A model generated the notes under the pieces. It was not told the origin of the DNA. It saw only the letters and a list, made by a program, of their open reading frames with translations, and made no database searches. DNA of 64,000 nt from Bacillus sp. FSL H8-0547 (GTDB taxonomy: Bacteria > Bacillota > Bacilli > Bacillales > Bacillaceae), in the NCBI GenBank assembly GCA_038002745.1, contig JBBODD010000001.1, forward strand, positions 3,596,001 through 3,660,000, given 5' to 3'. This document shows, one piece after another, positions 1 through 64,000 of this stretch (within the stretch, counting starts at the first letter, position 1; every line of letters begins with the position of its first letter). A program made the position numbers and the translations under genes.

Positions 1-90
1 AAAGCTTGGTTTTGTGAAGGTGCTTGAACAGGAGAATGTTTTCAAAAATTTACTTTAAAAGCTTTTTAATAAAAATGGGCGAATGCACAT

Positions 91-118
91 ACAGGACAGC
101 CACCTACCTCATAATGTA
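91..118 (+). promoter_or_regulatory. Possible sigma-K promoter of the YjcZ-type gene
   Basis: CATAATGTA at 110-118 fits the sigma-K -10 consensus CATAnnnTA, and an AC dinucleotide at 91-92 lies 17 nt upstream, matching the short sigma-K -35 element. It sits about 40 nt before a small gene of a sporulation family, so mother-cell expression late in sporulation is a reasonable inference. Confidence 0.4.
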
Positions 119-157
119 AGGATGTAAAGAAAAACAAAATGAAGAGGTGTTTGATTC

Positions 158-292
158 ATGTACGGTTATGACTGCGGATGTTCATATCCTTCTTATCCGG
201 TTCATTGCGGAGGCGGACTAGGAAGCAGCTTTGTATTGATTGTTGTTCTATTCATTTTGCTTATCATCGTCGGTTCTGCTTATATTTGCTAG
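158..292 (+). CDS. YjcZ family sporulation protein (44 aa)
   Basis: A 44-residue protein starting [10 protein letters not shown], with a Cys/Tyr/Gly-rich head, a GGG turn and then one hydrophobic helix (about residues 25-43) ending in Cys. This layout is typical of the YjcZ/YhcN-neighbour small spore proteins that accumulate in the forespore envelope or coat of Bacillus; their molecular role is unknown. GAAGAGGTG at about 141-149 serves as the ribosome binding site, and a sigma-K-like promoter lies upstream. A clean terminator follows within 10 nt, so it is monocistronic. Confidence 0.85.
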
Positions 293-296
293 TACC

Positions 297-327
297 TGAA
301 AAAGCCTCTGGAATGAGGCTTTTTCTC
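297..327 (+). terminator. Intrinsic terminator after the YjcZ-type gene
   Basis: The hairpin AAGCCTC-tggaat-GAGGCTT is followed by a T run, directly after the 44-aa gene. Confidence 0.8.
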
Positions 328-394
328 ATTTATTGAACACTTTCAATCAATAAATCAATGAAAAAAGCAGAAAATATTTTCTGCTTTCCATACA

Positions 395-949
395 TCAGCT
401 ATTCAGCACTTTTTCCATCACGCTGCGCGTTTTAGGGCCATAGATTCCGTCATCGGCCAGATCAGGGAAGCGCTGCTGGAATTTCAGGACGGCGGCTTTT
501 GTTTTTTCTCCGTAAATGCCGTCTTCAGTCAGTTCTGAACCGATATCATTCAATCCCTGCTGAAGTTTCAGGACGTCGCTGCCTTTGCTTCCCAGCTTGA
601 GGACAGTATTCGGCAGTCCGAAGGTATTGACGTCAATGGACAATGCTTTGTGAGTGTCCGGACCATACACGCCATCTGCCTTCAGGCCTTTTGCTTTCTG
701 GTAGAAGAATACGGTATTGGTTGTTTTCGGTCCGAAAACGCCGTCTACAGTTAGTGAAGCTTCTGCTGCTTCGTTCAAGCCGCGCTGCATAATTTTTACA
801 TTTTCTCCTCTAGCTCCTTCTTTCATAATACCTGATTCAGGTAGTGTGAAGATGTACGGCACATTTTCCTGTGCGCTTGCCTGAGGCACTGACATCCATA
901 GAGCTGAGGCGGTTACGACTGATGCTGATAAGACTTTCCATTTTTTCAT
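395..949 (-). CDS. Secreted peptidoglycan-binding protein with two PG_binding_1 domains
   Basis: The protein starts MKKWKVLSAS with a Sec signal peptide that probably ends at the PQASA-QE site near residue 26. Two PG_binding_1 repeats follow (about residues 40-102 and 112-182), each with the signatures G..VK.LQ..L, .DG.YG..T..AV..FQ. It has no catalytic domain, so it would bind cell wall without cutting it. The first in-frame ATG lies 30 nt farther upstream, but AGGGGAG placed 7 nt before the ATG at 949 favours the shorter form, which also gives a proper signal peptide. It is transcribed away from the TIR operon. Confidence 0.8.
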   Translation of the reverse strand: MKKWKVLSASVVTASALWMSVPQASAQENVPYIFTLPESGIMKEGARGENVKIMQRGLNEAAEASLTVDGVFGPKTTNTVFFYQKAKGLKADGVYGPDTHKALSIDVNTFGLPNTVLKLGSKGSDVLKLQQGLNDIGSELTEDGIYGEKTKAAVLKFQQRFPDLADDGIYGPKTRSVMEKVLNS

Positions 950-1112
950 TCTTTCTCTCCCCTTTATTTCGCTTGACATGCATGAGACGAAGGGAAGAGA
1001 ATCATTGTTTCATATAATTGTAAAAAAGAAGGAAATTAATAAAAACAAACCGCCGGTCGGTCAAATTCTGAGCTTTATCTTCAAAAATCATCAAATCTGT
1101 GCGGAATATGTG

Positions 1113-1142
1113 CGCTCCACTTTTATCGTGGAGCGTTTTTTA
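1113..1142 (+). terminator. Orphan intrinsic terminator upstream of the TIR operon
   Basis: GCGCTCCAC-ttttatc-GTGGAGCG followed by six T forms a strong plus-strand terminator. No plus-strand gene precedes it: the nearest upstream gene is on the minus strand. It may end a small RNA or act as an attenuator in the leader of the gene at 1244. Confidence 0.6.
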
Positions 1143-1243
1143 CTGTTCCGAGCATGTCCAATTCCGTTCATATCTGCCGGAAAACATGAATAGAATGTCA
1201 AGGAGACTGCATGTAAGAGTTTAGGAGGAAGGAGACACTGCAC

Positions 1244-2041
1244 TTGATCGATACCATTTTTATCAGTCATGCGCACCGTGATGAGGCATATGTCAGAGAG
1301 CTTGTAAATCTGCTGACAATGATCAAGGTGCCGAATATTGTCTGCAGTTCGTATCCCGGCTATCACATTCCTAACGATGAGGATATTTATGATTATCTTC
1401 ATCAAAAACTGAGCGGAAATTCGTGGGTTATCTATGTGCTGTCTGACCATTATTACAAGAGCCCTGCCTGCCTGAATGAAATGGGAGCCTGCTGGATCTT
1501 AAACAAAAAGTACACGGCAATCCTGACGCCTTCATTCGATTACAAAGAGATGAAGGGCGCAATCAATCCAAACCAGATTTCGTTCAAATTGAACGACCTG
1601 GACAGGCTTTATGAGTTTCTTGAAAACGCGAGAGATGTTTTTAAAATAGAAAAACAAACCGGCACATTTCTGGTGAAAATATGCGAGCAGGCAGTCAGTC
1701 ACGTGAATCAGCTTGCTGATGATGAACGCAGAAACAGGAAAATGGCCGGCTGCAGACTTGAGGGCATCCGCCTGGATCCAGAAGACGGAAGGAAATTTCA
1801 GTTCAGGCTGAGACTTTCAAATCCTGAAGAATTTGATATCCGGGTCGATGTCATAAAAATTGAGGCAGCGGATGAAAACGGGGAAACCTTTTCGCAGACA
1901 TTGCAGCCTGCGAATCTGAAGCTTTACAGCAAGGAAAATAAAATTGTTTTTCTTTCTGCGGAGATCGGTGATTCAAACTATGAGCCATACATCCATCAGA
2001 GAGAAACGGTTGATTTGAAGTTCAGCAGAGATGTCTGGTAG
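1244..2041 (+). CDS. TIR domain protein (265 aa)
   Basis: Residues 1 to about 135 look like a TIR domain: the opening strand IDTIFISHAHRDE, helix YVRELVNLL, the strand WVIYVLSDHYY, and SPACLNEMGACW, where the Glu lies at the position of the catalytic glutamate of NAD-cleaving TIR enzymes. Residues about 170-265 are beta-rich and unrecognised, possibly a sensor or binding domain. The start is TTG, chosen because AGGAGGAAGGAG ends 9 nt before it. It is the first gene of a tight three-gene operon (gaps of 29 and 17 nt). Bacterial TIR proteins often serve in antiphage NAD depletion or cyclic-ADPR signalling, but that role is inferred here. There is no transmembrane segment. Confidence 0.75.
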   Translation: MIDTIFISHAHRDEAYVRELVNLLTMIKVPNIVCSSYPGYHIPNDEDIYDYLHQKLSGNSWVIYVLSDHYYKSPACLNEMGACWILNKKYTAILTPSFDYKEMKGAINPNQISFKLNDLDRLYEFLENARDVFKIEKQTGTFLVKICEQAVSHVNQLADDERRNRKMAGCRLEGIRLDPEDGRKFQFRLRLSNPEEFDIRVDVIKIEAADENGETFSQTLQPANLKLYSKENKIVFLSAEIGDSNYEPYIHQRETVDLKFSRDVW

Positions 2042-2070
2042 AGGGCTGCTGCTAGATAGGAGGGTAATGG

Positions 2071-2754
2071 ATGAAAATAGAATTAAGTGCCGAACAGTCA
2101 GAGCTGAAAAACAGGATTCAATCTAAGCTTGAGGAAATCCTTCACTTTCTTTCGCTGTCAAGAGAAGAAAGACAGGTTCAGTCGTACCGTCATATTGAGC
2201 AGGTTTATGACGAAATGGGAATAGCCGCCCACTCTCTTTATCTCTCCCTGAATCCAAAACCAAAACATTTGAAAAAAACAGTACGGCTGCGCAAAATGAC
2301 ACCGGGAGATCCCCAGTTTTACCAGCACATCCGGCCTGTTCAGGAACTCCTGAATTATTTAAATAATCAGCAGGCGAATGATGAACCGTGTGATCAGACA
2401 CTGGGCGAGACGTTTTATCTAAATGTGTTCACCCGCAAATGGGGCAAAAGCGACAAGTATACTCTGATCCGTAATGAGGAGGGATGGCTTGTCAGGCACT
2501 CATCCCAAACAGAACAGGGAGGAAGGGATGCTGAGCCGATCCTGAGCTACGTTCTCAGATATGATCAGGTTTCTTATCCGCGGAATTTGAGCACCATCAT
2601 GGAGGATATCTGGTACCGTGCAGCCGAAGAAGGACTGCCGCGGGAAAAGGTTCAGGCAATGCTTCAGGAAGTCGCCGACTGGATTACGATGACAGAGCAG
2701 AACTATCCAAGTCATATCGCACTGGAAAATGAGGAAAAAGGGTATTTCTCGTAA
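2071..2754 (+). CDS. Unknown protein in the TIR operon (227 aa)
   Basis: I do not recognise a family. The N-terminal 80 residues are predicted helical with charged heptads (AEQSELKNRIQSKLEEIL), and the middle is mixed alpha/beta (FYLNVFTRKWGKSDKYTL). The C-terminus is helical and ends acidic. There is no signal peptide, membrane span or obvious catalytic motif, so it is probably a soluble cytosolic protein. It has a good ribosome site (GGAGGG, 6 nt spacing) and lies 29 nt after the TIR gene, suggesting joint function as a partner or regulator of the TIR protein. Confidence 0.7.
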   Translation: MKIELSAEQSELKNRIQSKLEEILHFLSLSREERQVQSYRHIEQVYDEMGIAAHSLYLSLNPKPKHLKKTVRLRKMTPGDPQFYQHIRPVQELLNYLNNQQANDEPCDQTLGETFYLNVFTRKWGKSDKYTLIRNEEGWLVRHSSQTEQGGRDAEPILSYVLRYDQVSYPRNLSTIMEDIWYRAAEEGLPREKVQAMLQEVADWITMTEQNYPSHIALENEEKGYFS

Positions 2755-2771
2755 CCGGGAAAGGGGTAAAC

Positions 2772-3581
2772 ATGGGATATTTTATACAGACGGATGATGC
2801 TGTCAAGATCTTCGTTGAAGATGTGGGGCCAAGTGATGGCCAGGTGCTTTTTTTGATCCACGGCTGGCCTGTTGATCACAGGATGTACGAATATCAGCTG
2901 GATCAGCTTCCTAAGCTTGGTTTCAGGTGCGTTCTCATCGACCTGCGTGGATTTGGAAAATCAGACAAACCCTATACCGGTTATTCCTATGACCGGCTAT
3001 CTGATGACGTTAAGGCCGTCATTGAAATCCTCCAGCTGAAAGACATTGCACTGGGCGGTTTTTCAATGGGCGGTGCCATTGCCATCAGGTATATGGCGAG
3101 GCATTCAGGTTACAGGGTCAGGAAGCTTGCCCTTTTTGGGGCAGCGGCTCCTTCCTTTACCAAGCGGCCTGACTATCCGCATGGAATGGCCAGATCTGAA
3201 GTCACCAAACTGATTCAGCAGACCTATACTGACAGACCGGACATGCTGACAGGATTCGGGCAGATTTTCTTCGCCAAGTACATTTCAGAAAGTTTTAAAA
3301 ACTGGTTCCAGAGCCTTGGACTTGATGCGTCCGGACATGGGACGGCACAGACAGCCGAGTCTCTCCGTGATGAGGATTTGAGAGAGGATTTAGGGAAAAT
3401 CACTGTTCCGGCAGCTATTTTCCACGGCATGAAAGATCAAATCTGCCCGTTTATATTCGCAGAGCTGATGCATAAAGGCATACTTGATTCTGAACTCATT
3501 CCGTTTAAATACAGCGGTCATGGCCTTTTCTATGATGAACTGGAAAAGTTCAACCGGGAACTCATTCGATTTTTGGAATAA
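2772..3581 (+). CDS. Alpha/beta hydrolase (269 aa)
   Basis: A classic alpha/beta hydrolase fold: oxyanion region HGWPVDHRM near residue 31, DLRGFGKSD, nucleophile elbow GGFSMGGA with Ser near residue 99, an acid in the HGMKDQICP loop, and catalytic His in YSGHGLFYDE near the end. The length is usual for haloperoxidase- or esterase-type members. It starts 17 nt after the preceding gene with AAAGGGG as ribosome site, making it the third gene of the TIR operon. Its substrate cannot be told from sequence. It could be an ordinary esterase that happens to be co-transcribed. Confidence 0.85.
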   Translation: MGYFIQTDDAVKIFVEDVGPSDGQVLFLIHGWPVDHRMYEYQLDQLPKLGFRCVLIDLRGFGKSDKPYTGYSYDRLSDDVKAVIEILQLKDIALGGFSMGGAIAIRYMARHSGYRVRKLALFGAAAPSFTKRPDYPHGMARSEVTKLIQQTYTDRPDMLTGFGQIFFAKYISESFKNWFQSLGLDASGHGTAQTAESLRDEDLREDLGKITVPAAIFHGMKDQICPFIFAELMHKGILDSELIPFKYSGHGLFYDELEKFNRELIRFLE

Positions 3582-3587
3582 ATGCTA

Positions 3588-3616
3588 TTGCTTCCCTTTC
3601 CGTCACACTTTATGAT
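3588..3616 (+). promoter_or_regulatory. Sigma-A promoter for the 3646 gene
   Basis: TTGCTT at 3588-3593 and TATGAT at 3611-3616 are separated by 17 nt, just upstream of the gene starting at 3646. Confidence 0.6.
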
Positions 3617-3645
3617 AAAGCTAGTGTACATAAAGGGGAGGCACA

Positions 3646-4269
3646 ATGTTGAAACAGCACATCATTTTTTATACGGTTATCTTTCTCGGATGCTTTTCAC
3701 TTGGATTTTTTGAAGCACCTATTTACCTGATTGGATTACTGCTTACTCTGTCAATGGGTTGGTACATGTATGTTCAGATAAGTCCGGTCCTGTTTTCAAA
3801 GGATATCCGGAAGTCTGAATCCTATATTCTCAAGCATCAGAGTAATCCAATGTATCAGTTTTATTATGCTATCGCGAACAACCTGGATGCTGAAGCCGAA
3901 GAGGCAATGGAAAAATTCCAGTCAAAATATAAAAACTCAGAGCGCCGGGCGTTGATTCAAACGACTTATGCCTTATATAAACAGGAGCCGTCCGAAGCGA
4001 AAAAACACGTCCATTTGATTAAATCTCCGGCATACAGGACCTATTATGAGGGACTGATTGCAGCTGAAAGCAGAAATTTCAAAGAAGCCAAAGAACATGC
4101 AGACAGGCTGCCGGAGGGCTGGATGAAAAACAGCATTCTTGCAGAAATGGCAGAAAAACACGGGAAAAAGAGCGAAGCCAAAGAGCGCGCCGCAATCGCA
4201 TTCGAGCAGACAAGAGGGCTTCAGCGGTATATCCTTTATAAAAATTTTGAAACGCATCTGGCTTCCTAG
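3646..4269 (+). CDS. Membrane-anchored protein with TPR-like helical domain (207 aa)
   Basis: Two hydrophobic segments (about residues 5-22 and 26-46) anchor the protein. The rest is a cytosolic helical domain with alternating short helices (YQFYYAIANNL, EEAMEKFQSKY, YYEGLIAAESRNFKEAKEHADRL, AEMAEKHGKKSEA) that resembles degenerate tetratricopeptide repeats. Such proteins usually mediate protein contacts. No family name can be given. It has its own promoter and terminator, so it is a single-gene unit. Confidence 0.65.
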   Translation: MLKQHIIFYTVIFLGCFSLGFFEAPIYLIGLLLTLSMGWYMYVQISPVLFSKDIRKSESYILKHQSNPMYQFYYAIANNLDAEAEEAMEKFQSKYKNSERRALIQTTYALYKQEPSEAKKHVHLIKSPAYRTYYEGLIAAESRNFKEAKEHADRLPEGWMKNSILAEMAEKHGKKSEAKERAAIAFEQTRGLQRYILYKNFETHLAS

Positions 4270-4274
4270 CCGGA

Positions 4275-4302
4275 AAAAACGACGCAGAAATGCGTCTTTT
4301 TT
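4275..4302 (+). terminator. Intrinsic terminator after the 3646 gene
   Basis: GACGCA-gaaa-TGCGTC followed by six T, directly after the stop codon region. Confidence 0.8.
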
Positions 4303-4507
4303 AATTTAAAAAAAGGAGAAAAAGCAGGGGCGCAGGAGAAATCTGCAAAATCCGGGAGAGTGGAATAAGATGAAAAACGAATATTCAGGGGGATGGGAAT
4401 GCAAAGAGTAAGGAAAACGTTGGCCATAGAACCATGGACAAACATGCCTGAAACATGAAAAATTGGCATCACTGATCAGAGATTTTTCACATAAACTAAA
4501 AAAACAG

Positions 4508-4536
4508 TTGAAATCATTTTCGTCACATTGTAAAAT
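4508..4536 (+). promoter_or_regulatory. Sigma-A promoter of the thrZ leader
   Basis: TTGAAA at 4508-4513, a 17-nt spacer and TAAAAT at 4531-4536 give a good vegetative promoter. It would place the transcript start near 4543, just before the first T-box stem I. Confidence 0.7.
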
Positions 4537-4542
4537 CATGTT

Positions 4543-4831
4543 AATTTAGAAAACGTGATGAAAAGGACACGAGCCATTTTTACCGGTTGCCAGAGAGGGG
4601 AGGACTGCTGGAAACTTCCCAACACGGAAAATGTGCTTACCGCCTTTGAACCGCACGGAGGAAATGCCGTGCCGCAGCCGCTGCGTTAAAGCTCTGGAGC
4701 CGTTGTTTAGGAAAGTTTGGGTAAAGGTTTGCACATCGATGCGGGCACTTACGCTTTTCTAATTCGGGAATCTGGGTGGAACCACGGGCAAAGCGCGCTC
4801 GTCCCTGTCATAGGGATGAGTGCGCTTTTTA
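4543..4831 (+). ncRNA. T-box riboswitch 1 (threonine specifier)
   Basis: This is a tRNA-sensing leader. It shows the stem I AGAGA element (about 4591-4595), a specifier codon ACC (Thr) at 4639-4641 followed by G, the antiterminator T-box core GGGTGGAACCACGGG at 4774-4788 with the UGGA bulge at 4777-4780 that pairs with the tRNA acceptor end, and a terminator stem (GCGC..GTCCCT/AGGGAT..GCGC) ending in T at about 4793-4830. Uncharged tRNA-Thr should stabilise the antiterminator and let transcription continue into the second T-box. Confidence 0.9.
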
Positions 4832-4844
4832 TATTTTATAGGTT

Positions 4845-5220
4845 TTGACAAGGACACGAGGCATGAACACCGCGCAACAGAGAGGGAAGGATGGCTGAGA
4901 ACTTTCCGGCGCAGGAGCATGAACTTACCGCCTTTGAATAACCGTACGGAGGAAATGCCGTGCCGCAGCCGCTGCGTTAAAGCGCTGGAGCTGTTTTTAG
5001 AAAAGTATGGGTAAATGATCTAGCATCTTTGTCCAGCATCAGTGCCCAACTCCTCTGCCAGAACAAAATCCGCCAAAATGGCGGGAACCGGACTTTTCGC
5101 CGGATTTCGTATCTGTCTTTCGGAGCTGAACGGGTACTTACGCTTTTCTAATTCGGAAATCTGGGTGGAACCACGGGCAAAGCGCGCTCGTCCCTGCTAT
5201 AGGGATGAGTGCGCTTTTTT
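4845..5220 (+). ncRNA. T-box riboswitch 2 (threonine specifier), in tandem
   Basis: A second complete T-box follows the first terminator by about 15 nt. It repeats the AGAGA element (about 4880), specifier ACC at 4927-4929, the core GGGTGGAACCACGGG with UGGA at 5166-5169, and a terminator stem with T tract at 5181-5220. The block around 4940-4985 is nearly identical to the first copy, which points to duplication. It differs by roughly 80-100 extra nt before the antiterminator (about 5010-5130) containing nested hairpins, for example CGCC-aaaat-GGCG inside AATCC...GGATT. Confidence 0.9.
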
Positions 5221-5246
5221 ATATTTCTGCGAAAGAAGGGATTATG

Positions 5247-6974
5247 ATGGGAAATCAGAAAAAGGAAAAAAATCAGGAGGACATCAATTATTCTAGTGCA
5301 CAGCTTCTCGCAAGGGCAGTCAGCAGACTGTATCCGGGAGCGGTCCTTGGAGGCGAGGCTTCTCATCAGCACGGTTTTTATGCAGAGCTTCTGCTTCCGC
5401 AAAGCATAAAAGAAAAAGAACTGAAAGACATTGAAGCGGAAATGGAGCGCATCTTAGGACAGGGTGAAAAGTGGGAGCATATTTCGTTATCCCGTGAAGA
5501 AGCCATCGCTTTATTTTCAGAAAAGGGAGAGTATTTAAAAGCAGAGCAGCTGTGTGAGATGGACGAGGAAAGTGTGATAGTTTGCAGACACGGGGAGTAT
5601 ATGAACATATCGAATGAACCCCTCTCCATCTCTGCCATTAAAGCTTTTAAACTTCATGCAGTTGCAGGCGCCTACTGGAAGGGTGACAAGTCAGGACATG
5701 TGCTTCAGCGGATAAGCGGTACAGCATTTGCAAGCAGAAAAGAAATGGTTTTGTTTGAAAAAGAACAGGAGGAACTAAAAAAACGGGATCACCGCAAGAT
5801 TGGAAAAGAGATGGAGCTTTTCCTGTTTTCTGAAGAAGCACCCGGCATGCCCTTTTTCCTGCCAAACGGTCAAATTATGCGCAACGAGCTGCAGTCGCTG
5901 CTCCGGGAGGTTCAGGGTGCAGCAGGCTATCAGGAGGTTTCTTCCCCGTTTATGATGAATGAGCGGCTATGGAGACAATCCGGCCACTGGGATCATTATC
6001 ACGAAAATATGTATTTTTCAGATGTTGATGAAGAAACATTTGCGCTTAAGCCGATGAACTGTCCGGGACACATGATCATGTTTAACCAGCAGCTTTTTTC
6101 CTACAGAGATCTGCCGGTCAGATATGCAGAATTCGGACAGGTGCACCGGCATGAGTACAGCGGCGCCCTGAATGGCCTGCTTAGAGTCCGGACTTTTTGT
6201 CAGGATGATGCTCATTTGTTCGTGCGTCCGGATCAAATACAGGATGAAGTAAAAAGTGTTCTTGGGATGATTGATTATGTCTACCGTACTCTGGGATTTG
6301 ACTATTCGGTCGAGCTTTCAACTAGACCGGAAAATTCAATGGGAGAGGATGAACTATGGCAGGATGCGGAAGCGGCACTGCAGGGAGTGCTGGACGAGAT
6401 GGGGATGCCTTACCGTATAAATGAAGGAGACGGAGCTTTTTACGGACCGAAGATTGATTTCCACATACAGGATGCCATGAAGAGAAGTCATCAATGTGCG
6501 ACAGTACAGCTTGATTTTCAGATGCCTGTGAAGTTTGACTGCAGTTATATCAGCGAGAAAAATGAAAAAGAGCGGCCAGTCGTCATTCACCGCGCCATTG
6601 CAGGCTCTCTTGACAGATTTCTTGGAATTCTTATCGAACACTTTGCCGGTGTGTTTCCATTGTGGCTTGCCCCTGTTCAGGCTGTGATTCTTCCAGTTGC
6701 AGAAGTGCACCGCGGCTATGCAGAAGAAGTCAAAAATAAGCTTGCAGCAAAAGGCATTCGCGTTCAAATGGATGTAAGCGGAGAAAAGCTTGGTTATAAA
6801 ATCAGAAAGGCGCAAAAAAGCAGGGTGCCTTACATGTTGATACTTGGTGATCAGGAAATGAGTGCTGGCCATGTTAATGTCAGGAAACACGGGGAGAAAC
6901 AGTCTCTGACAATGGAGATTGAAGAGCTGGTGGATCATCTCAGGGAGAAGATTGAGAAGCGGGAATTGAGCTGA
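5247..6974 (+). CDS. thrZ: Threonyl-tRNA synthetase, ThrZ-like, lacking TGS and an intact editing site
   Basis: It would charge tRNA-Thr with threonine. The catalytic core is intact: MNCPGHM (zinc Cys), RHEYSGALNGLLRVR (motif 2), CQDDAH (zinc His), VIHRAIAGSLDR (zinc His and motif 3), then a complete anticodon-binding domain. At about 575 residues it is some 65 shorter than usual because the N-terminal TGS domain is absent. The editing domain is present but its four metal-type ligands are gone: the HxxxH motif reads Y15-Q19, and CxxxH reads S122-L126. The ATG at 5247 is 6 nt after GAAGGG; an ATG at 5244 is also possible. Expression is controlled by two upstream T-boxes, as for B. subtilis thrZ, the inducible second ThrRS. 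Confidence 0.92.
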   Translation: MGNQKKEKNQEDINYSSAQLLARAVSRLYPGAVLGGEASHQHGFYAELLLPQSIKEKELKDIEAEMERILGQGEKWEHISLSREEAIALFSEKGEYLKAEQLCEMDEESVIVCRHGEYMNISNEPLSISAIKAFKLHAVAGAYWKGDKSGHVLQRISGTAFASRKEMVLFEKEQEELKKRDHRKIGKEMELFLFSEEAPGMPFFLPNGQIMRNELQSLLREVQGAAGYQEVSSPFMMNERLWRQSGHWDHYHENMYFSDVDEETFALKPMNCPGHMIMFNQQLFSYRDLPVRYAEFGQVHRHEYSGALNGLLRVRTFCQDDAHLFVRPDQIQDEVKSVLGMIDYVYRTLGFDYSVELSTRPENSMGEDELWQDAEAALQGVLDEMGMPYRINEGDGAFYGPKIDFHIQDAMKRSHQCATVQLDFQMPVKFDCSYISEKNEKERPVVIHRAIAGSLDRFLGILIEHFAGVFPLWLAPVQAVILPVAEVHRGYAEEVKNKLAAKGIRVQMDVSGEKLGYKIRKAQKSRVPYMLILGDQEMSAGHVNVRKHGEKQSLTMEIEELVDHLREKIEKRELS

Positions 6975-7018
6975 AATGATGATGCTTAAGCGGAAGCCGG
7001 CTGGCAGTGAATGCAATG

Positions 7019-7117
7019 AAGTTGGCAGTTATTCTGTCAAAGTCGGCAGTAAATGAATGAAAGTTGGCAGTAATTTAACCAAAGTTGGCAGTAAAACCGT
7101 GGTAGTTGGAAGTAAAC
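7019..7117 (+). repeat. Five-copy intergenic array with exact 21-nt period (GTTGGCAGTAA)
   Basis: Five imperfect copies of AAGTTGGCAGTAA lie between thrZ and its terminator. The GG of each copy falls at 7024, 7045, 7066, 7087 and 7108, exactly 21 nt apart. The reverse complement, TTACTGCCAAC, matches the TTACTACCAAC motif that recurs at the same 21-nt period inside the repeats at 50436-51113. It is not part of an open reading frame that looks real. Confidence 0.75.
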
Positions 7118-7163
7118 CATGTTAGTAAGTGTTTTTCTTAAAGAGTTCTTCTTCACAAAAAGA

Positions 7164-7187
7164 AAAGAGAGCAATTTTGCTCTCTTT
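7164..7187. terminator. Bidirectional terminator between thrZ and yuiD
   Basis: Perfect 10-bp arms AAAGAGAGCA-attt-TGCTCTCTTT separate two convergent genes and can serve both. Confidence 0.75.
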
Positions 7188-7188
7188 C

Positions 7189-7653
7189 TTACTTATCTTC
7201 AAGTTTTGCACTGATTAACCCAAGAACCACACCTAAAATACCTCCGCCAACAACTTCAAGAGGCTGGTGTCCCAGCACTTCTTTCAGTTCTTCTTCGCGT
7301 TTAATGTGTCCAAGTCCGGGAAGGTGCTCTGAAATAACGGCCATCTCTCCGTCAATGTCATTGATCAGTTTGGCAATTTCACCTGTATGCCGTCTGATAC
7401 CCTGTGCATCGTACATCACAATGATGCCGAAAATCACGGCAATCGCCGTTTCAATGGAAGTTGTCCCGTTTTTAGCTGCAACATAAGTGGAAAGAGCAGC
7501 AACGCCTGCTGAGTGGGAGCTCGGCATTCCGCCTGTCGTGACAATTTGCTTCACATCCCATTTTCCTGAAAGACGTTTGTAGGTGAATATTTTTAATCCC
7601 TGAGCAATGGCAATAGCACCAACTGCTGTTATGATTCCTCGATTCATGCTCAT
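7189..7653 (-). CDS. yuiD: DUF212 / divergent PAP2 family membrane protein YuiD
   Basis: A 154-aa integral membrane protein with 3-4 hydrophobic segments. The motif GGMPSSHSAG (about residue 42) is the hallmark of the divergent PAP2 (acid phosphatase/vanadium-haloperoxidase-related) family, followed by YDAQGIRRHTGE. The match to B. subtilis YuiD is strong over the whole length. The substrate is unknown; related PAP2 proteins dephosphorylate lipid phosphates. The start at 7653 is chosen because GAGGTGA lies 10 nt upstream; the longer reading frame adds 13 residues without a ribosome site. Confidence 0.88.
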   Translation of the reverse strand: MSMNRGIITAVGAIAIAQGLKIFTYKRLSGKWDVKQIVTTGGMPSSHSAGVAALSTYVAAKNGTTSIETAIAVIFGIIVMYDAQGIRRHTGEIAKLINDIDGEMAVISEHLPGLGHIKREEELKEVLGHQPLEVVGGGILGVVLGLISAKLEDK

Positions 7654-7804
7654 CTTTTTGTCGTCACCTCTTGAATTAGTAGTCGGAAGCATTGATGTAG
7701 CATAAATACCCCTCGGGTGCTTTTCTAAACGTTAGTATCCGCAAATGGAGGAGAAATATTGCAAGCTCTCCCGGGAAAAATCAGCCATATCAGAGGCGCT
7801 GAAA

Positions 7805-7832
7805 TAAAAAAGGCACACCAGTAACGGTGCGC
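7805..7832 (-). terminator. Terminator of the 7836-8627 gene
   Basis: Read on the minus strand, GCACACC/GGTGTGC-like arms (gcaCCGTTactGGTGtgc) are followed by a run of T. Confidence 0.6.
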
Positions 7833-7835
7833 TGA

Positions 7836-8627
7836 TCAGTCTTTGACGATTTTAGACGGATTGTTGATTTTGTAAGGAACGGAAACGTCGAGCAGCATAG
7901 ATTCATCTTCTACGTCTTTTCCTTTAGGCAATGTTTTTTTGACGATCTTCCCGTTAAAGTTCAGGATGTCGCCAGCTGCAAGCTCATATTTTTTCAGGGT
8001 TTTGCTGTGGGAGCACCAGGCTAGTCCGACTTCAAGGGCATCGTCACCCACAATCGCGACATCTTCGAGGATCACTACTTCGTCGTTTTCTTCATTAAAA
8101 TGATTCCAGCTGAGCGCCAGCTGCTTCACTTTTGCCGTAAAATGCACCTTGTCATCAGGCAGGGCAAGCTTTGGCTGCTTAGCTTTTTTAGCGGCAGGCT
8201 TTTTGGGTTCTTCAGAGAGTTCAACTTGCTTGACGGCAGGAGCTTCGACTGGTTCTGAAGGAGACTCTAATGCAGTTTCATCTGTAATCTTAGAAGCGGC
8301 AGCATCAGGAGCAGGCTCTTTTATTTCCTTGCCGAAGTTTCCCGACTGCATTTCTTTCAAGTAAGCCGGATGAATGCACGACAGATTACCGTCTTGAAAC
8401 TCGATGACAAGCGTTGTATGTGATGCACCGAAAGTCTGGTATCCTTTAATCGCAACAAGTCTCTGGTGTGTACGTTCTTTATACCAGTACTCCTTTTTTA
8501 CGCGCAGTCCCCATTCTTTTACTTTTTCTTCATAGTCCGTTTCATTTTCAAATGTTTCATAAACTCCAGCAGGAGGGATATAGCCCGTTGTGTTGGCATC
8601 TTCAATATGCGGCAGAACGACAGCCAT
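7836..8627 (-). CDS. Unknown two-domain cytosolic protein (263 aa)
   Basis: I do not recognise a named family. Residues 1-100 form a compact domain rich in aromatic and charged residues (YEEKVKEWGLRVKKEYWYKE, SHTTLVIEFQDGNLSCIHP). A low-complexity Ala/Pro/Glu/Lys linker (about 105-160, with repeated PAAKKAKQPK) leads to a beta-rich C-terminal domain (165-263) that may be an OB- or SH3-like barrel (FTAKVKQLALSW, LEVGLAWCSHSKT, DILNFNGKIVKKTL). There is no signal peptide. The lysine-rich linker could touch nucleic acid, but that is speculation. It is a single gene with its own terminator. Confidence 0.65.
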   Translation of the reverse strand: MAVVLPHIEDANTTGYIPPAGVYETFENETDYEEKVKEWGLRVKKEYWYKERTHQRLVAIKGYQTFGASHTTLVIEFQDGNLSCIHPAYLKEMQSGNFGKEIKEPAPDAAASKITDETALESPSEPVEAPAVKQVELSEEPKKPAAKKAKQPKLALPDDKVHFTAKVKQLALSWNHFNEENDEVVILEDVAIVGDDALEVGLAWCSHSKTLKKYELAAGDILNFNGKIVKKTLPKGKDVEDESMLLDVSVPYKINNPSKIVKD

Positions 8628-8823
8628 TTTAGCACATCCTTTCTTGCTCTATTGTACCTTCTCTTTTGTTTGAAAAAAAGGTATTGAAACTGTGCATTAA
8701 GAATCAGCAAGGTTCGTTTGAAAAAAATACTAAAATTTGGAGAAGATTCACAATTGAAGGAAAAAACAACTGATGAAAAGTGGTACGATATCATTACATA
8801 ATTCTTCTATACGGGGTGGGTTA

Positions 8824-10050
8824 ATGAATGCATGGAAAGTGCCGTCTCTGCTGATTACAGGAATCGGCATATCAAATTTGGGCAGCTGGATCTACCTGAT
8901 TGCCATCAATTTATCTGTCTTAAACTTAACAGGCTCGGCAGCAGCGGTCGCAGGACTGTATATGATCAGGCCAATTGCCATGCTGATTACAAACACATGG
9001 GCAGGCAGTGTCATTGACCGGATGGATAAAAAGAAGCTGATGATTTTCACAGATGTTTTCAGAGGCGGTATGGTGGCTGTCATCCCTTTTTTGGATTCAC
9101 TTTGGTTTATTTATCTGGCTGTTCTGCTTATTAATATGGCAGGTTCTTTTTTTGGTCCAAGTTCTTCTGTATACATAACGAAAATGATTCCTTCTGAAAA
9201 GAGAAAGAGATTTAATTCCGTTATGGGGATGGCTAGTTCCGGAGCTTTTTTGACCGGTCCTGCTGTTGCAGGGTTTCTGATTATGCATTTTGGAACAGAC
9301 ATTTGCATTTTTATCAATGCTGTATCCTTTATTGCCTGCGGATTAATTCTTTGTTTCCTGCCGAAGCTAGAGGAAGAGCCGTATCAATCGAATATACGCG
9401 GCAAATTTCAAACGATTGTCGATGATTGGAAAACTGTCTTTCAATTTGGGAAAAAGGCATCTTACTTTATGGCGGTATACGTTTTCTTTCAGGCAGCCAT
9501 GCTGATTGGCTTTGCCCTTGATTCTCAGGAGGCAACCTTTATTAAGCAGCATCTTGAGCTTTCTGACAGGGATTATGGAATGATCGTCAGTCTGACAGGA
9601 CTCGGTGCGCTCGCCGGCGCTGCCGCATCAGCAGCACTTGCTTCCAAAATGAAGCTTGGCTTCTATATGGGAACAGGCATGCTGATGACTTCTGCCGGGT
9701 ATTTGTTTTTTTACAGCTCAAACGGATTTATGACAGCTACTCTGTCTTTTGTCTTTCTAGGCTTTTTTATGGCGTTCGCCAATTCGGGCTATGCGACTTT
9801 CTTTCAGATGAATGTTCCTGTCGCCATTATGGGCCGGTTTGGGAGCGCTGCTGATATGCTTCAGGGAATCGTACAGATTGTGCTGACGCTTATTTTAGGA
9901 TTATCAGCAGAATGGTTCACCCTGCAGACAGTCTGTCTCGTCTTTTCAGGTGCAAGCGTCCTGTTTGCAGCTGGTCTGCTTGTGGCAGTAATGATGCCTT
10001 CTAAGGCTTCTTATTTTGATGAAAAATCAAATCGCACAATCAATGCTTAA
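8824..10050 (+). CDS. MFS transporter, MFS_3/DHA3-type exporter (408 aa)
   Basis: About 12 membrane helices. The loop 2-3 motif reads AGSVIDRMDKKKLMIFTD, the MFS signature for proton-coupled drug-type exporters, and FGPSSSVYITKMIP follows helix 4. A charged central loop near residues 190-215 separates two six-helix halves. Members of this group export drugs or siderophores such as macrolides; the substrate is unknown here. The start ATG at 8824 follows GGGGTGGG; 17 extra residues in the longer frame are discarded. It stands alone. Confidence 0.85.
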   Translation: MNAWKVPSLLITGIGISNLGSWIYLIAINLSVLNLTGSAAAVAGLYMIRPIAMLITNTWAGSVIDRMDKKKLMIFTDVFRGGMVAVIPFLDSLWFIYLAVLLINMAGSFFGPSSSVYITKMIPSEKRKRFNSVMGMASSGAFLTGPAVAGFLIMHFGTDICIFINAVSFIACGLILCFLPKLEEEPYQSNIRGKFQTIVDDWKTVFQFGKKASYFMAVYVFFQAAMLIGFALDSQEATFIKQHLELSDRDYGMIVSLTGLGALAGAAASAALASKMKLGFYMGTGMLMTSAGYLFFYSSNGFMTATLSFVFLGFFMAFANSGYATFFQMNVPVAIMGRFGSAADMLQGIVQIVLTLILGLSAEWFTLQTVCLVFSGASVLFAAGLLVAVMMPSKASYFDEKSNRTINA

Positions 10051-10092
10051 TGGAAGCGGGCTCTGACACGTCAAAAACAATTTCTTATTCTG

Positions 10093-10812
10093 CTAAAGAG
10101 GTTTTTTCAAAAAAGGAACGATATCTTTCGTTTTCACTTCAAATTCCGCATGGTCACCCTGTGCATGGCTTACTCCAATGCTGATGCCTAAGGAATCTTC
10201 TGTCCAATAGCTGAAAACATCAGACTGATCGTTTTCTCCGATACGTTCAAGCTGATCTGCAGTTTGAAGTTTAGTAAGCAGGTCCTGATTCGATAATCCC
10301 TCAAGGTAACCCTGCAGGGCAGGGGATAGTGCCTTGCTTTTTTTCTTAAGCGTTTCAGCAAAAGCTTCGTTAAGGATTACGAGCTGATTTAATTTTACCC
10401 GCCTTCCATCAGTCAGCAGGTAGGTTGATGTATAAAAATGATGAGAGGGATGGGCTGTGCCTGATACATTGCCGAGTCCATCATACTGTATACTCAGCAG
10501 TTCACGGTCCATTCTTTTTATTGTGTATTTGATGTCTAAAGTAAGTCCATCCGTCAGGACTCCATCCGGGTAATAGTGAAGGACCGTTAAGGCATCTTCT
10601 TTGATTTTCCTATTCAATGTTGCTTGGACCGCTGGGTTTTTCATACCGGATAGCTGGGGGTAGGAAATGGCAGTCTGGTCTTGATGATAGAAAATTTCTG
10701 TTAATTGATAATACTCATGAGTATTCGAAGAAACGGACTGTAAAGAATGTAGATCACTTGCAATCGGTTGGGGCAAAACAAAACATGCAAAAAGAGTGTA
10801 AAAGATAATCAT
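10093..10812 (-). CDS. Secreted DUF4163/DUF3298-type protein (239 aa)
   Basis: It starts with a short signal-like hydrophobic stretch (MIIFYTLFACFVLPQPIAS). The body matches the PdaC-N/RsiV-like arrangement: a first domain with YPQLSGMKNPAVQATLNRKIKE (DUF4163), then TSTYLLTDGRRVKLNQLVIL and SLGISIGVSHAQGDHAEFEV, typical of DUF3298. Such modules occur in extracytoplasmic domains of anti-sigma factors, peptidoglycan deacetylases and stand-alone secreted proteins. No enzymatic domain follows here. AAGGAG lies 6 nt before the ATG. Confidence 0.75.
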   Translation of the reverse strand: MIIFYTLFACFVLPQPIASDLHSLQSVSSNTHEYYQLTEIFYHQDQTAISYPQLSGMKNPAVQATLNRKIKEDALTVLHYYPDGVLTDGLTLDIKYTIKRMDRELLSIQYDGLGNVSGTAHPSHHFYTSTYLLTDGRRVKLNQLVILNEAFAETLKKKSKALSPALQGYLEGLSNQDLLTKLQTADQLERIGENDQSDVFSYWTEDSLGISIGVSHAQGDHAEFEVKTKDIVPFLKKPL

Positions 10813-10947
10813 GAGCTGCTCCTTCTCTATTAGTTGTTTTTTTCCTTATTTTTCTCTGTGGAGATGTGTTTATTCATAAGCTTCGTCCTGTAAAACAGCT
10901 GCTTTCTTTATCAAGGAGGCTGGCTGTTTTTTAGTTTTAACAACAAA

Positions 10948-10982
10948 AATTTATTGATTTACAATAAATTAAGGAGTAATAT
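10948..10982 (+). promoter_or_regulatory. Promoter with 9-bp inverted-repeat operator for the DUF2975 gene
   Basis: TTGATT (10954-10959) and TAATAT (10977-10982) are 17 nt apart. The perfect inverted repeat AATTTATTG-attta-CAATAAATT (10948-10970) covers the -35 and part of the spacer, as expected for a repressor site. No regulator is adjacent. Confidence 0.55.
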
Positions 10983-11010
10983 ATAGGAAAACATTGGAAT
11001 GAGGTGCTAA

Positions 11011-11487
11011 ATGCAAAACGGATTTATCCTTATCTTAAAAGCCTCTGTGCTCCTGATAGGCGGGGGTGTTTTTGGTTTAAGTGTTTTGTGGCTTCCGGGG
11101 CTTGCTGAGTTGTCTGCTGAGCAATTTCCGGAGTTTGCCTATACAAAAGGAATTGTACTTGCTGGAATTTATTTGACTGTCATCCCTTTTGCATTCGCTT
11201 TAAAGCAGACTGTGCATTTACTTTCGCTTATAGAGAAAAGGAAGGCTTTTTCAGAAGCGGCTTTAACATCTCTCCACAGAATTAAAGGATGCGCTTGGAT
11301 AATTGCCTTTATATATGCGGGAGGGATACTGCTGTTTATGATCATTGGCATTCTTCATCCTAGTTTAGCCTTAATGGGGGGCACTATTTTTCTCGCTTCA
11401 CTCTCAATTGGCTTTTTTGCAGACGTACTTAATGCTCAGTTAGTCCATGCTCTCCAATATAAATACGAAAATGAAATGACGGTTTGA
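11011..11487 (+). CDS. DUF2975 membrane protein (158 aa)
   Basis: Four hydrophobic helices (about 8-30, 47-66, 92-112 and 116-137) with a central cytosolic loop SLIEKRKAFSEAALTSLHRIKGCAW that is characteristic of DUF2975 (B. subtilis YoaS type). These genes are usually paired with a YozG-type HTH regulator; none is adjacent here. Its function is unknown. The next gene begins 11 nt after the stop codon, so the two are probably co-transcribed from the operator-bearing promoter at 10954. Confidence 0.75.
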   Translation: MQNGFILILKASVLLIGGGVFGLSVLWLPGLAELSAEQFPEFAYTKGIVLAGIYLTVIPFAFALKQTVHLLSLIEKRKAFSEAALTSLHRIKGCAWIIAFIYAGGILLFMIIGILHPSLALMGGTIFLASLSIGFFADVLNAQLVHALQYKYENEMTV

Positions 11488-11498
11488 GGTCCTGTGCA

Positions 11499-12059
11499 AT
11501 GACACTGATTATAGGTTTAGTTTTGATTATTTTGTTAGTATCAGGAATCCGCAAATGGAAGAAAAACACACTGGCCGCACTATTGCTGTTCAGTCCCATA
11601 TTCATCTGCATCCTATTTGTCAGTTTCTTTCTTTATCATTCCGTTGATCGGGTAAAGCCAGATTCTCTTATTTTTGAAACATCCGCAGAAAACGGCAGGG
11701 TGCATATAAGCGGAAGCTGGTCAGAAAGGCTTGATTACTACCGTTTTCCAACTGATTATCTTATCTTCTATATTCCTGAAAATAAGAGTGCGGGCTCTGT
11801 TTCCCGCAGCCGGGCGGATTTGCATACCCAGATGGACTGGAAATACCTCGTTGAAGATGTTGAACATGCGATTAAAAGAGAAGGTTTTTCAGACCTGGAG
11901 CCTCAGATCTATGATGTGGAAACAGCGGAAGACTTTCACTTTTCATTTACTTTGCCTGATGGTGTTAAGCCGGAGGAATTGGAGATCTATTACGCGCACG
12001 TGAGGGAGGAGCCAATGGAGGCGCTGGAGTATTGGTTTAAGAAGGTGCCGATCCAATAA
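11499..12059 (+). CDS. Unknown membrane-anchored protein (186 aa)
   Basis: Two N-terminal hydrophobic segments (about 2-20 and 27-46) are followed by an extracytoplasmic-looking domain of mixed beta/alpha character (VHISGSWSERLDYYRFP, WKYLVEDVEHAIKREGF, FHFSFTLPDGVKPEELEIYY). No family is recognised. The ATG at 11499 is preceded by GAGGT with 8 nt spacing and lies 11 nt after the DUF2975 gene. A terminator follows at 12103. Confidence 0.6.
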   Translation: MTLIIGLVLIILLVSGIRKWKKNTLAALLLFSPIFICILFVSFFLYHSVDRVKPDSLIFETSAENGRVHISGSWSERLDYYRFPTDYLIFYIPENKSAGSVSRSRADLHTQMDWKYLVEDVEHAIKREGFSDLEPQIYDVETAEDFHFSFTLPDGVKPEELEIYYAHVREEPMEALEYWFKKVPIQ

Positions 12060-12102
12060 ACGGAACATCAGGTCTGCAATGTATACTTGTATAACGGTTT
12101 GT

Positions 12103-12132
12103 ACAGCTCATGTTTAATGAGCTGTTTTTTTA
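12103..12132 (+). terminator. Terminator after the DUF2975 operon
   Basis: ACAGCTCAT-gttta-ATGAGCTGT followed by seven T. Confidence 0.85.
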
Positions 12133-12285
12133 TGGGGAATTTCAAATCCTGCAGCCGGTGCATAAAGGACTGCAGGATGAATTCCATTCTTGGGAATTAC
12201 TAAGAAGATTGTAAGTAGCCTGTATATTTGAATGTAACTTATTTATATGATAAACTAATATTAAGTAACATTGGAGAGTGATAAA

Positions 12286-12846
12286 ATGGAAACGGTAAGT
12301 GCAATCAGAAACGTAAATGACATTCAGGCAATAAAAGATTATCTTATACAGCAATCCGAAAGAGACTATCTTTTATTCGTTTTTGGCATTAATACAGGTT
12401 TAAAGGTGTCAGAATTGACTGCAGTAAAAAAGGATGATCTGCTGGATGAAAACGGAAATGTTGCAGAATTTTATCATTACTCCGATTTAGACGAAAGGAG
12501 GAGATCTGTTTATATTAATAAAAAACTCAGATTGGCAATCACCGAGTATCTGAAGAAGGCGAATTCCGATATGTGCTACTTGTTTCAATCCCGCAAATTC
12601 AAAAAGCCCATTACTAGGCAGCAGGCATACAGAATCATCCATGACGCTGCCGTTCATGCCGGGGTGAATGAGAAAATCGGAACCAATTCCCTGGCCAAAA
12701 CGTTTGGCTACCACGCATACAAAAAAGGGGTCTCACTTGCCCTTCTACAAAAGCATTTCCATCATGCAACACCGGCTGAAACCCTTAAGTTTTTAGGAAT
12801 AAAAAAAGATGAACAGATTGTCACGCAAATCGATGTGAATCTTTAA
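12286..12846 (+). CDS. Degenerate tyrosine recombinase-like protein (186 aa)
   Basis: The fold is that of the catalytic domain of phage-integrase-type recombinases (YLLFVFGINTGLKVSELTAVKKDD; ITRQQAYRIIHDAAVHAGV; KTFGYHAYKKGVSLALLQKHFHHATPAETLKFLGI), close to the small chromosomal YoeC-like group of Bacillus. The N-terminal arm-binding domain is absent, as in that group. The catalytic residues are mostly changed: Arg I is Lys40 (GLKVSEL), the HxxR motif reads NSLAK, and the nucleophile Tyr is Phe (LKFLGI). It should therefore be inactive for strand exchange while the frame is fully open, suggesting a DNA-binding role. GGAGAG precedes the ATG. Confidence 0.75.
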   Translation: METVSAIRNVNDIQAIKDYLIQQSERDYLLFVFGINTGLKVSELTAVKKDDLLDENGNVAEFYHYSDLDERRRSVYINKKLRLAITEYLKKANSDMCYLFQSRKFKKPITRQQAYRIIHDAAVHAGVNEKIGTNSLAKTFGYHAYKKGVSLALLQKHFHHATPAETLKFLGIKKDEQIVTQIDVNL

Positions 12847-12867
12847 AAATGGTCAGGAGGAATCCAG

Positions 12868-13362
12868 ATGAAAATCAGAGAAAGCGAACTTCCCGGAATT
12901 GGATGCAAATTTGAGGTCATCACAAAAAATCAGGAAAAAGCGGTAATCGTCATCCATGATGACGGAAGAAGAGAAATCTATCATTTTGACGAAGATCATG
13001 AGGAAGTTGTTTCAACGATTGTATTCAGTGACTCAGAAGCAAGACAGATCGCGGCTATTCTTGGCGGCATGGCCTACAAGCCAAAAGCTCTTGAAACAAT
13101 TGAAATGGCCTTTTCAGGACTTGTCATTGAATGGTTCAAAATCGAACCCGGGGCAGCTGCCGAAGGGAAAAGCATCGGCGAACTTGATATCCGCAACCAC
13201 TTCAGTGTCACTGTGATATCCATTTTGAAAAACAACATGAAAGAACTGCTGAATGCTGGCCCTGATGAGATTCTTGAAAAAGGGGACACGCTTGTCATTT
13301 CAGGGAAGAGAGAGGAAGTTAAACGTGTAATCAGCGAACTATTAACAAACCGGGGTGATTAA
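12868..13362 (+). CDS. khtT: K+/H+ antiporter regulatory subunit KhtT
   Basis: This 164-aa cytosolic subunit gates the KhtU antiporter in response to nucleotide and pH. The N-terminal half (MKIRESELPGIGCKFEV...) and a C-terminal TrkA_C/RCK_C domain (about 80-160; GKSIGELDIRNHFSVTVISI, EKGDTLVISGKREEVKR) match B. subtilis YhaT (165 aa) end to end. The stop codon abuts the ATG of khtU. The third B. subtilis gene of the operon, khtS, is not present upstream. Confidence 0.92.
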   Translation: MKIRESELPGIGCKFEVITKNQEKAVIVIHDDGRREIYHFDEDHEEVVSTIVFSDSEARQIAAILGGMAYKPKALETIEMAFSGLVIEWFKIEPGAAAEGKSIGELDIRNHFSVTVISILKNNMKELLNAGPDEILEKGDTLVISGKREEVKRVISELLTNRGD

Positions 13363-14574
13363 ATGGATCATTTAGTATTTGAAGTTGGAACCGCATTACT
13401 GATTGTTGCAGCAGCCGCCCTGCTTGCAAATAAATTTAAGTTTTCTATTATTCCCTTTTTAATTGTGTTCGGCATGGTTGTAGGACCGCATGCCCCTCAT
13501 ATAGGAGTAATTGATCTGAGATTTATTGAAAGTGAAGCGATTATCTCGTTTCTTGGAAGAATCGGTGTCCTGTTTTTGCTGTTTTATCTGGGGCTTGAGT
13601 TCTCTGTTAAGAAGCTGATCAAATCAGGAAGATCGATCGTAACCGGCGGTACCATTTATATTGGCATCAATTTTACATTGGGCCTTCTATACGGCTTTAT
13701 CAATGGGTTTACTCCGGTTGAAGTTTTGGTGTTTGCCGGAGTGATAACAATTTCCTCAAGTGCCATCGTGGCAAAAGTCCTTGTGGATTTAAGGCGGACA
13801 GGAAATAATGAGACAGAGCTGATTCTGGGAATTATTATGTTTGAAGATATTTTCCTCGCTGTGTATCTTTCTGTTGTTTCAGGTCTTGTACTGGGGGATG
13901 CTACATCGTTCAGCGGAGCGCTTATTTCCATTCTCACTGCACTTGGCTACATGCTTCTTTTCTTCATTGCAGCCAGAAAAGGTGCACCTCTGATCAACAA
14001 ACTGATCAGTATTTCCTCTGATGAAGTATTCATCATCGTCATTTTCGCCTCCCTGTTCTTCGTGGCCGGTTTTTCAGAACTGATTCACGTAGCAGAAGCC
14101 ATTGGCGCTCTTTTACTGGGACTTGTATTTTCTGAGACGGAGCACAGTGACAGAATTGAGCACCTGGTCGTTCCTTTCAGGGATTTCTTCGGCGCCATTT
14201 TCTTCTTCAGCTTTGGATTGAGTATTGATCCATTCTCCCTCGGCGGCGCTGTATGGCTTGCACTTGGTGCGGTCCTATTGACCATACTCGGAAACTTTAT
14301 TGCCGGAATGATTGCCGGAAGGAGAGCGGGCTTGTCACATAAAGCGTCCACAAACATTGGTCTGACTATTGTATCAAGAGGCGAGTTTTCCATTATTGTA
14401 GCGAATCTCGGCATAGCCGGAGGTCTTACTCCGATGCTGAAGCCATTCTCAGCACTGTATGTTCTGATTCTGGCGATTATTGGACCTTTAATGACAAAAG
14501 AGTCAAAAAGAATTTACTTGTTCCTTAACAAAATCTTTAAGTGGGATAAAAAGAAGAAAGTGAATCATATGTAA
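13363..14574 (+). CDS. khtU: K+/H+ antiporter KhtU (CPA2 family)
   Basis: A 403-aa monovalent cation:proton antiporter-2 protein that exports potassium in exchange for protons at the cytoplasmic membrane. It has 12-13 membrane helices, with typical CPA2 segments GRIGVLFLLFYLGLEFS, the broken helix SSSAIVAKVL, ELILGIIMFEDIFLAVYL (conserved acidic ED pair) and VSRGEFSIIVANLG. It follows khtT without a gap and thus is translated with it. There is no C-terminal RCK domain, since KhtT supplies it. Confidence 0.93.
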   Translation: MDHLVFEVGTALLIVAAAALLANKFKFSIIPFLIVFGMVVGPHAPHIGVIDLRFIESEAIISFLGRIGVLFLLFYLGLEFSVKKLIKSGRSIVTGGTIYIGINFTLGLLYGFINGFTPVEVLVFAGVITISSSAIVAKVLVDLRRTGNNETELILGIIMFEDIFLAVYLSVVSGLVLGDATSFSGALISILTALGYMLLFFIAARKGAPLINKLISISSDEVFIIVIFASLFFVAGFSELIHVAEAIGALLLGLVFSETEHSDRIEHLVVPFRDFFGAIFFFSFGLSIDPFSLGGAVWLALGAVLLTILGNFIAGMIAGRRAGLSHKASTNIGLTIVSRGEFSIIVANLGIAGGLTPMLKPFSALYVLILAIIGPLMTKESKRIYLFLNKIFKWDKKKKVNHM

Positions 14575-14582
14575 AGGCGGAG

Positions 14583-14614
14583 AGACGGTAATTGGATGAT
14601 TATCGTCTTTTTGT
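14583..14614 (+). terminator. Terminator after khtTU
   Basis: GACGGTAAT...ATTATCGTC followed by TTTTT shortly after khtU. Confidence 0.6.
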
Positions 14615-14662
14615 TGCTCACCAATGTTTTTTGAAATAGATTCCCTTAAAGGGAGGCAATCT

Positions 14663-14815
14663 CTATTCCCCGCCGCTTGAATAGCGATTGTCGCCCATTG
14701 TAACGTTTTTTTCCTCACCGGGGTTGTGAGATACGGTTTTTCTGTTCGTTCTTTTCCGGTCAATCAAGTAAGCCAGCCCTAATGTTCCAGCCAGCAAGCC
14801 AATGATCCATCCCAC
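14663..14815 (-). CDS. Small single-span membrane protein (50 aa)
   Basis: One N-terminal membrane helix (GWIIGLLAGTLGLAYLI) is followed by a basic stretch (DRKRTNRKT) and a hydrophilic tail. No family is recognised. The start codon is decided by the ribosome site: AAAGGAGG ends only one base before the ATG at 14821, but 7 nt before the GTG at 14815, so the GTG is preferred. The site overlaps the end of the HxlR gene, so the two are probably translationally linked. Confidence 0.55.
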   Translation of the reverse strand: MGWIIGLLAGTLGLAYLIDRKRTNRKTVSHNPGEEKNVTMGDNRYSSGGE

Positions 14816-14828
14816 TTTCATTCCTCCT

Positions 14829-15155
14829 TTAATCCTGGTCCCAATTTTCTTTGCCCCACACATGCATGTGCTGAAGAATCGGCATCAATGTATGTCCTTT
14901 GGATGTCATGGTATATTCTACTTTCGGAGGCATCGTATCATATTGCCTGCGTTCGATAAACCCATCTTCTTCAAGTTCTTTTAACTGCCGGCTTAATACC
15001 TTGTGGGTTACTCCTGTCAACAGCCTTCTGATTTCACTGTATCTAAGCGTCCCATCAGTCCCGAGATGCCAGAGGACAACCGTTTTCCATTTTCCCCCTA
15101 TTTTATTTAGTGTATATTCAATGGAGCACTTTAATTTTCCTTCATTTGAGTTCAA
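14829..15155 (-). CDS. HxlR family transcriptional regulator
   Basis: A MarR-like winged helix of about 108 residues with the HxlR signatures CSIEYTLNKIGGKWKTVVLWHL, RYSEIRRLLTGVTHKVLSRQLKELEEDGFI and PPKVEYTMTSKGHTLMPIL. The cysteine in KLKCSIEYTL is at the position of the redox- or electrophile-sensing Cys in YodB/HxlR members. The TTG at 15155 has AAAGGA 9-10 nt upstream; an ATG at 15206 would add 17 residues but has no ribosome site. It is divergent from the VOC gene at 15284, its likely target. Confidence 0.85.
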   Translation of the reverse strand: MNSNEGKLKCSIEYTLNKIGGKWKTVVLWHLGTDGTLRYSEIRRLLTGVTHKVLSRQLKELEEDGFIERRQYDTMPPKVEYTMTSKGHTLMPILQHMHVWGKENWDQD

Positions 15156-15171
15156 TTTGCTGCTTCCTTTC

Positions 15172-15189
15172 TTACTTCTATGATAGTAA
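15172..15189. promoter_or_regulatory. Candidate HxlR operator
   Basis: TTACT-tctatgat-AGTAA is an inverted repeat just upstream of the hxlR-type start codon, similar in layout to the TACTATnnnnATAGTA sites of YodB-type regulators. It lies in the shared control region with the VOC gene. Confidence 0.35.
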
Positions 15190-15283
15190 CTGACAAAAAA
15201 GTGCATACTTACATCATTGGAAATGATTCGTTACACTAATTCTGTAAGGAACTCTATCGTACAATTGAGGAGGAATATAATCA

Positions 15284-15778
15284 ATGCTGACGTATCCAAG
15301 ATCGTTTTCACATATCGGACTTTCTGTTCCTGACCTGGACCAGGCAGTCAAATTTTATACAGAGGTTTTCGGATGGTATGTCCTTATGGAACCGTCTAAA
15401 GTAGAAAACGATGACTCTGCAATCGGGCAAATGTGCAGGGACGTTTTCGGAAATGAGTGGGAAACATTCCGCATAGCCCATCTATCGACCGGAGACAAAA
15501 TCGGAATTGAACTGTTTGAGTTTCCACACAATGAAAAACCTGAGAACAATTTTGAATACTGGAAAACAGGTATCTTTCATTTTTGCATCCAGGATCCTGA
15601 TATCGAGGGCATGGTGCAGAAAATCATTGAACATGGCGGGAAGCAGCGCATGCCGATCCGGGAATATTATCCTAGTGAAAAGCCGTTCAAAATGGTTTAT
15701 GTGGAAGATCCGTTCGGAAACATTTTTGAAATTTATACACACAGCTATGAGCTCACCTACTCAGAAGGAGCTTATTAA
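15284..15778 (+). CDS. VOC family (glyoxalase-like) protein (164 aa)
   Basis: A vicinal oxygen chelate protein with two beta-alpha-beta-beta-beta modules. The first metal His is in FSHIGLSVPDLDQAVKFYTEVFGW, the Glu in GIELFEF, the second His in GIFHFCIQDPD, and the last Glu in VEDPFGNIFEIYTH. All four metal-ligand positions are kept, so it may be an active glyoxalase, dioxygenase or epoxide-opening enzyme. The divergent HxlR regulator suggests induction by a reactive carbonyl or electrophile, which is inference. GAGGAGG precedes the ATG. Confidence 0.8.
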   Translation: MLTYPRSFSHIGLSVPDLDQAVKFYTEVFGWYVLMEPSKVENDDSAIGQMCRDVFGNEWETFRIAHLSTGDKIGIELFEFPHNEKPENNFEYWKTGIFHFCIQDPDIEGMVQKIIEHGGKQRMPIREYYPSEKPFKMVYVEDPFGNIFEIYTHSYELTYSEGAY

Positions 15779-15788
15779 CAAGCACTGA

Positions 15789-15820
15789 GGCACATCATTT
15801 AATATGATGTGTCTTTTTTT
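15789..15820 (+). terminator. Terminator after the VOC gene
   Basis: GCACATCAT-ttaat-ATGATGTGT followed by seven T. Confidence 0.85.
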
Positions 15821-15883
15821 AAGATTGTATGGGTATTTATGTTAAAATTGGAAGTGTTAAGCGGAATTGGAGAGGGAACTGGA

Positions 15884-16351
15884 ATGAGCGACTACATACA
15901 AACAATGCGAAATTTAATCGGCCATCAAACGTTATTAACTGTGGGCTGCGGAGCCATTATTGAAGATGAAAATGGCAGAATCCTTCTGCAGCAACGAACA
16001 GACCGCCAAGAATGGGGAATTCCCGGGGGATTGCTTGAACTCGGAGAGACCTTTGAAGAAACTGTCAAAAGAGAAGTGTACGAGGAAACAGGGTTATCTG
16101 TGGAAGACCTGAATTTATTTGGCATTTATTCAGGGAAAAAGGGATTTGCAGAATACGAAAATGGAGACAGGGTTTACAGCGTGCAAGTCATCTTTGTCAC
16201 AAAGAAGTTCTCGGGACAAATAAAACAAAATGAAGAGAGTAAGAGAGTAGTTTTTTTAGAGAAACACAACTTGCCAAATAAATTTAATCCGCATCAGCTT
16301 CCGTTTATCAAAGATTGGATACAAGGTGCAAAGGCACCGGTCATAAAATGA
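15884..16351 (+). CDS. Nudix hydrolase 1 (155 aa)
   Basis: The protein hydrolyses a nucleoside diphosphate linked to another group. The Nudix box is complete: GGLLELGETFEETVKREVYEETGL, with the REVYEE metal site (about residues 70-93). The N-terminal MSDYIQTMRNLIGHQTLLTVGCGAII resembles the family that includes Bacillus ADP-ribose pyrophosphatase and MutT-like enzymes. The ATG at 15884 is preferred over an upstream in-frame ATG because GGAGAGGG lies just before it. A second Nudix gene follows 62 nt later. Confidence 0.85.
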   Translation: MSDYIQTMRNLIGHQTLLTVGCGAIIEDENGRILLQQRTDRQEWGIPGGLLELGETFEETVKREVYEETGLSVEDLNLFGIYSGKKGFAEYENGDRVYSVQVIFVTKKFSGQIKQNEESKRVVFLEKHNLPNKFNPHQLPFIKDWIQGAKAPVIK

Positions 16352-16413
16352 GTTAAAATAGCTGATCAGCATAATAATGTTGAAGTTTAGTATTGGAAGG
16401 AGCTAAGAGGGCT

Positions 16414-16866
16414 TTGAATTCAATTGCCTCAGCAGGATGTTTTTCAATCATTAAAAATAACGAAGGGAACATTCTATTAGTAAAACGCCGCGATTATCCA
16501 ATCTGGGATCTGCCAGGGGGCAGGGCTGATCCGGGCGAACTCCTGGAGGAATGTGCGGTTAGAGAGGCAGAAGAGGAAACAGGGTGCTGCATTAAGATTG
16601 CAGCTAAAATAGGTGAATATCATTTGGCTGATGAAAATGATATACAGCATATCTATTCAGCTGAGCCAATAGGCGGAAAGTTGTTTACAAAAGGACCTGA
16701 AACAGCTCAGACGGGATGGTTTGATCCGAAAAAACTGCCGCTGCTTATGGTACCTAACCGAAAACGGCAAATCAGAAACTATCTGTCTGCAGAAGGCATG
16801 GTTAAGGAAACGGTAAAAACGATTTACATAGTAAGATTTTTAAGAGCAGTTGTACGCAAACAATGA
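16414..16866 (+). CDS. Nudix hydrolase 2 (150 aa)
   Basis: A second Nudix protein, not closely similar to the preceding one. The box reads GGRADPGELLEECAVREAEEETGC, intact at the REAEEE metal site. WDLPGGR and IWDLPGG are the usual lead-in. The TTG at 16414 is chosen because GGAAGGAG lies 11 nt upstream; an upstream TTG at 16393 would place the ribosome site within the gene. The substrate is not predictable. The C-terminal 30 residues are basic and hydrophobic (IYIVRFLRAVVRKQ), which is unusual for the family. Confidence 0.8.
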   Translation: MNSIASAGCFSIIKNNEGNILLVKRRDYPIWDLPGGRADPGELLEECAVREAEEETGCCIKIAAKIGEYHLADENDIQHIYSAEPIGGKLFTKGPETAQTGWFDPKKLPLLMVPNRKRQIRNYLSAEGMVKETVKTIYIVRFLRAVVRKQ

Positions 16867-16936
16867 TGAATCTATTAACATCTTATTGCAAGGATAAATG
16901 CCTTTATAAAAACGCACATTCGAGGAGAGATTGGTC

Positions 16937-17965
16937 ATGAACCCTAAGAAAGATAACGGATCCCAAAAACGCAAGAAACTTAAAACAATTTCTTTTGCAG
17001 CGGCAGGAATCATTCTTTTAGTTTGTATCATGGGATCAATTTATGAATGGTATGGGTATAACCAGGCAAAAAACAATTATCCTTCGAATGGACAAATGAT
17101 TAAAATCGGGGATCGGTCCATACATACAGTGATCAGGGGAGAAAAATCTGATCTGCCGGCGATTGTCATTGAAACAGGTGCCGGACAGTGGTCATATGAC
17201 TGGGATAACATTCAAGAGGAGCTGTCTAAATATACCCAAGTTCTTACCTACGACCGGGCAGGATACGGATATAGCGATTCTCCAGAGGATGGTTTTTCAG
17301 TCGAAACCACTATTCAGGATTTATATACTGTCTTGGAAGGAACAGAAATAAAGGGACCCATATTGTTAATTGGACATTCAGCAGGAGGCATTTATTCACG
17401 GCACTTCGCAGAAAAATATCCGGAAAAAGTAGCGGGCATGGTACTGGTAGATGCCAGAAATGAGTTTTTTGCCAAGCAGGCTGAGGCTTACAACGCTGTA
17501 TTCTTCGAAACTCAAGACCAAACAGTGAATGGCCTTCTCGCTCGGATAGGGCTTGTCAGACTGTTAGGCGAGAAAATCTTTTCAGATAAAGCACCAGAAT
17601 TTCTTTCTCCTGAGAAATATGTTCAAGTACACTGGGATGCTCCTTTCTTCAGTGTGATGAATGAAGAAATAAAGCAAATGAATATCCTTGAAAGAAAGCT
17701 TGCTGAGACAAGTCATCTAAGAGATAAACCTCTGGCAGTCATTACACCTGAAAAGCCAGATATGCAGGCAAAGGCGATGGGATTTACAGAACTGGAGGAA
17801 AATAAATTTGAGGAAAAATGGCTGGAAGCGCAGCAAATGCTAACTTCTCTATCCAATAACAGCGAACTCATATTAATCTCTGACAGCAGCCATTCCATCA
17901 TGCATGATCAGCCTGAAATTCTGGCTGCAGCCATATTGTCGGTTGCTGAAAAAATTAAAAATTAG
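16937..17965 (+). CDS. Membrane-anchored alpha/beta hydrolase (342 aa)
   Basis: An N-terminal basic segment and one membrane helix (about residues 16-37; ISFAAAGIILLVCIMGSIY) anchor an alpha/beta hydrolase domain. The domain shows ETGAGQWSYDW (oxyanion loop), TYDRAGYGYSDSP, the nucleophile elbow LIGHSAGGIYSR with Ser near residue 152, and the catalytic His in DSSHSIMHDQPE near the end. The anchor suggests action on the outer face of the membrane. The substrate is unknown. ATG 16937 follows GAGGAGA. Confidence 0.8.
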   Translation: MNPKKDNGSQKRKKLKTISFAAAGIILLVCIMGSIYEWYGYNQAKNNYPSNGQMIKIGDRSIHTVIRGEKSDLPAIVIETGAGQWSYDWDNIQEELSKYTQVLTYDRAGYGYSDSPEDGFSVETTIQDLYTVLEGTEIKGPILLIGHSAGGIYSRHFAEKYPEKVAGMVLVDARNEFFAKQAEAYNAVFFETQDQTVNGLLARIGLVRLLGEKIFSDKAPEFLSPEKYVQVHWDAPFFSVMNEEIKQMNILERKLAETSHLRDKPLAVITPEKPDMQAKAMGFTELEENKFEEKWLEAQQMLTSLSNNSELILISDSSHSIMHDQPEILAAAILSVAEKIKN

Positions 17966-17981
17966 TGCTTCAGCGAAGGCC

Positions 17982-18009
17982 GACCGATTGATAAAATCGG
18001 TCTTTTTTC
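17982..18009 (+). terminator. Terminator after the anchored hydrolase
   Basis: GACCGATT-gataa-AATCGGTC followed by six T. Confidence 0.85.
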
Positions 18010-18096
18010 AATCCAAATGTATAAGTTTTGGCTTGGTATATGTTTTTCAAAAACAGATATCCAACATTTCAAGAACCGCTTATTCATCTGTCTTAT

Positions 18097-18112
18097 CTTA
18101 AGAATTCTTAAG
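18097..18112. promoter_or_regulatory. 16-bp perfect palindrome upstream of the methyltransferase/VanRS operon
   Basis: CTTAAGAATTCTTAAG is fully self-complementary and is followed by a further TTAAGAATTT half. It sits about 75 nt before the operon start and could bind the response regulator or another factor. Confidence 0.4.
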
Positions 18113-18185
18113 AATTTCCCCGGGTAAAGGTTAAGGTTTGGTCTCTATCATAGAGATCATACTACTTGAACACGGAGTGATAACG

Positions 18186-18785
18186 ATGAATTCTTTAGCC
18201 TTTTTATTAGAATATATAAATAAGCCCAGATCTACAGGTGCTCTGCTGCCTAGTTCCCCAAAGCTTGCAGAACACATGACAGCAGCTATTGATTTTCAGA
18301 CAGCTGAGTATATTATAGAATATGGTCCTGGTACAGGCGTTTTTACAGAAAAGCTGATTCATAAAAGAAGAAATGGAACCCGTATTCTTTTAATTGAACA
18401 AAATGAAGTGTTTTGCAGGCTTCTTAAGGATAAATACGGCGATGTGAAAGATCTAGTCATTGTAAATGGATCTGCTGAGAACACTTCTTATTATATGAAG
18501 AAGTATGGGTTTAAAAGGGCAGACTATATCCTGTCAGGACTCCCTTTTGCGAGTATTCCGAGTGATGCAGCAGATTTGATCTTATCAGAAACGGCATCCA
18601 TTCTTGGTGCCGAAGGGGAATTTATCACGTTTCAGTATACGCTGTTTAAAAAAGCTCTTTTTAAGAGGTATTTTTCTGCCATACGCGTATCGAGAGAATA
18701 TCAGAACTTGCCGCCTGCCTATGTACTGGCGTGCACGAATGGCGAAAGGAATGAAAGCTTTGCCTTCAAACGTATTAGTCGTTGA
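18186..18785 (+). CDS. Class I SAM-dependent methyltransferase, phospholipid/rRNA-type (199 aa)
   Basis: The sequence STGALLPSSPKLAEHM followed by IIEYGPGTGVFTEKLI (SAM motif I, about residue 39) and LIEQNEVFCRLL (motif II) matches the PmtA-like/KsgA-like methyltransferases often annotated as phospholipid N-methyltransferase or rRNA adenine methylase-like. SGLPFASIP is motif IV, in the place of the N/DPPF of rRNA methylases, which makes a lipid or small-molecule substrate more likely. GGAGTGA precedes the ATG at 18186. The end overlaps the next gene by about 26 nt, so it is co-translated with the two-component system. Confidence 0.8.
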   Translation: MNSLAFLLEYINKPRSTGALLPSSPKLAEHMTAAIDFQTAEYIIEYGPGTGVFTEKLIHKRRNGTRILLIEQNEVFCRLLKDKYGDVKDLVIVNGSAENTSYYMKKYGFKRADYILSGLPFASIPSDAADLILSETASILGAEGEFITFQYTLFKKALFKRYFSAIRVSREYQNLPPAYVLACTNGERNESFAFKRISR

Positions 18786-19446
18786 TGATGACAGAGAAAT
18801 AAGAAAACTGATTACGATTTATCTTGAAAATGAGGGAATTCGTGCTGCAGGGGCGGAAACTGCTTCGGAAGCTATTACTATGCTTGAAAAAGAATCATTT
18901 GATTTAGTGATATTGGACATTATGATGCCGGAAATGAATGGAATTGAGGCATGCATGAGAATCCGCGAAGAAAGAAACATGCCCATCATTATGGTATCAG
19001 CAAAGTCTGCGGATATGGATAAAATTCAGGGGCTTGCTTCCGGTGCAGATGATTATGTGACAAAGCCGTTTAATCCCCTTGAGCTGATGGCCAGAGTCAA
19101 GTCGCAGCTTAGAAGATTTACAAAATACAATGATCAGCAAAAGTCTGACGCACCTGTAATTGAACTTGACGGTCTAAATATCAATACAGACACACGGCAG
19201 GTCATGGCCAGAGGACGGGAGATAAGGCTGACTCCGAAAGAATTTGATATCCTCTCTTTGCTTGCCAGAAATAAAGGAACGGTCATGAGCATCAGGCAGA
19301 TCTATGAATCTGTCTGGAATGAAGACTTTTTCAAATCAGACAGTACGGTAATGGTTCATATTACGAAAATCAGAGAAAAAATTGAGTTGGATCCTAAACA
19401 GCCAATTTATATAAAGACGATTTGGGGAGTTGGCTATAAGATATGA
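18760..19446 (+). CDS. VanR-like response regulator (OmpR family)
   Basis: A receiver domain (residues 5-118; phospho-acceptor Asp in LVILDIMMPEMNG, acidic pair VVDDDRE, Lys in YVTKPFNP) and a winged-helix output domain (about 133-228; RLTPKEFDILSLLARNKG, DSTVMVHITKIREKIE, IKTIWGVGYKI). The pattern is that of the VanR subgroup. The start is best placed at TTG 18760: AAAGGA is 8 nt upstream of it, but abuts the ATG at 18751. The gene begins within the methyltransferase gene and ends overlapping the kinase gene by 4 nt. Confidence 0.88.
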   Translation: MPSNVLVVDDDREIRKLITIYLENEGIRAAGAETASEAITMLEKESFDLVILDIMMPEMNGIEACMRIREERNMPIIMVSAKSADMDKIQGLASGADDYVTKPFNPLELMARVKSQLRRFTKYNDQQKSDAPVIELDGLNINTDTRQVMARGREIRLTPKEFDILSLLARNKGTVMSIRQIYESVWNEDFFKSDSTVMVHITKIREKIELDPKQPIYIKTIWGVGYKI

Positions 19447-20528
19447 TCCGGTTTTGGAATAAACTCAGTGTGAAGCTGTTTTTTGCTGTGGCTGTCAGTT
19501 TTATCGTCTCACTTGCAGGGATATCAGTCCTTTCGAATATCCTTGTAAGGTTTGTACTCGCTGAACCTATAGAAGAAATGAACATTCTTCTTTACAACGT
19601 TCTGGTTATCGTCATTTTTTCAAGTGCTATCATTCTTTTTATCATCAGCTTATGGCTGTTTATTAAGAAAAAAATAATCTTCCTGAATGAAATATCTGAT
19701 GGGGTCCAGTCGATAGCCGGCGGAAACCTCAGTCATGTTATTGAAGTTAAGGGCAGGGATGAACTTGCAAGACTTGGAGAAAATATCAATCAGATGTCCA
19801 AAGAGCTTGAAGCGAGATTTCTTCGTGAGCGGGAGCTTGAAAAGAATAAAAATGAACTGATCACGAACATTTCGCATGATCTCCGAACACCTTTAACCTC
19901 AATAATTGGTTATCTTGATCTTCTGGAGAACAGGGGGAATTTGACTGAGCAGCAGGCAGCGGAATACCTGGCCATTCTCCGGTTTAAATCCCAGCGCCTC
20001 AAGCATTTACTGGACGAATTGTTTACGTATAACAAACTGACAAGTCCTGATATTCAGGTGAAGAAATATGAGGTGAATCTTGCAGGGATTATTAGACAGC
20101 TTGCCGGTGAATATATTCCGATTCTGGAGGACCGAAGCCTTAAAATGGAGGTAGACATTCCGGAAGAAGAAGTGACAGCCCCAGTTGATGTTGAACAGAT
20201 CATCAGGGTTTTTGAAAACCTGCTGTCAAATGCAGTTAATTACAGTCTTAAACCGTCTGTCATACAACTGAGTCTTAAAACAAGAGGTCATCAGGCAGTA
20301 TTCACTTTGGCAAACCGTGTAAACTCAAAGCCCGAAGGAAGCCTTGATACTCTATTTGAACGTTTTTACAGAGGAGATCAATCAAGAAAAGAGGATGGGG
20401 GAACAGGCCTAGGTTTAGCCATTGCAAGGCGAATTGCTGAACTGCATGGGGGACATTTAGAAGCGGACTATGAGGAAGGATGGCTGATATTTACATTGTC
20501 GCTTCCTCTAACTGGAGAACATGCATGA
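19443..20528 (+). CDS. VanS-like sensor histidine kinase (361 aa)
   Basis: Two membrane helices (about 8-32 and 44-70) enclose a very short outer loop of some 12 residues, so it probably senses an event in the membrane. A HAMP domain (70-122), the phospho-acceptor His in NISHDLRTPLTSIIGYL (about residue 144), the N box FENLLSNAVNYS and the G boxes GGTGLGLAIARRI are all intact. It overlaps the regulator gene by ATGA. The methyltransferase, regulator and kinase form one translational chain, which implies that the kinase controls modification by the methyltransferase. Confidence 0.9.
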   Translation: MIRFWNKLSVKLFFAVAVSFIVSLAGISVLSNILVRFVLAEPIEEMNILLYNVLVIVIFSSAIILFIISLWLFIKKKIIFLNEISDGVQSIAGGNLSHVIEVKGRDELARLGENINQMSKELEARFLRERELEKNKNELITNISHDLRTPLTSIIGYLDLLENRGNLTEQQAAEYLAILRFKSQRLKHLLDELFTYNKLTSPDIQVKKYEVNLAGIIRQLAGEYIPILEDRSLKMEVDIPEEEVTAPVDVEQIIRVFENLLSNAVNYSLKPSVIQLSLKTRGHQAVFTLANRVNSKPEGSLDTLFERFYRGDQSRKEDGGTGLGLAIARRIAELHGGHLEADYEEGWLIFTLSLPLTGEHA

Positions 20529-20533
20529 ATAGA

Positions 20534-20565
20534 CAAGGGTTTCTGCTTCAAGCAGAAACCCTTTT
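20534..20565. terminator. Bidirectional terminator between the kinase and TetR genes
   Basis: AAGGGTTTCTGCTT-c-AAGCAGAAACCCTT followed by T; convergent genes lie on both sides. Confidence 0.85.
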
Positions 20566-20571
20566 GCTGTT

Positions 20572-21126
20572 TTATGTGTTTTTTTCATGATAGGAAGAAA
20601 TGCTCTCAATTGCTTTTTCAATGCTTGCGTCAAAATCAATGGCATCAAGCAGTGCAATTCCTTCAACTGTGACAAGAGTCAGGGCTGCCAGCCGTTCTTT
20701 TTGTTCCTCATTTTCCGCATCGAGAAGAAGAGCAAAGTAGTTTTGAAAGCCTTCACCTATTATTCTTGCTACAGAGAAGTACGGATTTTCTTTTTTGGAT
20801 GCAAGCGCAATTAATTCCAGCCATAGTCTCATAAATGGTTTTACTTCCGGTTCCTTCATCAAATGGTACATATGTGGAACGAGCTTGCTGAACGGCATAG
20901 GATCTGCCGGCGATTTTTTTAGAATCGTAATCAGATTGTCGGATATGAGCGTCAGAACCTCTGTGAGAAGCTGTTCTTTATCGTGAAAATAATGGAGCAG
21001 CATTCTGTCGCTTGTCTCTGCTGCCTCTGCCAGATTTCGCAGGCTTGCTGAATGAAGCCCGTGATGAAGGATATATTCTGCCATTTTCGTCTTAAACGTT
21101 TGCTTGCGAAGTTCACCTTTTTTCAT
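20572..21126 (-). CDS. TetR family regulator (184 aa)
   Basis: The N-terminal helix-turn-helix (about residues 10-52) reads TKMAEYILHHGLHSASLRNLAEAAETSDRMLLHYFHDKEQLL, which is the TetR pattern. The C-terminal ligand domain is all-helical. It is divergent from the DUF5367 gene, 67 nt away, with a near-palindromic site in between, so it probably represses both itself and that gene. The ligand is unknown. Confidence 0.88.
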   Translation of the reverse strand: MKKGELRKQTFKTKMAEYILHHGLHSASLRNLAEAAETSDRMLLHYFHDKEQLLTEVLTLISDNLITILKKSPADPMPFSKLVPHMYHLMKEPEVKPFMRLWLELIALASKKENPYFSVARIIGEGFQNYFALLLDAENEEQKERLAALTLVTVEGIALLDAIDFDASIEKAIESISSYHEKNT

Positions 21127-21151
21127 TGTATGTTCCTCATTGCTTTTATTG

Positions 21152-21167
21152 TGTAGTATATGCTACA
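21152..21167. promoter_or_regulatory. Candidate TetR operator
   Basis: TGTAGTATATGCTACA is an inverted repeat with a single mismatched pair, located in the 67-nt gap between the divergent TetR and DUF5367 genes. Confidence 0.5.
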
Positions 21168-21193
21168 TAATTTGATTCGGGGGGAAGAATAGT

Positions 21194-21625
21194 ATGGGAT
21201 TAAAAACAGAAAATAGTGAATTGAAGCGTTTATTCAGTAAACAGCAAACTGCCGTTTTGGTCGTGCTGGGTATGGCTTTTTGGTTTTGCGGAGCCATGGC
21301 CGTCAGATTTGGTTCGGACGTCGGTATGTTTGGAAAAACAGGGAGCGTATTTTCGTTTCTTATAGCATTGCCGGTATCCTGGATTTCTGTCTTGCTCATT
21401 ATGAAAGCTGCAAAATTAAAGGCTGATCAAATCATACCCGGTGTAAGTCTTGGTCTTTTGACAGCCACATTTTTAGATGGAATTGTTCTAACGTGGGGAA
21501 CGCAGTTGTACGGTACAGATGCTGGTCTGATCGGGCTTGATGCAGCCTGGATTTTATGGGGAGCATTCACATTCCTTGCTTTTGCCTTTATTGAAGCTTG
21601 GCGCAGAGGCTTAAAGCTCGTTTAG
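21194..21625 (+). CDS. DUF5367 membrane protein (143 aa)
   Basis: Four hydrophobic helices (about 18-38, 50-70, 82-100 and 112-132), with the family-typical GMAFWFCGAMAVRF, SWISVLLIMK and FLDGIVLTWGTQLYG. DUF5367 proteins of Bacillus are small membrane proteins of unknown function commonly under TetR control, as here. The size suggests a small transporter or resistance factor, but there is no direct evidence. Confidence 0.75.
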   Translation: MGLKTENSELKRLFSKQQTAVLVVLGMAFWFCGAMAVRFGSDVGMFGKTGSVFSFLIALPVSWISVLLIMKAAKLKADQIIPGVSLGLLTATFLDGIVLTWGTQLYGTDAGLIGLDAAWILWGAFTFLAFAFIEAWRRGLKLV

Positions 21626-21718
21626 CAGCTGAAAAAATGATCTGTCTCTTACACGGATAGGTCATTTTTTTATGACGGTTATAGGAAAAGATACTGACTT
21701 AATATAATCAGAAGTTTT

Positions 21719-21763
21719 TTGACAGTTTCTTGAATAGTTATTAAAATGGTTTTAATAACTATT
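21719..21763 (+). promoter_or_regulatory. Consensus promoter overlapped by a perfect 14-bp inverted-repeat operator
   Basis: TTGACA at 21719-21724, a 17-nt spacer and TAAAAT at 21742-21747. The inverted repeat AATAGTTATTAAAA-tgg-TTTTAATAACTATT (21733-21763) covers the spacer, the -10 and the start region. Length and symmetry fit a ROK (XylR/NagC-type) repressor site, and such a repressor is encoded by the third gene of the operon at 23595. Confidence 0.8.
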
Positions 21764-21782
21764 TTAATAAAAGGAGACGACA

Positions 21783-22381
21783 ATGTTTACATTAGAAATA
21801 AAAGACGGTCAATGGCTTAATGCTCCAGCAGAGTTTGAAATCATCAATCATAGCCTGACGTTTACTTCCAGCCGTATACGGATTTCTGGCAGCGCACAAA
21901 TTACGGCTACCGGACAGATAACGGGCATGCGTACCTGTTTTCTACAGAAAAAAAGGAGTTTTCTTTTACGGCAAAAGTTCAGTTCAATGGCAGAGCACTA
22001 TATGACCAGAGCGGGATTATGGTATTCATGGATTCAGAAAATTGGCTGAAAGCTTCTGTTGAAAAAGGTAAATCAGGAGAATGGCTGCTTGGGTCAGCAG
22101 TGACAAATCATGGGTATTCTGACTGGGCAATTTCTCAGGAAGAAAAAGATGAGGATCCTGTTATGTGGTACAGACTGACAAGAAAACATAACGATTTTCT
22201 CACAGAAGTTTCACGTGACGGGAATACGTTCAGACAAATTCGAATGTCCCATTTATTCAAAGCTTCTGATGAAATCCAATTTGGATTATATGCCTGCAGC
22301 CCGAAAGATTCTTCATTCCAGACAGTGTTCTCATGCATGAAGCTCGAGCCATCCGTATGGTCAGGAGAGAACTATATATGA
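21783..22381 (+). pseudogene. DUF1349 family protein, disrupted by a single-base frameshift
   Basis: The frame opens normally (MFTLEIKDGQWLNAPAEFEI) behind AAAGGAG, but after TFTSS it shifts near 21873. Adding one base there restores PYTDFWQRTNYGYRTDNGH and then continues open to the stop at 22381 (GIMVFMDSENWLKASV, YSDWAISQEE, QIRMSHL, FGLYACSPKDSSF), all typical of DUF1349, a concanavalin-like beta-sandwich often linked to sugar metabolism. The lesion appears to be loss of one C from a CCC run. The rest of the gene shows no decay, so it is either very recent or a sequencing error. It overlaps the next gene by ATGA. Confidence 0.85.
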
Positions 22382-23583
22382 CTCAAAGGGAAAAGAAGAT
22401 ACATCCAAGTCAGGTACTGATCCAAAACGCACAGCCAAAACCTGCTTTATTGTTTTTGATGCTCCTTTATCTTGCATTTATAGCACTTGGCCTCCCTGAT
22501 ACCGGGCTTGGGGTGGCGTGGAACCAAATGAGGAAGGACTTTGGTGTGCCTCTTGAGTACGCAGGTTTTATTACGATGACAATCACCGTTTGTTCGGCCA
22601 TTTCAGGGTTTGTAAACGGTGCGCTGCTGAATCGGTACGGCACAGGCAGGGTGACCGCTGTATCCTGTACAATGACAGCTCTTGCGATCCTTGGCTTTGC
22701 GGTAAGCGAATCCTACTGGCTGATTCTTCTTCTTGCGGTGCCGCTTGGGCTGGGTGCGGGGGCAGTTGATGCAGGTCTTAACAGCTATGCAGCTGAAAAT
22801 CTTTCATCTAAACATATGAACTGGCTTCACAGTTCATGGGGCATCGGTGCCACCTTAAGCCCCATCATTCTAACAGTTGGCATATCGAACTTTGGAAGCT
22901 GGAAGGTTGGGTATGGCTTTATAGGAGTGGTCATTCTTTGTTTATCCATGTCTTTCTTTATGACCCTGTCCTTTTGGAAGCAGACAAAGCAGGGCGGTGC
23001 AATAGAGGAAGAAAGAGAGGAGAAACCATGGATTGGAGGGATTGCCCCGTATTTGTCTGTTTTGGCTTACATCTTTTATGTTGCCGTTGAGGGCGGACTG
23101 GGTCTGTGGCTTAGCGCTTTGCTTGTTGAAAGCAGGGGGCTTGATCTATCTGATGCCGGTTTTTTGACAGGAGGCTTTTTTGGAAGCATCATGATTGGCC
23201 GGTTTCTAATGGGGTTTATTGCTGACCGCCTGGGCAACCGTAAGCTGATTGTCCTCGGTTTGGTGATTTCTGCCCTTGGCTCAGCTGCTTTTTTCTCTCA
23301 GGAACACGCATTTATTTATGGAACGGGAATCTTTCTTTTAGGTCTCGGCTTTGCTCCGCTCTATCCGGCAATGATGCATGAAACATCAAAGCGCTACGGG
23401 AGCGGGCAGGCGAAAAAAGTCATTGGTTATCAGGTGGCTTTTTCCTATATCAGCCTGCTGACATTTGTTCCGCTGATTGGATATATCGCAAGCCGCACGA
23501 CTCTTGAATTTATACCGGTGTTTACTGCAATCAGCGTAGCAGCCCTTGCTCTCGTTATCAAAACATTAAATCAATTAACTTAA
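22378..23583 (+). CDS. MFS sugar transporter (401 aa)
   Basis: Twelve membrane helices with the MFS pattern FVNGALLNRYGTGRVTAVS in the first half, WLHSSWGIGATLSP after helix 4-5, and MGFIADRLGNRKLIVLG in the second half. The overall shape, LPDTGLGVAW at helix 1 and AGAVDAGLNSYAAEN, is seen in the FucP/YfkF-like sugar or sugar-acid MFS group. The operon with a DUF1349 protein and a ROK regulator supports a carbohydrate substrate. AGGAGAG precedes the ATG at 22378, which overlaps the preceding stop. Confidence 0.82.
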   Translation: MTQREKKIHPSQVLIQNAQPKPALLFLMLLYLAFIALGLPDTGLGVAWNQMRKDFGVPLEYAGFITMTITVCSAISGFVNGALLNRYGTGRVTAVSCTMTALAILGFAVSESYWLILLLAVPLGLGAGAVDAGLNSYAAENLSSKHMNWLHSSWGIGATLSPIILTVGISNFGSWKVGYGFIGVVILCLSMSFFMTLSFWKQTKQGGAIEEEREEKPWIGGIAPYLSVLAYIFYVAVEGGLGLWLSALLVESRGLDLSDAGFLTGGFFGSIMIGRFLMGFIADRLGNRKLIVLGLVISALGSAAFFSQEHAFIYGTGIFLLGLGFAPLYPAMMHETSKRYGSGQAKKVIGYQVAFSYISLLTFVPLIGYIASRTTLEFIPVFTAISVAALALVIKTLNQLT

Positions 23584-23594
23584 GAGGTGAAACG

Positions 23595-24605
23595 ATGCCA
23601 TCGCACGATTCAGCGCATCTCATAAAACGGGCAAATGAACAGCTAATTTTGAAAGAACTTGTTCGGCAGGAAACGTTTATTAAAAAAAATCTGGCTGCAC
23701 AGCTCGGTCTAAGTTTTCCTACCGTAAGCAAAATGCTGGATGATCTTGAAGAAAAAAACGTGATTATGCATACAGGCATGGCTTCATCAAGCAACGGAAG
23801 GCGGGCTTCTATTTACGGAATTAACCCTGCTTATGGATCCATCCTTGTCCTGTATATTCAGTATTCACGCTTTTGGATTCTAGTCGCTAATGCCAAAAAA
23901 GACGTTCTTTTAAAAGAGGAGCGGACACTCGGGCAGGATTACCTGTCAACGATAAAAGCCATTATAAAAGAAATGAAAGCAAGGTTCACAGATTTGAACG
24001 TCATCTCCATCGGTGTTCCGGCAGGGGTGATGGACGGTGAAATCAAATATATGAACTACTACGATGATCTGCAGGGACTTCATTTGAAAAAGATTCTGGA
24101 AGAAAAATTCCGCGTGCAGGTTACAGTGGAACGTGATGTGAATGCCATGCTGCAGGGCTGGGTGCTTGGAGCTGACGGCGAGAAAACTAAAAATGTATCG
24201 CTTTTAATCTTCACGGATGACGGTCCAGGTGCTGCTTCTCTTATTAATGGGAGAATCCTGAGGGGCTTTTCTGCTTTCGCAGGCGAAGTCGGATTTCTTC
24301 CAATTGGAGAGGGGAATACGCTGCAGGATAAAATGACACAGCCTCAAACACAAGAAGAATCTGTATACCATGCAGCCCACCTCATTTCGGTTATCAGCAT
24401 CATGCTGAATCCAGAAACACTTATATTATCCGGAGATGATTCAGTCCGAAAACTCATTCCGGACATTGTTGACGCATGCAAACAAAGGGTTCCCGAAGTA
24501 GCTGTGCCAAAGATCCAGTTTTCCGCAGACTATCACCAGCTCTACAGCGAAGGATTGCTTGAAGCGGGTAGAAACGCTCTGCTCGGAATTGAAACAGATC
24601 TATAA
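23595..24605 (+). CDS. ROK family transcriptional repressor (336 aa)
   Basis: An N-terminal winged helix (about 8-62; NEQLILKELVRQETFIKKNLAAQLGLSFPTVSKMLDDLEE) is followed by a ROK sugar-kinase-like domain (75-330; VISIGVPAGVMDGEI, VTVERDVNAMLQGW, AFAGEVGFLPIG). The ROK zinc motif CxCGxxGCxE is absent, and the kinase Asp region is not convincing, so it is a regulator and not a kinase. It is the last gene of the operon and probably binds the 14-bp inverted repeat at 21733, giving autoregulation. Confidence 0.85.
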   Translation: MPSHDSAHLIKRANEQLILKELVRQETFIKKNLAAQLGLSFPTVSKMLDDLEEKNVIMHTGMASSSNGRRASIYGINPAYGSILVLYIQYSRFWILVANAKKDVLLKEERTLGQDYLSTIKAIIKEMKARFTDLNVISIGVPAGVMDGEIKYMNYYDDLQGLHLKKILEEKFRVQVTVERDVNAMLQGWVLGADGEKTKNVSLLIFTDDGPGAASLINGRILRGFSAFAGEVGFLPIGEGNTLQDKMTQPQTQEESVYHAAHLISVISIMLNPETLILSGDDSVRKLIPDIVDACKQRVPEVAVPKIQFSADYHQLYSEGLLEAGRNALLGIETDL

Positions 24606-24756
24606 TCGGATGATAGAAAGAACGGAGACAGGGATGAAATCAGAACAATTTTGATGAATTCCTTGTAAGATAAAAAACAAGAACATGGTAACGGGTTTCC
24701 ATATGAGATGCAAGCAACCAATTCACAGGGTAAATCACACTATTTCTCACATCAAA

Positions 24757-24793
24757 AAGGCTTAGAGGTTTTTTTCCTCTAAGCCATTTTCTT
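24757..24793. terminator. Terminator after the ROK operon
   Basis: GGCTTAGAGG-ttttttt-CCTCTAAGCC followed by ATTTTCTTT; convergent with the gene ending at 24847. Confidence 0.8.
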
Positions 24794-24846
24794 TATTTCA
24801 ATGAACCAGTGAAGTATATAAGGATAAATAATGAGCCGATAAGTCA

Positions 24847-25134
24847 TTATTTTTTATCCTTCAGTTCTAAAAGTACAGGTGCAATATTCAGCAAGATCGA
24901 AGAAACTGTCAAAAACCATAATGCTTTTTCCATACCTGGCACTACATCCAATAAAGCTGACCAATCTTCGACTTTTACCCACCGGGACACTGCACTGTAT
25001 TCAGCACAAAGTGTGAATGCTGTGAATGATAATCCTGCAGCCATAGCAAGTTTATAATCTTTTCCTGTCTTATACATATAAAGATTTGAAAAAGTTGCTG
25101 CAATGGTAATAAGTCCTAATAGTAACCACATCAT
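24847..25134 (-). CDS. Small membrane protein (95 aa)
   Basis: Three hydrophobic segments (about 2-20, 28-47 and 70-90) and a short basic tail (KDKK). No family is recognised with confidence; similar small proteins occur in Bacillus genomes without known function. GGAGG lies 4-7 nt before the two possible ATG codons (25134 or 25131). It is transcribed alone, convergent with the ROK operon. Confidence 0.65.
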   Translation of the reverse strand: MMWLLLGLITIAATFSNLYMYKTGKDYKLAMAAGLSFTAFTLCAEYSAVSRWVKVEDWSALLDVVPGMEKALWFLTVSSILLNIAPVLLELKDKK

Positions 25135-25363
25135 GATGCCTCCACTGTATTTTTATTTAAATTGATGAAATCCTGTCCGTTTTAATGACTGGTGATAAGT
25201 ATCTGCTCTATCTGTATATTAACATATTCTTCTAGTTCCCTATGAGAAATACAGTGCGTTTTGAATGGTTTTATACTTATTTTCACCTCTTAAAAAAACC
25301 CGTCATGAACATACCACTGGTTTCTTTTATATGAAAATTTTCTGAAAATAAAGTGGGAATAAA

Positions 25364-25372
25364 TGCTATAAT
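25364..25372 (+). promoter_or_regulatory. Extended -10 promoter element
   Basis: TGCTATAAT is an ideal extended -10 (TGnTATAAT); no good -35 is present. It lies 44 nt before the start at 25416. Confidence 0.5.
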
Positions 25373-25415
25373 GAAAAAAAATAAGTCTTTTATAAAAGTG
25401 CTGGGGGAATGTGAC

Positions 25416-25652
25416 ATGAACAAACGAGGTGCCGGTGTTTCTTTTTTGGCTATTTCCGCTTTTTTGCTGGCTGCAAAGTATATCAGCGCGGCCATGTTCG
25501 GGTCAGGGGTAACCACATGGGATGAAAAAATCTTTGATGCAATGATTAAAAGCGTCGGATTTACACTGAACACATTCAGCATCCTGGCATTGATTGCAGG
25601 AATTCTGTATTTGCTTGCAGCTGAAAAAGAAGACTTAAACAAAAAAGCATAG
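25416..25652 (+). CDS. Small two-helix membrane protein (78 aa)
   Basis: Two hydrophobic segments (about 5-25 and 48-70) with a soluble loop containing GVTTWDEKIFDAMIKS. No family is recognised. The ATG at 25416 has GGGGGAA 7 nt upstream. The HAD hydrolase gene begins 11 nt later, so they form an operon. Confidence 0.6.
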   Translation: MNKRGAGVSFLAISAFLLAAKYISAAMFGSGVTTWDEKIFDAMIKSVGFTLNTFSILALIAGILYLLAAEKEDLNKKA

Positions 25653-25663
25653 GGAGTATACAT

Positions 25664-26329
25664 ATGACAGCTGTGATTTTTGACATGGACGGAACACTAT
25701 TTCAAACCGATCTTATTTTGGAATGGGCTCTCGAAGAAACGTTTGTACAGCTTAGAGAGCTTGGAAAATGGGAGAAAGAGACTCCCATTACTCTTTACAG
25801 AAAGATCATGGGTGTGCCTCTTCCAGTTGTATGGGAGACATTATTGCCGGATCATACGCAGGAAGACCGTGATTTTGCAGACAGCTATTTTCTCGATAAG
25901 CTGATTCTGGCCATACAAACTGATCGAGGTGCGCTATATCCAAACGCGAAGGAATTGCTGGAGAAGCTTACTTGTTCCGGATTTCAGCTGTTTATTGCAA
26001 GCAACGGGCTGACAGGTTACCTTAAGACGATCGTTGATCACTATGGTCTATCAGAATGGATCACAGAAACCTTCAGCATCCAGCAGATTGATTCCCAAAA
26101 CAAATCAGACCTCGTAAGGTCAATCCTGCATAAATACAATCTGAATGCTGGCGCTGTTGTCGGCGACAGATTGTCAGATATTCTTGCTGCGAAAGACAAT
26201 CACCTAAAAGCAATCGGATGCAGGTTTGACTTTTCCAACAGTGAAGAATTAGAGCAGGCTGATTTTGTGGTGGACGATTTAATGGAAGCAGATCAGATTT
26301 TAAATCGTTTATTTGTCAGAAATAACTGA
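25664..26329 (+). CDS. HAD superfamily hydrolase, phosphoglycolate phosphatase-like (221 aa)
   Basis: HAD motif I is VIFDMDGTLFQTD at the N-terminus (nucleophile Asp8, acid Asp10). Motif II Ser is in FIASNGLTGY, motif III Lys in SQNKSDLVRS, and motif IV in VVGDRLSDILAAKDN. The helical cap after motif I (residues 16-90) makes it a subfamily IA phosphatase. It would dephosphorylate a small phosphorylated metabolite or nucleotide in the cytosol; the substrate is not evident. Confidence 0.85.
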   Translation: MTAVIFDMDGTLFQTDLILEWALEETFVQLRELGKWEKETPITLYRKIMGVPLPVVWETLLPDHTQEDRDFADSYFLDKLILAIQTDRGALYPNAKELLEKLTCSGFQLFIASNGLTGYLKTIVDHYGLSEWITETFSIQQIDSQNKSDLVRSILHKYNLNAGAVVGDRLSDILAAKDNHLKAIGCRFDFSNSEELEQADFVVDDLMEADQILNRLFVRNN

Positions 26330-26358
26330 TAGTATAAGTCTGGGGAAATTTAACTGTT

Positions 26359-26392
26359 CAGAACGCATGACATAAAGTGTTATGCGTTTTTT
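26359..26392 (+). terminator. Terminator after the HAD gene
   Basis: AACGCATgACat...GTTATGCGTT followed by T. Confidence 0.6.
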
Positions 26393-26434
26393 AAACTGGA
26401 TGAAAATGATAACGCTTAAATGGGGGGATTGGGA

Positions 26435-28174
26435 GTGAAGACCGCTGATTATAAAACCCGATGGAATCTAGATACACTTCTTACTGGGCCAGACCTGGAA
26501 AAGGTAAGCCTGTACGTCAATAATATAGAAGAAACAGTATCGCTTCTGGAATCAGTTTCTAAATCGGAACGTGTGAATGAAAACACACTTACCGATTTTT
26601 CGAACAGCATCCGTCAAATTGAATCATTGGAATCATTTTATTATTGTCTGACAACAGAGAAAGTTGAGCCTTCTATGTTAGCCGCTGTAAACGGCAGAAT
26701 TTCAGCGCTGAAAACGAGACTTCTTCATATCCGATTTCTTCTGGAAGAAATCTTTTTGGACATGCCAGAGAAGCCGGATCATATGACTGAAAAAGATTCT
26801 TTAATCAATCAATTAAGGCGGAGAAAGGTCAATAGAGAAGAAGATAAGAATATTCTTCTTGCCAGTGAATCATTGAGACGGCTTCAAAACGACTATGAAC
26901 AGCTGAGAAATCATATAAAAATAAACATAAATCCTGGTACTGGAGAAGAAACATTGACTTTTGGGGAAGCCATCCAAATGGCTATGTCCAATTCAGATTT
27001 GAAATTGAAAACCAAGGCATTTAAAAGACTGAATGAAACACTGGAAAACCAGTCAGAAGAATTTTCGGCAATCTATGGCCAAATGGCTGAAATAAGATTG
27101 AAGGAATATGGGCTGAAACAGATCCATTTCCTTGAACAATCTCTCAAACAGAATGGAATATCGAACCGCTCACTGGGTGCAATGTGGACTGCGATCGATG
27201 ACTGTTCAGCTGAACTTTCAGAGTATTTACTGGTAAAGGCGGAGGAAGCTAAAAAGGAGAAGCTCACGTGGCATGAGGTGATGACTTCAACTCATGATGT
27301 ACAGCTTGTATTTACTGTTTCTGACGCTGTAGATGCTATTTCGAAGTCTCTAGAAAGGATTGACCGTGATATTCCTGATTTCATCCATCATGTGACCACC
27401 AATGGGTGGATGGATTTGGAACAGCGAAAGGAAAAGCCGCCGGGGGGATTTTGTGCTCCGTTTCTCTCAGAAGGTGTGTCAAGAATCTCTCTCACGTTTG
27501 ACAACAGCTTAGAAAGTGCGAGAAGACTCTCTCATGAATTAGGCCATGCCTGGCATTTCAAGCAGATGAAAGCTGCTCCAACCCTGTATTTTGCCGACGA
27601 AACGTTTGAGATGACTTCTGCCGAAACGGCTTCCATCTTTTTTGAAACCGTATTTATTGATTACGTTATTGAAAACTCAAAAGATAGTCGAACAAAAAAA
27701 GCCATTCTCGGCTGGAAAATTGAGCGCAATTTAAATTATCTGATGTCAATCAGAGGGGCTTTTCTATTCGAAAAAAGCTATTACGAGCTCAGTAAGACTG
27801 AAGACGTTAGTGCAGCGAAAGTGGAGCATCTTTCTTTGCAGTGCCAGGAAAAAGCGTATGGCAGTGCTTTGAGTGAATACGAACCTTTTGTGTGGATAAA
27901 ATATGGTCAGTTTTATCAGGCAGATGTTCCTTTTTACAATTATCCTTATTCATTTGGTTTCTTATTGAGTGCGGGTCTATTGGAGAAATCAAAAACAGAT
28001 GAGGATTTTGATGAAAAATTTCTGAAGTTTCTTGGTGAAACGGGAACACTTCCGCTTGAGCAGCTGGTAAAAAAACATTTTAAGATTGATCTTACAGAGC
28101 CAGAATTTTGGAAGAAATCGATGAAGAGTATGACAAATGATATTCATCTTTATAAGGAATTAAATAAGGAATAA
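26435..28174 (+). CDS. M3 family oligoendopeptidase (579 aa)
   Basis: A zinc metallopeptidase that cuts short peptides in the cytosol. The zinc site is RRLSHELGHAWHF (HExGH, about residue 368-372), followed downstream by the third ligand region FEMTSAETASIFFET. The protein is helical throughout, as PepF/M3 enzymes are, and is near the usual 560-600 residues. The GTG at 26435 is chosen because GGGGGG lies 6 nt upstream; the ATG at 26420 has no ribosome site. It is a single gene. Confidence 0.88.
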   Translation: MKTADYKTRWNLDTLLTGPDLEKVSLYVNNIEETVSLLESVSKSERVNENTLTDFSNSIRQIESLESFYYCLTTEKVEPSMLAAVNGRISALKTRLLHIRFLLEEIFLDMPEKPDHMTEKDSLINQLRRRKVNREEDKNILLASESLRRLQNDYEQLRNHIKININPGTGEETLTFGEAIQMAMSNSDLKLKTKAFKRLNETLENQSEEFSAIYGQMAEIRLKEYGLKQIHFLEQSLKQNGISNRSLGAMWTAIDDCSAELSEYLLVKAEEAKKEKLTWHEVMTSTHDVQLVFTVSDAVDAISKSLERIDRDIPDFIHHVTTNGWMDLEQRKEKPPGGFCAPFLSEGVSRISLTFDNSLESARRLSHELGHAWHFKQMKAAPTLYFADETFEMTSAETASIFFETVFIDYVIENSKDSRTKKAILGWKIERNLNYLMSIRGAFLFEKSYYELSKTEDVSAAKVEHLSLQCQEKAYGSALSEYEPFVWIKYGQFYQADVPFYNYPYSFGFLLSAGLLEKSKTDEDFDEKFLKFLGETGTLPLEQLVKKHFKIDLTEPEFWKKSMKSMTNDIHLYKELNKE

Positions 28175-28192
28175 ATGAGTAAGGATCTCACC

Positions 28193-28218
28193 GTTTACGC
28201 TTTCAAAAATTTGGGTAA
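28193..28218 (+). promoter_or_regulatory. Sigma-B-type promoter upstream of the PPK2 gene
   Basis: GTTTAC at 28193-28198, a 14-nt spacer and GGGTAA at 28213-28218 match the general-stress sigma-B consensus (GTTTAA, 13-16 nt, GGGTAT). It is 80 nt before the start codon. Confidence 0.6.
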
Positions 28219-28297
28219 AGTTGATGGAATGAACACAAAATGCGCTGTTTTTTAGCGCCATCAGGAAATGGTTGTTCAGCAGACCTAGGAGGAAAAC

Positions 28298-29164
28298 ATG
28301 AACGTAAATAAATATAGGATTGAAGGCAATAAACAATTAAAATTAAGAGATTACTCTCCGAGCGAGGAGCATGATTTCTCAGAAAAAGAACTGCTGGAGA
28401 AGCTTATTCCTGAAAGCATAGACAGGCTGAAGGAACTGCACTGGCGCCTTCATGCGGAAGAGAAGAAAGGCATAATCGTTGTCCTGCAGGCCATGGATGC
28501 TGCAGGAAAAGATGAAGCCATCAGCTACATTTTTTCTAACTTAACCGCCCAGGGACTGAAAACGACTTCTTTTCAAAAGCCGTCGGACTCAGAGCAAAAG
28601 CATGACTATCTCTGGAGAATTCATAAGGCACTTCCTGCGAGAGGACAAATCGGGATTCTGAACCGTTCCCATTATGAAGAGGTTATAGCACCAAGAGTTC
28701 ATGATCTGCTTGAGGAGGAGGCAGTGCCGGATGAAAAAGAGAAAGAAGAAACATGGGCAGTCCGCTACAGACAAATCAATGACTTTGAGCGCTATTTAAC
28801 GGAGAACGGCTTTGAAGTGGTGAAATTCTTCTTTCATATGTCAAAAGAAGAACAGAGGAACAGACTCCTCGAGCGGATGAAAAACCCGAAGAAGAACTGG
28901 GAATTCTCATTCAGCGATGTGGAGGAGCGAAAGCATTGGGACAGCTACCAGGACATTTTCGAAGACATGCTGAACCATACGTCAACGGAATACGCGCCTT
29001 GGCACATACTCCCTGCAGATGATGAATGGTATTCGCGCTACATCATTTCTGAAGTCATGATAAAATGCCTGGAAAAAATAGATCCGCAGTTCCCTGAAAT
29101 TTCACAGGAGAACAGGGAGAAGCTGGAGCATTATATTGAGGTACTTGAAAATGAAAAAGAATGA
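28298..29164 (+). CDS. Polyphosphate kinase 2 (PPK2) family, class III-like (288 aa)
   Basis: It transfers phosphate between polyphosphate and nucleotides (AMP/ADP). The Walker A motif is VLQAMDAAGKDEAISYI (about residue 65-80), the Walker B/lid region is GQIGILNRSHYEEVIAPRVH, and the later basic segment is RNRLLERMKNPKKNWEFS with APWHILPADDEWYSR. The pattern NRSHYE..V.RVH is usual for the class III enzymes, which can use both AMP and ADP. Length is typical. Its position behind a sigma-B-like promoter suggests induction in general stress or stationary phase to regenerate ATP from polyphosphate. Confidence 0.9.
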   Translation: MNVNKYRIEGNKQLKLRDYSPSEEHDFSEKELLEKLIPESIDRLKELHWRLHAEEKKGIIVVLQAMDAAGKDEAISYIFSNLTAQGLKTTSFQKPSDSEQKHDYLWRIHKALPARGQIGILNRSHYEEVIAPRVHDLLEEEAVPDEKEKEETWAVRYRQINDFERYLTENGFEVVKFFFHMSKEEQRNRLLERMKNPKKNWEFSFSDVEERKHWDSYQDIFEDMLNHTSTEYAPWHILPADDEWYSRYIISEVMIKCLEKIDPQFPEISQENREKLEHYIEVLENEKE

Positions 29165-29178
29165 ATGTTAGTCAGGAA

Positions 29179-29209
29179 TAGCTCGTCATCCATGTGACGG
29201 GCTTTTTTA
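29179..29209 (+). terminator. Terminator after the PPK2 gene
   Basis: AGCTCGTCA-tccatg-TGACGGGCT followed by six T (one G-T pair). Confidence 0.75.
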
Positions 29210-29324
29210 TGTTTTTCGTAGACTGTTTTTTGAAAATTGTTGTTGTTTTGATTTTAATAACAAATAACAAGTGGTAAAATAAGTAAGATTTACGATAAGA
29301 TTTATTCCTTAAAGGGGGATGGTT

Positions 29325-29582
29325 ATGAGAAAGTCAGGCATTATATCAATTACCGCTTTTTTAATTTCTTTGATCCTGTACGCATCTTGGTTTTTTAACG
29401 AAGATTTATTCTCAAATTCTGCAATGATTATAGCAGGTGTACTGCCGATAATAGGAATCATTACTGCCTTACTTACTCAGATAACATCTCTTAAAATAGC
29501 GGGGCTGGTTGGGAATTCGTTTGTGCTTTTATGGGTTGTTGTAATCCCAATTGCTTCTACTTTATTTTGGAATACACCATGA
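29325..29582 (+). CDS. Small three-helix membrane protein (85 aa)
   Basis: Three hydrophobic segments (about 6-22, 33-52 and 58-80) with little soluble sequence. No family is recognised. The ATG at 29325 is 6 nt after GGGGG; an in-frame ATG lies at 29319 inside the ribosome site. A terminator-like hairpin (AGTCACTTTtattAAAGTGGCT and T run) follows at about 29589-29618. Confidence 0.6.
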   Translation: MRKSGIISITAFLISLILYASWFFNEDLFSNSAMIIAGVLPIIGIITALLTQITSLKIAGLVGNSFVLLWVVVIPIASTLFWNTP

Positions 29583-29768
29583 AACGATAGAGTCACTTTT
29601 ATTAAAGTGGCTTTTTATTATGCGTTTTTTACCATCTCAACAGTTGTAAATTACTTAAGACCATTCTTTCTATTAAGGATTGTTCACGACGCCAATATCT
29701 GAAATAATTGGAAAAAACAAATGGTTTTGTTCAACAATGGGAAACTGAGAAACTGGGAGACTTATGAA

Positions 29769-30050
29769 ATGAATACATCCACAGAGCAAAGTATGAAGAA
29801 CTTATTGATGCTTTTTGCCATCGTCATTTTTGGAGGTTCAGCATTGACAACCCTGACAAATCCTCTTCCTGCAAATGAACGAATTGAATTTTTGTTGTTT
29901 TTAGGAATTAGTGCCGGGATATATTTTCTCTTTCTTGTTCTTTATTTTCTCGGCGGATTATGGCGCAGGCTGTTTTTTATCTTCTTACTCATCGCAGGCA
30001 TAATGAGTGTGATTATGAGTTTTTATCTCGCAGTTTATTCATTAAACTGA
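29769..30050 (+). CDS. Small three-helix membrane protein (93 aa)
   Basis: Three hydrophobic helices (about 10-27, 37-59 and 64-88) separated by short loops. No family is recognised. The ATG at 29769 has GGGAGA 8 nt upstream; the longer reading frame from 29721 has no ribosome site. It ends 32 nt before the nucleotidyltransferase gene and may be co-transcribed with it. Confidence 0.55.
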   Translation: MNTSTEQSMKNLLMLFAIVIFGGSALTTLTNPLPANERIEFLLFLGISAGIYFLFLVLYFLGGLWRRLFFIFLLIAGIMSVIMSFYLAVYSLN

Positions 30051-30082
30051 ATGGAAGGCATATAGGGGAGGGATCACTTTTT

Positions 30083-30922
30083 ATGAATGGTTCATTTATG
30101 AAATTTGAAGAGAGGGATTCAAATCTGCCAAAATGGCGGGAAGAATTGATGGCTAAAATAGAGCAGGATCTTCTTCTCGATGATAGCGTGTCAGGAGTAT
30201 TTTACGGGGGATCAATAGGAGCCGGAAATACAGATCTCTATTCAGATATCGACCTTCGTATTGTGGTTAAAGATGACGTGTTTGAGCAGTACCGGCAAAA
30301 TAAAAAGAATAGGGCAGAAAGATGGGGACATGTTTTGTTTTATGAAGATTTTCCGCAGGCAACTTACAGTATTGCTCACTTTGACTGTTTTATTAAAGTT
30401 GATTCCTTTTATTACAAGAGCAGTGACTTATCTCCTTCTGTGTGGTTAAGGGATATTGAAATAGTTAAAGATCATGAGGGTTTCCTGGAAGATCTTCGCA
30501 GCCATTCAAAACCGCTAAGTTATAAGGCAAGTGAGGCTGAATTTGACATCTGGAGAAATAAGTTTTTTGCCTATGCACATGAAGCTTACCGGAGATGTAT
30601 GAGGAATGAATTTTACTATGCTTTACACTGTTTGGACATGATGAGATGGTCGATTGCTGCCGGCTGGTATATGGAAATGGGATATCCTCCAAATAATCCC
30701 GGAGACTGGGCAAAAATAGAAGGGGCAAGGAGTAAGCTGACGGAAAATCAGCAGTCGCTTTTAAATGGGTGGTACAGCGGGAAAGAAAAAAAGCAAATTC
30801 TTTGTGTGCTTCAAGAAATGATGCCTGAATTCATGGCTGTTCATAAAAGGCTGTGTGATCAGATGAAGATGGATGAAAAAAGAGAATCCGTTTCACGCAT
30901 CCTTGCTCTGATCCAATTTTAG
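30083..30922 (+). CDS. Nucleotidyltransferase domain protein (279 aa)
   Basis: The motif FYGGSIGAGNTDLYSDIDLRIVV (about residues 39-60) is the GSxxxG...SDxDL metal site of the pol-beta nucleotidyltransferase superfamily, with a further Asp in HFDCFIKV. The C-terminal half is helical (FAYAHEAYRRCMRNEFYYALHCLDMMRW), as in the aminoglycoside 6-adenylyltransferase/AadK-like group. It may adenylylate an antibiotic or a protein, but assignment to a particular drug is not justified. AGGGGAGGG lies about 10 nt before the ATG. Confidence 0.8.
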   Translation: MNGSFMKFEERDSNLPKWREELMAKIEQDLLLDDSVSGVFYGGSIGAGNTDLYSDIDLRIVVKDDVFEQYRQNKKNRAERWGHVLFYEDFPQATYSIAHFDCFIKVDSFYYKSSDLSPSVWLRDIEIVKDHEGFLEDLRSHSKPLSYKASEAEFDIWRNKFFAYAHEAYRRCMRNEFYYALHCLDMMRWSIAAGWYMEMGYPPNNPGDWAKIEGARSKLTENQQSLLNGWYSGKEKKQILCVLQEMMPEFMAVHKRLCDQMKMDEKRESVSRILALIQF

Positions 30923-30984
30923 TGTCTATTTTTTCAACCGGCTGTCCCAAGTAGTCATATGCACTGTCAAACCCCTGTAATGGA

Positions 30985-30993
30985 CATACATTA
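30985..30993 (+). promoter_or_regulatory. Possible sigma-K -10 element
   Basis: CATACATTA matches CATAnnnTA and lies 37 nt before the NTTRR-F1 gene, whose family is often associated with spores. The -35 is uncertain. Confidence 0.3.
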
Positions 30994-31029
30994 ATAAGAA
31001 TTAAGTTTGATAGATTCGGGGGAACCAGC

Positions 31030-31563
31030 GTGACAGATAATCGGATTGTAAACGGCAATTTTAAAACAGGCGGCCTTTCACCATGGACAGGATTTCATGC
31101 GGTCATTGCCAAAAGCAGCGGAGTCTATGCTGTCCGTTTGCTTGGCGGGGAGCTAAACAGTTTTATTACTCAATATGTAAAAGCTTTTCCGGGAGAAAGT
31201 TTTGAACTGAATGCAGCTTTGTTAAATGGCGGAGCCTTCAGCAGCCCGCAGATCAGCATATCCATTGCTTACTATAATGCAGCATACAAGCTGCTCGGAC
31301 ACGGGTTAATCAGAACGATTCCTGCAGGAAGACTGACAGACGGCAGAAGCAGGGATTGGGTTTGGATTGCTTCACCTGCACCTCCAGGAACAACACAGGC
31401 ATTGGTGATGATCAATAAAATGCCTCAAATTGGAGCGCCTGATGTGATTGTCGAACATCTGGAGCTCTATCCGATTGGCAAAGGAGGGACAGAAAGCCTC
31501 AGAAAAGGAAACACAACGTTTATCAACCTGTACAAGGAAATTCAAAGAAGAAGTCAAAAATAG
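31030..31563 (+). CDS. NTTRR-F1 domain protein, stand-alone (177 aa)
   Basis: The sequence NRIVNGNFKTGGLSPWTGFH, AVRLLGGELNSFITQYVKAFPGESFEL, SPQISISIAYYNA and ASPAPPGTTQALVMINKMP matches the NTTRR-F1 domain, a beta-sandwich found at the N-terminus of collagen-like or other tandem-repeat proteins of Bacillus. Here it stands alone: only about 25 residues follow (GNTTFINLYKEIQRRSQK) and no Gly-x-y repeat is seen. It probably binds carbohydrate at the spore or cell surface. The start is GTG, with GGGGGAA upstream. No signal peptide is present, as in many exosporium proteins. Confidence 0.8.
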   Translation: MTDNRIVNGNFKTGGLSPWTGFHAVIAKSSGVYAVRLLGGELNSFITQYVKAFPGESFELNAALLNGGAFSSPQISISIAYYNAAYKLLGHGLIRTIPAGRLTDGRSRDWVWIASPAPPGTTQALVMINKMPQIGAPDVIVEHLELYPIGKGGTESLRKGNTTFINLYKEIQRRSQK

Positions 31564-31648
31564 CATGATCCAGTTTTATTCATCATACGAATGAGCGTCT
31601 CCACATGGAGCGCTTTTTTTGTTGAATTCACCCATAGAAGCATACCTT

Positions 31649-31706
31649 TTGACTTTAAAAATCAAATCGTTTATAGTAATTGATAGGTCAATGATTGACT
31701 TATCAA
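31649..31706 (+). promoter_or_regulatory. Promoter and MarR operator of the ydgJI-type operon
   Basis: TTGACT (31649-31654), a 17-nt spacer and TATAGT (31672-31677) form a promoter. Directly downstream lies TTGATAGGTCAA-tga-TTGACTTATCAA (31680-31706), a 12-bp inverted repeat with one mismatch. The site fits autorepression by the MarR protein encoded next. Confidence 0.75.
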
Positions 31707-31728
31707 TTATAAAGGGTGGAGGATGCGA

Positions 31729-32163
31729 TTGCCTCATTTCTGCAAGGAAGAAGAAGAGATCCTGTACCGGGTTTTTGAGATTACAAAACAGACGATGAGC
31801 AAGTTTGAACGCTGTACAGGCATCAGCCAGGCCCGTCTCGATCTTCTCCATCAGCTATATGAAGTGGATGAGATCAGTCAGAGGGCTCTGCAAAAGCTTG
31901 TTCATATTGATCATGCAGCTGTGACAAGACACCTTAAGCAGCTTGAGGAAAAGGGAATGGTTGTCCGCAAGAAAAACCCTGACGATCAGCGTTTCACTTA
32001 TGTGAGTCTTTCAGAAGAAGGAAGATCGAAAATTGTTGCATACCGCTCAGAAAAACAGCGGTTTATCTCAAATGTGCTCGCAGACTTTTCAGAAGAAGAA
32101 CGAAAAGTCCTGCTGGGAATGCTTTCCCGCATAAAAGAGAATGTTGAAAAAATAAATGAATAG
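31729..32163 (+). CDS. ydgJ: MarR family repressor, YdgJ-like (144 aa)
   Basis: A winged-helix protein of normal MarR length: ISQARLDLLHQLYEVDEISQRALQKLVHIDHAAVTRHLKQLEEKGMVVRKKNPDDQRFTYVSLSEEG contains helices 2-4 and the D-x-R wing. One cysteine near the N-terminus (FCKEEEE) and another in FERCTGISQ could sense thiol-reactive compounds, as in related MarR proteins. TTG at 31729 is preferred because GGAGG lies 6 nt upstream but abuts the ATG at 31723. The following nitroreductase closely resembles B. subtilis YdgI, whose gene is next to ydgJ. Confidence 0.83.
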   Translation: MPHFCKEEEEILYRVFEITKQTMSKFERCTGISQARLDLLHQLYEVDEISQRALQKLVHIDHAAVTRHLKQLEEKGMVVRKKNPDDQRFTYVSLSEEGRSKIVAYRSEKQRFISNVLADFSEEERKVLLGMLSRIKENVEKINE

Positions 32164-32183
32164 CATCAGGGAGGAAAAACATC

Positions 32184-32819
32184 ATGAATCAAACACTTAT
32201 AAATGATTACCAGCAAATTGTAAGAGGCCGCAGATCCATCAGAAATTATGATCCGTCCGTTAAAATCAGCAGAGAGGAAATGGCTGAAATTCTTGAAGAA
32301 GCAGCACTTGCGCCGTCATCAGTTAACCTTCAGCCATGGCGCTTTGTTGTGATTGATACGAAGGAAGGAAAAGAAACGCTCGCGCCGCTTGCTAAATTCA
32401 ATCAGAGACAAGTTGAAACGTCAGCCGCTGTGATCGCGGTTTTTGCAGATATGAAAAGTAATGAATACTTGGAAGAAATCTACAGCACAGCTGTAGAAAA
32501 AGGCTTTATGCCGGCAGAGGTCCGCGATCAGCAAGTCGCAGCCATTAAAGGCTTCTTTGAAGTGATGACATTCGATCAGCTTAAGGAAATGAACTTAATT
32601 GATGCAGGACTTGTTTCTATGCAGCTTATGCTGACAGCAAGAGCTCACGGCTATGATACAAATCCGATCGGCGGCTTTGAAAAAGACCAGATTGCAGAAG
32701 CATATGGACTTGATAAAGAGCGCTATTATCCGGTTATGCTTCTCTCAATCGGAAAAGCAGCAGATGCAGGCTACCAGTCGGTAAGATTGCCTGTCGAAAA
32801 AATTACAGAGTGGAAGTAA
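32184..32819 (+). CDS. ydgI: NAD(P)H nitroreductase YdgI
   Basis: An FMN-dependent nitroreductase family protein of 211 residues. RRSIRNYDPSVKIS and LAPSSVNLQPWRFVVI form the FMN phosphate and isoalloxazine sites, and ARAHGYDTNPIGGFEKDQI with YYPVMLLSIGKA completes the fold. It matches B. subtilis YdgI along its length. It would reduce nitro compounds or quinones with NAD(P)H in the cytosol. It is the second gene of the MarR operon, 20 nt after the regulator, consistent with a role in quinone or electrophile detoxification. Confidence 0.9.
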   Translation: MNQTLINDYQQIVRGRRSIRNYDPSVKISREEMAEILEEAALAPSSVNLQPWRFVVIDTKEGKETLAPLAKFNQRQVETSAAVIAVFADMKSNEYLEEIYSTAVEKGFMPAEVRDQQVAAIKGFFEVMTFDQLKEMNLIDAGLVSMQLMLTARAHGYDTNPIGGFEKDQIAEAYGLDKERYYPVMLLSIGKAADAGYQSVRLPVEKITEWK

Positions 32820-32838
32820 CCGAAAGGATGATGGAAAA

Positions 32839-33135
32839 ATGATTATTATACATGCAGGTTTTAAAGTGTTAACTGAAAAAGAAGCTGACTTTCTAAACGA
32901 AATTCGTCCGCTTGTTGCAGCTTCAAGAGAAGAAGAAGGCAATATTGCATACGATCTGATGAAGGACACTGAAACAGATGGCGCGTACAAAATGATCGAG
33001 CTGTGGAAGGATGCAGAAGCAGTTGAACTGCACAACAGCAGCGAGCATTTTAAGGCATTTTCAGGAAAAGCGATGCAGTTTTTTGCTGCACCGCCTGAGG
33101 TTAAAGTTTTCAATGGAGAAGAAATGAAAAAATAA
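32839..33135 (+). CDS. Antibiotic biosynthesis monooxygenase (ABM) domain protein, putative quinol monooxygenase (98 aa)
   Basis: A single ferredoxin-like ABM domain (IIHAGFKVLTEKEADFLNEI, SREEEGNIAYDLMKDTE, YKMIELWKDAEAVELHNSSEHFKAF), similar to YgiN-type quinol monooxygenases, which work without cofactor as dimers. It is the third gene of the MarR/nitroreductase operon, 19 nt after ydgI. Together the enzymes suggest a pathway for reducing and then oxidising quinone-like toxins. A terminator follows. Confidence 0.82.
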   Translation: MIIIHAGFKVLTEKEADFLNEIRPLVAASREEEGNIAYDLMKDTETDGAYKMIELWKDAEAVELHNSSEHFKAFSGKAMQFFAAPPEVKVFNGEEMKK

Positions 33136-33143
33136 TGAAGAAG

Positions 33144-33179
33144 TGCCCATTTCAGTCAAGTACTGAAGTGGGCTTTTTT
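33144..33179 (+). terminator. Terminator of the MarR operon
   Basis: GCCCAtttCAGT-caagt-ACTGaagTGGGC followed by six T. Confidence 0.85.
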
Positions 33180-33265
33180 AATATAAACGCCTAATACCTA
33201 TCAATCTCTGAAAAACAATTGATTACAGTGCAGCTGACTTTTGTGAAAGCTGTGCAAAAAAAGAG

Positions 33266-33325
33266 TTGTAAACCGCTTTCAAAAAGTGTATACTTTCACT
33301 AAACCGATTTACTAAACCGATTTAT
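33266..33325 (+). promoter_or_regulatory. Promoter with three PtxS/KdgR-like operators
   Basis: TTGTAA (33266-33271), a 17-nt spacer and TATACT (33289-33294) form the promoter. Three operator-like sequences overlap or follow it: TAAACCGCTTTC within the spacer (about 33270-33281), and two direct copies of CTAAACCGATTTA at 33299 and 33312. They match the perfect palindrome CTAAACCGGTTTAG upstream of hxlA (38129) and resemble the TGAAACCGGTTTCA site known for PtxS-type LacI regulators. The LacI gene at 37089 is the probable repressor. Confidence 0.75.
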
Positions 33326-33351
33326 TAAAAGGCTAGGAGGCTGACCGTTAC

Positions 33352-35055
33352 TTGATTATCGTTCCAATGAATGTTTTTGACAGAAAAGAAGTTTTAGAAA
33401 AAGGACAGCTGAATTTCATCCGGATAGCAGCTGAAGCAGGAGCAGACGGAATTGAAATACGCAAAGAGCTGCTTTCAGAACGTGACTCATTAACCTATCT
33501 GAAAGAAGAACTGGAGCGCCTTTCCATGTTTACGGTCTATTCTGCTCCGGCAGAGGTATGGGGTGAGGGTGGAATCTTACATTCTTCTGAACTAGTAAAA
33601 GTGTTCGGAGAGGCTCTCGCAGTTGGCGCAAAATGGCTGAAACTTTCTCTCGGTCAATATTTACAAGGAGTTTCCGATCTTACAGAACTGGATCTGTTTT
33701 TAAAGGATTATAAAGGGATGCAGCTTCTTATCGAAAATGATCAGACACCTCACGGAGGCAAAGTTGAGCGTCTGTCGGGCTTTTTTGAAAGCGCTTCGAA
33801 TATGAGGATTCCAGTCAGGATGACATTTGACATCGGAAACTGGCACTTTACGGGTGAGGAGCCTGAATTAGCTTTCAGCAGATTACAAGAGCACATTTCC
33901 TATTTGCATCTAAAAGAAGTGGCATTAAGAGGGGGCGAGCTTCATCCATCCGAACTGTCAGCAGCAGAGCAGGCCGGGTGGAGGATGTTTCAAAACAGGA
34001 CGGGGAAATCTGTCCCGGCTGCACTGGAATTTCCAATACATCCCCATGAAAGATTAAAAGAATTGATCGGTTTAGCAAAAGAAAATCAGATGGAAGGGTG
34101 GGAGGGCATGAAACCAATGGATGTTGTGACGTTTGGTGAAGCGATGGCGCTGTTCATGGCTGATGAGCCGGGACCGCTTGATGAAGTAAAACATTTTACC
34201 CGTGAGCTTGCAGGCGCAGAAACGAATGTTGCAATCGGACTTGCCAGGCTGGGTCTCAATGCCGGATGGGCAAGTAAGGTCGGGGAAGATGCATTTGGCA
34301 CCTACATTATGAAAAGGCTTGCAGAGGAAAAAGTGGATGTCGAGCATGTGTTGAAAGATTCACGGTATCCGACAGGGTTTCAGCTGAAGGAAAAAGTTCT
34401 GTCGGGTGACCCTTTCGTTCAGTCTTTCAGAAAGGGCTCGGCAGCAAGCTATATGAACGAAGAAGACTTCAGGCCTGAGTATTTCAGCCGTGCGGCACAT
34501 TTACATATGACGGGCATTCCGCTTGCTGTTTCTTCCCATACCCGGTCATTTGCTGAAAAAACGCTGAAGCACATGAAAACACTTGGAAAAAGCATAACAT
34601 TTGATCCGAATCTGCGGCCGGCATTATGGGCTTCCGAAGAGGAAATGATTGAAACCGTGAACAGAATGGCTGTTCAGTCAGATTATGTTCTTCCCGGTTT
34701 AGCGGAAGGAAAGCTTTTAACCGGTTTGAACAGCCCTGAGGAAATTGCGGCGTTTTATTTGAATGAAGGCGTAAAAGCAGTTGTCATCAAGCTTGGAGAA
34801 GACGGAGCCTATTATAAATCCTTTAAAGAAGAAGGGGTTGTCAGCCCCTTCCAGGTGGAAACCGTTGTCGATACCGTTGGGGCGGGAGACGGATTTGCAG
34901 TCGGGCTCATCAGCGGTCTGCTCGAAAACCTCAGCCTGCACAACGCTGTTCTGCGGGGAAATGCGATTGGAGCACTTGCTGTTCAGTCCCAGGGAGACAA
35001 TGATGGCTACCCTGACAGACATGCTTTATTTGACTATATGAATCAGACAATTTGA
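33352..35055 (+). CDS. Fused sugar epimerase/isomerase and PfkB sugar kinase, KguE-KguK-like (567 aa)
   Basis: Residues 1-248 form a xylose-isomerase-like TIM barrel (AP_endonuc_2), with possible metal ligands in LLIENDQT, MTFDIGNWHF, YLHLKE and ALEFPI. Residues 252-567 are a PfkB-family kinase: VTFGEAMALF, AGAETNVAIGLARLG, SKVGEDAFG and the catalytic DTVGAGDGFAVG. The two genes kguE and kguK are separate in Pseudomonas. At the junction the DNA still carries GGGTGGGAGGG before ATGAAACCAATG (about 34098-34120), a fossil or working ribosome site for a separate kinase. The kinase may act on 2-ketogluconate or 2-keto-3-deoxygluconate. The start is TTG or ATT-adjacent at 33352 behind AGGAGG. Confidence 0.85.
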   Translation: MIIVPMNVFDRKEVLEKGQLNFIRIAAEAGADGIEIRKELLSERDSLTYLKEELERLSMFTVYSAPAEVWGEGGILHSSELVKVFGEALAVGAKWLKLSLGQYLQGVSDLTELDLFLKDYKGMQLLIENDQTPHGGKVERLSGFFESASNMRIPVRMTFDIGNWHFTGEEPELAFSRLQEHISYLHLKEVALRGGELHPSELSAAEQAGWRMFQNRTGKSVPAALEFPIHPHERLKELIGLAKENQMEGWEGMKPMDVVTFGEAMALFMADEPGPLDEVKHFTRELAGAETNVAIGLARLGLNAGWASKVGEDAFGTYIMKRLAEEKVDVEHVLKDSRYPTGFQLKEKVLSGDPFVQSFRKGSAASYMNEEDFRPEYFSRAAHLHMTGIPLAVSSHTRSFAEKTLKHMKTLGKSITFDPNLRPALWASEEEMIETVNRMAVQSDYVLPGLAEGKLLTGLNSPEEIAAFYLNEGVKAVVIKLGEDGAYYKSFKEEGVVSPFQVETVVDTVGAGDGFAVGLISGLLENLSLHNAVLRGNAIGALAVQSQGDNDGYPDRHALFDYMNQTI

Positions 35056-35068
35056 GGAGGACATTCCT

Positions 35069-36349
35069 ATGAACCAGCCGCTTGCAAAGCAAAGATGGAT
35101 CCGCTTAATACCTGTAGTCTTTATTACTTACAGCCTTGCTTACCTGGACAGGGCGAATTACGCTTTCGGGGCAGCGGGAGGCCTTGCAGAAGATCTGCAG
35201 ATTACACCTGCCATTTCCTCCCTGCTTGGATCACTGTTTTTCCTGGGATACTTTTTCTTTCAGGTGCCCGGTGCACATTATGCGGAAAAAAAGAGTGCCA
35301 AGGTACTGATCTTCTGGTCGCTTATCGGGTGGGGAATACTTGCCACTCTGACCGGAATGGTGTCTAATGTCAACTACTTGTTCGCTATTCGTTTTTTGCT
35401 CGGAGTAGTTGAAAGTGCCGTTATGCCTGCGATGCTGGTCTTTTTAAGTCACTGGTTTACAAAAGCAGAGCGTTCAAGAGCCAATACGTTCCTGATTCTT
35501 GGAAATCCTGTGACGGTGCTGTGGATGTCAATTGTTTCAGGTTACCTTCTTGAAGCATACGGATGGAGATGGATGTTTATTATCGAAGGCCTTCCTGCTG
35601 TCATTTGGGCGTTTCTTTGGTGGAAACTCGTATTTGATCATCCTAAAGATGCGAAATGGCTGAGTGCGAAAGAAAAAGCGGATCTTCAGTATGCTTTGGA
35701 GCAAGAGCAGCAGGGCATTAAACCGGTTAAAAATTATAAAGAAGCGTTTAAATCAAAAGTTGTCATCTTACTTGCGGCACAATATGCTCTTTGGAGCGTC
35801 GGACTATATGGTTTTGTTATGTGGCTTCCTTCCATCATAAAAGCAGCTCCGAATATGAGCATTGTCCAAACAGGATGGCTTTCGGCTGTTCCTTATGTGC
35901 TGGCCGTAGCTCTGATGCTGCTTGCTTCCCATTACTCAGATAAGCTTCAGAAACGGAAAGAGTTCGTCTGGCCATTTCTTTTCGTTGGTGCCATTGCCTT
36001 TTACGCATCGTATTTAATCGGCCCTGATCATTTCTGGCTAAGTTTCGGTCTGCTTGTTCTGGCGGGCGGTGCCATGTACGCTCCGTACGGTCCGTTTTTT
36101 GCCATTATTCCGGAGATTCTCCCGAGGAATGTTGCCGGCGGCGCCATGGCCCTGATCAATTCCATGGGAGCACTGGGGTCATTTGTAGGTTCATATGTTG
36201 TGGGCTATTTGAACGGTTCTACAGGAGGATTTGGAGCTTCTTATCTATTTATGGCAGGGTCGCTGCTCATTTCAGCCATCTTAACCATTCTGGCAACAAA
36301 ACAGTCCAGTAAAAAACAGATGAAGAACGGTGCATTAAACGTTTCATAA
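35069..36349 (+). CDS. MFS sugar-acid transporter, KguT/ACS family-like (426 aa)
   Basis: Twelve membrane helices of the anion:cation symporter family: YSLAYLDRANYAFGAAGG in helix 1, GYFFFQVPGA in helix 2, RFLLGVVESAVMPAML in helix 4, and YAPYGPFFAIIPEILPRNVAGGAMALINSMGALG in the second half. This family imports hexuronates, gluconate, 2-ketogluconate and similar acids with protons. It starts 13 nt after the epimerase-kinase gene with GAGGAGG. In Pseudomonas the order kguE-kguK-kguT is the same. Confidence 0.88.
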   Translation: MNQPLAKQRWIRLIPVVFITYSLAYLDRANYAFGAAGGLAEDLQITPAISSLLGSLFFLGYFFFQVPGAHYAEKKSAKVLIFWSLIGWGILATLTGMVSNVNYLFAIRFLLGVVESAVMPAMLVFLSHWFTKAERSRANTFLILGNPVTVLWMSIVSGYLLEAYGWRWMFIIEGLPAVIWAFLWWKLVFDHPKDAKWLSAKEKADLQYALEQEQQGIKPVKNYKEAFKSKVVILLAAQYALWSVGLYGFVMWLPSIIKAAPNMSIVQTGWLSAVPYVLAVALMLLASHYSDKLQKRKEFVWPFLFVGAIAFYASYLIGPDHFWLSFGLLVLAGGAMYAPYGPFFAIIPEILPRNVAGGAMALINSMGALGSFVGSYVVGYLNGSTGGFGASYLFMAGSLLISAILTILATKQSSKKQMKNGALNVS

Positions 36350-36367
36350 TAAAAGGAGGCTACTGAA

Positions 36368-37033
36368 ATGGGAGCAGCAGAAATCAGAAAACGCGGAGTT
36401 GTAGCAGTCATCAGAGGGGCTACGCCCGAATCGATTCTATCAATCGGAAAGGCTTTGAAAGCAGGAGGGGTAACGGCGCTTGAGATTACGATGGAAACAC
36501 CTAAAGCTAGCAGTGTGATTGAGGCGGCAGCATCTCATTTTGGAAGTGATGTGCTTGTGGGAGCAGGAACCGTTCTGGATCCTGAAACAGCGCGCGCAGC
36601 CATTATGTCAGGGGCAAAATTCATCTTTTCCCCAACTGTCAAAAAAGAAACAATTGCCATGGCGAAAAGGTACGGAGTCATCAGCGTGCCCGGGGCCTTT
36701 ACACCAACCGAAATTTTGACGGCATTTGAATACGGAGCTGACCTGATTAAAGTGTTTCCAGCAGATTCAGTCGGACCAGGCTACTTGAAAAATATTGCCG
36801 GACCGCTTCCGCACATTCCGCTAATGCCGACAGGAGGGGTGGATCTCCACAACACAGGGGATTACATCAAAGCTGGCGCAATTGCAGTAGGAGCAGGCAG
36901 CACACTTGTCAATACAAAAGCCGAGCTTACTGATCAGGTTCTTTTTCAGATGACAGAGAAAGCTGCAGCCTTTATTGAAGAGGTGAACAAAGCCCGCAAT
37001 ACGGATAAATACGCGCAAGTCAGGGGAGGCTGA
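36368..37033 (+). CDS. kdgA: KDPG/KHG aldolase
   Basis: A 221-aa TIM-barrel aldolase that splits 2-keto-3-deoxy-6-phosphogluconate into pyruvate and glyceraldehyde-3-phosphate. AVIRGATPESILSIGKAL, ALEITMETPKA (catalytic Glu), VGAGTVLDPETA, SPTVKKETI, PGAFTPTEI and DLIKVFPADSVGP (Schiff-base Lys) are all present, as is MPTGGVD. It lies 18 nt after the transporter gene. If the kinase produces KDPG, this is the next step; if it makes 2-ketogluconate-6-phosphate, the missing reductase KguD must be encoded elsewhere. Confidence 0.93.
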   Translation: MGAAEIRKRGVVAVIRGATPESILSIGKALKAGGVTALEITMETPKASSVIEAAASHFGSDVLVGAGTVLDPETARAAIMSGAKFIFSPTVKKETIAMAKRYGVISVPGAFTPTEILTAFEYGADLIKVFPADSVGPGYLKNIAGPLPHIPLMPTGGVDLHNTGDYIKAGAIAVGAGSTLVNTKAELTDQVLFQMTEKAAAFIEEVNKARNTDKYAQVRGG

Positions 37034-37088
37034 AACGTCTAAAGCAGTGGATTCCCCTTCTTCTATCAGATAGAATGAAGGGGAAGAC

Positions 37089-38102
37089 ATGTTTGAAAGA
37101 GTGATGACAATGGCACGTATAACAATGGCGGATGTTGCCAGAGAAGCTGGAGTGTCCAAAAGCACGGTCTCCCAGTTTATCAACAAGCGTTATGAATATA
37201 TGGGAGAAGACACAAAAAAGAAAATAGAAGCAGCGATTAAGGACCTTGGCTATCAGCCGAATTATCTGGCCAGAAGCCTGAAGCAAAAACGCACGTCCAT
37301 GATCGGCATTATCGTGGGAAACATTATGCACCGGCTGTCGACTGAAGTCAGCCGTTCGATTGAAGACTATTGCCATAAACATGATATACACGCTATTCTC
37401 TGCAATGCAGACGATGATCCGGAGAAAGAGCGGCAGTACATTGAAGTGCTCCATGCCAAGCAGGTGGATGGCCTGATCATTTTTCCGACAGGCAGAAATC
37501 TGGATTTGTATCAAAAATTGATCAAAGAGAACTATCCGGTCGTATTTATGGACCGCAGAGTGGAAGGGTTGGAAGCAAACTACGTGCTGGCAGCAAATGA
37601 AGCTGCAGCTGCTGAGTCCATCAGGCATCTGCTGGCCGGCGGGCACAAGGAAATCGCCATAGCAACCCAGCCGCTTGTCATCAGTCCGAGGATCGACAGA
37701 CTAAACGGATACAAAGAAGCTCTTCGCGAGGCAGGCATTCCGCTTAAACAGGAATATATGATTCATGCAGAAAGAGAGCAGATGAAGACAGAACTTAAAA
37801 AGCTGTTTTCACTAAAGGATCCGCCAACCGCGCTGTTTGCCGGAAACGACTTGGTCTTTATGGAAACTCTTGAATTTTTCAAAGACAATCAGCTGAAAAT
37901 CGGAAAGGATGCGGCACTGGTCGTATTTGATAATATTCCGCTTGCCCATTTGGCTGAAACAGGAGTGACGACGATCGACCAGCCCGGTTACAGAATGGGA
38001 CAGAGAGCTGCAGAACTGCTCCTGAAAAAAATCAATGGTGAACATGTTGCTCCTGCAGAAGAAGTGTTTGACTGCGAATTAATTATAAGAGAATCTTCCT
38101 GA
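37089..38102 (+). CDS. LacI family repressor, PtxS/KdgR-like (337 aa)
   Basis: The N-terminal HTH and hinge read RITMADVAREAGVSKSTVSQFINKRYEYMGEDTKKKIEAAIKDLGYQPNYLARSL, followed by a periplasmic-binding-protein-like domain (AILCNADDDPEKERQYIEVLHAKQVDGLIIFPTG, FAGNDLVFMETLEF). The sequence is close to B. subtilis KdgR and to Pseudomonas PtxS. The ATG at 37089 has AAGGGGAA 5 nt upstream and adds seven residues to the usual MARITMAD start. It lies inside the operon it probably controls, through CTAAACCG-type sites at 33270-33325 and 38129. A terminator overlaps its stop codon. Confidence 0.87.
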   Translation: MFERVMTMARITMADVAREAGVSKSTVSQFINKRYEYMGEDTKKKIEAAIKDLGYQPNYLARSLKQKRTSMIGIIVGNIMHRLSTEVSRSIEDYCHKHDIHAILCNADDDPEKERQYIEVLHAKQVDGLIIFPTGRNLDLYQKLIKENYPVVFMDRRVEGLEANYVLAANEAAAAESIRHLLAGGHKEIAIATQPLVISPRIDRLNGYKEALREAGIPLKQEYMIHAEREQMKTELKKLFSLKDPPTALFAGNDLVFMETLEFFKDNQLKIGKDAALVVFDNIPLAHLAETGVTTIDQPGYRMGQRAAELLLKKINGEHVAPAEEVFDCELIIRESS

Positions 38103-38117
38103 TGATTCTCTTTTTTT
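38087..38117 (+). terminator. Internal terminator at the end of the LacI gene
   Basis: AAGAGAATC-ttcctgat-GATTCTCTT with a T run; the arms overlap the stop codon of the repressor gene. It should reduce read-through into hxlAB. Confidence 0.8.
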
Positions 38118-38128
38118 AAACGGAGCAA

Positions 38129-38142
38129 CTAAACCGGTTTAG
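38129..38142. promoter_or_regulatory. Palindromic PtxS/KdgR-like operator abutting the hxlA ribosome site
   Basis: CTAAACCGGTTTAG is a perfect 14-bp palindrome that runs straight into AGGAGG of hxlA. No clear promoter fits in the short gap after the terminator, so a bound repressor may act as a roadblock to read-through transcription. Confidence 0.75.
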
Positions 38143-38153
38143 GAGGACGAAAA

Positions 38154-38771
38154 ATGAAGATACAGCTCGCGCTGGACCGAATGACGATAGAAGAAGCGAT
38201 AGAAACGGCATCCAAAGCTGCACCATATGTCGATATTCTTGAGACCGGAACGTCCCTTATAAAGGAATTTGGAATGACCAGCGTTCAAAAATTGAAAGAA
38301 GCTTTTCCGGACAAGCAGGTAACAGCGGATATGAAAACCATGGACAACGCGGTATACGAGTGCGGTCTGTGCTTTGATGCGGGAGCTGACATAATGACAG
38401 TGATGGGGGCAAGTCCCATTCAAACAGTGGAAGCATGCGTAAAAGAAGCTGAAAAAAGAGGGAAACAGGTAATGATTGACCTGTTGAACACAACGGCAGA
38501 ACAGCGGGAAGAACTTGCTGTATTTAAACATGCGGTTTTCTGCGAGCATGTGAGCAAGGATGAACAGGAACTGACGGGAGCAAGACTTACCTTTACTGAA
38601 GGAAGGCTTAATACAGCTGCAGCAGGCGGACTGACTCCGGAATCCATCAGCAGGATGAATGAGCTTCCTGACATTCTCATAATAGGGTCGGCCATTACAA
38701 AAGCAGAAAACCCTGGTCTTGCAGCTGCAAACCTGAGAACCCTGATCCTTGAAAAGGAGGCAATGAAATGA
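38154..38771 (+). CDS. hxlA: 3-hexulose-6-phosphate synthase-type protein (HPS/KGPDC family)
   Basis: A 205-aa TIM barrel of the orotidine-phosphate-decarboxylase superfamily: MKIQLALDRMTIEEAIE, VDILETGTSLIKEFG, VTADMKTMDNAVYE (the DxKxxD core), ADIMTVMGAS and AAGGLTPESI with IIGSAIT. HPS condenses formaldehyde with ribulose-5-phosphate; its close relatives decarboxylate 3-keto-gulonate-6-phosphate. The usual HPS segment VHxGxDxQ reads CEHVSKDEQE here, which leaves some doubt about substrate. In this operon, a sugar-acid role is as likely as formaldehyde fixation. Confidence 0.82.
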   Translation: MKIQLALDRMTIEEAIETASKAAPYVDILETGTSLIKEFGMTSVQKLKEAFPDKQVTADMKTMDNAVYECGLCFDAGADIMTVMGASPIQTVEACVKEAEKRGKQVMIDLLNTTAEQREELAVFKHAVFCEHVSKDEQELTGARLTFTEGRLNTAAAGGLTPESISRMNELPDILIIGSAITKAENPGLAAANLRTLILEKEAMK

Positions 38772-39316
38772 GCGGAACGGACACGATTTTAAAAGAGATA
38801 GAGACCGTATTAGGCAAAATAGACGATGGTCAGCTGATCGCCATCTCAGAGGAATTAAACAAAAACAGGCGGATTTTTGTCACAGGAGAAGGTCGCTCGG
38901 GACTAATGGCAAAATCGTTTGCCATGCGCCTGATGCATCTGGGTGCAGAGGTGTATGCTGTCGGAGAAACGATCACACCAGGCATGTCGGATGATGATAT
39001 GCTTGTTGCCGTATCCGGTTCAGGAAAAACGAAAAGTGTTCTGTGGACAGCTGAAAAAGCAAAGGAATTAGGCTGCTCCGTTCTGGCAGTCACAGCTGAT
39101 TCTGAAGGTCCGCTTGCAGAAACAGCTTCCATGGTTCTCCATGCACCGGCAGCCACTAAGTACCGCAAAGAAGGCGAACAGCCGACGGTTCAGCCTCTGG
39201 GTTCGTTATTCGATCAGTGTGTCCATCTTCTTTTTGACGCAATATGCCTGAAATACGCTGAACTTAAAAAGGTTTCGAATGAGCAGGCTTTTTTAAAGCA
39301 CAGTAATGTGGAGTAA
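38768..39316 (+). CDS. hxlB: 6-phospho-3-hexuloisomerase (SIS domain)
   Basis: A 182-aa SIS-domain sugar isomerase: RRIFVTGEGRSGLMAKSFAMRLMHLGAEVYAVGETITPGMSDDDMLVAVSGSGKTKSV is diagnostic of PHI. It ends QPLGSLFDQCVHLLFDAICLKY, typical of the tetrameric hexuloisomerase that makes fructose-6-phosphate. Its ATG overlaps the hxlA stop (ATGA), so the two are translationally coupled, as in other hxlAB operons. In B. subtilis the operon is under HxlR; here the LacI-type operator suggests sugar-acid control instead. Confidence 0.9.
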   Translation: MSGTDTILKEIETVLGKIDDGQLIAISEELNKNRRIFVTGEGRSGLMAKSFAMRLMHLGAEVYAVGETITPGMSDDDMLVAVSGSGKTKSVLWTAEKAKELGCSVLAVTADSEGPLAETASMVLHAPAATKYRKEGEQPTVQPLGSLFDQCVHLLFDAICLKYAELKKVSNEQAFLKHSNVE

Positions 39317-39351
39317 AAAAACGTAGATATTCATTTATGGGATCTTAATGT

Positions 39352-39385
39352 GAACCTGACGATAAATTATCGTCAGGTTCTTTCT
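39352..39385 (+). terminator. Terminator of the sugar-acid operon
   Basis: GAACCTGACGAT-aaatt-ATCGTCAGGTTC, a 12-bp perfect stem, followed by TTTCT. Confidence 0.8.
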
Positions 39386-39505
39386 GTATGATAAGTCTTA
39401 TTTAATCAAAGTAACAAAATAAAAAGTAAAAACATTTAGTTATTTTATATAAGTTTACTTTACTTTTATAAAAACCAAGTTTACAATTTGACTTAAGAGG
39501 TGTTG

Positions 39506-39748
39506 ATGATGAAGAAAGATTTTGGAGATTCCATATCCAACAAGGTTTACGAGTACCGTGTACTAGCAAGAATGTCTCAGCAAGAATTGGCAGAGAAAGT
39601 CGGAGTTTCCAAACAAACCATTTTTGTAATGGAAAAAGGAAATTATGTACCCACAATGCTTTTGGCTTTCCGGATTGCCGATTTTTTTGATGTTGATGTA
39701 AACGAAATTTTTACTTATGAGAAAGGGAATGATGGAAATGATGTTTGA
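39506..39748 (+). CDS. XRE family regulator, YozG-like (80 aa)
   Basis: A single Cro/CI-type HTH: NKVYEYRVLARMSQQELAEKVGVSKQTIFVMEKGNYVPTMLLAFRIADFFDVDVNEIF, with almost nothing else. The local base composition is clearly more AT-rich than in the flanking operons, a sign of separate origin. It is the first gene of a four-gene cassette with a membrane protein and an ABC transporter; the genes overlap or nearly abut. AAGAGGTG precedes the ATG pair at 39506/39509. It probably controls its own promoter. Confidence 0.82.
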   Translation: MMKKDFGDSISNKVYEYRVLARMSQQELAEKVGVSKQTIFVMEKGNYVPTMLLAFRIADFFDVDVNEIFTYEKGNDGNDV

Positions 39749-40082
39749 TTATGTAACAAATACACTTTTTTCCCCACTAAAAGCATGGGTGGAACAATCA
39801 ACTGCTAACTGGAACATGCTGATTGTTATTGGTTTTATACTTGTTTTTGTAGGTATAGGGCTTATATTCATCCTTCGAAACAAAATAGGTAAGGAGGACG
39901 AAAGAACAAATCAAATATATTTAAAAAGTTCTCTTATCATGTTAAGTGGAATCATTTTGTGCGATATGTTTTTCCCGAAAGATTATATGTGGCAAATTTT
40001 CTTCTTATTTAAATATTCAATCGCCTTCATTGCTGCAGCTATATATCTTGCCATTCGATATGTAAAAGATTTTTCAAACTGA
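39738..40082 (+). CDS. Membrane protein of the XRE/ABC cassette (114 aa)
   Basis: Three to four hydrophobic segments (about 24-48, 66-80 and 88-108). The soluble loop RNKIGKEDERTNQIYLKSSLI resembles small membrane proteins (DUF2178 or DUF3796-like) that accompany YozG-type regulators. Several ATG codons lie close together (39729-39741); AAAGGGA favours 39738. The gene overlaps the regulator gene by 11 nt, which indicates coupled translation. Confidence 0.6.
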   Translation: MMFDYVTNTLFSPLKAWVEQSTANWNMLIVIGFILVFVGIGLIFILRNKIGKEDERTNQIYLKSSLIMLSGIILCDMFFPKDYMWQIFFLFKYSIAFIAAAIYLAIRYVKDFSN

Positions 40083-40106
40083 TGAACAATATAGGGGGAT
40101 GGTAAA

Positions 40107-40976
40107 ATGCATATTGATGCAATTACTAAGAAATACAAGGACGCTGTCGTTTTAAATGGGTTGTCTTTTTATTTCAAACAAGGGGAAATCGTCGGTTTAG
40201 TTGGCAATAATGGCGCTGGAAAAAGTACGCTGATGAAGATAATCGCTCAAACAATTCAGAAATTTGATGGATCAGTTAAAGACAATGATCACGTTGGATA
40301 CTTGATTGAGGAACCTAAGCTATTTAGTAATAAGACTGGATTAGCACATTTATCTTATTTTTCAAAAATTTACGGGAACAAATTTAAACTTAGTGAATAC
40401 GAAGAGCTTTTAAAGAGTTTACATATATTTGATGTATTGAATAAAAAAGTAAAGGAATATTCCTTGGGAATGAAGCAAAAGTTAGGAATAGTTATAAGTC
40501 TATTGAACAATCCGAAGTATGTTGTACTAGATGAGCCGACAAATGGTATGGATATCGAAACATCCATCCAAGTATTGCAACAATTGAAAAAAATGGCTAA
40601 GGAGCGGAGAATTGGTGTTTTGATATCCAGCCATAAGTTAGAAGATATTGAGAGCGTCTGTAATCGTGTCTTGTTTTTAGAAAATGGGAACATTCTTGAA
40701 GAAGAGCTATTAAATGACAAGAGCCAGTGCATATTAAAACTAGTTTTCGATCATCCTAGTGAATTAGCCGCTTTTATTGAACATCAAAAGTTTGGTAGTA
40801 TCATTTATTCGAGTGAAAAAACAATTGAAATTGAAACAACTTCAGAAAACGCTGATATTTTCCGTTTCTTAAATAAATTGGGGATAAAATTAGTTGATTT
40901 TACTAGTGAAAAGAAGACGCTTCGTAATGTCTATATGAAAAAACTTGGAGGTGAAGATCGTGGTATTGGATATTAA
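40107..40976 (+). CDS. ABC transporter ATP-binding protein (289 aa)
   Basis: A complete ATPase: Walker A LVGNNGAGKSTLMKI (about residue 34), Q-loop area VGYLIEEPKLF, signature EYSLGMKQKLGI, Walker B YVVLDEPTNGMD and H-loop LISSHKLEDIE. The C-terminal 80 residues form an extra domain like those of BcrA/YtrB-type exporters. With the adjacent permease it could export or sense a peptide, antibiotic or bacteriocin. It is AT-rich like its neighbours. The ribosome site is AGGGGGATGG. Confidence 0.88.
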   Translation: MHIDAITKKYKDAVVLNGLSFYFKQGEIVGLVGNNGAGKSTLMKIIAQTIQKFDGSVKDNDHVGYLIEEPKLFSNKTGLAHLSYFSKIYGNKFKLSEYEELLKSLHIFDVLNKKVKEYSLGMKQKLGIVISLLNNPKYVVLDEPTNGMDIETSIQVLQQLKKMAKERRIGVLISSHKLEDIESVCNRVLFLENGNILEEELLNDKSQCILKLVFDHPSELAAFIEHQKFGSIIYSSEKTIEIETTSENADIFRFLNKLGIKLVDFTSEKKTLRNVYMKKLGGEDRGIGY

Positions 40977-41688
40977 AAATTATGTTAATGAGAATTTAAG
41001 TGATTTATTAAAGAGGGGACATTTGATTGTCGGATTACTGGGAGCATTAGGCCCGGCAATACTCATAAGTTATCTCATCCTAATAGGAACTGCTGCATCG
41101 TTTAACATTAAGCATGTCTCGAACTTTTATTGTATGTTGGGAATGCTCGCTGCTGTATTACACCCCCTTTATTTTGTTAATAGAGACTATTTATCTAAGA
41201 CAGTCTCATTGATTAACAACTCAAAACAAAACAGAAAAAACTATGTACTAGCAAATGTCGTAATTGCACTATGGGTCAGTTTCATATATGTGACAGTAGG
41301 GATTGCCTTACTTTTAGTTACAAAACAACTTGGGGTGTCTGGAGAGTTGAAGATTTCCTTCCTTCTGGGATTTTCTGCTAACGTGTTCCTTCTAGTGCTA
41401 ACTTTTTTCTTGTTCGGATATTTTTTATTATTATATGGTGTCGTAAGTGGAGCAGTTTATGGTATTTTGACAGCGTCCCTGTTCTTTTTTCACAATATTT
41501 TGTCAAATTTGTTGGAGAGCATTGATAACGTATTTATTTCAAACTTAGTTGAAAATTTCCCTGGTTATTTCTATCCAGTCATGGTTGCCTCAAATCCACT
41601 TTCTTCTCTGCAGTACTTGATTGGATGCTTGACATTGATTGTACTTTTCGTGCTAGTCCTTAAAAAAAGTGAAAAAATAGAAATTTAA
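40960..41688 (+). CDS. ABC transporter permease (242 aa)
   Basis: Six hydrophobic segments with short loops; the N-terminal DIKNYVNENLSDLLKRGH is cytosolic. Membrane segments include HLIVGLLGALGPAILISYLILIG, YVLANVVIALWVSFIYVTVGIALLL and VFLLVLTFFLFGYFLLLYGVV. The GTG at 40960 is preferred because GGAGGTG lies 6-7 nt upstream; it starts 17 nt inside the ATPase gene, so translation is coupled. No specific family is recognised. A 52-bp tandem repeat array begins about 35 nt after its stop. Confidence 0.8.
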   Translation: MVLDIKNYVNENLSDLLKRGHLIVGLLGALGPAILISYLILIGTAASFNIKHVSNFYCMLGMLAAVLHPLYFVNRDYLSKTVSLINNSKQNRKNYVLANVVIALWVSFIYVTVGIALLLVTKQLGVSGELKISFLLGFSANVFLLVLTFFLFGYFLLLYGVVSGAVYGILTASLFFFHNILSNLLESIDNVFISNLVENFPGYFYPVMVASNPLSSLQYLIGCLTLIVLFVLVLKKSEKIEI

Positions 41689-41723
41689 TTTAAATAAAGG
41701 ACTGTGACATAACTATCTTCTAA

Positions 41724-42460
41724 TAATCAAACCAGGAATCTTTATTCTTGATAGCACTTATCGGGGAGAAAGGAACCGCCAAACGAGGAATCACTGTTCT
41801 TGATGGCACTTAACAGGCATAAATGAACCATCAAACCAGGAATCTCTTTTGTTGATGGCACTTATCAGGCAGGAATGAACCATCAAACCTGGAATCTCTG
41901 CTGTTGATGGCACTTATCAGGCAGAAATGAACCATCAAACCAGGAATCTCTGTTGTTGATGGCACTTATCAGGCAGAAATGAACCATCAAACCTGGAATC
42001 TCTGTTGTTGATGGCACTTATCAGGCAGAAATGAACCATCAAACCTGGAATCTCTGTTGTTGATGGCACTTATCAGGCAGATAGGAATCATCAAACTCGC
42101 TATATCTGTTGTTGATGGCACTTATCAGGCAGATAGGAATCATCAAACGAGGAATCTCTGTTATTGATGGCACTTAACAGGCAGAAATGAACCATCAAAC
42201 TCGCTATATCTGTTGTTGATGGCACTTAACAGGCAGTAATGAACCATCAAACCTGGAATCTCTGTTGTTGATGGCACTTATCAGGCAGAAAGGAACCGCC
42301 AAACCTGGAATCTCTGTTGTTGATGGCACTTATCAGGCAGAAAGGAACCATCAAACTCGCTATATCTGTTGTTGATGGCACTTATCAGGCAGAAAGGAAC
42401 CGCCAAACCAGTAATCTCTTTTGTTAATGGCACTTATCAAGCAGGAAGGAACTGCCATTA
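41724..42460. repeat. Tandem array of a 52-bp repeat, about 14 copies
   Basis: The unit contains TCAAACCTGGAATCTCTG, then TTGTTGATGGCACTTATC, then AGGCAGAAATGAACCA. The TCAAAC/CCAAAC box recurs every 52 nt, from 41727 (approximate) through 42403, with a decayed fifteenth copy near 42455. Two variants of the middle alternate: CCTGGAATCTC and TCGCTATATC. Within the repeat, TTGATGG and CCATCAA can pair to give a 7-bp stem across about 20 nt. The period is not a multiple of three and no long reading frame crosses it, so it is non-coding. Units directly abut without spacers. Confidence 0.95.
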
Positions 42461-42517
42461 CACTTAAGAATAGGTTTAGCTTGTGAAAATAGTAAACTGA
42501 TAAAGGAGAGGGAAATA

Positions 42518-42892
42518 GTGAGTCCAGCATTCCAAATGAAAAGTCCGACCCCTATTTTTCGCATATTTGATGAAGAAAAAGCCAGAGAGTTCTATCTATC
42601 ATTTCTGGAATTTAAAGTGGACTGGGAGCACCGTTTTGAAGAAGAACTGCCCCTCTATATGCAAATATCCTTGGGTGCTTGTATTCTTCATCTTTCAGAA
42701 AACTACGGGGACTGCTGTCCGGGGGCAGCGGTGAGAATTGAAGTCTCAGATATAGAGGCGCTTCATGCCAGCCTGACAGCCAAACAGTATAAATACGCAA
42801 GGCCTGGGATTGAAGAGATGCCATGGAATACCCGTGAAGTTCGTGTTGGGGATCCATTCGGAAACCGGATTGTGTTTTATGAGACTATGTAA
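42518..42892 (+). CDS. Glyoxalase superfamily / bleomycin-resistance-like protein (124 aa)
   Basis: A single-chain VOC fold protein: TPIFRIFDEEKAREFYLSFLEFKVDWEHRF, LYMQISLGACILHLSENYGD and VGDPFGNRIVFYE. The metal residues are only partly conserved (the first His is Phe-Arg here), as in bleomycin-binding proteins, which sequester drug without catalysis. The start codon is GTG at 42518 with AGGAGAGGG upstream; an ATG at 42536 is an alternative. A terminator follows immediately. Confidence 0.78.
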   Translation: MSPAFQMKSPTPIFRIFDEEKAREFYLSFLEFKVDWEHRFEEELPLYMQISLGACILHLSENYGDCCPGAAVRIEVSDIEALHASLTAKQYKYARPGIEEMPWNTREVRVGDPFGNRIVFYETM

Positions 42893-42923
42893 AAAAACTG
42901 ACTCCTGAGAGTCAGTTTTTTCT
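42893..42923. terminator. Terminator between convergent genes at 42.9 kb
   Basis: AAACTGACTC-ctga-GAGTCAGTTT followed by T; serves both the VOC gene and the SET-domain gene. Confidence 0.85.
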
Positions 42924-43311
42924 AGTTGTTTTCGTCTTCGCGGTCAAACCAGAGGAGCTCTTGATCTTCTTCATCGCCGTTGTAGTTTATGAGTATTTCT
43001 TCTCCGGCTTTGATGTCTTTGTAGGCGCTGAAAATAAACACGTGTTTTTCAAAGCTGATGTCATACGTGGCATTCGGTGTATAGGAGTGGTTGAAGAGCA
43101 TTCCGTAGCCAAGGAGAATGCAGGTGTGGTTTTTGCCGTACTCGAATGCATAATCAGCTAATGTTGTTTTTTCAATGTGGGCATGCTCTGCGTTAGGGTA
43201 GGGGATTACCGGTGCTTCGTGGATAACCTCGCCTTTTTTAATGTCACGCGTTGCGAAAACGCCTCTATTAAATTCCCCGTCACTAAGGGAGGATGTTTTG
43301 ATTTCAATCAT
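42922..43311 (-). CDS. SET domain protein (129 aa)
   Basis: A minimal SET fold: GEFNRGVFATRDIKKGEVI at the N-terminus, LLGYGMLFNHSYTPNATY (the NHSxxPN SAM/active-site motif) and KAGEEILINYNGDEE at the end. SET domains transfer methyl groups to lysine, mostly in eukaryotes; small bacterial versions are scattered and their targets are unknown. No pre- or post-SET cysteines are present. It is transcribed alone, with its own control region. The active-site Tyr of INY is retained, so catalysis is possible. Confidence 0.85.
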   Translation of the reverse strand: MIEIKTSSLSDGEFNRGVFATRDIKKGEVIHEAPVIPYPNAEHAHIEKTTLADYAFEYGKNHTCILLGYGMLFNHSYTPNATYDISFEKHVFIFSAYKDIKAGEEILINYNGDEEDQELLWFDREDENN

Positions 43312-43426
43312 TCTGTCACCTATTTCTCTTTCCTGCTGCGTTTTTGTACCTATCCTAGCTTGACAGTTAACTGGTAAAAAAGCAACTGTTTTAAGGAAAT
43401 TCTTTTATCGTGTGAAGCGTGCATTT

Positions 43427-43500
43427 GGATTGTTAGTGTACATGTCCGGATTGTAAGAGAGAGTATTGGGACTGTCAAAAAACACATCTGGACTGTTAAT
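43427..43500 (+). repeat. Four-copy intergenic array with exact 21-nt period (GGAYTGT)
   Basis: GGATTGT or GGACTGT occurs at 43427, 43448, 43469 and 43490, each 21 nt apart, in the control region of the gene at 43568. The wording differs from the GTTGGCAGTAA arrays but the period is the same. Confidence 0.65.
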
Positions 43501-43567
43501 CTGTTTGTAAGGAAAAAGTGCGCTATTCCTTGAATAAATTTTAAAAAAGCAATGGGAGGGATTCGAG

Positions 43568-44134
43568 ATGAAAAACGTACATATGTTTTCAGGCTGGCTC
43601 TACCAAAAAATCGGCTGGAAAACCGTGCTTGCTGCATTAGCTGTCTTCATACTCTTTATGATTTTTGTCCTGCCGAATGCTGCAGAATCGAGCAAGGCGG
43701 CAACAGGCACAGGAGAATCGCCGGACGGGTCATACCTTTATTCCGCTCAAACTCTTTATGAAATAGCTGAAAGCTATGGTGAGAAGGGGAGGGACCATTA
43801 CATTAAAGCAAGGTTCACGTTTGATGTCATCTGGCCTCTTGTTTATTTGTTTTTTCTTGCATCCGTTATCACTTTTTTCCTGCACGGCCTCAAACCGCAG
43901 CTGTTAAAATTGGCTAATCTTCTTCCGTTTGGAGGAGCGCTCTTTGACTTTCTCGAAAACATCAGTGCTTCAGCTGTTATGGCAAGGTATCCTGCCAAAA
44001 CGCCCGTTGCAGCAGAACTCACGCCTGTTTTTTCCTTTATAAAGTGGTCGCTTATTTATGCAAGTTTTGGCTGTGTGTTTTTAAGCCTCATGATCTGGCT
44101 GTTTTTAAAAGCCAGAAAAAAACCGGACGCATGA
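43568..44134 (+). CDS. Unknown membrane protein (188 aa)
   Basis: Four hydrophobic segments (about 16-37, 87-107, 115-133 and 157-180). A loop of roughly 45 residues after the first helix (AAESSKAATGTGESPDG...) is probably outside, and LPFGGALFDFLENISASAVMARYP lies between helices. No family is recognised with certainty. GGGAGGG precedes the ATG. It is followed by a strong bidirectional terminator shared with ppc. Confidence 0.65.
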   Translation: MKNVHMFSGWLYQKIGWKTVLAALAVFILFMIFVLPNAAESSKAATGTGESPDGSYLYSAQTLYEIAESYGEKGRDHYIKARFTFDVIWPLVYLFFLASVITFFLHGLKPQLLKLANLLPFGGALFDFLENISASAVMARYPAKTPVAAELTPVFSFIKWSLIYASFGCVFLSLMIWLFLKARKKPDA

Positions 44135-44146
44135 CGCGTCCGGTTT
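44120..44146. terminator. Bidirectional terminator between the 43568 gene and ppc
   Basis: Perfect 11-bp arms AAACCGGACGC-atgac-GCGTCCGGTTT between convergent genes. Confidence 0.8.
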
Positions 44147-44152
44147 GGGCAA

Positions 44153-46903
44153 TCAGCCAGTATTTCTAAGTCCTGCGGCAATGCCGTTAATTGTGAGCAG
44201 CACTTCGCTTAACAATTCTCCGGCATCTGATTCTTCATCCGTTTTGCGAAGCTTTGAAATGACATCCACCTGCAAAAAGCTCAGCGGGTCGACATAAGGG
44301 TTGCGGAGTCTGACAGATTCCTGGATGTTAGGAATGTGATCCATCAGTTCATTCTGGCCTGTAATCGCAAGAAGCGCATTTTTTGTCTGCACATACTCCG
44401 TTTCGATATCGTTGAAGATGCGTTCAGCAGCCTGTTTATTTTCTACCATCGCCAAGTATTCTCTTGCAGCCATCAAATCTGCTTTCAAAAGGGCCATTTG
44501 AAGATTATCAATGGTCGAACGGAAGAACGGCCATTTTTTGTACATTTGTTTTAAGTTATCAAGATTTCCTTCAGACAGTCCGGTGCCGGCTGCATACCAG
44601 GCAGGGAGAAGCTGTCTGCTTTGAGTCCAGGCAAATACCCATGGAATTGCGCGAAGATCTTCAAACCGTTCGCTGCCTTTTCTGCTCATTGGACGTGAGC
44701 CGATATTGAGGGCCCCAAGTTCCGGAAGCGGTGTTGCCTCTTTGAAATAGGTCAGGAAGTCAGGATCTTTAAAGACCAGCTCCTGATATTTGCTCAGGGA
44801 TACAGATGAAATTTCATCCATTTCTTTTTCCCATTCCCCGGTCCGGACGTTGGACTGTTCGGCTTCTGATGAGACATGTGCTGCAGCTGTTATCAGTGTG
44901 GATGCCGCCTGTTCAAGACTGCGGTAGGCAATATCATACAAGCCGTAGCGGGAGGATAGAACTTCACCCTGCTCTGTAATTTTCACCCCGTCACCCAGTG
45001 TTTCAGCAGGCTGAGAAAGAAGACTTCTATTAAGCGGACCGCCGCCGCGTCCGAGTGAGCCGCCGCGTCCATGGAAAAATTTCAGCCTCACATTGTAATG
45101 CTTAGCCATGTCATGAATTTCCTGCTGCGCTTTGTAAAGCTTCCAGTTCGCGGTCAGCGTTCCGCCGTCTTTGCTGCCGTCTGAATACCCGAGCATGATT
45201 TCCTGCAGATTATTCTGTTCACTCAGGTGCTTTTGGTAAAAATCAAGCTGAAACAGCTGTTCCATAATTTTCGGTCCTGCCACCAGGTCGTCAATCGTCT
45301 CAAGCAGGGGAGCGACGTTCAGCCTGCTTTCGATTCTTCCATCCGGATGAAGCCTGTAGATGCCCGCTTCTTTTGCAAGCACCATCACTTCAAGAAGATC
45401 GCTTGCAGACTGGGTCATGCTGATTAAGTAAACTTCAATGGAACGTTTGCCGAATTCTTTATGGGCACGTCTGATCATATGGAAAACGTCCAGAACGTCC
45501 TGAGTTTCTTTTGTATAGTTCTCTTTAAACGAAACTAGAGGCCTCGGATCCTGAAGCACGTCCTGCAGCAGCTTCATTTTTTCCTCTTCTGTGAGACTTG
45601 AATAGTCTTCTGCAAGGTTAACAGAATGGAAAATCTCTTTGATGGCAGCCTCATGCTCTCCGCTGTGATTTCGGATATCAAGCGTTGCAAGGTGAAAACC
45701 GAACAGCTCCACTTGCCTGATCAGTTTTTGCAGGCTTTTCAGTTCGTACCCTTTCGGATGATGAAGCAAAACGCTCTGCTGAATCATTTTCAAATCTTTC
45801 AGCAGCTGATCAGAACTCCTGTAGCAGAAGGCCTGCTGCTGATCAAGTTTTTTCAGCATGATGGTCAGCTTGCAGCGGTAGATTTCATGCTCCACCTGCC
45901 ATCTTTCTCCTTTGCTTAAAAGAGGCGTTTCCCCCTGCACGGACGCAAGCAGTTCATCGCTGACAGCAACCCGTTTGGTCGACTGGCTAAGGCGTTTTCT
46001 GAGGATTTTCAGCGATTCTCTGTACTTTCTGAGCGCGAGCGCTCTCTGTTTCGTCAAGGTTTTCCACGTAATCTCAGGTGTTACGTTAGGATTTCCGTCT
46101 CGGTCTCCGCCAATCCATGAACCAAAGCGGAGGAAATTAGGAACATGCCATTCCTGCCCAGGATAATTTTTAGACAGGCAAAGCTCCAGCTCCTGGTGAA
46201 TTTGCGGAAGCACTTCAAAGAGCGTTTCATCGAAATAGTAAAGTCCGTTTGCGACTTCATCCATTACAGTAGGTTTACGGTCACGCAGTTCATCCGTCTG
46301 CCACAGAATAACCACTTCATTGAACAGTCTGTCCTCAAGTTCTGCACGCTCGCGTTCTGTGTGAATCGGCTGGTCAAGACTGTGCAGCAGGCCGGCAATG
46401 CGTTTATGAATTTCAAGAACACTGCGGCGTGTCGCTTCAGTCGGGTGGGCGGTAATAATCAATTCAAGGGAAAGAGTTTTCAAAAGCTGCTGAATCACTT
46501 CTGATGAAACCCCGTTTTCCTTCATCGAAGCTACAGCATGTTCAAGGGAGCCCGGCTGTTTGCCTGAGTCTTCCTGAAATTGATACTCGCGTCTTCTCCG
46601 GATGCGGTGATTTTGTTCTGCGATGTTCACCAGATGAAAATAAACAGCAAAAGCCCTGATCACCTGTTTTCTGAGCTCCGGGTCGAGTGTCGAAATCTCA
46701 GCTTTTAAGTCTGCGTATATGCTTTCATCCGCATGGCAGCGAAGTGATTTTGTCATTTCTCTAATCTTTTCTACCATTTCAAGCAACGGATGACCGCCCT
46801 GATGAACAAGGACATCTCCAAGCATATTCCCTAAAAACTTCACATCGCGCCTCAAAGCAGCGTGATGATCGCGTTCCTTGATCGTTTCTGTTTTAGCTGT
46901 CAT
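44153..46903 (-). CDS. ppc: Phosphoenolpyruvate carboxylase
   Basis: A 916-aa enzyme that adds bicarbonate to phosphoenolpyruvate to make oxaloacetate, replenishing the citric acid cycle. Both active-site signatures are present: IITAHPTEATRRS with the catalytic His near residue 155 and FHGRGGSLGRGGGPLNRSLLSQP near 590. GYSDGSKDGG and the C-terminal end IAAGLRNTG, needed for inhibition by aspartate, are also complete. The ATG at 46903 lies 6 nt after GAGGTG. B. subtilis lacks this gene and uses pyruvate carboxylase, but several other bacilli have it. Confidence 0.96.
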   Translation of the reverse strand: MTAKTETIKERDHHAALRRDVKFLGNMLGDVLVHQGGHPLLEMVEKIREMTKSLRCHADESIYADLKAEISTLDPELRKQVIRAFAVYFHLVNIAEQNHRIRRRREYQFQEDSGKQPGSLEHAVASMKENGVSSEVIQQLLKTLSLELIITAHPTEATRRSVLEIHKRIAGLLHSLDQPIHTERERAELEDRLFNEVVILWQTDELRDRKPTVMDEVANGLYYFDETLFEVLPQIHQELELCLSKNYPGQEWHVPNFLRFGSWIGGDRDGNPNVTPEITWKTLTKQRALALRKYRESLKILRKRLSQSTKRVAVSDELLASVQGETPLLSKGERWQVEHEIYRCKLTIMLKKLDQQQAFCYRSSDQLLKDLKMIQQSVLLHHPKGYELKSLQKLIRQVELFGFHLATLDIRNHSGEHEAAIKEIFHSVNLAEDYSSLTEEEKMKLLQDVLQDPRPLVSFKENYTKETQDVLDVFHMIRRAHKEFGKRSIEVYLISMTQSASDLLEVMVLAKEAGIYRLHPDGRIESRLNVAPLLETIDDLVAGPKIMEQLFQLDFYQKHLSEQNNLQEIMLGYSDGSKDGGTLTANWKLYKAQQEIHDMAKHYNVRLKFFHGRGGSLGRGGGPLNRSLLSQPAETLGDGVKITEQGEVLSSRYGLYDIAYRSLEQAASTLITAAAHVSSEAEQSNVRTGEWEKEMDEISSVSLSKYQELVFKDPDFLTYFKEATPLPELGALNIGSRPMSRKGSERFEDLRAIPWVFAWTQSRQLLPAWYAAGTGLSEGNLDNLKQMYKKWPFFRSTIDNLQMALLKADLMAAREYLAMVENKQAAERIFNDIETEYVQTKNALLAITGQNELMDHIPNIQESVRLRNPYVDPLSFLQVDVISKLRKTDEESDAGELLSEVLLTINGIAAGLRNTG

Positions 46904-47186
46904 ATTTAGCACCTCTTTACTGGAATGGATTCCATCTCTGATTAAAGATGTTTTTTGAAAATTAAAATAATGATAAGTTTACCATAAAACGTATAAAGAT
47001 GCATAGTGTGAGGTTATCTGCCAATTCAATTTACTGAAAAAACTCGTCGCAGGTGGCTGGGAAATGTCTAAAAATAGACCGGAATCTGAGCTGATTTTTC
47101 ATAATATGCCAAAAGTGACTATTAACCATGCCGGAAATATGCTATAAATTTCTAGTAATCGTTTTTTTTTGACAGGGGGAAATAGA

Positions 47187-47867
47187 ATGCATCACGTTCG
47201 TATAGTAGAAGGCTTAACAGAACCCTCTGCTTACTTTGGAAAATTGAAAGAAGCTGAAGCCATTAAAGGATTTTACGCAAGATTTGCAGCCTTGATTGTG
47301 CTTAGCGTGCTTCTTGCAGCAGCAAGTGCGTACCTCGGTGTACATACTGAGGCCATTACTGCTTATCTTGATCTGATAAAAAGGGAGAAATTTGAGTTTG
47401 CCAAGCTGTTATTCGGCATCGGCGGCATCGTTGCTTCAATTACTGCTCCTCTTGTTATGGTTCTCTTTTTCACCTTCGTATTTAAAGTGTTTTATAGAGA
47501 TATAGAGTGGGACAAGCTGATCACGCTTCAGCTGTTTCCGTTGTTTTTAATGACGATGGAAAAACTGCTGAACTTTCCGTTCTTTCATTTACTTGGCGTT
47601 CAGCGCGATTCCTCCCCATTTGGATTTGGCGTTCTGATTCAGCTTTTGACAGATCAGACCTTCGCCGTAACGTTAGTAAGCTTCATAACGGTGTTCCTTA
47701 TATGGAGCGCATATGTGCAGATGATTGGACTGAAAATGCTTTCGGATAAATCATGGAAGCGTGCTGCAGGAACCGTAATCTTCTCAAACCTTCTCTACAT
47801 TCTGCTTGTAGCTGTCTTTACAGTACTTGTGCAGGATATCGGGATTTCGCTTCAGGGGGACGTATGA
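47187..47867 (+). CDS. yknW: YIP1 family membrane protein YknW
   Basis: A 226-aa protein with five hydrophobic helices (about 31-50, 76-103, 115-130, 150-175 and 190-215) of the Yip1 fold. B. subtilis YknW has this size and fold, and is followed by yknX as here; YknW assists assembly of the YknXYZ exporter that protects against the SdpC toxin. ATG 47187 follows GACAGGGGGA. The overlap with yknX (ATGA) supports a two-subunit complex. Confidence 0.8.
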   Translation: MHHVRIVEGLTEPSAYFGKLKEAEAIKGFYARFAALIVLSVLLAAASAYLGVHTEAITAYLDLIKREKFEFAKLLFGIGGIVASITAPLVMVLFFTFVFKVFYRDIEWDKLITLQLFPLFLMTMEKLLNFPFFHLLGVQRDSSPFGFGVLIQLLTDQTFAVTLVSFITVFLIWSAYVQMIGLKMLSDKSWKRAAGTVIFSNLLYILLVAVFTVLVQDIGISLQGDV

Positions 47868-49090
47868 AAAAACAAGCAGTGATCGGAATCATTTCTTTAG
47901 CCGTTGTATTTATGGCTGTTAATACAGCCGTTATTTTCACATCAGACAAAATCGAGAGATCGAAATCAATCAGTCAGTTTACAAAAGCGGAAACGGGGGA
48001 CCTGCAGAAACTTCTTTTCACAAAAGGGGTGGTTGTTCCTGCTTCAGATTATAAGGTCATGTACAGCAAAGACCTTGGAACGCTACAGGAAGTACTTGTC
48101 AGCAAAGGTGATGCCGTAGTGACAGGAGATCCTCTCATCACTTATGAAACCGGCCACCTGGACGCTGAAATGGAAGAACTGCAGGATCAAAATACGGATC
48201 TTAAGTCCAGAATTTCCTCTGCAGAATCAGACCTGTCCGATTTGCAGGACGACTTAGATGAGGCAAGCGTCCCTGTTGAAGTGGAAGAAGGCGTCTATCT
48301 GGATGATTCCGCAGGCAAGAAAGCCATAAGCAGTCAAATTGGCGACAAGCAGGATCAAATTGACTACCTGAATCAGCAGATTGACAGTAACGAGCAGAAG
48401 ATTACAAGACTGCAAGCTCAAAAAGAAGCTTATAATGTGACGAGCAAAATGGACGGGATTGTAACAGCCGTCAATCCTTTTCCTCAAAGCCCCGAAGATC
48501 CGATGATCGTCATTCAATCCAGTGAGCCCTTTCTAATAGAAGGCAAACTGTCCGAAAAAGACGCTGTGCAAGTAAAAGAGGGTCAAAAGGCGACTGCCGA
48601 AGCAGAAGCCCTTCCAAATACAGAAAAAGAAGCGATAATCAGGGAAGTGACGATGACGCCAATCGATAAGCCTTCTGTTGATCAGAACGAGAGTTATTAT
48701 CCGTTTCTCGCTGAACTGATTGAACCCTCTGAAAACTGGCATCACGGATTTCATGTCGGCATGGACATCGTGCTTGAAGAGCGGAGCGGGGTCATCGTCA
48801 TCGACGACACAGTGATGAAAAAACAAAAGGGTAACCAATACATTTATGTGCTGAAAAAAGGGAAACTCGAAAAAAGGAAGCTGGATCTCGGCCTGAAAAT
48901 AAACAGCCGAAATGAAGTCCTTCAGGGTCTTGAAAAAGGCGAACGCATCGTCACAAAGCCATCTCCAGACCTTAAAAACAACATGAACGTATTTATCCCG
49001 ATGAATCATCACTACCTTGAAAAGAAAACGCTGAAATCATTTACAAACGAACAGAAAATCAGGCTGATTATCAGCGGAATGGTGAAATGA
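47864..49090 (+). CDS. yknX: Membrane-fusion/adaptor protein YknX-like (408 aa)
   Basis: A signal anchor (IGIISLAVVFMAVNTAVIF), then the barrel-hairpin order of HlyD/MacA adaptors: lipoyl half (VLVSKGDAVVTGDPLITYET), a coiled-coil hairpin from about residue 95 to 185 (EMEELQDQNTDLKSRISSAESDLSDLQDDL and its return DQIDYLNQQIDSNEQKITRLQAQ), the second lipoyl half (SKMDGIVTAVNPF) and beta-barrel and membrane-proximal domains. In B. subtilis it is followed by yknY and yknZ, the ATPase and permease. Here a terminator follows at once, so the transporter must be elsewhere or be lost. Confidence 0.82.
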   Translation: MKKQAVIGIISLAVVFMAVNTAVIFTSDKIERSKSISQFTKAETGDLQKLLFTKGVVVPASDYKVMYSKDLGTLQEVLVSKGDAVVTGDPLITYETGHLDAEMEELQDQNTDLKSRISSAESDLSDLQDDLDEASVPVEVEEGVYLDDSAGKKAISSQIGDKQDQIDYLNQQIDSNEQKITRLQAQKEAYNVTSKMDGIVTAVNPFPQSPEDPMIVIQSSEPFLIEGKLSEKDAVQVKEGQKATAEAEALPNTEKEAIIREVTMTPIDKPSVDQNESYYPFLAELIEPSENWHHGFHVGMDIVLEERSGVIVIDDTVMKKQKGNQYIYVLKKGKLEKRKLDLGLKINSRNEVLQGLEKGERIVTKPSPDLKNNMNVFIPMNHHYLEKKTLKSFTNEQKIRLIISGMVK

Positions 49091-49118
49091 AGGTGCTTTT
49101 GAAGCACTTTCTTTTTTT
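49090..49118 (+). terminator. Terminator after yknWX
   Basis: AAGGTGCTT-tt-GAAGCACTTT followed by CTTTTTTT. Confidence 0.75.
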
Positions 49119-49129
49119 GGCGTCATTCT

Positions 49130-49178
49130 TTAACGCAACTTATTAAATCCTTTATCTGCCGTTAACAATTGATCATTA
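49130..49178 (+). promoter_or_regulatory. Pho-box-like direct repeats upstream of glpQ
   Basis: TTAACG (49130), TATTAA (49141), TTATCT (49152), TTAACA (49162) and TCATTA (49173) occur at a period of 10-11 nt, resembling the TT(A/T/C)A(C/T)A repeats with 5-nt spacing bound by PhoP. They lie 40-90 nt before the glpQ start. Confidence 0.6.
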
Positions 49179-49216
49179 CACTGGAAAGTGAATCTGATGA
49201 AGGAGATGAACATACG

Positions 49217-50272
49217 ATGAAAAGATGGACAAAAACAGCACTTGCAGCCATGCTTTTAACCTCTGCAGGTGTTATGCCAGAGAGCAGTGCCTCGGCAGCG
49301 GACAGAGAGTTTGATCTCCAGGCTCACCGCGGGGGAATGGGACTGACAGTAGAATCGACCATTGCGTCATTTTCACACGCCTTAGAACTTGGCGTGAATA
49401 CGCTGGAGCTCGATGTGCAAATCACAGAGGATCAACAGGCCGTTGTGACTCATGACCGAAAAATATCAGGCGGAAACTGCCGCGATACTGAACCTGCTTT
49501 TCCCGGTGATCCGGAATTTCCGTATGTGGGAAAATACATAAAAGATCTGACACTTGAACAAATACGGACAATGGACTGCGGCTCAGTGACCAAACCGCAA
49601 TATCCGGGTCAACAAACAAGTCCCGGAGCGAAAATGCCGCTGCTTACTGAAGTGTTTGATTTAGTAGATTCCTATAAAGCAAAAAAAGTAAAAATGAACA
49701 TTGAAACAAAAGTAGAGGCAGGAGCTCCTCATGAAACCGCTCCAAGAGAAGAATTTGTGCAGATTGTGGCAAAACAGGTCCGCGAGGCGGATATGCTGGA
49801 CAGAGTGACGATTCAAAGCTTTGACTGGGGCTCCCTCATGAGAATGCGCGAGGTAGAGCCAAGCCTGCCGATCGTGGCTCTGACAAACGGCCCTCAATTT
49901 CTGCAGCCCGGACAGCCTGGGGCTTCGCCGTGGCTCGGCGGCATTGACATCGATGATTTTGACGGAGACCTTGTAGCCGCAGCCAAATCATTTGGAGCAG
50001 ACGCCATCTCGCCTGTGCACGGCTTTCCGCAGAACGGAGCTGTTACAGAGGATGGGTATGAACCCTATGTGACAAAAGAAATGGTGGATCGTGCACACAA
50101 TGCAGGAATGCAGGTTATTCCTTGGACAGTAAATGACTTTCCCACAATGAACAAACTCATTGAAGACGGTGTGGACGGGATGATTACAGACTATCCTGAC
50201 CGTTTGCGGAGCGTCATGGAAGATCGCGGGTACAAGCTTCCGAAATCGTATAAGACGCCAAAAAATGAATGA
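49217..50272 (+). CDS. glpQ: Secreted glycerophosphodiester phosphodiesterase
   Basis: It releases glycerol-3-phosphate from glycerophosphodiesters, including teichoic acid fragments, outside the cell. A signal peptide (MKRWTKTALAAMLLTSAGV...SSASA) ends near residue 30. The catalytic set is complete: FDLQAHRGGMGLTVESTIASFSHAL, LELDVQITEDQQAVVTHDRKI (Glu, Asp and His), VKMNIETKV and VIPWTVNDFPTMNKLIEDGVDGMITDYPD. The ATG at 49217 follows AAGGAG. Upstream Pho-box-like repeats fit phosphate-starvation control, as for B. subtilis glpQ. Confidence 0.92.
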   Translation: MKRWTKTALAAMLLTSAGVMPESSASAADREFDLQAHRGGMGLTVESTIASFSHALELGVNTLELDVQITEDQQAVVTHDRKISGGNCRDTEPAFPGDPEFPYVGKYIKDLTLEQIRTMDCGSVTKPQYPGQQTSPGAKMPLLTEVFDLVDSYKAKKVKMNIETKVEAGAPHETAPREEFVQIVAKQVREADMLDRVTIQSFDWGSLMRMREVEPSLPIVALTNGPQFLQPGQPGASPWLGGIDIDDFDGDLVAAAKSFGADAISPVHGFPQNGAVTEDGYEPYVTKEMVDRAHNAGMQVIPWTVNDFPTMNKLIEDGVDGMITDYPDRLRSVMEDRGYKLPKSYKTPKNE

Positions 50273-50435
50273 TGCACATTCGGCAGTCCTGAAGAATTGG
50301 GTTGCTTTTTTCTGCGGTGTTTTGGGAAAGCAAGGGCAGGGAGGTGTGATTGTGTAAACCTTTGCAAGCCGCAGTATACAGATTGTAGGGAGGCGCGATT
50401 CTCGGGAATGACATTTTTTTCGTAGATTCGTTGAT

Positions 50436-51113
50436 AAATACCTCTTTTTCTAGCAAGGTCCTGGGCATTCGTCAGTTAATTTGCGGTCCTGGACTATGTA
50501 AGTCAACTAAATCCGTAACGGCACGGATGCGCTTATCCTGGCGGGGTTCGTTACTACCGACAATCCGGCGAATACATCCAGCTTCAATCGAATTACAACC
50601 AACAATTCTTGCGCTACAACCAACTTTCCTTTTTTTACTACCACCTCCCCATTTAACACACAAATACCTCTTTTTCTAGCAAGATCCTGAGCATTCGTCA
50701 GTTGATTTACGGTCCTCGACTATATAAGTCAACTAAATCCGTGACGGCACGGATCCGCTCATCCGGTCAGGGTGTGTTACTACCGACAATCCGAAGAATA
50801 CATCCAGCTTCATTCGGTTTACTACCAACAATCCATGCGTTACAACCAACTTTCCTTGTTTTACTACCAACCCCCTTTTTAAGACATAAATACCTCTTTT
50901 TCTAGCAAGATCCTGAGCATTTGTCAGTTAATTTGCGGTCCTGGATTATGTAAGTCAACTAAATTCGTGACGGCACGAATCCGCACATCCGGGCAGGGTG
51001 CGTTACTACCGGTAATCCGACGAATACATCCAGCTTCATTCGATTTACTACGAACAATCATTGCATAACTACCAACTTTCCTAATATTACTACCAACCCC
51101 TCTTTTCAGTATT
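50436..51113. repeat. Three tandem direct repeats of 226 bp
   Basis: Units start at 50436, 50662 and 50888 with AAATACCTCTTTTTCTAGCA, exactly 226 nt apart. Each has a first part of about 115 nt (TGTAAGTCAACTAAAT, then ACGGCACGGAT) and a second part with five copies of a TTACTACCAAC-type motif. In unit 1 the CC of these copies falls at 50557, 50578, 50599, 50620 and 50641, and in unit 2 at 50783, 50804, 50825, 50846 and 50867: an exact 21-nt period. Short open frames in both directions are not conserved as proteins. The whole 50273-51250 gap holds no convincing gene. Confidence 0.92.
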
Positions 51114-51302
51114 AGAGGGCAGTGAAAATGCATCCCTATAAAACAGAGTTCGTGAATTACAGGTGAAAAAAGTCACAAGAAGTCCATGTAACATGAAAAA
51201 GCAACCAGTTAAGGGAAATTATACAGATACTCTTTTTCATCTGCTGAGATTATACTATTCTAGTTGATCTCATACTATTTTACTAGGACTGGGGAAGAAG
51301 CC

Positions 51303-52496
51303 ATGAAACTCATATTATCGTTCTTATTGACTATAGCTGCAAGCTTTTTTCTGGTGCCGGCAGGAGCATTTGCGATAGAACCGGATGAACCTGATTTCGA
51401 AGCGCATTTGAAAGAGATCGGATGGGAGAAAAAGGACTACTTAAACTATCTTGAAGGCAAAGGGTGGTCATTTGCTGATTTTGAATCGGCTGATGAATTG
51501 GGGACACCTCTTACTGTAGAATCAATTTTGGAAATGATGGATACATATGAATTGACCCGCGGGCAGCTGAACGAGCTGCTTAGTGAAAACGGTGACATCG
51601 AAGAGGGGCAGGATGTTCTGGAAGGGACGTATCTTATTTTTGCTGAAGATGTGGACATGTATGTTGATTTTTACATGAATGGATGGGAAGGAACGCCTAT
51701 AGATGAGAAGAATCTGGCAGAACTTCTGGGCGTTTACGGATTCCAATCAAGAGAAGAACTTGAGCAGTTTTTAAGAGAACATGATGACTCAATCGAACAC
51801 TATGAGTACATTGAAGATCTTGATTATTCGCTTGATTTTTATATTAACGGTTCCGAAGCGGAGGATGCCATTTCGGATCTGTTTTCTGAAATAGGGTTGA
51901 CCCATGAAGAGATAGAAGCGATTTTCAACTTTCTTTCTACGTTGGAACTTGATGATCCTGTGATTGAAGAGGAAATGATTGAGCTCAGCGAGAGAATGAT
52001 GGAATTTGAAGAGTTTGAGTCATTGAACGATCTGTCGGCTGAGCAAATGGCGGAGCTTCTGGACATTTTTAAAAGCATGCTTGATCTTCTGCAGATCAAT
52101 ACAGATTATTATATAGTGAAGGACGGCAACATGAAGCCGGTATCTTTAAAAAGCATTCTTACAGTTAATGTAGAGAAAGGCTCCCGTCTGCTTATTAAAC
52201 TTTCAAACCTGCAGGAGGAGTTACTGGCAGATATTCTTGTAACGGCTGAAATGTTTGGTTCAGATTTGATTCAGGAAACAGGGGGAGATTTAATGAAAGC
52301 CAATCAAATCGTAAATGAACATCCAGCATATTCAAAACCTGTCAGTGAAAACAAGCCAATAAGCAAGACCGTAAAAGGCGGAGAGCTCCCTGAAACCTCA
52401 ACCGGTGCTGCAGGATACGTACTTGCAGGTATGGTGCTGATTCTTGCAGGAAGCTGGTTTTTACGCAAATACAACATGCAATCCAGGCAGTCATGA
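51303..52496 (+). CDS. Acidic LPxTx cell-wall-anchored surface protein (397 aa)
   Basis: A signal peptide (MKLILSFLLTIAASFFLVPAGAFA) leads a very acidic, helical protein with repeated motifs (EAHLKEIGW, LLSENGDIEEGQ, LAELLGVYGF, DISDLFSEIGLTHEEIEAIFNFL). The C-terminus is a sorting signal: GGELPETSTGAAGY, a hydrophobic helix VLAGMVLILAGSWFL and RKYNMQSRQS. It fits the processed acidic surface proteins that come with class D sortases. The next gene is such a sortase, overlapping by 4 nt, so this is its dedicated substrate. The ATG follows GGGGAAGAAG. Confidence 0.85.
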   Translation: MKLILSFLLTIAASFFLVPAGAFAIEPDEPDFEAHLKEIGWEKKDYLNYLEGKGWSFADFESADELGTPLTVESILEMMDTYELTRGQLNELLSENGDIEEGQDVLEGTYLIFAEDVDMYVDFYMNGWEGTPIDEKNLAELLGVYGFQSREELEQFLREHDDSIEHYEYIEDLDYSLDFYINGSEAEDAISDLFSEIGLTHEEIEAIFNFLSTLELDDPVIEEEMIELSERMMEFEEFESLNDLSAEQMAELLDIFKSMLDLLQINTDYYIVKDGNMKPVSLKSILTVNVEKGSRLLIKLSNLQEELLADILVTAEMFGSDLIQETGGDLMKANQIVNEHPAYSKPVSENKPISKTVKGGELPETSTGAAGYVLAGMVLILAGSWFLRKYNMQSRQS

Positions 52497-53098
52497 AAAA
52501 AAGAAATCTCTTCCTGCTTGTTTCTGCTCTTCTAATAAGCAGCGGAATATGGCTTATGACAACAAATGCCGGCACCATGGCAAAGGGGTATTTTCTTTAT
52601 AGAACCAGTTTAGAACCAAAGGCAGAGAATTTCCCGAAAAACAAAGCTGAAAAACAGACAGCTGCAGCTGAGGATCTTCTCTATCCCAAAAGACCTGAAG
52701 CAGGCGAGCAAATAGGTAATCTTTCCATTCCAAAGCTTGAAGCAAACCTCCCCATTTACCACGGAACGGCTGAAGAAGAATTAGAACAGGGAGTCGGTCA
52801 CTACGCCGGAAGTGTACTGCCTGGTGAAAAGGACAACTCTGTTCTATCCGGCCACAGGGACACTGTCTTTCGAAATCTCGGAGAATTTGGAAAAGGGGAT
52901 CTTCTCATTGTGACCACATCTGCAGGAGAATTCACTTATAAAGTGAGGCAGGTCCGGATTGTTGACAAAGATGACCGCACCGTCATTGTGCCGAAACCAA
53001 AAGCAGTCCTTACGCTTTCAACCTGCTATCCGTTTGCCTTCGCGGGGCCAGCACCTGAGCGTTATATCCTTATTTCAGACCTGCTTGCTGCAAAATAA
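52493..53098 (+). CDS. srtD: Class D sortase
   Basis: A 201-aa transpeptidase anchored by an N-terminal helix (LFLLVSALLISSGIWLMT) that joins LPxTx proteins to the cell wall. The catalytic triad is visible: VLSGHRDTVFR (His near 120), LTLSTCYPF (Cys near 177) and PAPERYILI (Arg near 190). LSIPKLEANLPIYHGT is the typical start of the fold. The length fits class D (YhcS type). Its ATG overlaps the stop of the substrate gene, making a two-gene surface-display unit that ends in a terminator. Confidence 0.9.
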   Translation: MKKRNLFLLVSALLISSGIWLMTTNAGTMAKGYFLYRTSLEPKAENFPKNKAEKQTAAAEDLLYPKRPEAGEQIGNLSIPKLEANLPIYHGTAEEELEQGVGHYAGSVLPGEKDNSVLSGHRDTVFRNLGEFGKGDLLIVTTSAGEFTYKVRQVRIVDKDDRTVIVPKPKAVLTLSTCYPFAFAGPAPERYILISDLLAAK

Positions 53099-53105
53099 CA
53101 TGTGA

Positions 53106-53137
53106 ATGGCGCGCCTCCACGAAAAGGCGCGTCTTTT
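53106..53137 (+). terminator. Terminator after srtD
   Basis: GGCGCGCCT-ccacgaa-AAGGCGCGTC followed by six T. Confidence 0.85.
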
Positions 53138-53210
53138 TTGCATTCCAACTGACCATAAAAGCTGAATGTATGGTATTGTTTAGGAGAATAAGGAGCAAAG
53201 GAGAATCCTC

Positions 53211-53267
53211 ATGCTTACTATAAAAAAAATTCTCCGTTACTTAAAGGGCTCTGGGAGAGGGCGCTGA
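53211..53267 (+). CDS. Possible 18-aa basic peptide
   Basis: An ATG with AAAGGAG 8 nt upstream opens a short frame, MLTIKKILRYLKGSGRGR. The peptide has net charge of about +7 and an amphipathic first half. It is followed by a hairpin (TGACG-aa-CGTCA). There is no homology evidence, and such short frames with ribosome sites can occur by chance. It lies in the 270-nt gap between srtD and a lipoprotein gene. Confidence 0.3.
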   Translation: MLTIKKILRYLKGSGRGR

Positions 53268-53370
53268 CGAACGTCACCCGGAACTATGGAAATAAGAATT
53301 ATATATTTTCTGCCTGCTAATTTGTAACGATATCCTTCTTAAAAACGTCATATGTTTAAGGGGGATTTTT

Positions 53371-53766
53371 ATGAAGAAACTCTTATTGGCAATTGTTTTA
53401 ATTCTATCCGGCTGTTCTATGGAGCCAAAATATCTGAGCGAATTTTATTCAGGTACACTGGATGAAGTAACAAAAGCCGTCATCACGGACGGCAGTTCAG
53501 GATATAGAAAAACAATCAGCGATCAAAAAGAGATAAAAGAATTGATGAACAGGATGCAAAATGTCACCTTCATTCAAGAAGAGAATCAGGAGGACCGCTC
53601 AGGATTCAGGTATGCCATTGCATTCTTTGAAGGCGAAACACAAACGTTTCATTTCTCTTTAAATGAAGTAGATGGAACCTATTATCAAACAGAGCCTGAT
53701 CTCTATCCTCTTATTGATGATTTTTATAAAAAGCTTCCAGAAGAAGAGGAAGCTATTTTCCAATAG
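53371..53766 (+). CDS. Small lipoprotein (131 aa)
   Basis: The N-terminus MKKLLLAIVLILSGCSMEP carries a lipobox (LSGC), so the protein should be anchored to the outer face of the membrane at Cys15. The mature part is a small alpha/beta domain (KAVITDGSSGYRKTISDQKEIKELMNRMQNV, FRYAIAFFEGETQTFHFSLNE). No family is recognised; it resembles many short Bacillus lipoproteins of the YhfM/YtmB type only in layout. AAGGGGG precedes the ATG. The gene end nearly touches the decayed citA. Confidence 0.7.
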   Translation: MKKLLLAIVLILSGCSMEPKYLSEFYSGTLDEVTKAVITDGSSGYRKTISDQKEIKELMNRMQNVTFIQEENQEDRSGFRYAIAFFEGETQTFHFSLNEVDGTYYQTEPDLYPLIDDFYKKLPEEEEAIFQ

Positions 53767-53776
53767 AACTTCAGAA

Positions 53777-54385
53777 TTAGGGTGAAGATTGCCCGTTCGG
53801 CACACTCCAAAGACCAACATCTGCGCTTCCGGTCTCAACAAAGTGTTGTTGTCTGCCTGCTCAAGAATATGGGCAGTCCAGCCGGTCATCCGGGCAGCAG
53901 TGAAGACCGGCGTAAAAAGGTCAGCGCTCATGTTCATGGATTTCATGATGGCTGCAGCATAAAATTCAACATTTGTATATAACGCTCTTCCTGGTTTCAG
54001 CTCCGACAGAATGTTTATCGATGCTTCCTCCACTTTCAAAGAAAGATTCAGCCATTCATCATCTCCCGCTTCTGAAAGCAAAACCGCTTTCAGTGCTTTT
54101 GCCCGGGGATCCCGGGTTTTATAGCCTCTGTGCCCAAACCCCATTAACCGTTCTCCTCTGCACACTTTCTGCCTGATTAATTCTTCAATATCGCTGCTAT
54201 TTGCCGCTTCAGCCAAAAAGGATAGAACCTCAGAAGGCGCTCCTCCGTGAAGAGGCCCTTTCATCGTGCCGATTGCAGATGTTACGGCTGAATGGAAGTC
54301 TGACATCGTTGATGCCGTGACCCTGGCAGAGAAAGCTGATGCGTGTTTCAGCTGCCGTTACTCCTTTTAAACCATGATAAATCAT
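53777..54385 (-). pseudogene. citA: Decayed citrate synthase citA
   Basis: The first codons (MIYHGLKGVTAAETRIS, start at 54385 behind GGGGAGA) match the citA N-terminus. The sequence then jumps to HASAFSARVTASTMSDFHSAV in a different frame, so about 165 codons have been deleted with loss of frame. The remainder (GTMKGPLHGGAPSEV, GFGHRGYKTRDPRA, ALYTNVEFYAA, WTAHILEQADNNTLLRPEAQ) is good citrate synthase, apart from a second frameshift before DVGLWSVPNGQSSP and a stop at 53777. The active-site His and Asp region is partly missing. It cannot make a working enzyme. Confidence 0.9.
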
Positions 54386-54433
54386 GAATATCTCCCCGCT
54401 GTTTATCAGGAGGGTATCCTCAAGCTTAACTGA

Positions 54434-55048
54434 TATACTTCACACCTTTCACTTGCGATATCTCCCTTGATTGCAGATACGATTCTGCCGTTTGTATTAA
54501 AAAGATATACTTCCACGTATCCACAGGTCGAAATTTCCGTTAAAATAGTAGAATCGGCAGAAATTGAACATGCAGTGCTGAGTGAGAGCGCAGATCTTGG
54601 CCTGTTCTGCATGGACAGCTATCACAGTGAAATCACTTCGCAGATCCTTTACAGAGACAGGGTTATTCTTGCAGCTCCTCATGACGGTGCGGATTCAGAG
54701 AATGCGCTGCCGCTTGACCCGGAAGAGCTCTTGACATCAAATTACCTTCTCACACATAATCATCCTGTATACTAGGATTCTCTGTGCCGAGCCGTTAACA
54801 TGATATTTCCCGGAGTACGGATGATGGAAGTCACTCAGATCCACATCACAAAACGTTTTATCGCAGAAGGGCTTGGCGTTTCCTTTCTTCCTGCCTCAAC
54901 GGTGCGCAGAGAATTGCTTGAAGGAAGACTGCTTGAAGTGGACTGTCCATTTCTTCCATTGCCTGAAGCTTGTACATATGCCATTATGAAAGACGTTCAT
55001 AAAAAACAAAAAGAATTTCTAGCTTTTTTAGCGCAATTCAGAATTTGA
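54434..55048 (+). pseudogene. citR: Decayed LysR regulator citR
   Basis: It lies divergently from citA as in B. subtilis. The N-terminal helix-turn-helix (about 85 residues) is missing: the readable part begins LSLAISPLIADTILPFVLKRY, in the effector domain. It continues to LLTHNHPVY, where a TAG at 54773-54775 replaces the expected Trp codon, and resumes in the same frame (DSLCRAVNMIFPGVR, VTQIHITKRFIAEGLGVSFLPAS) to a stop at 55048. The deletion plus nonsense codon leave no functional regulator. Its decay together with citA suggests joint loss of use. Confidence 0.88.
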
Positions 55049-55065
55049 AGGAGGGCTTACGCCTG

Positions 55066-56127
55066 ATGAAAAAAACGATTGTCTTTACAGGAGGCGGCTC
55101 TGCAGGCCACGTGACACCGAATATGGCTATCATTGATGAGCTTGACCGCAGTGCCTGGGACATCCAGTACATTGGTTCAAAAAAAGGAATCGAGAAAGAA
55201 CTGATTGAAAATATCCAGATTCCGTATCACGGCATTTCGAGCGGGAAATTAAGACGCTACATTGATCTTGAAAACGTGAAGGACATCTTCCGGGTTATGA
55301 AGGGCTGCCTTGATGCCAGAAGAGTTTTAAAAAAGCTGAAGCCGTCAGTTGTCTTTTCTAAAGGCGGCTTTGTTACCGTTCCGGTCATTATTGCAGCGAA
55401 ATCTCTCAACATCCCGGTTTTCATCCACGAAAGTGATATGACCCCCGGACTTGCCAATAAAATTGCCCAGCGCTTTGCGACAAAAATTTTCACATCATTT
55501 GAAGAAACACTGGCCTATTTCCCTAAAGAAAAAACCGTTTCAATCGGCTCACCTATCCGCCGCGAAATGTTAAAGGGATCACCAATTAAGGGAAGAGAAC
55601 TTCTCGGTTTTGATGGAAGAAGACCGGTTCTCACAATTATGGGCGGAAGTCTCGGTGCGAGGAAAATCAATGAAACGGTAAGATCGGCACTGCCGAAGCT
55701 GAAAGACTATCAGATCATCCATCTTTGCGGAAAAGGAAACGTGGACGAATCCCTTATCGGCAACAAGGATTACAGACAGTTTGAATATGTTCACGGCGAG
55801 CTTTCCCACTATCTTGCAGCCACTGACTACGTCATCACAAGAGGCGGCTCTAACTCAATCTTTGAGTTTTTGGCACTGAAAATACCGATGCTGATCATCC
55901 CGCTGACAAGAAGCCAGAGCAGAGGAGACCAGATCATGAACGCCAAATCGTTTGAGAAAAAAGGCTATGCGATGATGCTCGAAGAAGAAAACCTGACAGA
56001 GGAATCTCTTCTTACCCATCTGGCCGATCTGAAAACAAACAAAGTGGACATGAAAGATACGATGAACAGACTGAATAAAAAAGATGCGATCGGCATCCTT
56101 GTGGAAGAAATCAATAAGATTGGATAG
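55066..56127 (+). CDS. murG: Second MurG-type UDP-N-acetylglucosamine transferase (353 aa)
   Basis: MurG adds GlcNAc to lipid I to form lipid II on the inner face of the membrane. The motifs are present: FTGGGSAGHVTPNMAI (glycine loop), FSKGGFVTVPVIIAA, FIHESDMTPGLANKIAQRFA, IMGGSLGARKINE and TRGGSNSIFEFLALKIPMLIIPL. The usual murG lies in the division cluster; this one stands alone behind the citR remnant, so it is probably the second copy known from several Bacillus species. GAAGGAGGG lies 10 nt upstream of ATG 55066. Confidence 0.88.
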   Translation: MKKTIVFTGGGSAGHVTPNMAIIDELDRSAWDIQYIGSKKGIEKELIENIQIPYHGISSGKLRRYIDLENVKDIFRVMKGCLDARRVLKKLKPSVVFSKGGFVTVPVIIAAKSLNIPVFIHESDMTPGLANKIAQRFATKIFTSFEETLAYFPKEKTVSIGSPIRREMLKGSPIKGRELLGFDGRRPVLTIMGGSLGARKINETVRSALPKLKDYQIIHLCGKGNVDESLIGNKDYRQFEYVHGELSHYLAATDYVITRGGSNSIFEFLALKIPMLIIPLTRSQSRGDQIMNAKSFEKKGYAMMLEEENLTEESLLTHLADLKTNKVDMKDTMNRLNKKDAIGILVEEINKIG

Positions 56128-56133
56128 CTAAAC

Positions 56134-56163
56134 AAACACGTCATGTCAAATGGCGTGTTTTTT
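56134..56163 (+). terminator. Terminator after murG2
   Basis: AAACACGtCA...TGgCGTGTTT followed by T. Confidence 0.75.
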
Positions 56164-56186
56164 ATCAGGGACGAGGGGGTGTTTTC

Positions 56187-56432
56187 ATGAGTGAAAAAAA
56201 GCAAACCGGTGTTGACAAGCACAATCAGCTGGATAAACTCCCATTCAGCTGCAGCAGCACGAAAAACGGCAGCGTGTTTATAAACTATTTTCACAAGCAG
56301 GTAAAAACCTTAAAAGGAAAAGAAGCAGAGCAATTCCTGAAAAAGGTGGAGGCTGCAGCAGATGAAAAAGCAAAGCAGCTGATCATGGCTAAAATAACAG
56401 GGAATTTTAAACGGGGAAATGAAAAGGGGTAA
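56187..56432 (+). CDS. Unknown small protein (81 aa)
   Basis: A basic, soluble protein with a helical C-terminal half (VKTLKGKEAEQFLKKVEAAADEKAKQLIMAKITGNF). No membrane segment, Cys motif other than FSCSS, or known domain is seen. AGGGGGTG precedes the ATG. It is flanked on both sides by terminators and thus is a separate unit. Confidence 0.65.
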   Translation: MSEKKQTGVDKHNQLDKLPFSCSSTKNGSVFINYFHKQVKTLKGKEAEQFLKKVEAAADEKAKQLIMAKITGNFKRGNEKG

Positions 56433-56485
56433 GCCAAAAAAGGCCAAAGCCGTTTGATTTCAAATATTTTTTGAAAGAGTAATTG

Positions 56486-56517
56486 AATGCTCAGCGAGGC
56501 AGCTGAGCATTTTTTTC
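56486..56517 (+). terminator. Terminator after the 81-aa gene
   Basis: AATGCTCAGC-gaggca-GCTGAGCATT followed by T. Confidence 0.85.
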
Positions 56518-56554
56518 GGTTTCAGGCAAATGCGGCTACTATTTTTACATGGTC

Positions 56555-56584
56555 AAAAACCAACTCGCATCCAAAATCGTCTAA
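56555..56584 (+). promoter_or_regulatory. ECF-type promoter, probably autoregulatory
   Basis: AAAAACC (56555-56561), a 16-nt spacer and CGTC (56578-56581, followed by TAA) resemble the AAC...CGTC promoters read by ECF sigma factors. It is immediately upstream of an ECF sigma gene. Confidence 0.55.
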
Positions 56585-56606
56585 GTAAAGGAAAGGAGGG
56601 GGATAA

Positions 56607-57143
56607 ATGGAAGATTGGGCAGCAGATTTCATAGAAGCAAAAGATTATGAAACTCTCATAGATGAAATCATGCATGAATACGGAACTGAAATTCTAAAGC
56701 TTGTGTACACTTATGTCCGAAATCAGCAGACAGCTGAAGACCTGACTCAGGACATATTTGTCAAATGCTACAGGTCGCTTCATACATATAACGGAAAATC
56801 GAAGCTTAGAACATGGTTATGGAGGATTGCAATCAATAAGTGCAAGGATTATTTAAAGAGCTGGGATTATAAACATATAACTCCGTCAAATGATCACTGG
56901 ACAGATGCACCTTCAAGTGAGGAAACAGAATACGCCGTCATAAAAAAAGAAGAAGAGTCTGAGCTCTTTTCTGCTGTAATGAACCTTCCTGTAAATTACC
57001 GGGAGGTCATCTATCTTTATTATTTTGAAGAGCTTTCCATAGATGAAATCGCCAGGATAACAAGCTGTGCGCCAGGCACGGTAAAAACAAGAATGCGACG
57101 TTCAAAACAGCTTTTAAAAGCGGGCCTGAAGGAGGAATTGTAG
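56607..57143 (+). CDS. ECF-type RNA polymerase sigma factor (178 aa)
   Basis: Region 2 reads YTYVRNQQTAEDLTQDIFVKCYRSLHTYNGKSKLRTWLWRIAINKCKDYLKS, and region 4 reads VMNLPVNYREVIYLYYFEELSIDEIARITSCAPGTVKTRMRRSKQLLK. Length and linker are normal for an ECF factor. The two genes behind it take the place of the usual anti-sigma gene: a PadR-like protein and a HAAS-SEDS membrane protein. An ECF-type promoter precedes it. AAAGGAGGG lies upstream of the ATG. Confidence 0.92.
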   Translation: MEDWAADFIEAKDYETLIDEIMHEYGTEILKLVYTYVRNQQTAEDLTQDIFVKCYRSLHTYNGKSKLRTWLWRIAINKCKDYLKSWDYKHITPSNDHWTDAPSSEETEYAVIKKEEESELFSAVMNLPVNYREVIYLYYFEELSIDEIARITSCAPGTVKTRMRRSKQLLKAGLKEEL

Positions 57144-57551
57144 GTGGAAGAACAATTAAGAAAGCTGAGTAAAAGTTCCGGGAACCAGAATTTTGACAAA
57201 TTGACGTTTACAGAAAAACACAGAGCAGGCGTATGGAAACGCATCAGCAAACAGGAGAAATCACCATCCTGTCTCCTGAAAGATGTTCTGCAGCTTCTGA
57301 TTCATGAGAAAACAGGGTATGAACTGAGCGTTCTTCTAAGAGCAAGAGGCAATTCTGTTTTTGATGAAAATGAGGGAGCCATCTACACCTTTCTTCACGA
57401 GCTTGAAAAAAAAGAATGGATTCAGGCGTCCTGGCATGGAAACCAATCAAAATTTTATGTGATTACTTCCCGGGGAAAGAAGATATTAAAGCGTGAAGAA
57501 AGAAAAGCCGCAGGTACTGAAATTTCCCTCAGTGAACTATTGGAGGGATAA
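57144..57551 (+). CDS. PadR-like winged-helix protein (135 aa)
   Basis: Residues 45-120 carry the PadR pattern: KTGYELSVLLRARGNSVFDENEGAIYTFLHELEKKEWIQASWHGNQSKFYVITSRGKKILK. The N-terminal 40 residues (LRKLSKSSGNQNFDKLTFTEKHRAGVWKRI) are additional. PadR proteins normally repress DNA, but genes of this type often sit next to proteins with HAAS domains. It starts with GTG directly at the sigma gene stop (57143/57144), and so is translated with it. A role as sensor or anti-sigma partner is inferred. Confidence 0.75.
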   Translation: MEEQLRKLSKSSGNQNFDKLTFTEKHRAGVWKRISKQEKSPSCLLKDVLQLLIHEKTGYELSVLLRARGNSVFDENEGAIYTFLHELEKKEWIQASWHGNQSKFYVITSRGKKILKREERKAAGTEISLSELLEG

Positions 57552-57555
57552 AAAT

Positions 57556-58815
57556 ATGATAGAGACAAGGGATTCTTACCTTAGTAAAGTAAAAGAACAA
57601 ATAAAGTCAAAAGATGCTAGAATGATGGTTGAAATGGAATTAAATGCTCATATAGAAAGCATAAAGGAAGACTGGGTGAAGAATGGTCTCACCGCAGATG
57701 AAGCAGAAACAAAAGCAATTGCTCAAATGGGGAATCCTGTAGGAATCGGAAAAGATATGAATAAAATTCACCGGCCAAAAACAGATTGGGTCCTGATTCT
57801 TTTATTCACATTTTGTATGGGAGCAGGATTCCTTCCGGTTTTTATTGGAGAGCAGGTTATGCTTATTAATAAAATCCTGATCTCTATAATCGGAGCAATC
57901 ACTCTATTCGCGTTTATGATGGTCGACTACCGCAGATTGGAAAGGGTTGGCTGGGTTTTTTACATACTGGGAATAGGTTTTTTACTTGTGATACCACCTT
58001 TTGCAAACCAAATTATTAATGGGAGTTTATCCATACAGATTGGTTTCTTCAATTTGGAAAGTCTTATAAGCATCCCATTTCTTTTAGTGGGGTGGGCGTC
58101 TTTTCTGAATAACCTCAGATTAAAAGTTTGGCAAGCCATTCTTTTGTATATCGTGCCAATACTTCTTTTTGCCCAGCTGCCTGCTGTATCAACCGCTGTA
58201 TTATATACGGTCATGGTCAGTGCAATGATTTGCTTCAGCAAGTTTTCAAAAAAAGTCATACTATCATTATTGACAGCGGGGAGTGTTCTCGCAGGCCTTT
58301 TACTTTTTTCCGTATTTGTCTTCTCATCACCTGAACGAAAAAGTCGTCTTGACGCTTTTCTTAATCCGGAAAAGCATTCACATGAAGGAGGTTTTCCCAT
58401 CCTTTATATCAGAGACTTGATTCGGGATGCAGGCTGGTTTGGTCAGCCGCAAAATGAATTTCTAATGGGTGATTCACTGACAAATCTTGTCTTTGTTTCC
58501 ATTACAGCAAGCTTCGGCTGGCTGGTTGCCGGCGCAATTGTCATCCTGCTCTTCCTTTTCAGCTTCCGTCTTGCGGTTTATGTGCCGAGGATGAAACATT
58601 CATTTGGAAGATTGCTGTTTGCAGGAGCAATCTCACTTTTTACGATGCAGGTTGCCGTCAATATTGGTATGGCTTTAGGGCTCCTTCCATTGATGACAAT
58701 GTCTCTTCCGTTTATCAGCTATGGACTGATGCCTGTCCTTTTAAATTCAGCTCTAACCGGCATCGTGCTGAGTGTATATCGGCGAAAAGATCTTATAGGT
58801 TTCGAATCCAGGTAA
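57556..58815 (+). CDS. FtsW/RodA/SpoVE-like (SEDS) membrane protein with N-terminal HAAS domain (419 aa)
   Basis: Residues 1-75 form a helical HAAS/permease-prefix domain (YLSKVKEQIKSKDARMMVEMELNAHIESI, GLTADEAETKAIAQMGNPVGIGKDMNKIHRP). About ten membrane helices of the SEDS glycosyltransferase fold follow, including SRLDAFLNPEKH, ASFGWLVAGAIVILL and the closing LMTMSLPFISYGLMPVLLNSALTGIVL. In RodA/FtsW the catalytic Asp is in the HTDFIF segment; here the aligned segment is SLTNLVF, so Asp appears as Asn. It starts 4 nt after the PadR gene. It may be a regulatory or non-catalytic SEDS protein that controls the sigma factor. Confidence 0.82.
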   Translation: MIETRDSYLSKVKEQIKSKDARMMVEMELNAHIESIKEDWVKNGLTADEAETKAIAQMGNPVGIGKDMNKIHRPKTDWVLILLFTFCMGAGFLPVFIGEQVMLINKILISIIGAITLFAFMMVDYRRLERVGWVFYILGIGFLLVIPPFANQIINGSLSIQIGFFNLESLISIPFLLVGWASFLNNLRLKVWQAILLYIVPILLFAQLPAVSTAVLYTVMVSAMICFSKFSKKVILSLLTAGSVLAGLLLFSVFVFSSPERKSRLDAFLNPEKHSHEGGFPILYIRDLIRDAGWFGQPQNEFLMGDSLTNLVFVSITASFGWLVAGAIVILLFLFSFRLAVYVPRMKHSFGRLLFAGAISLFTMQVAVNIGMALGLLPLMTMSLPFISYGLMPVLLNSALTGIVLSVYRRKDLIGFESR

Positions 58816-59241
58816 TTTAAAGAAAAGAATAAATCGATCGTGCGAAAAAATTCCAGTTGAAGAAACTGGAATTTTTTTATTGGGAAAATATGCATAGCTG
58901 CAGTGCGGATTTTTTCAAATTAATATATGTTCTAAAAGCAAATAGAGTGAATTCTATTCAAATTGAAGGCCTGTTACTTTAAATAAACTCTGTTCTAACG
59001 AAAACATTCTCTAAAAACTTGAATGCTGATTTAAAACACAAAGTTCAAAATAATGAACTAAAAAAACTATGTTCCAAATAATCATATTAGAAAGAAACAA
59101 ACTAGTTGCCAAGAAAAGTTAAATCTATCACTTTCAACAAATTGGTTTACATAAGAAGGATACAATCAACAAGGGGATATTTTAATGAATCTCTACCAAG
59201 GAGTATGAGCATCATACTCTTTAGAGGGGAGGTGGAGACAC
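58816..59241. other. Intergenic region with a terminator, AT-rich spacer and a hairpin
   Basis: After the terminator at 58848-58877 the region to 59200 is AT-rich and without a convincing open frame. A hairpin GAGTATGA-gca-TCATACTC lies at 59202-59220, just before the ribosome site of the 42-aa gene, so it belongs to that gene's leader. No clear promoter was identified. Confidence 0.5.
58848..58877 (+). terminator. Terminator of the ECF operon
   Basis: AAATTCCAGTT-gaaga-AACTGGAATTT followed by T. Confidence 0.85.
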
Positions 59242-59370
59242 ATGCCAAACCGCAATGACAATAAGTTCAGAAAGATTGAGTCAGAAAGCCAGAAACAAGG
59301 AAAAACGCAGGAAGAATATGCTGCTGAGCTTGACAGCAACCGTGCAAAAAGCCAGCAAAAGAAGAAATAA
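59242..59370 (+). CDS. Small hydrophilic protein, possibly spore-related (42 aa)
   Basis: A 42-residue protein, MPNRNDNKFRKIESE then QKQGKTQEEYAAELDSNR and a Lys-rich end (SQQKKK). It is rich in Gln, Lys, Glu and Asn and has no hydrophobic core, as minor small acid-soluble spore proteins do, but no exact family could be named. GGGGAGGTGGAG is a very strong ribosome site, and a clean terminator follows, so the gene is likely real. Confidence 0.65.
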   Translation: MPNRNDNKFRKIESESQKQGKTQEEYAAELDSNRAKSQQKKK

Positions 59371-59378
59371 GCTTTGGA

Positions 59379-59405
59379 AGGACTGCTGATGGCAGTCTTT
59401 TTTTA
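59379..59405 (+). terminator. Terminator after the 42-aa gene
   Basis: GGACTGC-tgat-GGCAGTC followed by seven T. Confidence 0.85.
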
Positions 59406-59432
59406 TGGAGCGCTTACGGTTTGTTTTAAAGC

Positions 59433-59730
59433 GTTGAATGCGCAAAACCTTCTGCGAGGAGTGCACATTTACAGAAAGTGGACTCTTTCTCTTAGGAGGC
59501 AGATGGGAATTTTTAAGTAAACATCTGTTTCCGGCAAGGAACGAATTCTCTTTTTCAAGTAAAAGAGGCATTTCTGCAAGCATTCCTCCCTATATGGCAA
59601 GTATCGACCCCGGTGCTGCCTACGATCCTCGTTTTCAACCATTCAATGCCCAAAACCTTCTTCGAACAGTGCACCTTTCTATCAAAAAGGCAGCTGGAAG
59701 CTTTCTTAAGACAAAACAAAAGAGGCACCC
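59433..59730. repeat. Pair of imperfect direct repeats, about 85 nt each
   Basis: GTTGAATGCGCAAAACCTTC at 59433 and ATTCAATGCCCAAAACCTTC at 59641 start two related segments, 208 nt apart, each continuing with a GTGCAC box and an AAGGCAG/AGGCAG box. The 59406-59757 gap shows no convincing gene otherwise. Confidence 0.55.
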
Positions 59731-59757
59731 CGGAGGGTCCCTCAATAATTTAGTATG

Positions 59758-60105
59758 TTATCGCATTTTTCTATCCGAAGCATGGAGAGGCATTGGTTTG
59801 AGAATCACTTTTATTGATTTTGGCATTTCGAAGTCTTCCTGTGCCTGTTTAAAATACCTGTACATCGCCTTGCTTCCGGCTGCATTGGCCGAGTGGATGG
59901 TAATGCGGTTTGCATAAAGATGATGCCTGACCATGTAATGTACCAGCATGAGCCCGTTTCTGGTCTTGCTGACCAGATCGTGATCAAGGGACAGATGGTC
60001 TACGCGATTAGTTTCTAAAAGCGCAATGCATTGGTCTATATCTTCCGCCAAAACATATCCGCTGGGGCAGGTCCGGTAATCATCCATAAAGACACTGATA
60101 GTCAT
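59758..60105 (-). CDS. Cyclic-phosphate processing receiver domain protein (cREC-type, 115 aa)
   Basis: A lone receiver-like fold: ISVFMDDYRTCPSGYVLAEDI at the N-terminus, HLSLDHDLVSKTRNGLMLVHYMV in the middle and ITIHSANAAGSKAMYRYFKQA after that. The DDxRxxP...SLDHDL pattern is that of the cREC domain proposed to act on nucleic acids or nucleotides with cyclic phosphates. It lacks the usual receiver Lys/Thr set. The ATG at 60105 is chosen because GGAGGAAA lies 7 nt upstream; the longer frame adds 39 implausible residues. Function is not established. Confidence 0.75.
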   Translation of the reverse strand: MTISVFMDDYRTCPSGYVLAEDIDQCIALLETNRVDHLSLDHDLVSKTRNGLMLVHYMVRHHLYANRITIHSANAAGSKAMYRYFKQAQEDFEMPKSIKVILKPMPLHASDRKMR

Positions 60106-60278
60106 GATGATTTCCTCCGATCTCATGTGACCTGACTTCAGTGTAACATACTTGCGTCTATTTAACAGGAGAAGAATTTCCATTCGAGTGAAAGAGACAA
60201 AGAAAGTCAAAAAGCCCGCCAATCTGCAGTAAAAGGTGTATTATCACTTTTTTTCGCAAGGGATTTATTCGAAATATA

Positions 60279-60307
60279 TTGAATTATACATTCAAATTAT
60301 TTAGAAT
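60279..60307 (+). promoter_or_regulatory. Promoter and ArsR-type operator
   Basis: TTGAAT (60279-60284), a 17-nt spacer and TAGAAT (60302-60307). The inverted repeat TTGAAT-tatac-ATTCAA (60279-60295) covers the -35, as in ArsR/SmtB sites. Confidence 0.7.
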
Positions 60308-60331
60308 GATAAGAAAGGAGTTGGAAAAAAT

Positions 60332-61378
60332 ATGAATCTGTTGAATACTTCATTTGAACGGTCATCATACGGTGTTCAGATTAAAACATCATTGCTGTTT
60401 GAAAGTGCTCTTGGCATCGCCATGATTACCTATCCAAAGCTTCATGATCAGCTTGAAATGAAGAGGGTGGAACTGGATGAGCTCAAGAAAAGCCTTTCGA
60501 TTGAACTGACAGCAGAGCTGGACTACTGCCACGAGCACAACACGTGGAAAATGCTGCTTCAGTTGCTTCATGTTAAGGATTTCTCAAGTCCCGGTGAATT
60601 TTATCAGTTTTTAAGGTCACTTTCAGAGAGTGAGCTTAAGTATTACGCACTGCCTTTTGTGGATATCATGCAGGAAAATAACCGTCTCGCAGCTTCTAAA
60701 GGGGATAAGGAAGCTGAAAATGATTTGGTTCTGGCCTGCAAGGGACATGCCTTTTTTCCGCAAATGATTCATTTTGTATGCAGCAGCAGGCAAGCTGAAC
60801 TGCTAAAACATCTTCATGCGCTATTGGATGGGTGGTATAACGAAGTCATTCTCCCTAAAAAAGAATGGACCAGTGGTGTTCTGGAACGGGATGTTTTTGA
60901 AAAGAGGCGCATCAGCCAATTGGAAAGTCCTCATAAAACGGTCCTGAAAGCTGCTGGAATTGATTATAAACCCGAACAGGGGATTGCCGATGTGATCTTA
61001 ATTCCTCACGTGGCTTACAGACCCTGGACGATACAGGCAGACCTGCCTGCTGCAAAAGTTTTTTACTATCCTGTAAGCGACAGCAGTTTGATGAAGAGCA
61101 CGGATCCTTTTGAACCGTCAGGACAGCTTGTGCAGAAGCTTAAAGCAATTGGGGATGAAAAAAGGCTCAGGATCCTCAAGCTTCTTGTTAAGAAAGAGCT
61201 GACTTTAAAAGAAGTGACAGCTCTTGTCGGAATGGGGAAAACGACCGTCCATCATCATTTGACCCTCTTGAAAGCAGCTGGACTTGTTCACGTAAAAGGC
61301 AGTGTTTATAAAGCAGCTGAAGACTCAATTAAAGGGATAGAAAAGGAAATCTTCACTTTTCTGCACAAGGAAACATGA
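60332..61378 (+). CDS. ArsR family regulator with large N-terminal domain (348 aa)
   Basis: The DNA-binding part is at the C-terminus (about 262-345): KLKAIGDEKRLRILKLLVKKELTLKEVTALVGMGKTTVHHHLTLLKAAGLVHVKGSVYKAA, a typical ArsR winged helix. The preceding 250 residues are of a kind seen in DUF5937-like regulators (LLFESALGIAMITYPKLHDQ, FVCSSRQAELLKHLHALLDGWYNEV, IADVILIPHVAYRPW). There is no metal-binding ELCVCDL motif, so the inducer is probably organic. It overlaps the MFS gene by ATGA and likely represses both via the site at 60279. Confidence 0.85.
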   Translation: MNLLNTSFERSSYGVQIKTSLLFESALGIAMITYPKLHDQLEMKRVELDELKKSLSIELTAELDYCHEHNTWKMLLQLLHVKDFSSPGEFYQFLRSLSESELKYYALPFVDIMQENNRLAASKGDKEAENDLVLACKGHAFFPQMIHFVCSSRQAELLKHLHALLDGWYNEVILPKKEWTSGVLERDVFEKRRISQLESPHKTVLKAAGIDYKPEQGIADVILIPHVAYRPWTIQADLPAAKVFYYPVSDSSLMKSTDPFEPSGQLVQKLKAIGDEKRLRILKLLVKKELTLKEVTALVGMGKTTVHHHLTLLKAAGLVHVKGSVYKAAEDSIKGIEKEIFTFLHKET

Positions 61379-62574
61379 AACCGGTCAAGCTGCTTTTTTA
61401 TAATCAGCTTCTGTCGGTCTATGCAAGTACGTTCGGAACGTTCCTCCTGTCGTGGATTTTATATGAAGAGACCGGTTCAAAGCTTGCGATGGGAACCTTG
61501 TGGCTCGTCAGTATTTCGGGCCAGCTGATCGTTCAGTTTATAGCCGGACCCTATATAGACCGGTTTAAAAGAACATCAGTAATGAGAGGCTCAGAGGCGT
61601 TGAGAGCTTCCGTATACTTGATGCTTCTGATTTTAATTTCAGCAGGATTCAATGAAGAGGCCCTGCTATATGCGGCTGCTTTCTTAACCTCCATTACTGC
61701 ATATGATCCTGCTGCTGCAGCCCTTGTTCCAAAGCTTGTGCAAAAGGAGGATTTGGTAAAAGTAAATGCAGGAATTTCAGGCGGCGTGCAATTCATGAGG
61801 TTCTTGGCGCTTCCCGCATCAGGGTTTCTGGTATCTGTTTTAAATGATAAAAGTTCTCTTATTCTTGTTGTCAGTGTATTTTCTGTTTCCTTTATCATGA
61901 TAGGGTTCTTAAGAGAAAAGCCTGCAGAATTTGAGAATAAAGCACCATGGATAAAGAAATTCAAAGAAGGCACGCTCATTTACCGGAAACATAAAATACT
62001 CCTGTTCCTCGGAGGGCTTGTTTCCATCACTAGCTTTGGCGTGTTTGCTGCCCAGACCATGTATATTCCATTTGTCGCAGAAGTTCTGGGAGGGTCATCT
62101 TTTGAGTATGGCCTGTTTGACGCTTCTTTTCCCCTTGGTTACATAGCCGGCAGTTTTGCGGCGTCCAGGATAAAAGTAAAGGAAACCTCCATCTATCAAA
62201 TCATGATGCTGGCACTGTTTATCGGAGGCTCTACTTACTTGGCACTTGGTGCTGCAGAGTCACTGGCAGCGGCGATGGTCATTGAAGTCGCAGCAGGTGC
62301 AGCTATGCCGTTTTGGAATGTTTACAGCACTACGCTTTATCAAAAGCTTGTGCCGCAGTCCATTCTTGGGCAGGTTTTCTCAGTCAGGTTCCTCCTGACA
62401 AAGGCAGCTGCGCCGCTTGGAATTATTTACGGTACGGCATGTGCGTCCCAATTTGGCATAGCGGCACTCTTTCTTTCGATTGGTGCCATCATTTGCACAG
62501 TTTCGGGGGGAGGACTTCTTTATCTGGTATTCAGAAGCCGGTCAGCTCCACCACAAACTATAATAAAAGATTAA
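61375..62574 (+). CDS. MFS transporter under ArsR control (399 aa)
   Basis: Twelve membrane helices of the MFS_3/DHA3 exporter type. The loop motif is AGPYIDRFKRTSVMRGSEAL, with YDPAAAALVPKLVQKEDLVKVNAG after helix 4 and a cytosolic loop (EKPAEFENKAPWIKKFKEG) between halves. It probably exports a drug-like compound recognised by the preceding regulator. The ATG overlaps the regulator stop, so both are translated together. Confidence 0.86.
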   Translation: MKPVKLLFYNQLLSVYASTFGTFLLSWILYEETGSKLAMGTLWLVSISGQLIVQFIAGPYIDRFKRTSVMRGSEALRASVYLMLLILISAGFNEEALLYAAAFLTSITAYDPAAAALVPKLVQKEDLVKVNAGISGGVQFMRFLALPASGFLVSVLNDKSSLILVVSVFSVSFIMIGFLREKPAEFENKAPWIKKFKEGTLIYRKHKILLFLGGLVSITSFGVFAAQTMYIPFVAEVLGGSSFEYGLFDASFPLGYIAGSFAASRIKVKETSIYQIMMLALFIGGSTYLALGAAESLAAAMVIEVAAGAAMPFWNVYSTTLYQKLVPQSILGQVFSVRFLLTKAAAPLGIIYGTACASQFGIAALFLSIGAIICTVSGGGLLYLVFRSRSAPPQTIIKD

Positions 62575-62634
62575 TTATGCAACCGTTTTGTATTTATTTG
62601 TTGTAAAAAAACTGTAAACAACGGACAGACATAC

Positions 62635-62677
62635 TTTACAATCTCTCAAAACTTCCTTAAAACTCATCCCATAGACT
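62635..62677 (+). promoter_or_regulatory. Pho-box promoter of the alkaline phosphatase gene
   Basis: TTTACA (62635), TCAAAA (62646) and TTAAAA (62657) repeat at exactly 11 nt, as PhoP sites do (TTnACA with 5-nt spacing). TAGACT (62672-62677) is a plausible -10, placing the repeats at about -49 to -22, the usual PhoP activating position. Confidence 0.65.
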
Positions 62678-62716
62678 AGTACTTGTAAACAAAACATTCT
62701 ATTGGAGGTTTTTTGA

Positions 62717-64000
62717 TTGTTTAATAGGAAGATTGGAAAAATTGCTGTTCCGGTTGCAGTACTTTCAGCTGTAGTTGCGGCAAGTGTCATTGGAAATTTT
62801 CCAAATGCTAAGGCAAGTGAAGCGGAAGCTGCTGGAAAAAAACCGAATGAAATAAAAAACGTTATTTTCCTGGTCGGAGACGGAATGGGCGTATCCTATA
62901 CATCAGCATACCGCTATCTAAAAGACGACCCTTCTACACCGCAGGCTGAGCGTACAGAATTTGATCAGCACCTTGTCGGCAATCAAATGACCTACCCTGA
63001 AGATCCTAAGGAAAATGTAACAGATTCAGCATCGGCTGCAACTGCGATGTCAACAGGATACAAGACATTCAACGCTGCAATTGGCGTAGACAATGACGGT
63101 ACAGAGCTTAAAACCGTTTTAGAATCGGCAAAAGAAAAAGGAAAGGCGACAGGTCTTGTTGCTACGTCGGAAATCACTCATGCTACACCTGCTTCATTCG
63201 GTGCACATGATATGAACCGAAAAAACATGAACGCTATTGCAGATGATTATTACGATGAACTGATCAACGGCAAACATAAAGTGGATGTCATGCTGGGCGG
63301 AGGCTTAAGCAATTTTGAGCGAGCTGACCGCAATCTTGCAGAAGAATTCCAGAAAGACGGGTACAGCTATGTGACATCCAAAGAAGAAATGATGAAGGAT
63401 AAAAATCAGCAGGTTCTTGGATTGTTTGCTGATGGAGGCCTTCCAAAAATGATTGACCGCGAAAAAGAAACACCTTCTCTTGAAGACATGACAAGTTCAG
63501 CTCTTTCAAGACTGAATCAAGATAAAGACGGGTTTTTCCTGATGGTCGAGGGAAGCCAGGTTGACTGGGCTGGACATGACAACGATATTGTAGGAGCTAT
63601 GAGTGAAATGCAGGATTTTGAAAAAGCCTACAAAGCAGCGATTGAATTTGCCAAAAAGGACAAGCATACACTTGTTGTGGCTACTGCAGACCATTCAACA
63701 GGCGGTTATTCAATAGGAGCTGACGGCGATTACAACTGGTTTGGAGAGCCGATCAAAGCTGCAAAGCGCACACCTGACTTTATGGCAGCCCAAATCGTTG
63801 AAGAAGGCGCAGATCCTGAAAAAACGTTAAAGCAGTATATCGATCTTGAATTAACGGCTGAAGAAATCAATTCTGTCAAAGATGCAGCAGAAAAAGGCAA
63901 AGCAGACAAAGATAAAGGAATTCTCCGTGTTGATAATGCGATAGAAGCCATCTTTAATAAGCGCTCCAATACTGGCTGGACAACAGACGGACATACAGGT
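62717..64000 (+). CDS. Secreted alkaline phosphatase, 3' end beyond the window
   Basis: It starts with TTG at 62717, 8 nt after GGAGG, and runs open for 428 codons to the window end without a stop. A signal peptide (KIGKIAVPVAVLSAVVAASVIG...NAKAS) is followed by the alkaline phosphatase core: VIFLVGDGMGVSYTSAYR (metal Asp), DSASAATAMSTGYKT (nucleophile Ser), ATSEITHATPASFGAHD, VEGSQVDWAGHDND, VVATADHSTGGYS and GWTTDGHTG. All metal ligands visible so far are kept. Perhaps 20-40 residues are missing at the C-terminus. The Pho-box-like promoter suggests induction by phosphate starvation. Confidence 0.94.
   Translation, partial: MFNRKIGKIAVPVAVLSAVVAASVIGNFPNAKASEAEAAGKKPNEIKNVIFLVGDGMGVSYTSAYRYLKDDPSTPQAERTEFDQHLVGNQMTYPEDPKENVTDSASAATAMSTGYKTFNAAIGVDNDGTELKTVLESAKEKGKATGLVATSEITHATPASFGAHDMNRKNMNAIADDYYDELINGKHKVDVMLGGGLSNFERADRNLAEEFQKDGYSYVTSKEEMMKDKNQQVLGLFADGGLPKMIDREKETPSLEDMTSSALSRLNQDKDGFFLMVEGSQVDWAGHDNDIVGAMSEMQDFEKAYKAAIEFAKKDKHTLVVATADHSTGGYSIGADGDYNWFGEPIKAAKRTPDFMAAQIVEEGADPEKTLKQYIDLELTAEEINSVKDAAEKGKADKDKGILRVDNAIEAIFNKRSNTGWTTDGHTG

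Follow-up and report, generated by a model that had tools for sequence, protein, structure and literature searches.

A ThrZ-type threonyl-tRNA synthetase with a degenerate editing site behind a tandem T-box leader, and predicted repeated loss of editing among the second threonyl-tRNA synthetases of Bacillales

Editing by threonyl-tRNA synthetase (ThrRS) is usually treated as indispensable. ThrRSs of ~400 residues that have neither N1 nor N2 are known from yeast mitochondria. In Escherichia coli ThrRS, loss of editing was reported to be >500-fold for C182A or C182S, 7000-fold for H73A, and 70-fold for H186A (PMC4041444). The T2 enzyme of Anabaena is reportedly induced by zinc shortage and makes Ser-tRNA-Thr, with the T1 subunits of T1/T2 heterodimers acting as proofreaders; the Thr/Ser specificity ratios given for T1 and T2 are 314 and 436 (PMC4787780). 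MST1, a yeast mitochondrial ThrRS without an editing domain, is described as charging tRNA yet making some Ser-tRNA-Thr (PMC4267643), and loss of editing was proposed in a bacterium for the ThrRS of Mycoplasma (PMC4787780). Multiple T-boxes are already described ahead of thrZ, the gene for the second ThrRS beside ThrS in Bacillus subtilis (PMC2494555), where several are reported to lie in series (PMC3997798), and, among the synthetase genes of Bacillota, only ThrRS genes have been reported under tandem T-boxes (PMC12452182).

We analysed a window, that is, a whole stretch of 64,000 nucleotides of Bacillus sp. FSL H8-0547, to which all coordinates below refer. Positions 5247-6974 of its forward strand translate without a stop into 575 amino acids; an in-frame ATG at 5244, with GAAAGAAGG directly 5' of it, is an alternative start no worse than 5247. 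The protein passes the curated cut-off of the NCBIfam thrS model TIGR00418 (668.8 bits against 383.65), and phmmer aligns it to E. coli ThrRS 1QF6. Pfam, read at E up to 1, gave only the class II catalytic core (residues ~180-466, 5784..6644; PF00587, 155.6 bits) and the anticodon-binding domain (residues 478-567, 6678..6947; PF03129, 83.7 bits), and neither TGS (PF02824) nor tRNA_SAD (PF07973). The full set of zinc ligands (C334, H385, H511) and active-site residues (Q381, D383, Y462, Q484) is kept; in the numbering of the window enzyme, the ligands C272, H323, and H448 are invariant across the ThrRS alignment, and Y399, G400, and Q421 also stand in conserved columns. Since the second terminator of the leader ends at 5217, there is no room upstream for a TGS domain. 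The original prediction of a complete aminoacylation core and a lost TGS domain is therefore borne out. The protein clusters with the ThrZ-type second ThrRSs of Bacillales, apart from ThrS (SH-aLRT 100), and on these sequence comparisons the gene is one of them. It resembles B. subtilis ThrZ in being a second ThrRS beside ThrS with T-boxes in series (PMC2494555; PMC3997798). When compared with the ThrZ rows of Bacillales, rather than with B. subtilis ThrZ itself, it differs from most of them, 135 of which carry the editing residues HHCH and most of which keep TGS, in having neither.

The phmmer alignment to 1QF6, which starts at residue 5 and has few gaps, places H73, H77, C182, and H186 of the E. 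coli enzyme opposite Y15 (5289-5291), Q19 (5301-5303), S122 (5610-5612), and L126 (5622-5624), and a MAFFT alignment with ThrS of the same genome gave identical columns for the four residues. All four are thus replaced (YQSL), as had been predicted, and neither the two alignments nor the superposition of the whole model, as read from the alignments, gave any sign of ligands at shifted positions. Two more residues of the domain are altered, Y104 and D180 of the E. coli enzyme being replaced by A46 (5382-5384) and N120 (5604-5606), and K156 is unchanged. We take Y104, D180, and K156 to be positions that matter for the editing domain of ThrRS. The N2 domain itself (residues ~13-175, 5283..5771) appears to keep its fold: in the AlphaFold2 model the pLDDT is 78-94 for each ten-residue block between residues 11 and 180, and 566 residues of the model (5..575 on 63..638 of 1QF6) align with an rmsd of 4.0, a measure of the overall fold. 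The YQSL set is not a sequencing error, because the orthologue of Metabacillus indicus, intact and 93% identical, carries it too. We strongly infer that the enzyme is editing-dead and that Ser-tRNA-Thr made by it would not be cleared in cis. The earlier expectation of serine charged without any correction goes too far, because ThrS could provide editing in trans, for which Anabaena T1 and T2 are the precedent (PMC4787780), and because pre-transfer editing or a sharper choice of substrate may contribute.

The gene is under purifying selection. Compared with its M. indicus counterpart (dS 0.276), it has an omega of 0.031 for the catalytic, 0.217 for the editing, and 0.239 for the anticodon domain, the last being no less relaxed than the editing domain in this pair. 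In six overlapping pairs among the six altered Metabacillus enzymes, the omega of the editing domain is 0.207-0.277; for editing-intact ThrZ the median is 0.096 and the maximum 0.199 (205 overlapping pairs of comparable dS; the maximum is again 0.199 in 38 disjoint pairs). The low catalytic and raised editing omega indicate that the enzyme has been kept for charging and that the constraint on its editing domain is relaxed, not absent. Because omega is well under 1, the dead domain presumably still does something, perhaps holding the acceptor arm.

The leader of the gene is indeed a double T-box, as predicted, with two RF00230 matches, two specifiers, two T-box motifs, and two terminators on the forward strand. 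A promoter-like site (TTGAAA-17-TAAAAT, 4508..4536, 10/12 consensus match) just 5' of the first T-box is weak on its own, since the region holds 5 such sites against 3.3 expected. The first T-box leader (4549..4809; 73.7 bits, E 7.4e-16) has the specifier ACC at 4639-4641, an exact T-box motif at 4775-4786, and an intrinsic terminator of 18 pairs with a T tail (4790..4828). The second (4836..5198; 49.2 bits, E 1.5e-9) has ACC at 4927-4929, an insert of ~100 nt ahead of the antiterminator, the T-box motif at 5164-5175, and its own intrinsic terminator (5179..5217). The 3' parts of the two leaders form an 89-nt repeat with 96% identity. ACCG is unpaired in the MFE folds of both, and the fold energy of the second is unremarkable (z -0.53). 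Neither T-box reaches the Rfam gathering score of 93 bits, so that a default Rfam scan or annotation misses the tandem leader. Among the 83 tRNA places of the genome, ARAGORN, run on all but the L230 stretch, gave four copies of tRNA-Thr(UGU) and one of tRNA-Thr(GGU). The latter is the sole exact reader of ACC and has U73, which can pair with the UGGA bulge; the one copy of tRNA-Thr(UGU) that was read has A73. The specifier ACC, read from its place in the loop, the bulge UGGA, and the terminators match one tRNA, which fits with both T-boxes reading tRNA-Thr(GGU).

A standard ThrS had been presumed elsewhere, and the genome does encode an ordinary one, which is 642 residues long, has TGS and HHCH, is 43% identical to the window enzyme, and carries one T-box motif within 1.3 kb 5' of its start. 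A search of the genome for other SAD domains found a long frame, taken for AlaRS from its position and size only, and an AlaX-like protein, but no free-standing candidate Ser-tRNA-Thr hydrolase. HHCH and TGS are present in 20/20 ThrS sequences read. In a set of 46 genomes, 43 have an editing-less enzyme, and a full-length ThrS-type match was found in all 43 of these. The other three are that of the HHCH enzyme L185, G090, whose ThrZ is cut at the N-terminus, and G208. The full-length clostridial enzymes of ThrZ type, two of them identical in the core, have HHCH in 8/8. These counts fit a rule, read from sequences, that editing may be lost only where ThrS is present. As a separate observation, G208 has a single ThrRS place (L183, G208:C2:506375-509680), of ThrZ type and with a frame broken in the assembly, whose pieces show HxxxH and CxxxH. 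The gene preceding it resembles, by eye, the gene preceding ThrS in the genome of the window, and ThrZ may have replaced ThrS in G208.

The window enzyme shares with Anabaena T2 the status of a second ThrRS with poor editing and an accurate housekeeping partner, T2 being stress-induced (PMC4787780). Anabaena T2 is described as keeping HxxxH and DxCRGPH and as impaired by a 20-residue insert, whereas the window enzyme has lost all four residues, and T2 answers low zinc and not uncharged tRNA, whereas the window gene is preceded by T-boxes (PMC4787780). The lack of a working editing domain is shared with MST1 (3UGQ, 4EO4), and core-only enzymes of Bacillales, described below, have the same domain make-up as MST1 (PMC4267643). 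MST1 serves mitochondria, whereas the window enzyme is predicted to retain the N2 fold and works alongside an accurate ThrS. The Mycoplasma enzyme is presumably the housekeeping ThrRS of a reduced genome, unlike the second enzyme of the window.

Loss of the editing site is found beyond the window. We read 215 sequences from overlapping collections: 20 ThrS, 135 HHCH ThrZ, 41 core-only enzymes, the stop-split L023 (sorted with the core-only enzymes), 14 full-length altered enzymes (11 distinct), and four further ThrZ rows broken or cut at the N-terminus, which fit plain decay. The altered full-length sets are YQSL, HYCH, HQYQ, RLSQ (Virgibacillus salexigens), EQGL (Cytobacillus purgationiresistens), QHCE, EYVL, and KQCL. 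After exclusion of the broken or cut L023, L025, L181, L182, and L183, trees were built from 101 clustered rows of the 215, from these 101 with 8 clostridial rows, and from 48 rows hand-picked from the 101. The 48-row tree has six state changes among full-length enzymes, all forced by starred branches; the 5-95% range is 6-6 over 200 bootstrap trees, the bootstrap itself being unsettled (0.974). Because the larger quick tree is compatible with a single origin for QHCE, EYVL, and KQCL (p 0.566), we put the losses among full-length enzymes at four to six. As judged from these residues, editing is lost repeatedly in second ThrRSs and in none of the ThrS read, a recurrence that is new here. Among open-licence papers, preprints excluded, titles and abstract openings described neither an editing-less ThrZ nor a core-only bacterial ThrRS, and priority for the two is not proved. 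At least two T-box motifs precede 13/13 dead full-length ThrZ genes, 37/40 core-only genes, and 63/132 editing-intact genes (rows with leader sequence, which overlap). Once kinship is counted, 5 independent pairs are left (sign test, median p 1, range 0.25-1), and the association between tandem T-boxes and editing loss is not significant and thus suggestive only.

A change of CPGH to CPGA (E. coli H337) was tried as a mark of editing loss, A being found in 41/41 core-only enzymes and in the KQCL enzyme. It was dropped: the HHCH enzyme L185 also has A, and A, G, or S occupies this position in the eight full-length clostridial enzymes with HHCH.

The steps of such a loss can be followed in Metabacillus, where seven enzymes form a clade (100/100) and the six altered ones an inner clade (98/93) of the 48-row tree; some of these genomes are filed under Peribacillus or Bacillus sp. 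One enzyme (L010) has HHCH, TGS (39.9 bits), and SAD (41.6 bits). Two (L006, L009) have HYCH, undetected TGS, and SAD at 43.4 and 41.1 bits; with one of four residues changed, these may retain editing. Two more (L007, L008) have HQYQ, no TGS, and a weaker SAD (31.2 and 29.6 bits), and the window and M. indicus enzymes have YQSL, the former without a TGS or SAD match. By parsimony, TGS and H77 would have been lost first, C182 and H186 next, and H73 in the branch of the window only; H77 may have changed more than once, since Y is found in two and Q in four. The orthologues share their neighbourhood, and the leaders are conserved along with the gene, in a comparison that covers the genomes of L005, L007, L008, and L010 (named records L034-L037), the HYCH loci L006 and L009 lying outside it.

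Some observations on gene surroundings may be recorded here. The window also encodes a TIR-domain protein (1244-2041, forward strand; Pfam TIR_2, 38.4 bits) similar to the C-terminal portion of SpbK, a defence protein (PADLOC 9.7e-50). A neighbouring 227-aa protein matches an integron-cassette family below threshold, and M. indicus has the same stretch with 94% DNA identity. ThrZ-type genes with 55-57% identity are found on plasmids (e.g., NZ_CP082364 and NZ_CP064273) of Bacillus badius, Priestia megaterium, and others.

A second group of editing-less enzymes consists of core-only ThrRSs of ~400 residues, which start at the catalytic core and have neither TGS nor the editing domain. They were counted at a threshold of 1e-153 in at least 38/397 genomes of the order, Pfam domains being read for one of them, and also occur in G055, G006, and C. 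purgationiresistens; some genome matches extended upstream through stops. A tblastn search with eight editing domains found no remains of an editing domain upstream of 41 core-only loci (one of them with 331 nt of sequence), and the control gave a hit at 41/41 intact loci. All 22 representatives in the tree fall into a single clade (99), and since its position is closer to that of clostridial ThrRS than to the clade of the window (87, quick tree), we regard the core-only form as a separate loss. Outside the order, none of the matches listed among 398 genomes of the phylum (E up to 1e-155) had a ~400-residue frame, the shortest being 539, and the best match of this search with a core-only query (1.4e-187) had a frame of 648 residues. 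C. purgationiresistens has three ThrRS genes (L092 and L219 among them): ThrS, the full-length EQGL ThrZ, and a core-only enzyme. F204, N280, and C432 of the window enzyme (5856-5858, 6084-6086, and 6540-6542) are common to it and the core-only clade, the editing-intact ThrZs having Y, K, and L in >=97%; this may reflect either convergence or inheritance.

We think it quite probable that the window gene encodes an inducible ThrZ-type backup, an enzyme able to charge tRNA-Thr but not to proofread in cis, which is tolerated as ThrS can edit in trans. The two T-boxes in series would sense uncharged tRNA-Thr(GGU), and transcription would pass when threonyl-tRNA drops. The enzyme would activate threonine in its intact zinc-type core and charge tRNA-Thr, as its residues and the purifying selection suggest, the editing domain persisting as a predicted fold and not as a hydrolase, so that Ser-tRNA-Thr would be left uncleared in cis. 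By analogy with Anabaena T1/T2, ThrS would clear it in trans, either through resampling or as part of a heterodimer. We propose that the cell can bear the error because production of the enzyme is confined to threonine shortage and ThrS is able to clear in trans; freed of the editing duty, the enzyme family would have lost editing several times. Mischarging, induction, and trans-editing are all inferred here. As for the emergency enzyme of the original prediction, the backup part is probably right, given a second enzyme, T-boxes, and a ThrS elsewhere, and the part on inhibitor attack is little supported, as G463 is kept.

Among the other explanations, the one that survives best, though we consider it doubtful, is that ThrS forms heterodimers with the window enzyme and supplies the editing site, the pair charging accurately. 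The Anabaena T1/T2 pair is a precedent (PMC4787780), and ThrS accompanies the editing-less second enzyme in all 43 genomes noted above and in that of the window; the two proteins are, however, only 43% identical. Somewhat less plausible is fidelity kept without an editing site, by better rejection of serine or by pre-transfer hydrolysis of seryl-adenylate, as MST1 partly does. MST1 is nevertheless reported to form Ser-tRNA-Thr in vitro (PMC4267643), Anabaena T2 is described as having gained no active-site discrimination (PMC4787780), and the tabulated threonine- and zinc-site residues of the window enzyme are those of editing-intact ThrZ.

It is improbable, in our judgment, that the loss of proofreading was itself selected, such that under threonine starvation serine stands in at threonine codons and translation continues, the tandem T-boxes keeping this off otherwise. 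If it were true, an inducible relaxed code would have been invented independently in each of the repeated losses and in the core-only clade. We give slightly less credit still to an inhibitor-resistant ThrRS directed against borrelidin or obafluorin, for which ObaO, the obafluorin self-resistance enzyme and likewise a second ThrRS with M489, would be the model (PMC11252418). Position 489 (E. coli numbering) is a borrelidin-resistance hotspot in the literature, so that resistance to borrelidin is conceivable, and M489 is present in 141/153 full-length ThrZ (126/135 HHCH and 15/18 others, including the four N-terminally broken ones) and in 42/42 core rows, as against L in 20/20 ThrS; induction by uncharged tRNA would also answer an inhibitor. 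However, L489M gave no obafluorin resistance in the literature, and M489 is also found in 7/8 clostridial enzymes of ThrZ type. ObaO has S at the position of G463 (PMC11252418), a change of which confers obafluorin and borrelidin resistance, whereas G is kept there in 215/215 rows (G400 in the window enzyme), and a Pfam scan of eight neighbouring genes revealed none for biosynthesis. Finally, a pseudogene on its way out, as the lost TGS and editing site and the broken or cut relatives L023, L025, L181, and L182 might suggest, is very hard to reconcile with a 575-aa frame kept open in two species, leaders conserved with the gene, and an omega of 0.031 in the catalytic and 0.217 in the editing domain against M. 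indicus.

The core-only enzymes make ThrRS of ~400 residues without N1 and N2 a common form in one bacterial order. The second ThrRSs of Bacillales also amount to a natural experiment run several times, in which a T-box-gated second copy appears to have lost editing and each ThrS read has kept it. It can now be tested whether an accurate second enzyme protects in trans, and whether mistranslation at threonine codons may be tolerated, or even used, in threonine starvation.
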